Assembly: GCA_012798695.1 (NCBI GenBank)
Contig: JAAZMR010000060.1
Coordinates: forward strand, 1-33,148
Length of the DNA: 33,148 bases
From: Bacillota bacterium
GTDB lineage: Bacteria > Bacillota > Limnochordia > DTU087
Direction: 5' to 3'
The translations under genes and the position numbers were made by a program. Below, piece by piece: positions 1-33,148 of the stretch. How positions within the stretch are numbered: position 1 is the first letter of the stretch; each line of letters begins with the position of its first letter. The notes beneath the pieces were generated by a model. It saw nothing but the letters and a program-made list of their open reading frames with translations. It searched no databases and was not told where the DNA came from.

Positions 1-40
1 CTGCCGGGGTAACCCGGTGGGAGAGTAGCTCGTTGCCAGA
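1..40 (+). rRNA. 5S rRNA, 3' end only (partial)
   Basis: The first 40 bases match the 3' third of a bacterial 5S rRNA: a GC-rich hairpin arm (CCGGGGTAACCCGG) followed by the conserved GGGAGAGTAG stretch and a closing GTTGCCAG. The gene enters from the left edge, so only its 3' end is visible. A tRNA-Asn follows after about 11 bases, which is the usual end of a Firmicutes rRNA operon. Recognition is by eye. Confidence 0.8.
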
Positions 41-51
41 GAACCTTTCGC

Positions 52-126
52 TCCTCGGTAGCTCAACGGTAGAGCACCCGGCTGTTAACCGGGTGGTTGT
101 TGGTTCGAATCCAACCCGGGGAGCCA
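52..126 (+). tRNA. tRNA-Asn(GUU)
   Basis: A 75-base cloverleaf with encoded CCA. The acceptor arms TCCTCGG and CCGGGGA pair with one G-U, the TTCGAAT T-loop is present, and the anticodon loop CTGTTAA gives GUU (asparagine). It directly follows the 5S rRNA and is followed by a terminator, so it is probably the last gene of the rRNA transcript. The matching synthetase gene asnS lies 1.7 kb downstream. Confidence 0.95.
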
Positions 127-138
127 TCGCATGATTTG

Positions 139-164
139 AGGTCAGACACAGGTCTGACCTTTTT
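139..164 (+). terminator. Rho-independent terminator of the rRNA/tRNA-Asn transcript
   Basis: A perfect 9-bp stem (AGGTCAGAC / GTCTGACCT) with a 4-base loop is followed by a run of T. It sits 12 bases after the tRNA. Confidence 0.9.
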
Positions 165-167
165 GAG

Positions 168-195
168 TTGTATGCTGGCACAACTGTGGTAGAAT
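168..195 (+). promoter_or_regulatory. Probable sigma-A promoter of ychF operon
   Basis: A -10 element TAGAAT (190-195) sits in the context TGTGGTAGAAT. TTGTAT (168-173) lies 16 bases upstream as a weak -35. It falls between the tRNA terminator and ychF, with about 45 bases to the start codon. Confidence 0.5.
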
Positions 196-239
196 AGAAA
201 CGTTGTATTATACTCTAATAGTACTAGTGGGGGTTTTGC

Positions 240-1316
240 ATGAAAATCGGGATTATCGGTCTGCCCCAGGTGGGCAAGACGACACTATTCAATCTGTTAA
301 CAGAAGCTGGTGCTTCCACCGGTTTCGGCAACAAAGACAAAGCCAATATAGGAGTAGCCAATGTACCAGATGAGCGGATTGATCATTTGGCAGAAATTTA
401 TAGACCCAAAAAGACCACCTATGCTCAGATCGAGTTCATTGATATTGCTGGCTTAGGTCCTAACAGCAATGGCCGGGATACTCGTGAGTTTCTCACTGCT
501 CTACAGAATGTGGATGCTTTGGTACAAGTAGTGCGGGCCTTTCGCTCTGATACAGTACCTCACTTTCGGGGTAATATAGACTCTATGCGGGATTTGGATG
601 TGCTGCAAAGTGAGCTTGTGTTGAGTGATTTGGCTCTCTTGGAAACTCGGCTCGAGAGGTTAAACAAGGGCAGAGTTAAGCAGCAAGATGTGGAGGCAGA
701 CATGGCTCTTCTAGAAAAGTGTCGCCTCTATCTAGAAGAAGAACAGCCCCTTAGCCAGGTAGAATTCACTAGTGAGGAATCTGCTCACCTACGCCAATAT
801 ACGTTCTATACTGCCATACCTATGCTGTTGGCGATTAACCTAGATGAAGAGGAATTGATTGAAGGTGCATATCCTCGCCAAGAAGACCTGTCCGCTTGGG
901 CTAAAGCGAGGCAGATACCGGTTCTTCCCATCTGCGGAAAGCTGGAGGAGGAGATTATTGGGTTGCCTCCAGAAGACAGAGGACCATTTATGGCTGATTT
1001 GGGTTTGCGGGAAACGGGTATTGCCCGATTAGCCAAAGCTGTCTATCGATATTTGGATCTGGTGTCCTACTTTACGGTAGGTAGTGATGAAGTAAGGGCT
1101 TGGACGATTACCGCCGGGATGAATGCCAGGCAGGCGGCGGGCAAGATTCACTCAGATATTGAACGAGGCTTCATTAGAGCAGAGGTTGTTGGCTACGAAG
1201 ACTTCTGTGCTGCTGGATCAATGGCACAGGCTAAGGAAAAGGGACTTTGCCGCCTGGAGGGGAAGGAATATATAGTCAAAGATGGGGACATCATTAGTTT
1301 CCGATTTAACGTCTAA
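240..1316 (+). CDS. ychF: YchF/OLA1-family P-loop ATPase
   Basis: A cytoplasmic, ribosome-associated P-loop NTPase of the universally conserved YchF/OLA1 family; these prefer ATP to GTP. The 358-aa length is normal. The Walker A loop GLPQVGKT is at residues 7-14 and the G3 motif DIAG at 68-71. The G4 position reads N200-L-D-E203, the NxxE signature that replaces NKxD and explains ATP preference in this family. A central coiled-coil insertion (about 120-165) is followed by a C-terminal TGS domain (about 275-358) ending in DGDIISFRFNV. It is the first gene after the rRNA/tRNA-Asn terminator and lies 14 bases before the ylbF-like gene. The Shine-Dalgarno (GTGGGGG) is modest. Confidence 0.95.
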   Translation: MKIGIIGLPQVGKTTLFNLLTEAGASTGFGNKDKANIGVANVPDERIDHLAEIYRPKKTTYAQIEFIDIAGLGPNSNGRDTREFLTALQNVDALVQVVRAFRSDTVPHFRGNIDSMRDLDVLQSELVLSDLALLETRLERLNKGRVKQQDVEADMALLEKCRLYLEEEQPLSQVEFTSEESAHLRQYTFYTAIPMLLAINLDEEELIEGAYPRQEDLSAWAKARQIPVLPICGKLEEEIIGLPPEDRGPFMADLGLRETGIARLAKAVYRYLDLVSYFTVGSDEVRAWTITAGMNARQAAGKIHSDIERGFIRAEVVGYEDFCAAGSMAQAKEKGLCRLEGKEYIVKDGDIISFRFNV

Positions 1317-1330
1317 TTGGAGTGATCAAG

Positions 1331-1750
1331 ATGTCTGTTAAGAGGAAGGCCTATGAACTAGCAAAGGCCTTAGCAGAATGCCCCGAATATCTGAAACTGA
1401 AAGAAGCACGGGCGGTAGTAGAAGAGCGGGAAGCTGCTCGGATCATGCTGCAGGATGCGCAGAAGAAACGGGCAAAGTTGCGGGAAAAATACGCCGCTGG
1501 TGAAGAGATCACCGATATGGAGCTAGAGGATCTGCAAAAGACGATGGAATTAATATCCTTTAATCCTTATATCCGGGACCTGATCCAGGCGGAGTATGCT
1601 TTCAGTGAGCTCATGGGAGAAGTTTGGGAGATTATTGGGGAAGCAATCGGATTAGAGCAACCCGAAACAGAAGCCGAATCAGAAGGCAAGCCGCAATCAA
1701 AGGTAAGTAAGGCCCGGAGCAAGTTGTGGGTCCCAGGTGATAAGATATAG
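1331..1750 (+). CDS. YlbF/YmcA-family regulatory protein
   Basis: A small helical cytoplasmic protein of 139 aa with the YlbF/YmcA (Com_YlbF, DUF964) pattern: an AxxL-AxxL N-terminal helix, a long heptad-rich region (about 35-70) and the conserved segment around FNPYIRDLIQAE. In Bacillus, YlbF and YmcA form a complex with YaaT that modulates RNase Y and affects competence, biofilm and sporulation; which paralogue this is cannot be told. I chose ATG at 1331 because GGAG lies 8 bases upstream; an in-frame GTG at 1322 is an alternative. The Lys/Ser-rich tail after residue 110 is variable. It is co-directional with ychF and asnS, probably in one operon. Confidence 0.75.
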   Translation: MSVKRKAYELAKALAECPEYLKLKEARAVVEEREAARIMLQDAQKKRAKLREKYAAGEEITDMELEDLQKTMELISFNPYIRDLIQAEYAFSELMGEVWEIIGEAIGLEQPETEAESEGKPQSKVSKARSKLWVPGDKI

Positions 1751-1776
1751 CCGAGGTATTTCACTGAAAGTCTCGG
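1751..1776 (+). promoter_or_regulatory. Small hairpin just upstream of the asnS ribosome binding site
   Basis: CCGAG (1751-1755) pairs with CTCGG (1772-1776), with an inner TTTC/GAAA pairing. It starts right after the ylbF-like stop codon and ends about 4 bases before AAGGAGG. It might influence translation initiation or mRNA processing; no T tract, so not a terminator. Confidence 0.25.
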
Positions 1777-1794
1777 TGAGAAGGAGGTCAACTA

Positions 1795-3087
1795 TTGGGA
1801 CAAGCATATATCGAAGAACTCAGCCAATATGAGGGACAGGAAGTTACAATCAAGGGCTGGGTATATAATAGGCGCTCTAGCGGTAAAATCCAGTTCCTCT
1901 TGGTGCGAGATGGTACCGGAATGGTGCAGGCGGTAATGGTAAAAAAGGAAGTCTCACCAGAGACTTTTGCTCTGGGAAGAGAACTCGCTCAGGAATCCTC
2001 TATCATAGTGAAGGGGATTGTCAGACCCGATGAGCGAGCACCAGGAGGTTACGAGCTTACTCTTACTGATCTCGAACTAGTGCATATGGCAGACGAGTAT
2101 CCGATTACCCCGAAAGAACATGGGGTCGAGTTTCTGATGGATCATCGGCACCTGTGGCTGCGTTCCAGGCGCCAGCACGCGATCTTGCGCATCAGGAGTG
2201 AGATTATCAAGGCCATACGTGATTTCCTGGATGATCGAGGCTTTGTACTTATCGATGCTCCCTTGTTAACCCCCGCTGCTTGTGAGGGGACTACCACTTT
2301 GTTCGAGACTGATTATTTTGAGGAAAAGGCCTTTCTAGCTCAAAGTGGCCAACTATATATGGAAGCAGCGGCAATGGCCTTTGGCAAAGTGTATTGTTTT
2401 GGGCCCACGTTTCGGGCAGAAAAATCCAAGACCCGGCGTCACCTGATGGAGTTTTGGATGGTAGAGCCGGAAGTGGCCTATGCCGACCATGAGGCTAACA
2501 TGTGCCTGCAAGAAGAGCTAGTAGGCTATGTAGTTCAGCGAGTTATGGAAAAGCACATACCAGAATTGGAGATCTTGGAGCGTGACATAACCCGCTTGGA
2601 AAAGATTGTCCCGCCATTTCCTCGGATTACCTATGATGAGGCTATTGTTCGCTTACAGAAGGCCGGAGTGGACATACAGTGGGGAGCCGACTTTGGCGGT
2701 GGAGACGAAACCATACTAGCAGAGCAATTTGATCGACCTGTATTCGTCGAAAAATACCCAGTGGAGATCAAAGCCTTTTACATGAAGCCGGATCCAGATA
2801 GGCCAGAAGTGGCCTTGTGTGACGACCTTCTGGCACCGGAAGGCTATGGAGAGATCATCGGCGGCAGCCAGAGAATTGATGATGTAGATCTGCTCAAACA
2901 GCGTATGCGAGAGCATGACTTGCCAGAGGAGACCTATGCCTGGTATTTGGATCTGCGACGGTATGGCTCAGTGCCTCATTCCGGGTTCGGCTTGGGGCTA
3001 GAGCGAACAGTTGCTTGGCTTTGTGGTTTGCCGCATATCAGGGAGACAATCCCCTTCCCCCGTCTGATCAACCGTCTCTACCCATAA
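1795..3087 (+). CDS. asnS: Asparaginyl-tRNA synthetase
   Basis: Class IIb aminoacyl-tRNA synthetase charging tRNA-Asn. The 430-aa length fits bacterial AsnRS and is too short for bacterial AspRS, which has a GAD insertion domain. An N-terminal OB-fold anticodon-binding domain (about 1-100) precedes the catalytic core. Motif 2 reads [15 protein letters not shown] (206-220) and motif 3 [10 protein letters not shown] (from 399). The [15 protein letters not shown] stretch and a C terminus ending [12 protein letters not shown] are typical of AsnRS. The start is TTG at 1795, with AAGGAGG about 8 bases upstream. It is third in the ychF operon. Direct charging means this cell need not rely on the Asp-tRNA(Asn) amidation route. 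Confidence 0.95.
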
Positions 3088-3165
3088 AGACGGGGATTGG
3101 TAAGGACTAAAGGATCCAGATTTGATCATGCCATTTGCGGGCAACTAGATGTGAAGACAATCGAT

Positions 3166-3194
3166 AAGGGGTGCCGCAGTATTGGGTACCCCTT
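3166..3194 (+). terminator. Hairpin downstream of asnS (possible terminator, no U tract)
   Basis: AAGGGGTGCC and GGTACCCCTT form a 10-bp stem with one G-U pair and a 9-base loop. It lies between convergent asnS and the reverse-strand yqhV-like gene and could act on either transcript. The lack of a T run makes intrinsic termination uncertain. Confidence 0.4.
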
Positions 3195-3255
3195 AGTGAT
3201 CAAACTCTAGGTAGATGCCTTTGTGGGTTCCTCTGTATCTCAGCTGTCCATTCTG

Positions 3256-3522
3256 CTAGCGTGTTCCCAACAAAATTAGCAGCACGCCTATGCCCACTAC
3301 ACCTAGTTTAACTAAAGATATGCGGCCCGCTAGTCCGGCCAAACCAAGTAAGCAGACTGCGGTGAGGATCATGGGGCCCACTAGGCCAAGGGCCGCATTA
3401 ATTCGCAGGGCGACCCCGACCCTTCTAGATCGAATCATTAAAATGGCAGCAATTATTTCCAGACTGCCGGCCACCATCCTCAATAAGGCCATACTCCGCA
3501 CTACCCCAGCTTCATCGGCCAT
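3256..3522 (-). CDS. YqhV-like (DUF2619) small membrane protein
   Basis: An 88-aa protein with three hydrophobic segments (about residues 13-30, 43-63 and 69-85). It resembles Bacillus YqhV/DUF2619: the R(M/L)xxGxxEIxAAxLM pattern in the first helix, then LRINAALGLVGPMIL, then a short loop and a final helix. In Bacillus yqhV sits next to the spoIIIA sporulation operon, but its function is not well defined. It is the only reverse-strand gene in the window that I support. The start is ATG at 3522 with an AGGG-like site about 10 bases upstream. An overlapping forward reading frame (3290-3619) looks like its shadow. Confidence 0.65.
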   Translation of the reverse strand: MADEAGVVRSMALLRMVAGSLEIIAAILMIRSRRVGVALRINAALGLVGPMILTAVCLLGLAGLAGRISLVKLGVVGIGVLLILLGTR

Positions 3523-3633
3523 TATTCATATCCCTTTCTACTCGGTTCTAGGCCCCCAAAAAGGGCTGACGGGTCAGTTGTCACAGCCTGATCTACTAAT
3601 ACTTATGGCTCAAGAGTGATGTTAATGCGGCAA

Positions 3634-3662
3634 TTGCTAGGGAAAAACAAACATGGTATACT
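3634..3662 (+). promoter_or_regulatory. Sigma-A promoter of glyA
   Basis: TTGCTA (3634-3639), a 17-base spacer and TATACT (3657-3662), with an ATGGTATACT extended -10 context. About 80 bases separate it from the glyA start. No riboswitch-like structure is apparent in the leader. Confidence 0.75.
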
Positions 3663-3743
3663 GATCAAAGCTATATACGCTAGTAACTAGACAGAGATGG
3701 TCCAGGTTGAACTATGATCGGTGCTTACATAGGAGGAACCAAG

Positions 3744-4991
3744 ATGTACAACCATGTATCTAGTGTTGATCCCGAGGTTGCCGCGGCTTTGCGGCAAGAA
3801 CTGGACCGACAGCAAAATAGTATTGAGTTAATCGCTTCAGAGAACTTCGTATCCCGGGCAGTACTAGAAGCAGCTGGTTCGGTATTGACTAATAAATATG
3901 CCGAAGGCTATCCTGGCAAACGCTATTATGGCGGTTGCCAACATGTAGATATAGTTGAGCAACTGGCAATCGAGAGGGCAAAAGCACTCTTTGGCGCGGA
4001 GCATGCCAATGTACAGCCCCATGCAGGTGCTCAGGCCAATATGGCAGTCTATTTCTCGATCTTGTCACCGGGAGATACCGTACTTGGCATGAGTCTAGCC
4101 CATGGCGGCCATCTTACTCACGGTAGTCCTGTCAATTTCTCTGGGAAGCTGTTCAACTTCACTCACTATGGAGTGGACAAGGAGACAGAACAGATAGACT
4201 ATGATTCACTAGAGAGGCTGGCAAAGGAACAAAAGCCAAAGCTAGTGGTAGCCGGAGCTAGTGCATATCCTCGGATTATTGATTTTGAGCGCATACGAGC
4301 AATTTGTGACAGCGTCGGGGCTTACTTCATGGTGGATATGGCCCACATAGCCGGCTTAGTAGCGGCTGGTTTGCATCCTTCACCAGTTCCATATGCTCAT
4401 TTTGTGACCACGACTACTCACAAGACCCTGAGGGGACCAAGGGGTGGTCTGATTCTCTGCAAAAAGGAATTTGCCAAAGCCCTAGACAAGACCATCTTTC
4501 CTGGAACTCAAGGCGGGCCCTTGATGCACATTATTGCAGCTAAGGCAGTAGCACTGAAAGAAGCTGGGACTTCCGAGTTTCTGGAATACCAACGATGTGT
4601 AGTGAAGAATGCAGCGGCCTTGGCAAAGGCGCTGACAGAACGAGGATTGAGATTGGTCAGTGGTGGTACGGACAATCATCTCATTTTGGTGGATGTCAGG
4701 GGTTTAGGGCTGACGGGTAAAGTTGCTGAAGAGGCCTTAGATGCCGTCGGTATTACTGTCAACAAAAATACAATCCCCTTTGATCCCGAGAGCCCATTTA
4801 TCACTAGTGGTATCCGTTTAGGTTCACCGGCAGTCACTACTCGCGGTATGGGTGAAGCGGAAATGGATGAAATCGGGGACATTATTTATCAGGTATTGGC
4901 TGCACCGAAGGCAGCAGAGACTTTGAATGAAGCTCGGCAACGCCGGCATAGGCTTTGTCAGGAGTTCCCCATATATACTTGGCTCAAGTAG
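3744..4991 (+). CDS. glyA: Serine hydroxymethyltransferase
   Basis: A PLP enzyme that interconverts serine plus tetrahydrofolate with glycine plus 5,10-methylene-tetrahydrofolate. The 415-aa length is standard. The N terminus has the conserved [11 protein letters not shown]; the cofactor lysine is K227 in the [14 protein letters not shown] motif; GKRYYGG and the C-terminal [16 protein letters not shown] are also present. The start is ATG 3744, with AGGAGG 8 bases upstream; a longer frame from 3714 has no such site. It has its own promoter and a strong terminator, so it is a single-gene unit. Confidence 0.96.
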
Positions 4992-5060
4992 TACCCGACG
5001 AAATCAATCACCTTTCCCATTCCCAGCACCAATCATTGTCTTCATATAAACATCTAGTGG

Positions 5061-5091
5061 AAACGCCTTCATTGCGTGGAAGGCGTTTTTT
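5061..5091 (+). terminator. Rho-independent terminator of glyA
   Basis: A perfect 10-bp stem (AAACGCCTTC / GAAGGCGTTT), an 8-base loop and a trailing T run. It ends the glyA transcript and separates it from the oxidoreductase genes. I found no convincing promoter in the 97 bases between it and porC. Confidence 0.92.
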
Positions 5092-5188
5092 GTTTGCATC
5101 AAATTCTGATCCCATCAGCCAAAGAGTATTAGGCGAAAATTACGGGGATATTAAGCATCGATATCTTAGTACAAAGGAGGAATCCGAT

Positions 5189-5773
5189 TTGGCGGAAATG
5201 CTGGAGATCCGCTGGCATGGTCGAGGAGGTCAAGGTGCCAAGACCGCAGCACTACTATTGGCAGAGGCTGCCGCTGCAGTAGGTAAGTACGTACAGGCAT
5301 TTCCCGAGTATGGCCCGGAAAGGATGGGGGCTCCGGTAGTATCCTATAATCGGATCAGTGATGAGCCAATCACTATCCATAGTTCAGTCAAAGCCCCTGG
5401 TTATGTTGCAGTTCTCGATGCCAGCTTTATTGGTTCTATAGATTTTACTACTGGTATACCACCTCATGGAGTGCTGTTAATCAACAGTACGGACTCAAGT
5501 AGTGATATCCGCAGGATGATGCGGCTGAGTGATGATGCTATCAAGGTTTATACACTAGATGCCAGTCGGATCTCCCAAGAGACCATAGGTAGGCCTATAC
5601 CCAATACTCCCATGCTAGGGGCCATGGTGGCAGCCACTAAGATCATGGGGATAGAGGAACTCCTTGAGGATACTCGCAATCGACTTGAAAGGAAATTCCG
5701 CGGTCGACCTGAGCTAATCGAGGGCAACATGGCGGCTATTACCCAAGCCTATGAGGAGGTGCAGCGCCAGTGA
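5189..5773 (+). CDS. porC: 2-oxoacid:ferredoxin oxidoreductase, gamma subunit
   Basis: Gamma chain of a four-subunit pyruvate/2-oxoacid:ferredoxin oxidoreductase, which oxidatively decarboxylates a 2-oxoacid with CoA and ferredoxin to acyl-CoA, CO2 and reduced ferredoxin. The 194-aa length fits the family. It opens with the hallmark RWHGRGGQGAKTAA (GRGGQG at 11-16), followed by YGPERMGAPVVSYNRIS, typical of pyruvate-type gamma subunits. The start is TTG 5189, with AAAGGAGG 8 bases upstream; the frame is open far upstream but that part lies in the glyA terminator region and is not coding. It overlaps the delta gene by four bases (GTGA). Substrate (pyruvate or branched-chain oxoacid) is not certain from sequence. 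Confidence 0.9.
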   Translation: MAEMLEIRWHGRGGQGAKTAALLLAEAAAAVGKYVQAFPEYGPERMGAPVVSYNRISDEPITIHSSVKAPGYVAVLDASFIGSIDFTTGIPPHGVLLINSTDSSSDIRRMMRLSDDAIKVYTLDASRISQETIGRPIPNTPMLGAMVAATKIMGIEELLEDTRNRLERKFRGRPELIEGNMAAITQAYEEVQRQ

Positions 5774-6150
5774 CACCTAGCAGCCAAACCAAGAACCTGC
5801 TCAAGACCCACCGAGCACTCGACAAAAAGATAGAGCCTAATGCTGGTTGGCGGGATTTGCCCATAGGCGCGATCATCCCCCGGGGAGGGACCGCTGAGCA
5901 GTTTGCCACTGGTGATTGGCGTACAATTCGACCGGTGTGGAGTGCCGACAAGTGTATCAACTGTCACCGATGCTGGCTCTATTGTCCAGACATGAGCTGG
6001 GTTTCTCGAGATGGTAGAATCCGGGGAGTAGATCTGACGTTCTGCAAAGGTTGCGGAATTTGCGCCAATGTCTGCCCGGCTAAAGTACATGCCATAGAGA
6101 TGCATCCCGAAGATGATTCTAAGGCCGATGAAGCTGCCAAGGAGGGATAA
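5770..6150 (+). CDS. porD: 2-oxoacid:ferredoxin oxidoreductase, delta (ferredoxin) subunit
   Basis: Delta chain of the same complex, a 2x[4Fe-4S] ferredoxin-like protein that passes electrons from the catalytic subunits to free ferredoxin. Two CxxCxxCxxxCP motifs are visible: C62, C65, C68, C72 and C92, C95, C98, C102. At 126 aa it is somewhat longer than many delta chains because of about 50 N-terminal residues containing the family's PRGGTAEQFATGDWR element and a short acidic tail. The GTG start at 5770 overlaps the porC stop, and GAGGAGG lies 10 bases upstream, so translation is probably coupled. Confidence 0.9.
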   Translation: MTPSSQTKNLLKTHRALDKKIEPNAGWRDLPIGAIIPRGGTAEQFATGDWRTIRPVWSADKCINCHRCWLYCPDMSWVSRDGRIRGVDLTFCKGCGICANVCPAKVHAIEMHPEDDSKADEAAKEG

Positions 6151-6152
6151 GA

Positions 6153-7352
6153 ATGGCCGTAGCCAAGCATGCCAAGAGAACTGTAGCTTTGACGGGCAAT
6201 GAAGCGGCGGCTCAAGCCTTACGCCAGATTGAACCAGATGTGGTGGCTGCCTATCCGATCACACCTCAGACAGAGATTGTCCAGTTATTTTCCACTTTTG
6301 TTAGTGATGGATTGGTAAAGACAGAGTTCGTCGCTGTGGAAAGTGAGCACAGTGCTATGAGTGCCACGATTGGCGCGGCCGCTGCCGGTGCCAGAGCGAT
6401 GACAGCCACCTCCTCTAACGGGTTAGCTTTCATGTGGGAGATGCTGTACATCGCCGCGGGCTTGAGATTACCAATTGTGATGCCCGTGGTGAACCGTGCC
6501 TTAAGTGGCCCGATCAATATCCATTGTGATCACAGTGACACCATGGGGGCACGAGACGCCGGTTGGATACAAATCTATTCGGAAAATGCCCAAGAGATGT
6601 ACGACAATCTCATTCAGGCAATCAGGATCGCAGAACACCCGGAAATCCTTTTGCCGGCTATGGTGACTATGGATGGGTTTATCATCAGCCACGGGATGGA
6701 AAATGTAGAGCTCTTGCCTGATCAAGCTATTAGAGATTTTGTTGGGGAATATCACTACCCGTATCCATTACTGGATGTAGAGCATCCCAAGACTGTGGGA
6801 CCCTTGACTTTGCAGGATTTTTATTTTGAGCACAAGCGCGAGCAAGCCGCCGCCATGCAAAGGTCCAGGGATGTCATATCAAGCATAGCTGATGACTATG
6901 CCTATCTTTGTGGTCGAAAATATGGCCATATCGAGTGCTACGAGATGGAAGATGCTGAATATGCTCTGGTCATACTGGGTTCTACTGCCGGGACTGCTAA
7001 GTACGTGATCAAGCAACTTCGGCAGGAAGGTGAGCGATGTGGTTTGGTTAAGATCCGGGTTTTTCGACCTTTCCCGGGGCTTGAACTATGTGAAGCGCTT
7101 AACCGTGTTAAGGTTGTAGGGGTAATGGATAGGTCGGAAAGCTTCTCTTCTCAGGGAGGGCCGGTATTCGCGGAAACACAGGCCACCTTGTATCATGGCC
7201 TCAATCAACCCAATTGTGTAAATTACATTTATGGTTTGGGAGGCAGGGATATCGGGCCAGATCTGCTCAGGCAGGCTCTGTTAGAGATAAGGGATCTAGT
7301 TACCACCGACACGCATGATAGGGTCATCAGATACCTAGGTGTGAGAGAATAG
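6153..7352 (+). CDS. porA: 2-oxoacid:ferredoxin oxidoreductase, alpha subunit
   Basis: Alpha chain (399 aa), which holds the pyrimidine-binding domain for thiamine diphosphate and the substrate pocket. Signature features are LTGNEAAAQAL near the N terminus, AAYPITPQTEI (about 34-44), the conserved FVAVESEHSAM segment with the cofactor-contacting glutamate, and TATSSNGLAFMWEM. The C-terminal domain (about 270-399) has the VRVFRPFP-like segment and the DRSESFSSQGGP loop. A strong AAGGAGG precedes ATG 6153, two bases after the porD stop. The RVFRPFPG and SGPINIHCDHSD elements favour a pyruvate-type enzyme, but this is an inference. Confidence 0.92.
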   Translation: MAVAKHAKRTVALTGNEAAAQALRQIEPDVVAAYPITPQTEIVQLFSTFVSDGLVKTEFVAVESEHSAMSATIGAAAAGARAMTATSSNGLAFMWEMLYIAAGLRLPIVMPVVNRALSGPINIHCDHSDTMGARDAGWIQIYSENAQEMYDNLIQAIRIAEHPEILLPAMVTMDGFIISHGMENVELLPDQAIRDFVGEYHYPYPLLDVEHPKTVGPLTLQDFYFEHKREQAAAMQRSRDVISSIADDYAYLCGRKYGHIECYEMEDAEYALVILGSTAGTAKYVIKQLRQEGERCGLVKIRVFRPFPGLELCEALNRVKVVGVMDRSESFSSQGGPVFAETQATLYHGLNQPNCVNYIYGLGGRDIGPDLLRQALLEIRDLVTTDTHDRVIRYLGVRE

Positions 7353-7412
7353 GTTGTCAGAGAAAGAGTACTTGTTTTAAGCCGGCCATCTAACTGATAT
7401 GGAGGTGTAGCT

Positions 7413-8345
7413 TTGGCTTTACCAGATCTCGCCAGAAAGCCACAACGATTTACCGGGGGGCATCGGGCTTGTGCCGGGTGTGGTTTCCCCATCACAATTA
7501 AGATTATCTTGCAGGCAGCAGAAAATCCGGTAGTAGTGGGTTGTGCCACTGGTTGTATGGAAGTCACTAGTACCATCTATCCGTATACAGCTTGGCGGTG
7601 TAGTTTCATTCATACTGCCTTTGAGAACGCAGCTGCTACTATAAGCGGAGTAGAGGCTGCCTATCGCAGCCTCAGGAGGCAGGGTAGAGTACAACAAGAT
7701 ATAACCTTCATAGCCTTTGGCGGTGATGGTGGCACATATGATATCGGACTTCAATCTCTATCGGGAGCCATGGAACGAGGCCACAAGATGGTTTACGTCT
7801 GCTATGACAACCAAGCCTACATGAATACCGGCATCCAGCGGTCGAGTGCCACTCCCCGGGGAGCTAACACTACCACTTCTCCCGCCGGTACTCACCTGGC
7901 GGGCAAACAGCAGTATCCCAAGGACCTGACTGCGATTATCGCAGCCCACAATATTCCCTATGTAGCCCAATCATCCATGAGTCATTGGCATGATCTGTAC
8001 AGCAAAGCCAAAAAAGCTTTTGCAGCAGATGGTCCTGCCTTTCTCAATGTCCTCAGCACTTGTCGTTTGGGGTGGGCTACCGCTCCGGAAGATACTGTAG
8101 ATATAGCCGAGGGCGCGGTTCTGTGTAACTTCTGGCCCTTGTTCGAAGTGGAAAAGGGTGTCTGGAAGCTGAGCTTCAGGCCCAAACAGGCTTTATCTGT
8201 AGCCGATTGGATGGGAAAGCAAGGGCGGTTTAAGCATCTATTTCGGCCAGAAAATACTGCATTACTGGCAGATATCCAGCAGGAGGTTGATCAGCGTTGG
8301 GCAGCGTTGTTACGCCGCTGTGGTGAGAAGGAGAAGCGGGACTGA
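7413..8345 (+). CDS. porB: 2-oxoacid:ferredoxin oxidoreductase, beta subunit
   Basis: Beta chain (310 aa), which binds the thiamine diphosphate pyrophosphate and Mg2+ plus one [4Fe-4S] cluster. The TPP motif runs from GDGG (104-107) to DNQAYMNTG (132-140). Candidate cluster cysteines are C20, C23 and C48 or C44, plus a later STCRLGW cysteine, as in PorB proteins. The start is TTG 7413 with GGAGG about 8 bases upstream. It follows porA by 60 bases; no terminator is seen in this gap, so it is probably co-transcribed. The C-terminal Arg/Glu/Lys-rich tail looks unremarkable. Together with porC, porD and porA it makes a complete four-gene complex. Confidence 0.93.
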   Translation: MALPDLARKPQRFTGGHRACAGCGFPITIKIILQAAENPVVVGCATGCMEVTSTIYPYTAWRCSFIHTAFENAAATISGVEAAYRSLRRQGRVQQDITFIAFGGDGGTYDIGLQSLSGAMERGHKMVYVCYDNQAYMNTGIQRSSATPRGANTTTSPAGTHLAGKQQYPKDLTAIIAAHNIPYVAQSSMSHWHDLYSKAKKAFAADGPAFLNVLSTCRLGWATAPEDTVDIAEGAVLCNFWPLFEVEKGVWKLSFRPKQALSVADWMGKQGRFKHLFRPENTALLADIQQEVDQRWAALLRRCGEKEKRD

Positions 8346-8428
8346 TGCTAACCCTTTGATGGATTCATATGCTTTACCGAAAGATGTAACATTTTCGTGC
8401 TAGTGTCCTAGTTCCGTTGGCATGGGCT

Positions 8429-8456
8429 TTGTTTATCAGCTGAGGCATGGTACAAT
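8429..8456 (+). promoter_or_regulatory. Promoter of first MFS gene
   Basis: TTGTTT (8429-8434), a 16-base spacer and TACAAT (8451-8456) in the context CATGGTACAATAAATG. It lies 40 bases before the ATG at 8496. Confidence 0.65.
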
Positions 8457-8495
8457 AAATGTGGGACAGGAAAAAGTTAACCTGGATGGATCGAT

Positions 8496-9836
8496 ATGGA
8501 AGAAAAAACTACCACATTAGATCGTGCTTCCATGCAGCGCGCCATGCGCATCTGTGTTATCGATGGCATCTTTGCTAGTGCCAGCGAGAACATGATTGGC
8601 CCATTCCTAGCGCTGTTCGCTTTGGCTTTGGGTGCCACCAAAGGCCAGGTGGGGCTCTTAGCTGCTTTGCCCGCATTAGTTAGCAATTCGATGCAGATCC
8701 CGGCTGCTAGGCTCACAGAGCGCTTGGGTGACCGCAAGCGGCTAGTTGTAATTACCTCCGTGATCTCTCGCTTTTTTATCCTTGCTATAGCCACTGTCCC
8801 CCTGATGTTACAGGGCGATGTGGCCATTTATACATTCATAGGTCTTGTGACTTTGCGGGGTTTGTTCGCCAACCTTGGAGTCCCTGGCTGGACCTCAATC
8901 ATGGCAGATATTACCCCTCGGGATAGCCGCGGGAGTTATTTTGCTTCTCGGAACATGTTGTGCAATATGGCGGCTTTGTCCGGGACCCTAGTGGCTGGCT
9001 GGCTGGTGAGAACATATGACTTTCCAGCAGGCTATCGCATATCTTTCCTTTTGGCAGTCGGCCTCGGTCTGACGGCCAATTATTTTTATTCTACCTTACC
9101 CATCCCACCAATGCCACGGCGGCCTGCAACCCGCCAGCCTCTGGTCGGTCTGAAGAGCTGGCGGGAGACCATTGCCCGCCATACCGCCTTTCGTAACTAC
9201 TGTTTCACTTCTGTTCTCTGGAACTTCGGAGTAAGTTTTGTTGGACCACTTTTCCCAGTCTACTATCGGCAAGATCTAGGTGGCGATCCCGGATTTTGGG
9301 GAGTAGTTACTGCCACCGGGGTCATAGCGACTCTGATTGGACAGCGCTACTGGGGGCGCCTAGCCGATCAGTATGGGCAGAAGAATGTGATGCTGGTAGG
9401 AGGCATAGGAGCGGCTTCAGTGCCCTTGTTTTGGTGGTTTGTACCCCGTTGGCAGCTGGCACCGGTGGCCCAATTTCTCGGCAGCTTCTGTTGGGGTGGA
9501 TATAATTTGGCTGCCTTCAACTTGATTCTGGAAATCACCCCCGATGAAGGGCGCACCACCTTTGTCGGGGTATATAATACGATGGCGGGGTTGGCCAGCT
9601 CAATGGGCCCATTAGTGGGGGGCTACCTAGCAGATATCTATGGACTCCGGGTAGTGATAGCTATCTCTGGTGTGCTCCGCTGGTTAGGATACTTTGCTTT
9701 CCGCAGTAAGGTGCCTTCAGCTAGTGATGCGAAGCTCCACTGGAGTGACCTGGTGCCCTTCAGACAAGACGTGCGGATCAGTCAGAGACTACGGGAACGG
9801 GAGATAACGAAGAAGGACTCCGATCTGTCTGATTGA
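8496..9836 (+). CDS. MFS transporter (first of a tandem pair)
   Basis: A 446-aa integral membrane protein of the major facilitator superfamily with about 12 predicted transmembrane helices. After a short cytoplasmic N terminus, the first helices carry ENMIGPFLALFALALGA; the loop 2-3 type motif appears as LTERLGDRKRLV, and the second half repeats it as GRLADQYGQKNVM. The substrate cannot be read from sequence; drug or solute efflux and uptake are both possible. It is a close relative of the next gene along nearly its entire length, so the pair arose by duplication. The ribosome binding site is weak (GGATGGAT). It has its own promoter and follows the oxidoreductase genes. Confidence 0.85.
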   Translation: MEEKTTTLDRASMQRAMRICVIDGIFASASENMIGPFLALFALALGATKGQVGLLAALPALVSNSMQIPAARLTERLGDRKRLVVITSVISRFFILAIATVPLMLQGDVAIYTFIGLVTLRGLFANLGVPGWTSIMADITPRDSRGSYFASRNMLCNMAALSGTLVAGWLVRTYDFPAGYRISFLLAVGLGLTANYFYSTLPIPPMPRRPATRQPLVGLKSWRETIARHTAFRNYCFTSVLWNFGVSFVGPLFPVYYRQDLGGDPGFWGVVTATGVIATLIGQRYWGRLADQYGQKNVMLVGGIGAASVPLFWWFVPRWQLAPVAQFLGSFCWGGYNLAAFNLILEITPDEGRTTFVGVYNTMAGLASSMGPLVGGYLADIYGLRVVIAISGVLRWLGYFAFRSKVPSASDAKLHWSDLVPFRQDVRISQRLREREITKKDSDLSD

Positions 9837-9858
9837 AGCTTTTTGCCACAGGCATGAC

Positions 9859-9886
9859 TTGTCCAGGGGTACAGTCATGATAAAAT
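9859..9886 (+). promoter_or_regulatory. Promoter of second MFS gene
   Basis: TTGTCC (9859-9864), a 16-base spacer and TAAAAT (9881-9886) in the context CATGATAAAATAGATG. It lies in the 93-base gap between the two MFS genes, suggesting separate expression of the copies. Confidence 0.55.
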
Positions 9887-9929
9887 AGATGCGTATTCAC
9901 ATGTCAGTTGACGGACGGATGAATAGAAA

Positions 9930-11264
9930 ATGAGTGATCAGACGACTACACTCGACCATGCCTCGGCGAATCGAGCCATGCGTATTAGTGTCATCGATGG
10001 CATGTTCGGTAATGCTAGTGAAAACATGATCGGGCCTTTTCTATCGCTTTTTGCTTTGGCACTAGGCGCCACTAAGGGACAGATCGGTCTGCTGGCGGCT
10101 TTGCCGGCCTTTTTGAGCAACTCTCTGCAAATCCCTTCCGCCCGGCTAACTGAACGCTGGGGTCAAAGGCAAAGGCTGGTTGTCATTACTTCGGGCATAT
10201 CACGGCTGATCATTATCCCCATTGCGCTAGTACCCCTAATGCTAGAGGGAGATGCGGCCATCTATACCTTCATAGCCCTTGTGACATTGCGAGGGCTGAT
10301 CAATAGTATAGGAGTGCCTGGTTGGACTTCTATCATGGCAGATATTACCCCTCGCCATACTAGGGGAAGCTATTTTGGCTTTCGCAACGTGATGTGCAAC
10401 CTGGCGGCCTTGGTGGGAACATTAGTGGCGGGATGGTTTATCAGGCAATACGATTTTCCTTGGGGATATCAGGTATCTTTTTATGTGGCTTTGGTAATGG
10501 GCCTGTTCGCCACATATTTCTTTTCGATTATTCCGGTTCCACCGTTACCCAAACGGTCTCAGGCTGCTCAGAAACCAGTAGGGCTAAAGGCCGGTTGGCA
10601 AGCCATTGCACAGCACACGACGTTTCGTAGTTATTGTTTTACCTCGATCTTATGGAACTTTGGGGTGAGCTTTTCGAGCCCTTTGTATTCAGTATTCTAT
10701 CGAGAGAACCTCGGTGGCCATCCGGGTTTTTGGGGAGTAGTCTCAGCAGCAGGTCTGGTGGCCGGAATTTTCGGGCATCGCTACTGGGGGCGTTTGGCCG
10801 ATCGATATGGACAGAAAAATGTGATGCTGGCCGGAGGGATCGGGGCAGCTTCAGTACCTTTCGCCTGGTGTATCCTACCTCGTTGGGAGCTGGCGGTGGT
10901 GGCAGAGTTTTTCAGTGGTTTCTGTTGGAGTGGGTATAACCTAGCTGCCTTTAATCTGATTCTGGAGATTACTCCTGATGACAGCCGCACAACTTATATC
11001 GGTGTATATAATACCATGGCTGGGCTGGCTAGTTCTATCGGCCCATTGATAGGCGGCTATCTGGCAGATGCCTATGGCTTGCTTTTGGTGATCATCATCT
11101 CTGGCATACTTCGCTGGCTAGGTTACTTTGCTTTCAAGCATAATGTTCCAGCACCTTCAGAGACCCAGCTGCGGTGGAGTGATCTGATTCCTCTTAATCA
11201 GGAGATGCGGCTTACTCAGAAACTACAGGAATGGAAGAGTAAGGACTCTGACCTAACTGAGTGA
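9930..11264 (+). CDS. MFS transporter (second of a tandem pair)
   Basis: A 444-aa major facilitator superfamily protein, about two-thirds identical by eye to the preceding gene. Shared landmarks include the N-terminal RAMRI-VIDG segment, the SENMIGPFL helix, LTERWGQRQRLVV between helices 2 and 3, VPGWTSIMADITPR, GRLADRYGQKNVM in the second half and the C-terminal W-SDL-P motif. Differences concentrate in helices (for example the segments near residues 60-75 and 165-190), which is what one expects if the copies have drifted in substrate preference. About 12 membrane helices. It has its own promoter. Substrate unknown. Confidence 0.85.
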   Translation: MSDQTTTLDHASANRAMRISVIDGMFGNASENMIGPFLSLFALALGATKGQIGLLAALPAFLSNSLQIPSARLTERWGQRQRLVVITSGISRLIIIPIALVPLMLEGDAAIYTFIALVTLRGLINSIGVPGWTSIMADITPRHTRGSYFGFRNVMCNLAALVGTLVAGWFIRQYDFPWGYQVSFYVALVMGLFATYFFSIIPVPPLPKRSQAAQKPVGLKAGWQAIAQHTTFRSYCFTSILWNFGVSFSSPLYSVFYRENLGGHPGFWGVVSAAGLVAGIFGHRYWGRLADRYGQKNVMLAGGIGAASVPFAWCILPRWELAVVAEFFSGFCWSGYNLAAFNLILEITPDDSRTTYIGVYNTMAGLASSIGPLIGGYLADAYGLLLVIIISGILRWLGYFAFKHNVPAPSETQLRWSDLIPLNQEMRLTQKLQEWKSKDSDLTE

Positions 11265-11328
11265 CAGCCAATCAAGTATTTCGGTGGCTTGTATGGTCAG
11301 TCAGGTTTTTTGGCTTGGGTTGTAAACG

Positions 11329-11357
11329 TTGCAATTTCGATACATTGTGGTTATAAT
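11329..11357 (+). promoter_or_regulatory. Sigma-A promoter of the serS T-box transcript
   Basis: TTGCAA (11329-11334), a 17-base spacer and a perfect TATAAT (11352-11357). Transcription would start near 11364, at the beginning of the T-box leader. Confidence 0.85.
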
Positions 11358-11363
11358 ACGAAT

Positions 11364-11674
11364 TAACACGCAGGATATAATGGAACACGATGATGGAGAT
11401 TAGTAGCCTACCTATTCACTGCAGAGAGCCGGCGGTTGGTGCAAGCCGGTGGGAAGGCAGAGTGAATCCCCTCCGGAGTGGGTCCCAAGAATAGCCTCGC
11501 CCCAGTGCGGTGGCTATGGGAAGGGCCACGGGTAAGCCCGTTACAGCAGGAAAAGTGGGATCTTGACCTAACCTGGTTATTTACGGAATCGACTAGGGCT
11601 AATCTAGGTCCAATCTGGGTGGCAACGCGGGAGACCTCTCGTCCCTAAGCAAGGGCGAGGGGTTATTTATTTCT
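11364..11674 (+). promoter_or_regulatory. T-box riboswitch leader, seryl (serS)
   Basis: A leader of about 310 bases upstream of serS. Near its 5' end AGAGAG (about 11422) opens the Stem I region, followed by a GC-rich hairpin (GCCGG / CCGGT). The likely specifier is the UCC serine codon at 11467-11469 in the context GTGAA-UCC-CCUCCGGAG. The antiterminator T-box sequence TGGGTGGCAACGCGG is at 11616-11630; its UGGN bulge pairs with the uncharged tRNA NCCA end. A terminator hairpin follows. In this class, uncharged tRNA-Ser binding favours antitermination and raises serS expression when serine charging is low. Confidence 0.92.
11634..11673 (+). terminator. Regulated terminator of the serS T-box
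   Basis: ACCTCTCGTCC (11634-11644) pairs with GGGCGAGGGGT (11653-11663), using G-U pairs, followed by the T-rich TATTTATTT. It overlaps the end of the antiterminator, as in other T-boxes. Confidence 0.85.
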
Positions 11675-11692
11675 ATAGGAGGAAGTGAGATC

Positions 11693-12976
11693 ATGCTTGA
11701 TCTGAAGCTAATTCGCAGTAATCCTGAGCTTGTCAGAGAAGCTATGGCCAAAAGGGGTGTTGAAGTCCCTCTGGATGAGCTTTTGGAGTTGGATACGTCT
11801 AGACGCAGCCTTCTGACTGATTTGGAGAAAAAGAAAGCCCAGCGTAATACTGTATCAGAGCGGATTGGCCACATGCGCAAGGCCAAAGAAGATGCGACTC
11901 AACTAATAGCTGAGATGAAGAAGCTTTCGGAGGATATCAAGAACGGCGATGATGAGCTGCGGAAGCTAGAGCAGAGGATGCATGAGATCCTCTTGATCCT
12001 GCCCAATATTCCACACAGCTCTGTACATGTAGGCAAAGATGAAACAGAAAATATCGAAGTCCGCCGCTGGGGTACTCCACGCGATTTTGCCTTTGAGCCT
12101 AAGGCTCATTGGGATCTAGGAGTGGATCTAGGCATCATTGACTTTGAGCGAGCCGGCAAGGTCACGGGAGCACGATTTGCCTTTATGAAGGGCTTGGGAG
12201 CGCGACTCGAGCGGGCAGTCACCAGTTTCATGCTGGATTTGCATGTAAACGAACATGGATATGTGGAGATACTGCCACCCTATCTAGCGAATAGGGATAG
12301 CATGATAGGTACAGGTCAACTGCCCAAATTTGGGGAGGATATGTTCAAATGTGAGGGGCAGGATTACTACCTCATACCTACGGCTGAGGTCCCTGTAACC
12401 AATTACTACCGTGGAGAGATCTTAGAAGGCAGCCAACTGCCCATCTATATGGTAGCCTTCTCGGCTTGTTTTAGGTCTGAAGCCGGCTCTGCCGGTAGAG
12501 ATACTCGAGGGTTGGTGAGGATGCATCAATTCAACAAAGTGGAGCTAGTCAAGTTCGTTCACCCAGATACATCTTATGATGAGCTGGAGAGACTAGTAGC
12601 TGATGCGGAAGAAGTACTGCAAAGATTGGAATTGCCATATAGGGTTGTTAAAATGTGTACCGGTGATGTCGGGTTTGCTGCAGCCAAGAAGTATGATCCC
12701 GAAGTCTGGATACCCAGCTACGGGCGATATGTAGAGATTTCCTCATGCAGCAACTTCGAGGATTTTCAGGCTCGTCGCTCAGAGATCCGCTTCCGACCTG
12801 AGCCGGGAGCTAAGCCCGAATATGTACACACCTTAAACGGTTCTGGGGTGGCAGTAGGCCGAACTGTAGCCGCCATTTTGGAGAATTATCAAGAAGCTGA
12901 TGGCAGTGTGGTCATCCCGCAAGTACTCAGGCCATATATGGGTGGAGTAGAGAGGATATCACCTCCGCAGCCGTAG
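11693..12976 (+). CDS. serS: Seryl-tRNA synthetase
   Basis: Class II synthetase charging serine tRNAs, of which two (UGA and GCU) are in this window. The 427-aa length is normal. An N-terminal long helical hairpin (about 28-100) reaches the tRNA variable arm. The catalytic domain shows TAEVP (230-234) for serine binding, motif 2 [15 protein letters not shown] (260-274) and motif 3 [13 protein letters not shown] (about 380-392). The N terminus [14 protein letters not shown] is the family consensus. ATAGGAGGAAG lies just upstream of ATG 11693. It is preceded by a serine T-box and followed by a hairpin, so it is a single-gene unit under charged-tRNA control. Confidence 0.97.
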
Positions 12977-13031
12977 AGTTCCAGGTGGTACAGTACTAGC
13001 TTTCCAGACAATAATGAGTAAGACACAGAAT

Positions 13032-13074
13032 GGGCACTTGTGGACCGAATAGGTAACCAGGTGCCCTTTCTCTC
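13032..13074 (+). terminator. Probable terminator of serS
   Basis: GGGCAC-TTG and CAGGTGCCC form a 9-bp stem (with one G-U) around a loop of about 17 bases, followed by TTTCTCT. The weak T tract lowers certainty. Confidence 0.6.
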
Positions 13075-13252
13075 CCTTGCCAAGGCGTTCATCTTTATGA
13101 TGGATCTATGACAATTCGGTGACGATTACTGAAATGGCCTATTATATGGTAGGGAAAACAACGTCGCTGGCCAAATATATCGTACAGAAGATGGGATGGG
13201 TGTCTAGAGGGATCTAATGTTATCCTTGACTAATGGAATGGGGGAAGGTTGA

Positions 13253-14332
13253 ATGCGAAAAAGCTATGGTAGTCTGCTCGTGTGTCTTGGTATCCTACTG
13301 CTCCTGACTGGGCAGGCTGGTGCCGATACACCGACAATAGCGTTGAACGAAGGTGTACACTTGGCACTGCAGGAGAGCATTGACTGCAAGATTGCCCAAC
13401 TAGAATGGGAGAATGGTCAGATTGCCTATCAGAAAGCGATGGCGGATAATCTACTGGCTCAATCAAGTTATAACCAGGGTTTGGCCGAGCTGAACTTGAT
13501 GAAGGCAGATGCCGCTTATCGGCAAAGCATAGCAAATGTTGTGATTTCCGTTGTCAGACGCTTCAGTGATGTGCGATTAGCGATGATGGACCTGCAGATC
13601 AAGGAACGGCAGTTGCGACTTAGTGAGAAGGGGCTGGAGCTCACTCAAAAAAAAGTGAAGACGCAAAACGCCAGTGAATACGACCTTTTGCAAGCTGAGG
13701 CGGACTTGGCCAAGAGCCAGTTTGATTACCACAAGAGCAGGGATAATCTAGAGGAAAAGCAGCAGGCTTTCTTTCTCTCTATCAGCTCCGATGAGATGGT
13801 CCCTGATGGTAAGCTGAGTTTCGTGCCTTTCGAGGTAGAAATTGCTGAAATCTTGCCAGAAGTTCTCCAATCCAGTGTGGACATTAAAGAAGCCCTAGAC
13901 AGCTTAGAATTGGCCAGGCTGGACCTGGAAAGGCTGCTCTTGGACGAGACGGCTGCTTTGGTAGTACGAGATGCTCAGAACCAGGTATCTCTTGCTGAGT
14001 TGAGGGTGGAACAAGTTCGGGCCGGCATTATTCAGGACGTGCAATCGGCCTTCAATTCGGTGAGGCAAGCCGAGCAGACATATAGGGCGAACTGCCTGAG
14101 CTATGAGCTAGAAAAAAAGCAGTACCAGATTATCCAAGGTCAGGTAGATGCAGGACTTAAAACAGAAGATGATCTGTTGAAGGCGCAGATTAGCCTTTGG
14201 GAGGCCGAACGCTCTGTCTTCGATGCACTGAGCAACTATGTTATCACATACCTCGAGTTCGATGAGCTGATAGGCAAAGATGTGAGGAAGAGTGCGGTAC
14301 TGCAAGAGGCAAGCATGGGGGTAGATGGTTGA
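13253..14332 (+). CDS. TolC/OEP-family protein, short, without obvious beta-barrel segments
   Basis: An exported outer membrane efflux (OEP) family protein of 359 aa. A clear signal peptide (residues 1-24, hydrophobic core LLVCLGILLLL, cleavage after AGA-D) is followed by almost continuous heptad-patterned helix with the OEP pattern: a LNEGVHLALQES opening helix, GLELTQKKVKTQNASEYDLLQAEADL, and a second repeat with QVDAGLKTEDDLLKAQISL. It is shorter than typical TolC (about 430-490 aa). The two places where TolC proteins insert beta-strand pairs are too short here. It may therefore lack its barrel, or be a divergent partner of the next gene. Start ATG 13253, preceded by GGGGGAAGG. First gene of the export operon. 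Confidence 0.75.
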   Translation: MRKSYGSLLVCLGILLLLTGQAGADTPTIALNEGVHLALQESIDCKIAQLEWENGQIAYQKAMADNLLAQSSYNQGLAELNLMKADAAYRQSIANVVISVVRRFSDVRLAMMDLQIKERQLRLSEKGLELTQKKVKTQNASEYDLLQAEADLAKSQFDYHKSRDNLEEKQQAFFLSISSDEMVPDGKLSFVPFEVEIAEILPEVLQSSVDIKEALDSLELARLDLERLLLDETAALVVRDAQNQVSLAELRVEQVRAGIIQDVQSAFNSVRQAEQTYRANCLSYELEKKQYQIIQGQVDAGLKTEDDLLKAQISLWEAERSVFDALSNYVITYLEFDELIGKDVRKSAVLQEASMGVDG

Positions 14333-15770
14333 AAAAGGGGGTTTAGACTTGGTTTGGTCAACGAAAGTGAGGCTATGGCTTGCAGCAGCAGTGATTGCCC
14401 TGTCGGCCGTAATCGCCATATCGGCCGTGTCCTGGGCTGAACCCCATGAAAGTAGAGAGTTTCTGAGCTTGGGTGAAGCTCTGGCCCGGACTGTAGAAAA
14501 ACATCCTACTGTGGATGCAGCCCATTCTGCGCGAAACTCAAAAGCACTGACAGCAGCGCGGCGGAGTGTGGTATATAATCCTAGATTATCTACCACTCTA
14601 AAACCCCTCAGCTTCTCTGTTAGGAACCAAGAAGCCAAACTGGCTTTAGGAGAATCAATTTCCATCAATGGAAGTCTATCTACCATACAGGGGTGGGATT
14701 TCTCGGTTGCCAATCGCTGGCAGGGTGTAGAAAAAGAGAGTGTGGGCTTAACTGTAGGCGCTAGTTTGCAGCTGTGGCCGCCATCTCGCTATGAAGCTGA
14801 TTATCTCAATCTTCTCGAGGCAAGGGAATCAGCTGCTCTAGCTGCCCGACAGGAGTACAGGGCTTGTATGCAGGCCATGATTGACACATATAGACGTTAT
14901 CGTTCACTTCAGATCGATAGGGACAGGTTAGCTGTGCATAAGGAAGCTTATGAAGCCGACCTAGCGGCATATGAGCGGGTAGTTGGCAAGGCTGAGCAGG
15001 GGCTAGCTTCGGCTGTGGAGGTCATAGTTGCCCAGCAGGAAAAGGCAGAGAGCCTTGCGGTCTATCAACGGGCTTTACGGGATTATGAGCGAGAGCTAAA
15101 GTCCCTCCAAGCTGATTTGTCCCTGGAGGGAGAGCTTGTGGAGTTAGAGCCCTTGCCTGCCCGGCTTGATTCAGGCAGTGTGCAGATAACGCTGGATCAA
15201 GCGGTGGCCTTGGCTTGGGAAGCAGATCTTACCCTAAGGGAGCGGAACTTGGCCTTAGCTAGTGCTCGTCGACAGGTTGAGGCCAAGCGGGTTGACAATG
15301 GTGTCGAGTTATCGGTGGGTGGCAAGGCGGAATTTTCCGAAGAGCAGACATGGGAACCGGCCTTTGAGACCTATATTTCCTTCTCCTATTCTCTTTGTGA
15401 TGGAGGTCTGAAGGAACTAGAAAAAAAGGAAGCAGAGCTGGCTCTCGATCAGGCTGAGCAAGCTGTACAGACTCAACAGATAGAAGTCAGCTTAGAGGTA
15501 GAAAGCAAGCTCTCGGAGGTACAGTGGCTGGAGGATCAGATGCAAATAGCTAGTCTCAATCATGAAAAAGTAGTGCTGCAGCATAATGCCAGAATATTGC
15601 AGGCAGCCAATGGCCTGATCCCACAGGCAGAAGCAGCAGCGAGCAAACGCCTCTTGCTGCAAGCCCAATTTGATTGGTTGGAGGCTATAGTGGCCTATGA
15701 GGCAGCTCGCCTTGAGCTACTGATGATGACGGGACAGGCATTGAATATAGAAGGGGGGTGCCCCAATTGA
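14325..15770 (+). CDS. TolC/OEP-family outer membrane efflux protein
   Basis: A full-length (481 aa) OEP protein expected to form the outer membrane channel of a tripartite exporter. It has an N-terminal hydrophobic signal (about 18-37) ending near SWAEP, a LSLGEALARTVEKHPTV opening helix, a beta-rich stretch (about 85-150, with alternating hydrophobic residues) and long heptad coiled-coil hairpins. A second beta-rich stretch (about 325-355, ending FSYSLCDGG) is followed by a second helical hairpin. The frame overlaps the preceding gene by eight bases (ATG 14325); a TTG at 14349 behind AAGGGGG is an equally good start that would shorten the N terminus by eight residues. Finding it in a spore-former implies an outer membrane. 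Confidence 0.85.
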   Translation: MVEKGGLDLVWSTKVRLWLAAAVIALSAVIAISAVSWAEPHESREFLSLGEALARTVEKHPTVDAAHSARNSKALTAARRSVVYNPRLSTTLKPLSFSVRNQEAKLALGESISINGSLSTIQGWDFSVANRWQGVEKESVGLTVGASLQLWPPSRYEADYLNLLEARESAALAARQEYRACMQAMIDTYRRYRSLQIDRDRLAVHKEAYEADLAAYERVVGKAEQGLASAVEVIVAQQEKAESLAVYQRALRDYERELKSLQADLSLEGELVELEPLPARLDSGSVQITLDQAVALAWEADLTLRERNLALASARRQVEAKRVDNGVELSVGGKAEFSEEQTWEPAFETYISFSYSLCDGGLKELEKKEAELALDQAEQAVQTQQIEVSLEVESKLSEVQWLEDQMQIASLNHEKVVLQHNARILQAANGLIPQAEAAASKRLLLQAQFDWLEAIVAYEAARLELLMMTGQALNIEGGCPN

Positions 15771-16831
15771 GACAAAAGGGCAAGATGGTAATCAAGATTG
15801 GCCTGATCGCACTTGTGGTTATTGCTCTAGCTGGCGTGGGTTATAATTACCTCAAAACTAGGAAGGCAGAGGATGCAAAAGCTACAGTGCCAACCCGCCG
15901 GGAGCTCGTCGTACAACGGGGTAATTTGACTAGAGGAGTATCAAGCGTCGGTAGTATCGCTGCTGCTCGGGATTTGGAACTGGCCTTTGATGTAGGCGGG
16001 AAAGTGAAAAACGTCTTCATACAACCCACGGAAAGGGTTGAACGAGGAGCCGTATTAGCGCAATTGGATGAGACCCGTCAAGAACTCGCCTATCTGAGTG
16101 CGAAACGTGATCTGGAAGTAGCTAGATTCGAAGCCGCACCCAACTTGATTCGGGAAAAAGAACTGGAATTGAACTTAGCTGAGGCAGACCTTAAAGGCAC
16201 TTCACTCATTGCTCCGTTTTCCGGCGTAATAGCTGAAATCGATATTCAGGAGCAAGAGTGGGTAAGCTCGGGGGCGCCAGTTATGCGGCTCTTGGATATG
16301 AGTCGTCTGTTCTTGGAAGTAGGTGTTGATGAAGTTGATATCCGCCATGTACAGGTAGGGCAAAGCGCGACTATTAGTCTAGATGCTTACCCAGAGTTGG
16401 TTTTGCCTGGTACGGTGATTGAGGTCGGTATTGTCCCAGAGGAACAAGGACAGATCGTGGTATTTCCCGTCAAGATCGAGTTAGATGAACACGATCCAAG
16501 GGTAAAAGTTGGTATGAGTGCTGAAGCTGAAATAGTGGTAGAAAAAGCCGAAGATGCCCTAATAATTCCTTTTGAAGCTGTCATAGAGGCAGGCGCCAGG
16601 AGCATGGTGACCAAAGTTACAGATACCGGTTTAGAGAGAGTAGAGGTTGTAACTGGCCTCTCAGACGGTTTCTCTATAGAGATCAAGCAAGGTCTCAACG
16701 AAGGAGATCGGATCTTGGCCAGCAACTATGAGCTCTATCACTCCCTCCAGGGCGACGGTCAGTCTACCGGGCGCAACCCAACTTCACCGTTCCAAGCTAC
16801 GCCCGCTGTACGAGGGGGCATGCGGCGGTGA
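15767..16831 (+). CDS. HlyD/MacA-type periplasmic adaptor (membrane fusion protein)
   Basis: An RND/MacA-type efflux adaptor of about 354 aa that would bridge the inner-membrane ABC transporter and the outer membrane channel. A single N-terminal membrane anchor (IKIGLIALVVIALAGVGYNY) is followed by the first half of a lipoyl domain (VGSIAAARDLELAFDVGGKV), a short helical hairpin (about 100-140, shorter than in MacA), the second lipoyl half (LIAPFSGVIAEIDIQEQEWV), a beta-barrel domain and a membrane-proximal domain. TTG 15767 overlaps the upstream stop (TTGA) and has AAGGGGGG 8 bases before it; GTG 15758 is an alternative. The C-terminal 30 residues are Ser/Pro/Gly-rich. Confidence 0.88.
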   Translation: MRQKGKMVIKIGLIALVVIALAGVGYNYLKTRKAEDAKATVPTRRELVVQRGNLTRGVSSVGSIAAARDLELAFDVGGKVKNVFIQPTERVERGAVLAQLDETRQELAYLSAKRDLEVARFEAAPNLIREKELELNLAEADLKGTSLIAPFSGVIAEIDIQEQEWVSSGAPVMRLLDMSRLFLEVGVDEVDIRHVQVGQSATISLDAYPELVLPGTVIEVGIVPEEQGQIVVFPVKIELDEHDPRVKVGMSAEAEIVVEKAEDALIIPFEAVIEAGARSMVTKVTDTGLERVEVVTGLSDGFSIEIKQGLNEGDRILASNYELYHSLQGDGQSTGRNPTSPFQATPAVRGGMRR

Positions 16832-17565
16832 ACACCGGTGCAAAGGTCTTCATTGCGGATGGCATAAGCAAGGTTTACACTATGGGGGATATCAATGTCC
16901 ATGCTTTGCGGGATATCTCCTTAACCATTGAGTCAGGGGAGTACTTGGCTATCATGGGCCCGTCAGGCTCAGGCAAGTCCACGCTTATGCATATCATGGG
17001 CTGCTTGGATAGGCCCACCAGTGGTTCCATGTATCTTAGAGGTCAGGACATCAATTCTCTCTCAGATGCTGAGCTAGCCGAAATACGTAACGCGGAGATC
17101 GGTTTTGTGTTTCAGAACTTCAACCTGTTGCCTAGTATGAGTATTCTGGCGAACGTAGAAATGCCTCTGCTTTACGCTGGTGTTCCGGCAAGAGAGAGAC
17201 GGATGCGGGCGACCACGACTCTCGGAATCGTGGGGCTAGCTGATCGGCTTCAGCATAAGCCCAGTGAGCTATCTGGTGGTCAGAGGCAGAGAGCCTCTAT
17301 TGCTCGAGCCATGGTGAACAGACCAGCCATTCTTTTAGCTGATGAGCCCACAGGTAACCTTGATACAGCAACAGGAGAAGAGATCATGGGGCTTTTTGCT
17401 GAGTTGAATGCTAAGGGCAATACCATAATAGTAGTTACACACGAACGCGCGGTGGCTGAACGCGCTTCTCGGATCGTTCATATTCGGGATGGCTGTATAG
17501 AGCATGTTGAAACCCGGGCACACGATAAAAGCGGTGGCACTGGATGGGAGGCAGTAGAGGGATGA
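16828..17565 (+). CDS. MacB/LolD-type ABC transporter ATP-binding protein
   Basis: The 245-aa nucleotide-binding subunit of a type VII (MacB/LolD/FtsE-like) ABC exporter. Walker A GPSGSGKST is at 44-52, Q-loop Q96 in FVFQNFNLLP, ABC signature LSGGQRQR at 148-155, Walker B ILLADE ending at E173, D-loop GNLDTATG and switch H205 in VVTHE. The FQNFNLLP and GNLDT motifs are typical of the MacB/LolD group. The GTG start overlaps the adaptor stop by four bases (GTGA), and the gene ends four bases into the permease, so the operon is translationally coupled. Confidence 0.92.
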   Translation: MNTGAKVFIADGISKVYTMGDINVHALRDISLTIESGEYLAIMGPSGSGKSTLMHIMGCLDRPTSGSMYLRGQDINSLSDAELAEIRNAEIGFVFQNFNLLPSMSILANVEMPLLYAGVPARERRMRATTTLGIVGLADRLQHKPSELSGGQRQRASIARAMVNRPAILLADEPTGNLDTATGEEIMGLFAELNAKGNTIIVVTHERAVAERASRIVHIRDGCIEHVETRAHDKSGGTGWEAVEG

Positions 17566-18776
17566 ATCTTACCGAATTCATTAAGATCGCCTTTCACAGC
17601 TTCTCTTCCAACAAGTTACGCACGGCCCTTTCCCTCTTAGGAATCATCATTGGTGTGGCTTCGGTGATTACTCTAGTGGGTATCGGCACAGGTGCTCAAC
17701 AACAGGTGACTGGTCAAATCGGCTCCATGGGTTCTAATCTGATTACCGTTAGCCCTGGATTTACCCGTGGCGGAGGCGGGCGGGTCAGTCAGGATATTGC
17801 TGATGTTTTCACGCTGGAGATGGCTGATGCCATCAAAAACGCATCTGCGAATATCAAACATGTCGTACCAACCTCAGAAACCATGGGCTTGGCCGTTTAC
17901 CGAGGCGATAATGTACGAGTCTGGATCAGTGGCGTAACACCTGAATATCAGGAAGTCAGCAACCACTATCCCCTAATCGGCCGGTATATTCGAGATCAGG
18001 ATGTGGCCAACAGCGAGAAAGTCACAGTCTTGGGTTCAGAAGCAGCGATCGAGTTATTCGGCTCAGAGAACCCTTTGGGCCAAAGCATCAGGGTGGTGAT
18101 CGGAGCACGCAGCTATACCCTGAGAGTCATTGGTGTCATGGAGGCCAAGGGGCAAGTGATGATGTCCAATTATGATAATCGCATCTATGTGCCAATTACT
18201 ATGTTGATCAACCGTGGCCTCAAGACCAGATATGTCGACGGGTATTCTATAGAGGCTGCCTCTGGAGAGGTGGCCAAAACGGTAGTTAAGGAAGTAGAGG
18301 CTTTTATGACGCGCATGTTGGGTGATGCCGATCGATTCCGTGTGATGAGCCAGGATATCATCCTGGAGGCGGTCTCCCAGGCGAGTGGGACTCTGACCTT
18401 GCTGCTTGGGGCGATTGCCAGTATAGCCCTATTGGTGGGTGGTATCGGGATCATGAACATCATGCTGGTAACAGTAAGTGAGCGGACCCGGGAAATCGGC
18501 ATCCGTAAGGCCATAGGGGCCAAACGCAAACATATTCTCATGCAATTTCTTCTAGAATCAGTTCTTCTCAGTGGTTTAGGCGGCATCCTTGGGCTGGGTG
18601 CAGGCTGGGTTTGTGGCTACTGGTTGAGTACTAGCTTTGGCTGGCCTTTCTGGGTTTCACTGCCGGCAGTGGTGATTGCTGTTGGTTTCGCTGTTTGTAT
18701 TGGACTCTTCTTTGGAATCTATCCAGCTATGAAGGCAGCATCACTGGATCCGGTGGTTGCCTTACAGCGTGAATAG
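17562..18776 (+). CDS. MacB-type ABC transporter permease
   Basis: A 404-aa permease of the MacB/FtsX class. Four membrane helices are expected: one near the N terminus (about 15-40, after the KLRTALSLLGIIIGVASV motif) and three in the C-terminal third. The region between (about 45-275) is a large MacB_PCD periplasmic domain. The C-terminal FtsX domain carries TVSERTREIGIRKAIGAKR and ends in PAMKAASLDPVVALQRE, both hallmarks. These transporters work by mechanotransmission, pushing substrates from the periplasm through the OEP channel. The ATPase is separate, unlike E. coli MacB where it is fused. ATG 17562 overlaps the ATPase stop (ATGA); a longer frame from 17544 lacks a ribosome site. Confidence 0.92.
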   Translation: MNLTEFIKIAFHSFSSNKLRTALSLLGIIIGVASVITLVGIGTGAQQQVTGQIGSMGSNLITVSPGFTRGGGGRVSQDIADVFTLEMADAIKNASANIKHVVPTSETMGLAVYRGDNVRVWISGVTPEYQEVSNHYPLIGRYIRDQDVANSEKVTVLGSEAAIELFGSENPLGQSIRVVIGARSYTLRVIGVMEAKGQVMMSNYDNRIYVPITMLINRGLKTRYVDGYSIEAASGEVAKTVVKEVEAFMTRMLGDADRFRVMSQDIILEAVSQASGTLTLLLGAIASIALLVGGIGIMNIMLVTVSERTREIGIRKAIGAKRKHILMQFLLESVLLSGLGGILGLGAGWVCGYWLSTSFGWPFWVSLPAVVIAVGFAVCIGLFFGIYPAMKAASLDPVVALQRE

Positions 18777-18792
18777 CATGGGTGGGAGTCAT

Positions 18793-18806
18793 CCCTCTGC
18801 AGAGGG
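18793..18806. repeat. Perfect 14-bp palindrome in permease-TPM gap
   Basis: CCCTCTGCAGAGGG is a perfect palindrome 17 bases after the permease stop and about 25 bases upstream of the next promoter. With no loop it is a poor hairpin and has no T tract. It could be a protein-binding site; function unknown. Confidence 0.35.
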
Positions 18807-18832
18807 AGAATATAGTACTTACTGAACCCCTT

Positions 18833-18859
18833 TTGGCAAAGAGAAATATCTGATATACT
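18833..18859 (+). promoter_or_regulatory. Probable promoter of TPM-lemA pair
   Basis: TATACT (18854-18859) has an upstream TGA in the extended -10 position. TTGGCA (18833-18838) lies 15 bases before it, a slightly short spacer. The start codon is at 18887. Confidence 0.55.
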
Positions 18860-18886
18860 CTCTGTGTACGGTAAGGAGGTAGGTCG

Positions 18887-19633
18887 ATGCCTAAGGTATT
18901 GAGAACCGGAATTTGGTTAGCGGTATTGCTGCTTTTGGCAACTATGAGTTGCTTTGCCGCCTTGCCGAAACCCGGAGGGTTTGTCAATGATTATGCCAGT
19001 ATTATCCAACGAGAATATGTTATGGAAATAGAGGATGTCGCCAAAGCTCTCCAGGAGAGACAGGGAGTGGAATTAGCGGTTGTCACTATTGAGTCTGTCA
19101 AGCCGTTGACGCCGAAGCAATACGCCACTCAGTTGTTCAATGAGTGGGGAATCGGTGGCCCCGAGGATAGTGGGCTATTACTTCTGCTGGCCGTGGAAGA
19201 ACGAGAAATCCAGGTGGAAGTTGGCTACGGCTTGGAGGGTGTGCTGCCTGATGGCAAAGTAGGTGCTATATTGGATGAGGAGGTAATCCCCCATTTTGCC
19301 AAAGGGGATTATGGGAGGGGCCTCGTAGAGGGCTCTAGGGCCTTCATGGCAGAGTTGAGTGATGAGCGTTATGCTCGCAAGGAGGCTGACCGATCGAGCC
19401 TTTGGGGATTCCTCATCTTCCTGGCAATAGTTTCTGTCATCTATTTATCTCAGCGCAGATCTCCTACAGGGCCCATAGGGCCTGTGGGGCCAACTGGACC
19501 TGGAGGGACAGTGCACCGCCCGCGGCCCCGACCGATACCATCGAGGCCTCGCAGTCCAAGGGGTGGTGGTGGGGGGTTTGGCGGTTTCGGCGGAGGACGT
19601 AGTGGTGGAGGAGGAGCCGGTCGGAAATTCTAA
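18887..19633 (+). CDS. TPM-domain (Repair_PSII/YgcG-like) membrane-anchored protein
   Basis: A 248-aa exported TPM-domain protein. A signal peptide (about 1-25) precedes the TPM domain (about 28-160), recognisable from GGFVNDYASIIQ, GVELAVVTIES, ATQLFNEWGIG, DSGLLLLLAVEEREIQVEVGYGLEG and the HFAKGDYGRGL helix. A transmembrane helix follows (about 174-188), then a tail with four Gly-Pro-X triplets (195-206), an Arg/Pro-rich stretch and a Gly-rich C terminus ending SGGGGAGRKF. TPM proteins are often encoded with LemA, as here (one base apart), but the biochemical role is not settled. A good AAGGAGG lies upstream of ATG 18887. Confidence 0.88.
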   Translation: MPKVLRTGIWLAVLLLLATMSCFAALPKPGGFVNDYASIIQREYVMEIEDVAKALQERQGVELAVVTIESVKPLTPKQYATQLFNEWGIGGPEDSGLLLLLAVEEREIQVEVGYGLEGVLPDGKVGAILDEEVIPHFAKGDYGRGLVEGSRAFMAELSDERYARKEADRSSLWGFLIFLAIVSVIYLSQRRSPTGPIGPVGPTGPGGTVHRPRPRPIPSRPRSPRGGGGGFGGFGGGRSGGGGAGRKF

Positions 19634-19660
19634 TTGGAGGAAAATGGGGAGGGAGAAAAC

Positions 19661-20212
19661 TTGAAGAAGAGTTGGATCATTCTCGGTATAGTCGTGATCT
19701 TGATTATTGGTATAGTAAGTCAGTATAACAGCCTAGTGACATTAGAAACTAATGTTGACGCCAAATGGGCCCAAGTGGAAAACCAACTGCAAAGACGAGC
19801 TGATCTTATTCCCAATCTGGTCAACACCGTGAAAGGGTATGCCAGCCACGAGGAGCGGGTTTTTTCAGAAATTGCCTCAGCGAGGAGCCGGTTGCTATCT
19901 GCCAGAGATCCTAGTGCCACAATAGAGGCGAACAACAGCCTTGATGCAGCTGTGGGCCGACTGTTGGCTATTGCGGAGAGCTACCCCGAGCTTAAGGCTG
20001 ATACCAGTTTCGTACGGCTGCAGGATGAGCTGGCTGGTACGGAAAACCGAATTGCTGTGGAACGGATGCGCTATAATGAATCAGTTCAGGACTGGAACCG
20101 TACTATTCGCCGATTTCCCACTGTAGTCATAGCCAGCCTATTTGGCAAGGAGGCACGTCCGTACTTTGAAGCTGCTGAAGGTGCCAAAGAAGTGCCAGAA
20201 GTTCAGTTCTAG
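19661..20212 (+). CDS. lemA: LemA family protein
   Basis: A 183-aa LemA protein: an N-terminal membrane helix (KKSWIILGIVVILIIGIV) followed by a helical bundle. Family motifs include YNSLVTLETNVDAKWAQVE, NQLQRRADLIPNLVNTVKGYA, ESYPELKADTSFVRLQDEL and the ENRIAVERMRYNESVQDWN segment. The start is TTG 19661, behind GGGGAGGGAG, because it puts the membrane helix at the N terminus as in relatives; TTG 19634 would add nine acidic residues. It follows the TPM gene and is probably co-transcribed. LemA is also called an antigen-presentation target in Listeria; its general function in bacteria is unknown. Confidence 0.9.
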   Translation: MKKSWIILGIVVILIIGIVSQYNSLVTLETNVDAKWAQVENQLQRRADLIPNLVNTVKGYASHEERVFSEIASARSRLLSARDPSATIEANNSLDAAVGRLLAIAESYPELKADTSFVRLQDELAGTENRIAVERMRYNESVQDWNRTIRRFPTVVIASLFGKEARPYFEAAEGAKEVPEVQF

Positions 20213-20306
20213 CATTGCTTCATAACTAGCTTGACTGTGCGTGAGAGCCTAACAATGACAATACAAGCCTGTATGGATGCAGGAGAGACTTGGAGAGAGG
20301 CTCATC

Positions 20307-20335
20307 TTGACGCTGCCACAACACCATGGTAGAAT
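20307..20335 (+). promoter_or_regulatory. Strong promoter of tRNA-Ser(UGA)
   Basis: TTGACG (20307-20312), a 17-base spacer and TAGAAT (20330-20335) in the context CATGGTAGAATAAATG. It is 20 bases before the mature tRNA. Confidence 0.88.
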
Positions 20336-20355
20336 AAATGGTGCTACGGGCTTGT

Positions 20356-20444
20356 GGAGGGGTGTCAGAGTGGACGATCGTGGCGGTCTTGAAAACCGCT
20401 GAGGTGATGAGCCTCCGTGGGTTCGAATCCCACCCCCTCCGCCA
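20356..20444 (+). tRNA. tRNA-Ser(UGA)
   Basis: An 89-base class II tRNA with a long variable arm and encoded CCA. GGAGGGG pairs with CCCCTCC, discriminator G73 is as expected for serine, and the anticodon loop CTTGAAA gives UGA. It has its own promoter and terminator. Confidence 0.96.
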
Positions 20445-20448
20445 GATC

Positions 20449-20482
20449 TAGACCATTTCCGAATCGGGAATGGTCTTTTTTG
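20449..20482 (+). terminator. Rho-independent terminator of tRNA-Ser(UGA)
   Basis: GACCATTTCC and GGGAATGGTC form a 10-bp stem (one G-U), followed by six T. Confidence 0.92.
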
Positions 20483-20507
20483 ACATAACTGCTGGAAAGC
20501 CACTGAA

Positions 20508-20536
20508 TTGACAGTAATAAAGATGAATGATAGAAT
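20508..20536 (+). promoter_or_regulatory. Strong sigma-A promoter of the hydrogenase gene cluster
   Basis: A perfect -35 TTGACA (20508-20513), an ideal 17-base spacer and TAGAAT (20531-20536). About 180 bases separate it from the first gene. The leader includes an AAAGGAG (about 20664) with no obvious start codon at the right distance. I see no other convincing promoter until hydA ends, so it may drive all ten genes. Confidence 0.85.
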
Positions 20537-20719
20537 TTAGGTAATTCGGAAGCAGCCTTCCGGCCTTGATTAAGCTGGTCAAGGTTGTTGTACATAGGTA
20601 TTGTACTACGCTACGTACCCCGGGTGCTGGCGATCTGAATTGAAGAATAACCGCTAGGTGAAAGGAGATAAGGCGATCCCTCTCTGAAGAAAGTGGAGAG
20701 TGTCCTCGCCGATTGGTTC

Positions 20720-21091
20720 ATGAAGATCAAGGACATTCTTACCATAATCGATGCTGAGCTAGTAACACAACCGTCACATATGGATCGCCAAGTATTATCC
20801 GTATGTGGTGCAGATCTTATGAGTGATGTCTTGGCTTTCACCAAAGCAAAGACACTCCTGCTGACCGGATTGACTTCGATTCAAGTGGTGCGAACTGCTG
20901 GGGTAGTAGATCTGGCAGGGATTGTATTTGTCAGAGGCAAGAGGCCTAGCCCTGAGGTCATTGACATGGCGAACGAAGAAGATTTGCCTCTGCTTGTTAC
21001 CAAACACCCTCTCTATGAGACTTGTGGAAAACTCTATCACTGCGGCCTTAAAGGTTGTTCAGAACTGGATCCGGGAGGGAGGTCCGGATAG
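20720..21091 (+). CDS. DRTGG-domain protein (first copy)
   Basis: A 123-aa DRTGG-like regulatory domain protein (the domain is named after a fold also found in phosphotransacetylase and CBS proteins). It aligns by eye with the second copy at 22978: GADLMSDVLAF versus GGYCSDLLSDVM, then a hydrophobic core, then DLAGIVFVRGKRPSPEVIDMANEEDLPLL versus the equivalent AxxGIxxxxGxxPExxTLExA segment. I prefer ATG 20720 because relatives start with (M)KIKDI/MQLAAIVEAL; GTG 20693 would add nine residues. No good ribosome site is seen at either start. Such genes often sit beside [FeFe] hydrogenase genes in Firmicutes; ligand unknown. Confidence 0.75.
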   Translation: MKIKDILTIIDAELVTQPSHMDRQVLSVCGADLMSDVLAFTKAKTLLLTGLTSIQVVRTAGVVDLAGIVFVRGKRPSPEVIDMANEEDLPLLVTKHPLYETCGKLYHCGLKGCSELDPGGRSG

Positions 21092-21543
21092 TGGCAGCCG
21101 ACGGAGACATGGGAGCACTGATGTCAGTCACATATGATGTTGTGGCCGGTGATTTCGTACGGGCTGGGGAAGCTGCCAGTAAAATAAAGCGGTTGTTACA
21201 ACAACTGGGTCTAGACCCAGGGATTATCCGCAGAGCTGCCATCGCTGCCTATGAAGCAGAGATGAATATAGTAATTCATTCCTATGGTGGCCGGGTGGCT
21301 GTCAATATTACTTCTGATACCATTGAAATGTTATGTGAAGATTGTGGACCAGGGATAGTAGATATTGAAAAAGCACTGCAGGAAGGATACTCCACTGCCA
21401 GTGAAGACGTCAGGGAGATGGGTTTCGGAGCGGGGATGGGTTTACCTAATATTCGCAGAAGTGCCGATGAGTTTCTCATTGAATCGGAAGCAGGCCAGGG
21501 TACGCGACTGCAGGTAAAAATCCTGCATAAAGCTGGTGAATAA
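21091..21543 (+). CDS. RsbW/SpoIIAB-like GHKL ATPase (anti-sigma or serine kinase type)
   Basis: A 150-aa stand-alone GHKL ATPase domain. The N-box is EAEMNIVIHSYGG, the G1 box EDCGPGI and the G2 region GFGAGMGLPNIRRSAD, with a C-terminal GQGTRLQVKI strand. This arrangement, without a receiver or dimerisation domain, matches RsbW/RsbT/SpoIIAB-like serine kinases that act on anti-sigma antagonists. GTG 21091 overlaps the DRTGG stop by one base and has GGGAGGGAGGT about 8 bases upstream; an upstream in-frame start at 21055 has none. It sits directly before the sensory hydrogenase gene, separated by an overlapping stop/start (ATAATGG), suggesting they work together. Confidence 0.82.
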   Translation: MAADGDMGALMSVTYDVVAGDFVRAGEAASKIKRLLQQLGLDPGIIRRAAIAAYEAEMNIVIHSYGGRVAVNITSDTIEMLCEDCGPGIVDIEKALQEGYSTASEDVREMGFGAGMGLPNIRRSADEFLIESEAGQGTRLQVKILHKAGE

Positions 21544-22955
21544 TGGTGCAACCGTATTTCCATTCAGTCACACTTGAAACGGATAACTGCAAAGGTTGTA
21601 CGATTTGTATTAAGCGCTGTCCCACCGAGGCTATTCGGGTACGTGGTGGGAAAGCTCGAATTCTGGAATTGCGGTGTATTGATTGCGGAGAATGTATCCG
21701 GATATGTCCTAACCATGCCAAACGAGCTATTGCCGATGAATTCTCGCTGTTGGATAAGTATGCTTATACAGTTGCGTTACCGGCACCATCTTTCTATGGT
21801 CAGTTCTCGGGTCAAGATGTTAGTATCAGCAAGATCCTGCAATCTCTCCTCACTTTGGGTTTTAATGCCGTTTACGAGGTGGCGGAGGCAGCTGAGCATG
21901 TGAGTCTGGCCACCCGTCGCTATATTGAAGAGAGTTCCAAGCGCCCGCTCATTTCTTCTTCTTGTCCAGCTATAGTTCGCCTTATTCAAGTACGCTTTCC
22001 AGACCTGATCGATCACCTCATACCCATCCAGGCCCCCGTAGATATTGCGGCCCGTTTTGCTAAGCAATCCATCATGCGTAAATACGGGCTCCGACGAGAA
22101 GATATCGGGGCCTTTTTTATTACTCCCTGCCCGGCTAAAGTTACCGCCATCAAACAGCCGATTGGTCTGCTTGATTCCTGGGTGGATGGTGCCATCCCAA
22201 TTGCAGAGGTTTACGCAAGGGTGCTGCGTACATTACCCTATCTAGAGGACACTCCCGAGCTGCGGCAAGCCAGTGCCGCCGGTATTCATTGGGGGCGGGC
22301 TGCCGGTGAAGAGGAGGCCATCATGGCCCCCCGGCATGTGTCAGTAGACGGTATTCACGCAGTTATCGATGTACTGGAAGAGATCGAGATCGGGAAATTC
22401 CATGACATTGATTTCATTGAGTGTCAAGCGTGCCGCGGGGGGTGTGTGGGTGGCCCCTTGACTGTGCAAAATGCTTTCCTCGCGCGAGTCAACATGGAAA
22501 ACCTGACCAGGGAGCTCCCCCGTGAGATTGACCCGGCAGTTGTGAAGGAAGTGGACAAGCGCTGGGCAACGAAATTCTATGAGCTAGAAATAGATATTGA
22601 GCCCCGTTCCATTCTTAAGCTGGATGATGATTTCTCCAAAGCTATTGAGAAGATGGAGCTGTTGGAGAAGACGGTGGAATCCCTGCCTGGATTGGACTGT
22701 GGCTCCTGTGGTTCACCCAGTTGCCAAGCACTGGCAGAGGACATTGTGCAGGGTTTGGCCTCTGAAGGAGATTGTGTATTCGTCTTGAGAGATGGTGTAC
22801 AGTCCCTGGCTGAGGAGCTTCTGGAGCTAGCCCAGAGGGTACCAGGTTCCATATCCCATCAAGGGGAAGCACAGGGAGAGGAGCCGGTGAAGGAATCCAT
22901 AGAAGCATCGGGAAAGAGCGAGCGGGGAGACGGCGGCAGCTTAGCCGCAGAGTAG
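21543..22955 (+). CDS. Sensory-type [FeFe] hydrogenase homologue with C-terminal FeS domain
   Basis: A 470-aa [FeFe] hydrogenase-like protein that is probably a sensor rather than a production enzyme. Two ferredoxin clusters (C16, C19, C22, C26; C45, C48, C51, C55) precede the H-cluster domain. Its motifs are degenerate: L1 SSSCPAIV with only C141, L2 TPCPAK with C196, and L3 ECQACRGGCVGG with C297 and C301. The four cysteines that would hold the [4Fe-4S] part of the H cluster remain, but the proton-relay cysteine of TSCCP is Ser and the GGGQ end is changed. A C-terminal CxxCxxxxCx16C Fes-type domain (C386, C389, C394, C411) is followed by a Glu/Ser-rich tail. Start ATG 21543 abuts the kinase gene. 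Confidence 0.85.
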   Translation: MVQPYFHSVTLETDNCKGCTICIKRCPTEAIRVRGGKARILELRCIDCGECIRICPNHAKRAIADEFSLLDKYAYTVALPAPSFYGQFSGQDVSISKILQSLLTLGFNAVYEVAEAAEHVSLATRRYIEESSKRPLISSSCPAIVRLIQVRFPDLIDHLIPIQAPVDIAARFAKQSIMRKYGLRREDIGAFFITPCPAKVTAIKQPIGLLDSWVDGAIPIAEVYARVLRTLPYLEDTPELRQASAAGIHWGRAAGEEEAIMAPRHVSVDGIHAVIDVLEEIEIGKFHDIDFIECQACRGGCVGGPLTVQNAFLARVNMENLTRELPREIDPAVVKEVDKRWATKFYELEIDIEPRSILKLDDDFSKAIEKMELLEKTVESLPGLDCGSCGSPSCQALAEDIVQGLASEGDCVFVLRDGVQSLAEELLELAQRVPGSISHQGEAQGEEPVKESIEASGKSERGDGGSLAAE

Positions 22956-22977
22956 AGTTATTGGGAGGGCGAAGGAA

Positions 22978-23328
22978 TTGCAGTTGGCAGCAATAGTTGA
23001 GGCATTATCTCTACCGTCTGGTCATGCGTCGGTGGCAGATATCGAGGTAGCGGGAGGTTACTGCTCTGATTTGTTAAGTGATGTCATGGGGAAGGCGGCA
23101 GCCAAATCGGTATGGGTAACCAACCAGATACATCCTAATGTGGTGGCGGTGGCTTCATTAATCGATGCAGCCGCGGTGATTATTGCTGGAGGCGTAGAAC
23201 CAGAGGCAGAGACATTAGAGAAAGCCCAGGAGGTTGGTATCCCTCTGTTTGCCACCGACTTACCAGCCTTTGAAGTAGTAGGACGGTTATATGAGTTAGG
23301 CGTACGGGGTACTATACGGAGTGTCTAA
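22978..23328 (+). CDS. DRTGG-domain protein (second copy)
   Basis: A 116-aa DRTGG-domain protein homologous to the gene at 20720. It has the fuller family pattern: GGYCSDLLSDVMGKA, VWVTNQIHPNVVAVASL, IDAAAVIIAGGVEPE, TLEKAQEVGIPLFATDLPAFE and a terminal VGRLYELGV. The TTG start has GGGAGG about 9 bases upstream. It lies 22 bases after the sensory hydrogenase gene and overlaps the start of the PHP gene. Two copies flanking a sensory hydrogenase suggest a role in binding a small ligand or partner; this is inference. Confidence 0.85.
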   Translation: MQLAAIVEALSLPSGHASVADIEVAGGYCSDLLSDVMGKAAAKSVWVTNQIHPNVVAVASLIDAAAVIIAGGVEPEAETLEKAQEVGIPLFATDLPAFEVVGRLYELGVRGTIRSV

Positions 23329-24067
23329 GTGGATGTATATTGATCTCCATATTCACACTGGAGCATCACCTTGTGCCGCCAAGGAAATGTCCCCGTGGAA
23401 CATTGTGCGGATGTCCCAACTAGAGGGCCTTTCCTTAATTGCTATTACGGATCATAATACGGCTGCTAATGCTGGAGCGGTAATGCGGGTAGGGGACGAG
23501 TTAGGTCTTGTGATCTTACCGGGTATGGAGGTGCAGACGCGAGAGGAAGTACACCTACTAGCCATATTTCCTACCTTAGAAGCGGTTGCAGCATTTGAGG
23601 AGTTTATCTGGGATCACCTTCCGGATATCCCTAATCGACCGGAATTCTTCGGTGAGCAGATTCTATATGATAGCCAAGATAGGCAAGTCGCATCGATCGA
23701 ACGCTTGCTACTGCAATCGGTGATGTTAGGAGTGGAGGAAGTAGGGGCGGCCATCACTGCCCATGCAGGCCTGACCATAGCCGCCCATATTAACCGCCGT
23801 TCATATAGTCTCATTGGCCAACTGGGATTTGTGCCTAGGGACCTTAAGCTAGATGCCATAGAGATCGATAGGTCCTTTTCCCACAAGAGATTCACTGACG
23901 AATATGTGAGTCTGCGCCACTATCCGGTATTGAGTAACTCTGATGCTCATCAGCTTACTGACATAGTAGAAAGTCATCAATCTGCGGTTCTGATCCAAGA
24001 ACCGAGTTTCTTAGCTCTAAGAGAACTCTTAGAATCCGGTGAGGGTCACCGGATTCGATTAAGGTGA
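23321..24067 (+). CDS. PHP-domain metal-dependent phosphoesterase
   Basis: A 248-aa PHP (polymerase and histidinol phosphatase) family protein, expected to be a Mn/Zn/Fe phosphoesterase. Metal-binding motifs are H10-x-H12 in DLHIHT, D44-H45 in AITDHNT, conserved later histidines (HAG, AAHIN) and the C-terminal SNSDAH (about 207-212). The frame begins GTG 23321, overlapping the preceding stop; ATG 23333 is an alternative closer to the usual family start. No polymerase is fused, so this is a stand-alone PHP phosphatase as found next to Firmicutes hydrogenase genes. It may remove a phosphate placed by one of the GHKL proteins, but substrate is unknown. Confidence 0.88.
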   Translation: MSKWMYIDLHIHTGASPCAAKEMSPWNIVRMSQLEGLSLIAITDHNTAANAGAVMRVGDELGLVILPGMEVQTREEVHLLAIFPTLEAVAAFEEFIWDHLPDIPNRPEFFGEQILYDSQDRQVASIERLLLQSVMLGVEEVGAAITAHAGLTIAAHINRRSYSLIGQLGFVPRDLKLDAIEIDRSFSHKRFTDEYVSLRHYPVLSNSDAHQLTDIVESHQSAVLIQEPSFLALRELLESGEGHRIRLR

Positions 24068-24071
24068 TAGG

Positions 24072-24641
24072 ATGCGGGAATTAGCGCTTCATATACTTGA
24101 TCTTGTGCAAAACTCCTTGCGGGCAGGGGCCCGGATGATAGAAGTAGAAATAGTGGAGGACGTGGACCTTGATTCCCTCGCCATCATCATTCGGGATGAT
24201 GGTTGTGGAATGGAGCAAGCCCTTGTCAAAAGAGTCCTCGATCCATTTACCACTACTCGAACTACCCGGAAAGTGGGACTGGGTCTTCCCCTTTTGCAGA
24301 TGGCGACAGAGCGATCGGCAGGGGAGTTTTCCATTGACTCCAAACCGGGTCAGGGTACAGTCGTGAAGGCCAGCTTTCAGCACAGCCATATAGACCGCAT
24401 GCCCTTAGGGGATGTGGGCGGCACCATGCTGACGGTGATTGTCAGTAACCCGACTGTAGATGTGGTATATCGGCACCGGGTGGGTAACCGGTTATGGGAG
24501 GTTGATACCCGTGTTATCAAGGCCGAAGTGGGGGAGGAGGCTCTGACGCTGCCGGTGGTTATTCAGTGGTTGAGGTCCTATCTAGAGCAAGGAAAAAGTT
24601 ATCTTTATGGAGGTGTGGTATCAGATGAAATCTCTGGATGA
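24072..24641 (+). CDS. GHKL ATPase (histidine-kinase-like), second of cluster
   Basis: A 189-aa protein with a stand-alone GHKL ATPase domain: N-box LALHILDLVQNSLRAGA, G1 box IIRDDGCGM, F-box LDPFTTTRTTRKVGLGL and a G2-like SKPGQGTVVKASF. An extra C-terminal region (about 105-189) has no domain I recognise. It lacks a phospho-acceptor histidine domain and sensory region, so it may act on another protein. Start ATG 24072 follows the PHP stop by four bases. The 3' end overlaps the start of the next gene. Homologues of this gene pair with the [2Fe-2S] and HydC genes in other Firmicutes clusters, consistent with redox-linked signalling. Confidence 0.82.
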   Translation: MRELALHILDLVQNSLRAGARMIEVEIVEDVDLDSLAIIIRDDGCGMEQALVKRVLDPFTTTRTTRKVGLGLPLLQMATERSAGEFSIDSKPGQGTVVKASFQHSHIDRMPLGDVGGTMLTVIVSNPTVDVVYRHRVGNRLWEVDTRVIKAEVGEEALTLPVVIQWLRSYLEQGKSYLYGGVVSDEISG

Positions 24642-24999
24642 ACTAAAGAAGTTACGAGAAAAGGCACAGGAGACTATTCGTCTGCGGGAACAGACCGAAG
24701 GCACCAAAGTCATTGTAGGCATGGGTACTTGCGGTATTGCTGCAGGAGCACGGGAGGTGATGTTGACTCTTATAGATGAGCTGCAAAAGAAGAATCTTTC
24801 TGATGTTGTTGTCACTCAGACCGGTTGCGCAGGATTGTGTGAAAAGGAACCATTGGTTGAGGTAATCCGGCCGGGTGAACCCAAGATCACCTATGGGTAT
24901 ATGACACCAGAGAAGGTCCGTTCAATGGTGACTAGCCATATTGTCAATGGCCAGGTAATCGGGGAATATGTGATAGCTAGGGAGGATACTGTGAGCTAG
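24625..24999 (+). CDS. Thioredoxin-like [2Fe-2S] ferredoxin-type protein
   Basis: A 124-aa thioredoxin-fold protein related to the [2Fe-2S] ferredoxin/24-kDa domain. A helical N terminus (MKSLDELKKLREKAQETI) precedes the fold, with VGMGTCGIAAGAR and TQTGCAGLCEKEPLVEV. Only three cysteines are visible (C36, C68, C72), whereas the usual cluster needs four, so a cluster cannot be assumed. ATG 24625 is preferred over ATG 24607 because GGAGGT lies 10 bases upstream and relatives begin MKSL. It resembles the N-terminal part of HydB encoded two genes on. It probably works with the HydABC hydrogenase as an accessory electron carrier or assembly partner. Confidence 0.8.
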   Translation: MKSLDELKKLREKAQETIRLREQTEGTKVIVGMGTCGIAAGAREVMLTLIDELQKKNLSDVVVTQTGCAGLCEKEPLVEVIRPGEPKITYGYMTPEKVRSMVTSHIVNGQVIGEYVIAREDTVS

Positions 25000-25024
25000 G
25001 TATATATCGAAAGGAGGCTCTGTA

Positions 25025-25510
25025 GTGGCTATTCCGAAAGAACAGCTGGAATCTGTGCAGGAACGCATCTCAATGATCGTTTCTAAGTATGAAGCGAAGG
25101 AAGATTGTCTCCTTCAAATACTACATGATGTACAAGCAGATAACAATTCCCTTTCTGAACCAGAATTGATCCAGGTGGCCCGGGCTATGGATATTCCACT
25201 CAGCCGGGTATACGGTATTGCTACGTTCTATTCTATGTACTCAGTTCGCTCCCGGGGTAAATATGTTATCCGCATTTGTGAAAGTGCCCCCTGCCACATA
25301 ACTGGGGCACAGGCGGTTATTCGGGCATTTGAGCAAGCTTTAGGCATAGCAATGGGAGAAACGACGAAAGACCGGAAATTCACACTGGAATACACTAGTT
25401 GTCTAGGAGTATGCGGAGTCGCCCCTGCTGTAATGATCAATGAGCAGGTATATGGCAACCTTACGCCGGCTAAAGTGAAAGAGGTGCTGGCGGCATACGA
25501 TGAAGACTAG
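25025..25510 (+). CDS. hydC: NADH-dependent [FeFe] hydrogenase subunit C (NuoE-like)
   Basis: A 161-aa NuoE/HydC-type thioredoxin-like [2Fe-2S] subunit. A helical N-terminal domain (about 1-75, with SRVYGIATFYSMYS) precedes the cluster domain, where four cysteines are visible: C85 and C90 (CESAPCH) and C126 and C130 (CLGVCG). It would carry electrons between HydB and HydA. The GTG start has AAAGGAGG 8 bases upstream. It lies 25 bases after the [2Fe-2S] protein and 67 before HydB, in the usual HydC-HydB-HydA order. Confidence 0.92.
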   Translation: MAIPKEQLESVQERISMIVSKYEAKEDCLLQILHDVQADNNSLSEPELIQVARAMDIPLSRVYGIATFYSMYSVRSRGKYVIRICESAPCHITGAQAVIRAFEQALGIAMGETTKDRKFTLEYTSCLGVCGVAPAVMINEQVYGNLTPAKVKEVLAAYDED

Positions 25511-25516
25511 GCTCTA

Positions 25517-25532
25517 GGGAAGCTGGCTTCCC
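25517..25532 (+). promoter_or_regulatory. Hairpin between hydC and hydB
   Basis: GGGAAGC and GCTTCCC form a 7-bp perfect stem with a 2-base spacer (effectively a tight loop), 6 bases after the hydC stop. No T tract follows. It could affect mRNA stability or stoichiometry between subunits. Confidence 0.3.
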
Positions 25533-25577
25533 ATACAGATGTATGAGCTGAAGCAAAGCATAAAGGAGGGGAAACGG

Positions 25578-27209
25578 TTGGAGTTCTTTCGGTCACATGT
25601 ACTGGTCTGTTCCGGTGTCAATTGCACCTTTAAAGGTTCTCGATCAGTGAGAACTGCTCTGGTAGACGAAATCCGGGCTCAGGGATTAGAGCAGGAGATA
25701 AAAGTGGTTGAGACTGGATGTTTCGGCCTTTGTGAAGAAGGACCGGTAATGGTGGTCTATCCCGAGGCTGTTCATTACTGTCGAGTATCACCGGAAGACG
25801 TCAAGGAGATTGTGGAAGAGCATCTCCGTAAAGGTAGGGTAGTTAACCGGCTCTTGTATAGAGGAGATCTCTCGCCCAAAGCTGTGCAAACCTGGCAGCA
25901 GATTGATTTCTACAGTCGGCAGAAGAGAGTCGTTTTGAGGAATTGCGGACTGATCGATCCTGATAATATAGATGAATATATTGCTCGGGAGGGTTACGAG
26001 GCTCTGGGAAGAGTCCTGCGGAATCTGGAACCGGCAGATGTCATCAAGACTATCAAGGATTCTCGTCTGAGGGGTCGAGGTGGAGCGGGATTTCCTACAG
26101 GATTGAAATGGGACTTTACCGCTAGCGCCACAGGTGACCAAAAATACCTTATCTGCAATGCTGACGAAGGAGAGCCGGGCACATTCAAGGATCGGTTGAT
26201 TCTTGAGGGTGATCCCCATTCGGTGATTGAGGGGATGGCTATTGCCGCTTATGCTATTGGAGCCTCCAAGGGATATATTTACTTCCGAGGAGAGTATCAT
26301 CTCTCCATAGATCGCTTGACCCATGCCCTGAAACAGGCTAGAGAATATGGGCTTTTGGGAAACAATATCTTTGGTACTGGATTCGACTTTGATATAGAGA
26401 TCAAAATTGGGGCCGGTGCTTATGTGTGTGGTGAAGAGACAGCACTGATCAACTCCATAGAAGGCAAGCGGGGGGACCCCCGGTATAAACCACCATACCC
26501 AGCATCTATCGGGTTGTGGGGTAAGCCTACTTGTGTAAATAATGTGGAGACACTGGCCAACGTGCCTGCCATTATTCTACATGGTGCCGACTGGTTTCGG
26601 AGTATCGGCACAGAGAAATGCCCTGGTACTAAGGTCTTTACCTTGACTGGGAATATTACTAATGCGGGGCTTATTGAGGTCCCTATGGGGATAACGCTGC
26701 GAGAAGTCATTTATGACATCGGTGGTGGTATACCTAATGGACGGCAGTTCAAGATGGCTCAGACGGGGGGGACTTCTGGGGGTTGTCTGCCAGAGGCACT
26801 GCTTGATGTGCCCATGGATATTGATTCTCTTGCTGCCGCCGGGTCTGCATTGGGCTCCGGTGCCTTGATGATTATGGATGATACACACTGTATCATCGAT
26901 GTAGTCAAGTGTTTCTTGCAGTTTTTCCGACATGAATCCTGTGGCCAGTGCACACCATGTCGTGAGGGAACACAGCGCCTCTATGAACTGGTCGATAAGA
27001 TTTCCCGTATGGAGGCGACAAAGCAAGATGTGGAACTGATCAGGCGCTTAGCCAGAACTATGGATGATGCTTCTTTGTGTGCCTTAGGGCAGACAGCTCC
27101 ATTCCCGGTATTGACCACTATGCGATTTTTCCCCGAGGAATATGAGGCCCATATTGACAAGGGTGTCTGCCCAGCCGGGATCTGTGATGCAGTCAGCCAA
27201 ACTGCTTAG
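25578..27209 (+). CDS. hydB: NADH-dependent [FeFe] hydrogenase subunit B (NuoF-like), without C-terminal ferredoxin domain
   Basis: A 543-aa diaphorase subunit that oxidises NADH via FMN. An N-terminal thioredoxin-like [2Fe-2S] domain (C11, C16, C48, C52) precedes the NuoF core: GRGGAGFPTGLKW for NADH/FMN, CNADEGEPGTFKDR and GAGAYVCGEETALINSIEG. A [4Fe-4S] site follows (C455, C458, C461 in SCGQCTPCREG, plus C501). The protein ends shortly afterwards at CPAGICDAVSQTA, without the 2x[4Fe-4S] C-terminal domain seen in many bifurcating HydB proteins. TTG 25578 is chosen because AAAGGAGG lies about 8 bases upstream; ATG 25539 would add 13 residues. HydA begins 13 bases after the stop. Confidence 0.93.
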   Translation: MEFFRSHVLVCSGVNCTFKGSRSVRTALVDEIRAQGLEQEIKVVETGCFGLCEEGPVMVVYPEAVHYCRVSPEDVKEIVEEHLRKGRVVNRLLYRGDLSPKAVQTWQQIDFYSRQKRVVLRNCGLIDPDNIDEYIAREGYEALGRVLRNLEPADVIKTIKDSRLRGRGGAGFPTGLKWDFTASATGDQKYLICNADEGEPGTFKDRLILEGDPHSVIEGMAIAAYAIGASKGYIYFRGEYHLSIDRLTHALKQAREYGLLGNNIFGTGFDFDIEIKIGAGAYVCGEETALINSIEGKRGDPRYKPPYPASIGLWGKPTCVNNVETLANVPAIILHGADWFRSIGTEKCPGTKVFTLTGNITNAGLIEVPMGITLREVIYDIGGGIPNGRQFKMAQTGGTSGGCLPEALLDVPMDIDSLAAAGSALGSGALMIMDDTHCIIDVVKCFLQFFRHESCGQCTPCREGTQRLYELVDKISRMEATKQDVELIRRLARTMDDASLCALGQTAPFPVLTTMRFFPEEYEAHIDKGVCPAGICDAVSQTA

Positions 27210-27222
27210 AGGGGGGAACAAA

Positions 27223-28995
27223 ATGGCCACTGTAAATCTGACGATAGATGGACAGACGGTTGAGGTGCCGACAGGTTCGACCATTTTAGAGGCAGCACAG
27301 GTGCTGGGTATCGATATCCCCACCCTCTGCTACCACCCTGATCAGAGCATTAAGGCTGTCTGCCGAGTATGTGTAGTCGAGGTAGAAGGACAGCGGGTGC
27401 TGCAGCCTGCTTGCGCGTATCCCGTATCAGAAGGTATGCAGGTAAGAACCAATACCGCCAGGGTCCGAGAAGCGCGCAAAACTATAGTAGAGCTCATGCT
27501 AGCTCACCATCCACAGGACTGTCTACAGTGTGAGCGCAATCTGAACTGTGAATTGCAGTCTTTGGCACACCGGTTAGGTGTACGGGAAATAGCATTTCCC
27601 CATGTGGATCGGTCTCTACCTTTAGACGAGTTATCACCTTCGGTAATTCGAGATCCAAATAAATGCATCAATTGTCGTCGCTGTGTCGCTGTTTGCCATG
27701 AGATTCAGGGTGTGGGCATGCTTGACTCAATCAACCGGGGCTTTGATACAGTAGTAAGTGCTCCCTTCTGGCGGAGCCTGATCGAGCTGAGCTGTGTAAA
27801 CTGCGGACAATGTGCTTTAGTATGCCCGGTGGGAGCCATCGCGGAGAAGGATGATACTGAGCCTGTCTGGGCGGCCCTGGCCGATCCAGCTAAGCATGTA
27901 GTAGTTCAGACTGCTCCTGCTATCCGAGTTTCCATTGGTGAAGAGTTGGGGTTGCCTCCTGGCAGTAGGGTCACCAAACGGCTGACGACTGCTTTGAGAC
28001 GCTTGGGATTTGATCGAGTCTTTGATACGGATTTTTCAGCGGACTTGACTATCCTAGAAGAGGGCAGTGAGCTCCTGGAACGGTTATCAACTGGCGGGAC
28101 CCTACCCATGATTACTTCCTGTAGTCCTGGGTGGATCAAGTTTATCGAACACTACTATCCCGATCTATTGGGACATCTTTCTACCTGCAAATCTCCTCAG
28201 CAGATGTTTGGTGCCTTAACGAAAACCTACTATGCAGAGAAGGCAGGTATCGATCCCAAAGATATTGTGATGGTATCGATCATGCCCTGTACAGCCAAGA
28301 AATTCGAGGCCGGCCGTCCAGAGATGACCGATAGCGGCTATGCTGATGTGGATGTCGTGTTGACTACGCGAGAGTTGGGCCGCATGTTTCGAGAAGCTGG
28401 GATCGACTTAAGGGATCTCCCTGAGGAAGAATATGATGCACCACTAGGCATTTCTACCGGAGCTGGAGCCATTTTTGCCGCCACCGGTGGTGTCATGGAA
28501 GCTGCACTGCGTACCGTCTACGAACTAGTTACCGGCACAGAATTGGCCGACCTAGATTTCGAAGATGTGCGTGGCCTAGAAGGAATCAAGTCAGCTACAG
28601 TGGAGTTGCCTTTGCAGGAGGCGGCTGTCACACAAGATGGCGATGTAGCTAATTCAAAGACATTAGAGGTGAAGGTAGCTGTTGCCCATTCCCTCAAACA
28701 CGCCCGGGCTTTACTTGAAAAAATCAGATCTAAAGAGGCTGATTTTCACTTCTTAGAGGTTATGTGCTGTCCTGGTGGTTGTATTGGAGGAGGCGGTCAG
28801 CCCATACCGACGACCAACGCAGAGCGCGAGGAAAGGATTAGGGCTATATACGAAGAGGATGCTCACATGCCTCTGCGTAAGTCTCATGAAAACCCGGCAG
28901 TGCAGACTCTGTACGATGAATTCCTGGGCAAGCCGCTCGGCGAGAAATCCCATGAGCTCTTGCACACACACTACCAGCCTCGAGAGAAATTCTAG
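27223..28995 (+). CDS. hydA: NADH-dependent [FeFe] hydrogenase, catalytic subunit A
   Basis: A 590-aa group A [FeFe] hydrogenase, the H2-forming or H2-oxidising subunit of HydABC. An N-terminal [2Fe-2S] domain has C36, C47, C50, C64; a His-ligated [4Fe-4S] site has H96, C100, C103, C109; two ferredoxin [4Fe-4S] sites have C148, C151, C154, C158 and C191, C194, C197, C201. The H-cluster motifs are L1 TSCSPGW (298-304), L2 MPCTAKKFE (C356) and L3 EVMCCPGGCIGGGGQ (C516, C520). The maturase genes hydEFG are not in this window. ATG 27223 follows a GGGGGG-rich site 13 bases after hydB; a longer frame from 27142 lies inside hydB. C-terminal about 60 residues form a small-subunit-like tail. Confidence 0.97.
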   Translation: MATVNLTIDGQTVEVPTGSTILEAAQVLGIDIPTLCYHPDQSIKAVCRVCVVEVEGQRVLQPACAYPVSEGMQVRTNTARVREARKTIVELMLAHHPQDCLQCERNLNCELQSLAHRLGVREIAFPHVDRSLPLDELSPSVIRDPNKCINCRRCVAVCHEIQGVGMLDSINRGFDTVVSAPFWRSLIELSCVNCGQCALVCPVGAIAEKDDTEPVWAALADPAKHVVVQTAPAIRVSIGEELGLPPGSRVTKRLTTALRRLGFDRVFDTDFSADLTILEEGSELLERLSTGGTLPMITSCSPGWIKFIEHYYPDLLGHLSTCKSPQQMFGALTKTYYAEKAGIDPKDIVMVSIMPCTAKKFEAGRPEMTDSGYADVDVVLTTRELGRMFREAGIDLRDLPEEEYDAPLGISTGAGAIFAATGGVMEAALRTVYELVTGTELADLDFEDVRGLEGIKSATVELPLQEAAVTQDGDVANSKTLEVKVAVAHSLKHARALLEKIRSKEADFHFLEVMCCPGGCIGGGGQPIPTTNAEREERIRAIYEEDAHMPLRKSHENPAVQTLYDEFLGKPLGEKSHELLHTHYQPREKF

Positions 28996-29013
28996 ACTGT
29001 CTGCTTCGCTTCC

Positions 29014-29039
29014 ACCCCCACTCTCTTGTGGGGGTTTTT
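29014..29039 (+). terminator. Rho-independent terminator of the hydrogenase operon
   Basis: ACCCCCAC and GTGGGGGT form an 8-bp stem with a 6-base loop, followed by TTTTT. It lies 19 bases after hydA. The forward frame that continues over this point into sleB is not coding until ATG 29241. Confidence 0.93.
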
Positions 29040-29128
29040 CTATGCCTAAGGCAATCAACCCTCCTCAGCTTATCTGGCCACCTACCGAAGCTCTTGACTA
29101 AGTGCTCCAAATTCAGCACTGATGATGA

Positions 29129-29158
29129 GTATAAAACTGGGCTAATTGCAGGACACTA
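29129..29158 (+). promoter_or_regulatory. Candidate sigma-G-type promoter of sleB
   Basis: GTATA (29129-29133) matches the GHATR -35, with an 18-base spacer to GACACTA (29152-29158), which matches five of seven positions of the CATNHTA -10. sleB of Bacillus is sigma-G dependent, so this is plausible but rests on a loose match. No sigma-A promoter is evident in the 200 bases after the hydA terminator. Confidence 0.35.
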
Positions 29159-29240
29159 CAGGCAAAACCTCCTTGTGCAACACAGAACTAGGCAAAGATC
29201 AGGGCAAGTCCTACAAGGAGCGGTGGTAGGAGGTCGAAAA

Positions 29241-29951
29241 ATGGCACGTGTAGCTTTATGGCTGATCGCGTTGACACTTGCTGTATCACTCTGTGGACTA
29301 GCAGACCCAGCCAGTATACCAGAGGGGGTTGAGGCTCAAGCCAGGTCCACTTTGTATTGGGGTAGTGGGGGTTATGATGTACGGTTAGTTCAGTGGAAAC
29401 TCCAAAGTTGGGGCTACTATCGCGGCTCTATAGACGGGGTCTTCGGCACTGAAACTTCACGGGCAGTGCGGAACTTTCAGGCTCGCAATGGGTTGCCTGT
29501 GGATGGGTTAGTGGGGCCTAGGACCTGGGTGGCTCTTGGGTTTGCCGCAGTCACTCCAACAGCTGGCCGACAAGTCGCTTCCAGAGGAGTTGCCCGTAGT
29601 GATAATATCGATCTCTTGGCAAGGGTGATAGCGGGTGAGGCAGAAGGAGAGCCCTATTCAGGGCAGGTGGCGGTGGGCGCTACTATCCTAAACCGTATAG
29701 CAAACCCGCGGTTTCCTAATACTCTTAGTGGAGTGATTTTCCAGCCTAATGCTTTTGAATCGGTCAGTAATGGGTTGATTTGGCGACGGGCACCAAGTGC
29801 TACAGCCTACCGAGCTGCAAGGGACGCCATTAACGGGTATGACCCCACATATGGAGCGATATTTTTCTGGAACCCCTCTAAACCGGTGAATCCGTGGATT
29901 TGGTCGAGAAGTATCATAGTGTGGATAGGCAGGCATGTGTTTGCCAGATAG
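29241..29951 (+). CDS. sleB: Spore cortex-lytic enzyme SleB
   Basis: A 236-aa exported spore cortex-lytic transglycosylase/hydrolase needed during germination to degrade muramic-delta-lactam-containing cortex. A signal peptide (about 1-34, cleaving near QARS) precedes a PG_binding_1 domain (about 37-100: LYWGSGGYDVRLVQWKLQ to LVGPRTWVALG). The C-terminal Hydrolase_2 domain (121-236) contains LLARVIAGEAEGEPYSGQVAV with the likely catalytic glutamate E133 and ILNRIANPRFPNTLSGVIFQ. ATG 29241 has GGTAGGAGG about 8 bases upstream; the frame is open from 29028 but that includes the hydA terminator. Directly followed by ypeB, its known partner. Confidence 0.92.
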   Translation: MARVALWLIALTLAVSLCGLADPASIPEGVEAQARSTLYWGSGGYDVRLVQWKLQSWGYYRGSIDGVFGTETSRAVRNFQARNGLPVDGLVGPRTWVALGFAAVTPTAGRQVASRGVARSDNIDLLARVIAGEAEGEPYSGQVAVGATILNRIANPRFPNTLSGVIFQPNAFESVSNGLIWRRAPSATAYRAARDAINGYDPTYGAIFFWNPSKPVNPWIWSRSIIVWIGRHVFAR

Positions 29952-29983
29952 TAAGATAGTCAAAGGCAAAGGGGGATGCAGCG

Positions 29984-31345
29984 GTGGGTAGATGGACAGG
30001 TCCGGTTATTGCACTGCTGGTAATAGCGGCATTAGGGACGGCGTATTGGGGCTATACTCACTACGATGCTCGTAGAGACCTAGAAATCACTGTTGCCAAC
30101 CGTTACCAGAGTTCGTTTTACTCTCTAGTCGATAATGTTGAAAAGATGGAAGTCAGTTTGGCAAAGACCCTGGTTGCTAATGGTATGGCAGAAAACGTGC
30201 GACAGCTGTCTACTGTTTGGCAGGAGGCTATGACCGCCCAGGCGAATTTGAGTCAGCTGCCTTTAGGTCAGGAGACGCTTATGCGCACTGCTAAGTTCCT
30301 GACTCAGTCAGGTGATTATTCCTATATGCTGATGCGCAATCACACTCTAGGGAAGACTTTGACGGCAAAGGATAGGGAACAGCTGCAGAACTTGAGAGAG
30401 CAAGCCACTCTCCTTAGCCAAAATTTGCATGAAGTGCAAGCAACGGCCAGCCAGGGGAAGCTGCGCTGGGCGGAGATCGAACGCAATGCCCAAGAGAAAC
30501 TACCGAAGGGTACCAAATCCATAGGGAAAGATCCCTTCGCCAAAATAAACGATGGTATTGAGAAATTCCCCACCTTGATCTATGATGGTCCTTTCTCTGA
30601 TCACATTGAGGAAAGACAGCCCAAGGGGCTAACCGGATCCAACATAGATGAGGATGAAGCTAGGGACAAAGTACTGGCTTTCCTTCCAGATACCTTGAAA
30701 AAAGATACAGTGACTCGAAAATCCAGTGATATTGAGGGGAGAATCCCGGGATATAGCTTTACAGTGCGTCGCCAGGGCGAAGAAGGCATATTAGCCATCG
30801 TAGACATTAGCCGCAAAGGTGGTCATATCCTCAACATGATCAATTTCCGGGACGTAAAGGAAGCCCACATTGGTCTAGAGGATGCGGGGGCCAAAGCTAC
30901 GCAATTTCTGGCCAGTAAAGGGTTCAAGAACATGGTGCCTACTTACGCCTCCCGTTCGGATAACATAGCAGTCATTCCCTTTGCTCCAGAAATCGATGAT
31001 GTCCTAGTCTACCCCGATCTGGTCAAGGTTAATGTAGCCCTTGATAATGGTGATATCGTTGGCTATGAAGCTTTAGGATATATCATGTTTCACCATGCCC
31101 GCAAAATACCCAAGCCAAAGATTAGTGAGAAAGAGGCTAGGGCAGCAGTCAGTTCGGAACTGGAGATTTCCTCTACTAGGTTGGCCATCATCCCCAGGGA
31201 GAATCAGCAGGAGGCCTTCTGCTATGAGTTCAAGGGTATGATCAATAACAATGAGCCTTACATTGTCTATGTCGATGCCCTCACTGGTGAGGAAATAAAT
31301 ATCCTGAAGGTAATTACCAATGAAGAGGGTACTACAACCATGTAA
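29984..31345 (+). CDS. ypeB: Germination protein YpeB
   Basis: A 453-aa inner spore membrane protein required for SleB stability and localisation in Bacillus. It has an N-terminal signal-anchor helix (about 5-24), an extended helical region (about 30-200), and two or more PepSY-like domains in the C-terminal half: the DEARDKVLAF segment followed by GYSFTVRR, and a later EKEARAAVSSELEI segment ending FCYEFKGM-NNEPYIVYVDALTGEEINI. GTG 29984 has AAGGGGGA about 8 bases upstream and follows sleB by 32 bases. Gene order sleB-ypeB is conserved in spore-formers and strongly supports endospore formation here. Confidence 0.92.
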   Translation: MGRWTGPVIALLVIAALGTAYWGYTHYDARRDLEITVANRYQSSFYSLVDNVEKMEVSLAKTLVANGMAENVRQLSTVWQEAMTAQANLSQLPLGQETLMRTAKFLTQSGDYSYMLMRNHTLGKTLTAKDREQLQNLREQATLLSQNLHEVQATASQGKLRWAEIERNAQEKLPKGTKSIGKDPFAKINDGIEKFPTLIYDGPFSDHIEERQPKGLTGSNIDEDEARDKVLAFLPDTLKKDTVTRKSSDIEGRIPGYSFTVRRQGEEGILAIVDISRKGGHILNMINFRDVKEAHIGLEDAGAKATQFLASKGFKNMVPTYASRSDNIAVIPFAPEIDDVLVYPDLVKVNVALDNGDIVGYEALGYIMFHHARKIPKPKISEKEARAAVSSELEISSTRLAIIPRENQQEAFCYEFKGMINNNEPYIVYVDALTGEEINILKVITNEEGTTTM

Positions 31346-31377
31346 ACTGTCATTAACCACTCATGAGAGGCAGCATC

Positions 31378-31418
31378 TAGGGACCGCTGGCATCGCAAGA
31401 ATTGTCCGGCGGTCCCTA
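31378..31418. terminator. Long hairpin downstream of ypeB
   Basis: TAGGGACCGCTGG (31378-31390) pairs with CCGGCGGTCCCTA (31406-31418), a 13-bp stem with one G-U and a 15-base loop. It lies 32 bases after ypeB. There is no T tract on either strand, so it may stop transcription weakly or protect the mRNA 3' end. Confidence 0.5.
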
Positions 31419-31533
31419 TCTGGCCACTCAGTAAGCTGTACTGTCGTTAGTGTAAAGTTACCGTAGGTATCTGGTAGGAACAATCTACCTAGAAATAGAA
31501 AAAGAGATCTTACTGCCGTCCTGTCGCTGGTTA

Positions 31534-31562
31534 TTGACAGGGCAGGGTCTCTGTGCTACAAT
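31534..31562 (+). promoter_or_regulatory. Strong promoter of tRNA-Ser(GCU)/tRNA-Arg
   Basis: A perfect TTGACA (31534-31539), a 17-base spacer and TACAAT (31557-31562), about 35 bases before the mature tRNA. Confidence 0.9.
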
Positions 31563-31596
31563 GTAATTCGTAACAGCCGAAACAAATATCAGCCGC

Positions 31597-31690
31597 GGAG
31601 GAGTACCCAAGATGGCTGAAGGGGCGGGTTTGCTAAACCTGTAGTAGGGCGTGAGCTCTAGCGAGGGTTCGAATCCCTCCTCCTCCGCCA
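31597..31690 (+). tRNA. tRNA-Ser(GCU)
   Basis: A 94-base class II tRNA with a long variable arm. GGAGGAG pairs with CTCCTCC, discriminator G73 and CCA are encoded, and the anticodon loop TTGCTAA gives GCU. It is the second serine isoacceptor in the window. Confidence 0.96.
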
Positions 31691-31697
31691 TAGTATT

Positions 31698-31774
31698 GCG
31701 CCCGTAGCTCAGCTGGATAGAGTGTCTGACTACGAATCAGAAGGCCGTGAGTTCGAATCTCGCCGGGCGCACCA
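31698..31774 (+). tRNA. tRNA-Arg(ACG)
   Basis: A 77-base cloverleaf with encoded CCA. GCGCCCG pairs with CGGGCGC, the anticodon stem TCTGA/TCAGA flanks loop CTACGAA giving ACG (read as ICG after deamination). Seven bases separate it from tRNA-Ser(GCU), so they share a transcript. Confidence 0.96.
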
Positions 31775-31779
31775 AACGG

Positions 31780-31815
31780 AAAGTCCCATGACCATTAGGT
31801 TACGGGACTTTTTTA
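31780..31815 (+). terminator. Rho-independent terminator of the tRNA pair
   Basis: AAAGTCCC and GGGACTTT, extended by imperfect inner pairs (TGACC / GGTTA), followed by TTTTTT. It ends 28 bases before the IS21 remnant. Confidence 0.9.
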
Positions 31816-31955
31816 TACTCTCGCCCGGCGTGCAAAAACCCCTTTGACAGCTAAATGACAGCAACCCGTCATAGTGTGGCAAAAAAGAAGGAGTCACTGC
31901 ACAGCATCCTCGAAATAAGCCTCTGAGCGATTTCGTAAGGAGGCGAATTAGAGGA

Positions 31956-32600
31956 GTGCTCACAGTGACTCAAATAGATTATATCAAACATCTGCGGGAA
32001 ATCGAAGGGGCCTCAATCAGCGAAATAGCCACTAGGGTGGAATGTTGCTGGTCAACAGCCAAGAAATATGCAGATGGCAACATTGACCTTCAGGGGATGC
32101 CAAAGCAGAAAAAAACGGCCGGTTATGGAAGGATACGAAGAGTGGGTTGAGGCCATGCTGGAAGAAGACCAGAGGATGCCAAGAAAGCAAAGACGCACCG
32201 CTCAGAAAATTTATGAAGAGCTCCTCGAGATAGGGTATTTAGGCTCGGCCCGTACAGTTAGGGACTTGTGTACGCCGCATAAAACTAGAGCTCCAAGAAA
32301 GAGAAGCAGAGCAATCATACGGTTAGAGCACAGGCCCGGTGAGGCCCAAGTGGACTTTGGTGAGTTTAGAGCCATTCATGGCCAAGAGGTGAAGAACTTC
32401 TATGAACTCATAGTATCATTTCCCTATAGCAATGGTCAGCTTTGTTGGGTATTACCGGCAGAAAACAGGACTCTGCTTTTTCCATGGGCTTCAGAGCCTT
32501 TTCTGGGAAATGGGCGGGGCCCCTACCGTCATAAGGTTTGACAACATGTCACCGGTCGTAAGAAAGGTCTTTAACAAAGAAATTGCCGAAAAAGTGCGAC
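31956..32600 (+). pseudogene. istA: Truncated, frameshifted istA (IS21 transposase)
   Basis: The N terminus of IstA begins at GTG 31956 (RBS AAGGAGG) with the helix-turn-helix ISEIATRVECCWSTAKKY. Near the A7 run at 32109-32115 the frame changes by +1, and the protein resumes as EGYEEWVEAMLEEDQRMPRKQRRTAQKIYEEL, reaching EAQVDFGEFRAIHGQ, which contains the first catalytic aspartate of the DDE domain. A second +1 shift near 32470-32477 is needed to read HGLQSLFWEMGGAPTVIRFD, then NMSPVVRKVFNKEIAEKVR. After that, sequence jumps into istB. About half of istA, including later catalytic residues, is missing. Confidence 0.85.
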
Positions 32601-32783
32601 GTTACATCTAATCTAGAATTCGGCCGGTGGAATGAAATATTCCGCGATGATCGGCTTACAGCTGCCTTGATTGATCGTCTGATTCATCACGCCTATATGC
32701 TAGGATTCACCGGCACAAGTCTTTGTTACCGCGAAGCAATCATGGCCAGAGGAGGTGAGGGTGCCACAACAGTAAGGCAGTAG
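32601..32783 (+). pseudogene. istB: 3' remnant of istB (IS21 helper ATPase)
   Basis: The reading frame gives VTSNLEFGRWNEIFRDD followed by RLTAALIDRLIHHAYMLGF, which corresponds to the C-terminal part of IstB AAA+ ATPases. Everything upstream (Walker A, Walker B) is missing, since the istA remnant joins directly at about 32600. The final residues after GTSLCYREAIMA diverge from the usual IstB end. No function is expected. Confidence 0.8.
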
Positions 32784-32930
32784 CTCTTGTTCCGAAGGCA
32801 AAACATCTCCGGGATGCTATGCATTATTTAGCTGCCAAACTATGTAGAGATTACTTGCCAAACACATAGCAAGGGCAAATGGATATACTGTCGTACTAGA
32901 GCCGATTTGGCCTTACACCGTTAGTATGAG

Positions 32931-32959
32931 TTGATTGGGATAGCTAGGGGGGGTATAAT
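32931..32959 (+). promoter_or_regulatory. Sigma-A promoter of the nucleotidyltransferase gene
   Basis: TTGATT (32931-32936), a 17-base spacer and perfect TATAAT (32954-32959), 69 bases before the GTG start. The preceding 90 bases after the IS remnant show nothing else I recognise. Confidence 0.8.
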
Positions 32960-33028
32960 AATGTTGATGGATTGTGGTTTCGCTATGATTGGCAGGGTAA
33001 AAGGAGTTAAGACCAGGAGGGGATGGCG

Positions 33029-33148
33029 GTGATCGAGGTAACCGAGGCCCTAATTCAAGAAATGGTGTTTGTTGCCGCGTCGGAATGTAAACCGGATGCC
33101 ATCATTCTTTTTGGTTCTTATGCAACAGGTGGTGCTGGACCTGAGTCC
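33029..33148 (+). CDS. Nucleotidyltransferase (MNT-like) domain protein, 5' end only
   Basis: Only the first 40 codons are in the window. After a helical start (IEVTEALIQEMVFVAASECKP) the strand DAIILFGSYATG carries the GSYATG motif of minimal nucleotidyltransferases (DNA polymerase beta fold), followed by GAGPES, which should lead to the SDxD metal site just outside the window. GTG 33029 has AGGAGG 8 bases upstream; ATG 33023 is too close to it. Such genes are often paired with HEPN-domain genes as toxin-antitoxin modules, but the partner is not visible. Confidence 0.8.
   Translation, partial: MIEVTEALIQEMVFVAASECKPDAIILFGSYATGGAGPES

Follow-up and report, generated by a model that had tools for sequence, protein, structure and literature searches.

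Partner switching of the SpoIIAB/RsbW/RsbT kind uses an anti-sigma kinase, a STAS antagonist and a PP2C phosphatase. A sensory role has also been proposed for the group D [FeFe] hydrogenases (HydS), among them TamHydS, a putative sensory enzyme of group D (M2e) from Thermoanaerobacter mathranii (PMC8163306). Group D enzymes have been purified and studied, but the way in which a protein with neither PAS nor kinase domain passes on its signal is an open question (PMC8163306). According to published tables, C. thermocellum and Caldicellulosiruptor have a group D HydS immediately 5' of HydABC (PMC3561251). Linkage to kinases or phosphatases is also described for the sensory [FeFe] hydrogenases of groups C1-C3 (HydDB, PMC5037454).

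We analysed a window of 33,148 nucleotides from a Bacillota bacterium (contig JAAZMR010000060.1). An earlier note had described in it one strong promoter followed by six coupled genes, which run into hydABC. The features are as follows.

20508..20536, + strand: promoter-like site, TTGACA-17-TAGAAT with TG before the second hexamer (11/12 consensus positions; consensus match only)
20693..21091, + strand: D1, stand-alone DRTGG protein (Pfam DRTGG, 7e-8)
21055..21543, + strand: K1, SpoIIAB/RsbW-like GHKL ATPase (Pfam HATPase_c_2, 2e-10; SpoIIAB, 3e-12)
21543..22955, + strand: HydS, group D (M2e-type) sensory [FeFe] hydrogenase (Pfam Fe_hyd_lg_C, 6e-31, plus a C-terminal FeS domain)
22978..23328, + strand: D2, second DRTGG protein (Pfam DRTGG, 2e-5, just below the Pfam cut-off)
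23321..24067, + strand: PHP phosphoesterase (Pfam PHP, 1e-4, below the Pfam cut-off; confirmed by metal motif and fold)
24072..24641, + strand: K2 (GHKL2), GHKL ATPase with its own C-terminal region (Pfam HATPase_c, 1e-15)
24607..24999, + strand: hydD-like 2Fe-2S ferredoxin-type subunit, which opens the enzyme block (NCBIfam fdxn_Clost, 3e-12, below cut-off)
25025..25510, + strand: hydC, NuoE family (Pfam, 3e-50)
25539..27209, + strand: hydB, NuoF family (profile matches)
27142..28995, + strand: hydA, group A6-type catalytic [FeFe] hydrogenase (NCBIfam NF040763, 906 bits against a cut-off of 765)
29014..29035, + strand: terminator-like hairpin closing the unit (consensus match only)

The layout is as the earlier note had it. 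All six genes lie on the + strand with short or overlapping gaps, K2 overlaps the hydD-like gene by 35 nt, and the domain identities hold, the sub-threshold PHP match being backed by its metal motif and fold. The promoter-like site lies 3' of a tRNA-Ser gene and its terminator (20450-20476), and past the genes a strong terminator-like site first comes at 29014-29035, 3' of hydA, so that the whole could plausibly be transcribed as a single unit of some 8.5 kb. Two gene starts are affected by uncertainty: that of hydA is probably near 27223, and homologues of D1 begin about 10 codons later than annotated, near 20723. The RNA between promoter and D1 has an ordinary fold (z -1.5) and no Rfam match, and gives no sign of a structured leader.

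The order D1-K1-HydS-D2-PHP is contiguous in 51 of the 59 named loci having enough flank, and spans Bacillota, Atribacterota, Spirochaetes, an Armatimonadetes MAG and Syntrophorhabdales. Among 299 genomes of the phylum, K1 is found in 126, HydS in 120, PHP in 117 and K2 in 125; all four occur together in 109 and none in 166, and just 8 genomes have one of K1 and HydS without the other. These genomes are related, so Fisher p-values overstate their independence. The cassette is present in about 40% of them. Because the order recurs across phyla and the members co-occur with few exceptions, the association is far beyond chance. The six-gene cassette is ancient and widely conserved. The possibility that the neighbourhood is confined to close relatives, which would have counted against a signalling module, is thereby excluded. 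No prior description of a DRTGG/PHP/CBS cassette was found in the open-access literature.

Gene fusions link the members in pairs. D1 is fused to K1 in six loci (L038, L039, L123, L126, L128 and L130), PHP to K2 in four (L186-L189), K1 to HydS in L225, HydS to a relative of D2 in L125, and K2 to HydD in L241. D2 and K2 are also found together in L230-L232, where D1, K1, HydS and PHP are absent. Each fusion is seen in a single locus, except D1-K1, PHP-K2 and a third, in which a CBS pair fused to K1 takes the place of HydS (L176-L178). The fusions suggest a chain of contacts, D1-K1, K1-HydS, HydS-D2, PHP-K2 and K2-HydD, and a fusion is no proof of contact in unfused relatives. The partner enzyme also differs among cassettes, being HydABC, a NuoEF-formate dehydrogenase or Rnf. 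Comparative genomics thus gives a well supported wiring for the cassette, in which both the sensor and the partner enzyme are exchangeable. The earlier proposal of an H2/redox-sensing module is supported in part: co-occurrence, gene order and fusions show that the members belong together, and the sensor is of the hydrogenase type, but the system is not hydrogen-specific, because there are genomes in which CBS-K1 replaces HydS and cassettes that lie beside Rnf or formate dehydrogenase.

The sensor of the window has two N-terminal 4Fe-4S motifs (C16/19/22/26 and C45/48/51/55), the cluster cysteines C141, C196, C297 and C301, and a C-terminal Cx2Cx4Cx16C motif (C386-x2-C389-x4-C394-x16-C411). No PAS domain was matched in it. 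This combination places it in group D (M2e). The motifs SSSCPA (L1), TPCPAK (L2) and ECQACRGGC (L3) contain no Met, and as read from these motifs the proton-path cysteine and active-site Met of group A are replaced. The earlier note had called the protein a degenerate sensory hydrogenase; sensory in type it is, but not degenerate at the cluster cysteines, which are 100% conserved in 106 sequences, and we reject the idea of a degenerate or inactive protein. It is a putative H2 sensor. It shares with TamHydS the subclass, the place upstream of HydABC, the C-terminal motif and a histidine-kinase-like ATPase as neighbour (PMC8163306). The other neighbour of TamHydS was reported as an AraC-family regulator (PMC8163306), whereas in the single locus compared, Thermoanaerobacterium L044, the flanking gene encodes a DRTGG protein that has no DNA-binding domain. 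That report gives no account of DRTGG, PHP, fusions or CBS variants (PMC8163306). The group C sensors differ in that they carry PAS, HK or MCP domains (PMC5037454); HydS has none of these, and is paired instead with separate GHKL, DRTGG and PHP proteins.

K1 aligns with SpoIIAB across the ATP site and retains the motifs E67...N71, DxGxG and GFGAGMGLPN, with E67, N71 and D96-G98-G100 100% conserved. With its GHKL fold, E...N N-box and DxGxG it is of the SpoIIAB/RsbW type. K2 (D10...N14, DxGxG, PF.TT, GLGLPL) is closer to the histidine-kinase ATPases than to SpoIIAB. It has Asp at the position of the catalytic Glu of SpoIIAB-type kinases, and for this reason may be an ATPase or switch rather than a kinase. 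Its usual place is inside the hydrogenase block, in the order NuoE-K2-HydD-NuoF-HydA, and we rejected its assignment to the sensor half only, since it is part of both halves. Its counterpart in the hyd operon of Acetobacterium woodii is HydE, which has a matching operon context and likewise resembles histidine-kinase ATP-binding domains, although the operon described there lacks the sensor half of D1, K1, HydS and PHP (PMC3315566). Pfam finds no HisKA domain in K1 or K2 and no receiver domain in the six genes, so the cassette is not of the two-component type. PHP has a complete metal site (H10, H12, D44, H45, E70, E75, H78, H156, E181, D208 and H210), and the motifs that form it (DxHxH, DH, E, E..H, H, SDAH) are 97-100% conserved in 89 sequences.

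D1 and D2 share a D-x-x-S...T motif (D41-L-M-S44 and T58 in D1; D31-L-L-S34 and T48 in D2), which varies little or not at all among 41 D1 and 40 D2 sequences, is missing in 30 other DRTGG domains, and is retained where the cassette is without HydS or PHP. The D1 model (pLDDT 92) has a DRTGG fold, like the N-domain of HPr kinase, with Foldseek matches to 2ioj (5e-7), 3l31 and 1ko7, and a helix is predicted to begin at S44. This cassette-specific serine could be a phosphate acceptor; alternatively, the Asp, Ser and Thr could form a ligand site or a helix cap. A profile search of solved structures also matched D1 and D2 to designed beta-propellers, which we discarded as a composition artefact from a short repeated stretch.

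As in partner switching, an ATPase of the SpoIIAB family, its site intact, has a small alpha/beta protein as its partner, and in that protein an invariant serine stands where a helix begins. The cassette differs in having DRTGG in place of STAS, PHP in place of a PP2C of the SpoIIE/RsbU type, two GHKL proteins and a metallo-sensor. No STAS-type gene is found in the six genes or their recurrent neighbours, and no sigma factor around the module or in those neighbours.

We tentatively favour, at somewhat less than an even chance, a modular cassette for redox/H2 signalling, in which a DRTGG protein is twice paired with a GHKL protein (D1 with K1, D2 with K2), together with a PHP phosphoesterase and a sensor that can be exchanged. 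HydS would bind H2, or equilibrate with reduced ferredoxin through its Fe-S clusters; it would touch K1 and D2 directly, and its redox state would alter the activity of the SpoIIAB-like kinase K1. K1 would phosphorylate the DRTGG serine, S44 of D1 and perhaps S34 of D2, and PHP would remove the phosphate. K2, bound both to PHP or D2 and to the HydD subunit, would relay the state to the bifurcating hydrogenase, whose place other genomes give to formate dehydrogenase or Rnf, and the activity or assembly of the enzyme would then follow H2 or redox state. CBS domains in place of HydS would read another signal, probably adenine nucleotides. Of this scheme, the phosphorylation and its direction, the part of PHP in undoing it and the choice of the enzyme as target are inferred. 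It is possible, if rather doubtful, that this amounts to an undescribed class of bacterial signal transduction in which DRTGG proteins, phosphorylated on serine by GHKL kinases, stand for the STAS antagonist and PHP for PP2C, with interchangeable sensor (HydS or CBS) and client enzyme, and which puts energy-conserving electron bifurcation under direct H2, redox or adenylate control. The fusions and the invariant serine name likely partners of HydS and a residue to mutate, so that the question of group D signalling becomes directly testable. The cassette would show how cells divide their electrons between H2, formate and the Rnf ion gradient, a question relevant to biohydrogen, ethanol and acetogenesis.

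The output could instead be transcription, the cassette modulating Rex or a two-component regulator that sets hyd, rnf or fdh expression, with no direct action on the enzyme. The earlier note had found no transcription factor here, which is true of the window, but in 13 related loci of several families the gene immediately 5' of D1 (of D2 in L232), in the same orientation, is rex, with a 4-nt overlap in seven of them. An OmpR-type regulator, a GAF/PAS histidine kinase and CheW adjoin K1-HydS in L181, and deleting a different sensory hydrogenase, the PAS-type hfsB, alters the expression of adhE and is correlated with that of rex (PMC5707799). We nevertheless consider this reading unlikely: no regulator adjoins the cassette in the window or in most other loci, Rex-type operator sites in the window do not exceed chance, and K2 can be fused to an enzyme subunit. 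A response regulator stands beside K1-HydS solely in loci of the L181/L105 type, and no seventh gene or transcription factor recurs across all loci, only rex (in a subset), valS and folC/mur-type neighbours. The rex genes beside D1 and the regulators of L181 point to a transcriptional or two-component output in some lineages.

A less probable alternative is that the cassette handles a small nucleotide, which DRTGG or CBS would bind and PHP degrade, the GHKL proteins using ATP for conformational switching and not for protein phosphorylation. The nearest solved folds to the PHP model (pLDDT 96.5) are EndoQ, TM0559, BAD_1165 and 2yb1, which act on nucleotides or DNA rather than phosphoproteins, a point against the favoured reading; 2yb1 has AMP bound. 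CBS and DRTGG together make up the nucleotide-regulated region of CBS-pyrophosphatases (3l31, 3l2b), and CBS replaces HydS in some cassettes. In the cassette, unlike the pyrophosphatases, CBS is fused to a GHKL kinase and DRTGG stands alone with the extra D-x-x-S...T motif. The complete SpoIIAB-type site of K1 and the lack of a recurrent nucleotide-making enzyme in the neighbourhood make this explanation quite improbable.

More improbable still is a role of all six proteins in the assembly or quality control of Fe-S/H-cluster enzymes, HydS serving as the scaffold and the two GHKL proteins as chaperone ATPases. The fusion of K2 to HydD would suit such a role, as would the finding that HydE, the K2 equivalent in A. 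woodii, is outside the active enzyme and possibly acts in assembly or signalling (PMC3315566). However, HydS-less cassettes with CBS domains lie beside Rnf, which has no H-cluster, and many genomes with an A6 hydrogenase are without the cassette (212 against about 120 of 299).

That the genes are simply co-transcribed without functional interaction, as loss or splitting of members might suggest, is very improbable, given that fusions join them and that co-occurrence survives in the four genomes (G126, G156, G182 and G256) where K1-HydS is separated from the genes for D1, D2, PHP and K2.

The putative transcription unit that contains the cassette is bounded by the following features of the window:

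20356-20444, tRNA-Ser, upstream of the unit
20450-20476, terminator of the tRNA-Ser
20508, strong sigma-70-like promoter, after the tRNA-Ser terminator
29014-29035, terminator-like hairpin, closing the unit after hydA

From this promoter ten genes run in one direction as far as hydA. D1 and K1 overlap by 37 nt, K1 and HydS by 1, D2 and PHP by 8, and K2 and hydD by 35, and gaps are otherwise small. Searches of Pfam and NCBIfam identify D1 as a DRTGG protein and D2 as one slightly under the cut-off, and these are the only DRTGG matches in the whole genome. The GHKL ATPase K1 is HATPase_c_2 (its top NCBIfam match, spIIAB, is under that model's cut-off), the sensory hydrogenase HydS has Fe_hyd_lg_C with Fer4 and FeS domains, the phosphoesterase PHP is named only weakly, and the second GHKL ATPase K2 is HATPase_c, followed by a hydD-like gene, NuoE, NuoF and an A6-type HydA. 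The genome encodes six Fe_hyd_lg_C proteins. At motif L1, HydA (27142-28995) reads TSCSPGW and HydS (21543-22955) SSSCPA, with the cysteine at different alignment columns. Elsewhere in the window there is a T-box leader RNA (11381-11649, 106 bits, above the gathering score).

The earlier note described these six co-directional genes, with their promoter and short or negative gaps, correctly. It was also right to group them as one module, for which gene order, co-occurrence and fusions give better support than the sequence alone could. Profiles made from the window genes served to read the neighbourhoods of HydS relatives, which came from a sample of the phylum and from 80 named genome contigs. 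In the 59 named loci with enough flank, HydS is accompanied by K1 in 57, D1 in 55, PHP in 54 and D2 in 52, and by all of them in 51; of 38 loci with wide flanks, 27 have a HydA-type gene no more than 10.5 kb away. The named records span Bacillota, Atribacterota, Spirochaetes, an Armatimonadetes MAG and Syntrophorhabdales. Two blocks recur, D1-K1-HydS-D2-PHP and NuoE-K2-HydD-NuoF-HydA, which are joined in a single run, divergent (L047, L055, L096, L116) or separate. In the window K2 leads the enzyme block (K2-HydD-NuoE-NuoF-HydA), and the K2-HydD-NuoE order is also found in L118, from a family relative. On contig C32:1-20000 of the window's own genome (L120) the NuoE-NuoF-HydA block occurs a second time, where a Rex gene adjoins HydA and a further sensory-type hydrogenase, of 584 aa, is encoded close by; contig C13 (L119:8957-10279) encodes a 440-aa [FeFe] hydrogenase relative, with no cassette genes recognised nearby.

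HydS, PHP, K1 and K2 were each searched in one set of 299 genomes, and were found in 120, 117, 126 and 125 respectively. All four are present in 109 and none in 166, while K1 and HydS are discordant in only 8; the p-values (1e-60 and below) are descriptive only, because the genomes are related and not independent. The discordant genomes are informative here. A6-type HydA is more frequent (212/299), so the cassette is not obligatory to the enzyme.

Fusions are found for D1-K1 (six loci), K1-HydS (L225), HydS-D2 (L125), PHP-K2 (four loci, L186-L189) and K2-HydD (L241), and together trace two chains, D1-K1-HydS-D2 and PHP-K2-HydD. Gene content, as distinct from measured contact, suggests that the core is two DRTGG-GHKL pairs, since L230-L232 keep D2 and K2 together without D1, K1, HydS and PHP, and L227 has only D1-K1-D2-K2 of the cassette. 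In G037 (L185:7164-10185) the sensor half has been lost naturally: HydS, K1 and PHP have decayed to fragments, and D1, D2, K2 and HydABC are intact.

The sensor itself is exchangeable. CBS-K1 fusions occur in L176, L177, L178, L229 and L234, with two CBS repeats apiece, and in L124, where Pfam detects one. Group D HydS has no match in genomes G117, G150 and G090, whose K1 bears the CBS pair. G117 has two such HydS-less CBS-K1 genes at separate loci (L229:8159-12662 and L176), one of them upstream of rnfC. The enzyme adjoining the cassette is exchangeable too. At most loci it is HydABC; L186, L192, L193 and L230 have NuoE/NuoF with a formate-dehydrogenase-type molybdopterin oxidoreductase; and L229 and L234 have Rnf, for which Pfam identifies RnfC, with RnfD also present in L234. 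The proposal of an H2-sensing module holds in that the cassette includes a putative sensory hydrogenase, but HydS-less CBS-K1 variants and formate dehydrogenase and Rnf neighbours make it broader than H2 sensing. The formate dehydrogenase-type subunit is broken in ORF calls within the molybdopterin domain (L192:13206-15887, L193:12689-15370, L230:10650-11732 and L186-L189), at profile position 81 and resuming near 96, as expected of an in-frame TGA selenocysteine codon.

The GHKL/PHP phosphorylation scheme of the earlier note is plausible from sequence, and now has a named candidate residue. K1 keeps E67, N71, DxGxG and GFGAGMGLPN at 90-100%, and its ATP site aligns with that of SpoIIAB. K2 keeps D10, N14, DxGxG and a GLGL-type lid, but its role as a kinase is less sure because Asp occupies the catalytic-base position. 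PHP keeps all expected metal ligands (model pLDDT 96.5; nearest folds EndoQ, TM0559, BAD_1165 and 2yb1). The D1 model (pLDDT 92) is nearest to AF1212, a CBS-DRTGG pyrophosphatase region and HPr kinase/phosphatase. Asp41, Ser44 and Thr58 (window D1 numbering) are common to D1 and D2 at 98-100%, whereas 30 other Pfam DRTGG domains from the phylum, nearly all within longer proteins, have mostly Ala, no preference, and Val or Leu at these positions; one of the 30, a 165-aa frame next to HydS in G049 (L275), probably belongs to the module as a D1, so that the comparison errs slightly on the conservative side. The D-x-x-S motif is retained in HydS-less and D2-only cassettes, including two sequences that read CDVLS and SDFLS at this site. 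Ser44, at the start of a helix in the D1 model, is the best candidate phosphate acceptor; alternatively, the motif may be a ligand site. The parts list resembles that of partner switching, but the defining STAS and PP2C features are absent, and the cassette is thus likened to that family in how it works and not classed as a member.

Group D hydrogenases were termed sensory for their proximity to kinases and bifurcating hydrogenases (PMC3561251; also PMC3608648). TamHydS has been characterised, and signalling without PAS was posed there as an open question (PMC8163306). HydE of A. woodii, for which a role in assembly or signalling was considered possible (PMC3315566), is like K2 in place and type. 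Among the open-access papers searched, only one mentions both DRTGG and hydrogenase, a single time each. An AraC-type neighbour was reported for TamHydS (PMC8163306); in the Thermoanaerobacterium locus L044 the flanking genes encode a GHKL ATPase and a DRTGG protein, the latter lacking a DNA-binding domain, and the AraC annotation therefore merits a check.

Regulators are found near some cassettes. At 13 loci rex immediately precedes the first DRTGG gene in the same orientation, and at seven of them the two genes overlap by 4 nt. In G126, G156, G182 and G256, K1-HydS is carried by a different contig from D1 and PHP, which are flanked by folC on one side and a maf-radC-mreB type region on the other and are usually accompanied by D2 and K2. 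In G126 (L181:4933-12830) K1-HydS adjoins CheW, an OmpR-type response regulator, a 904-aa GAF/PAS histidine kinase and a hydrogenase-MCP fusion (HydS-MCP), which brings two kinds of sensory hydrogenase together in one cluster.
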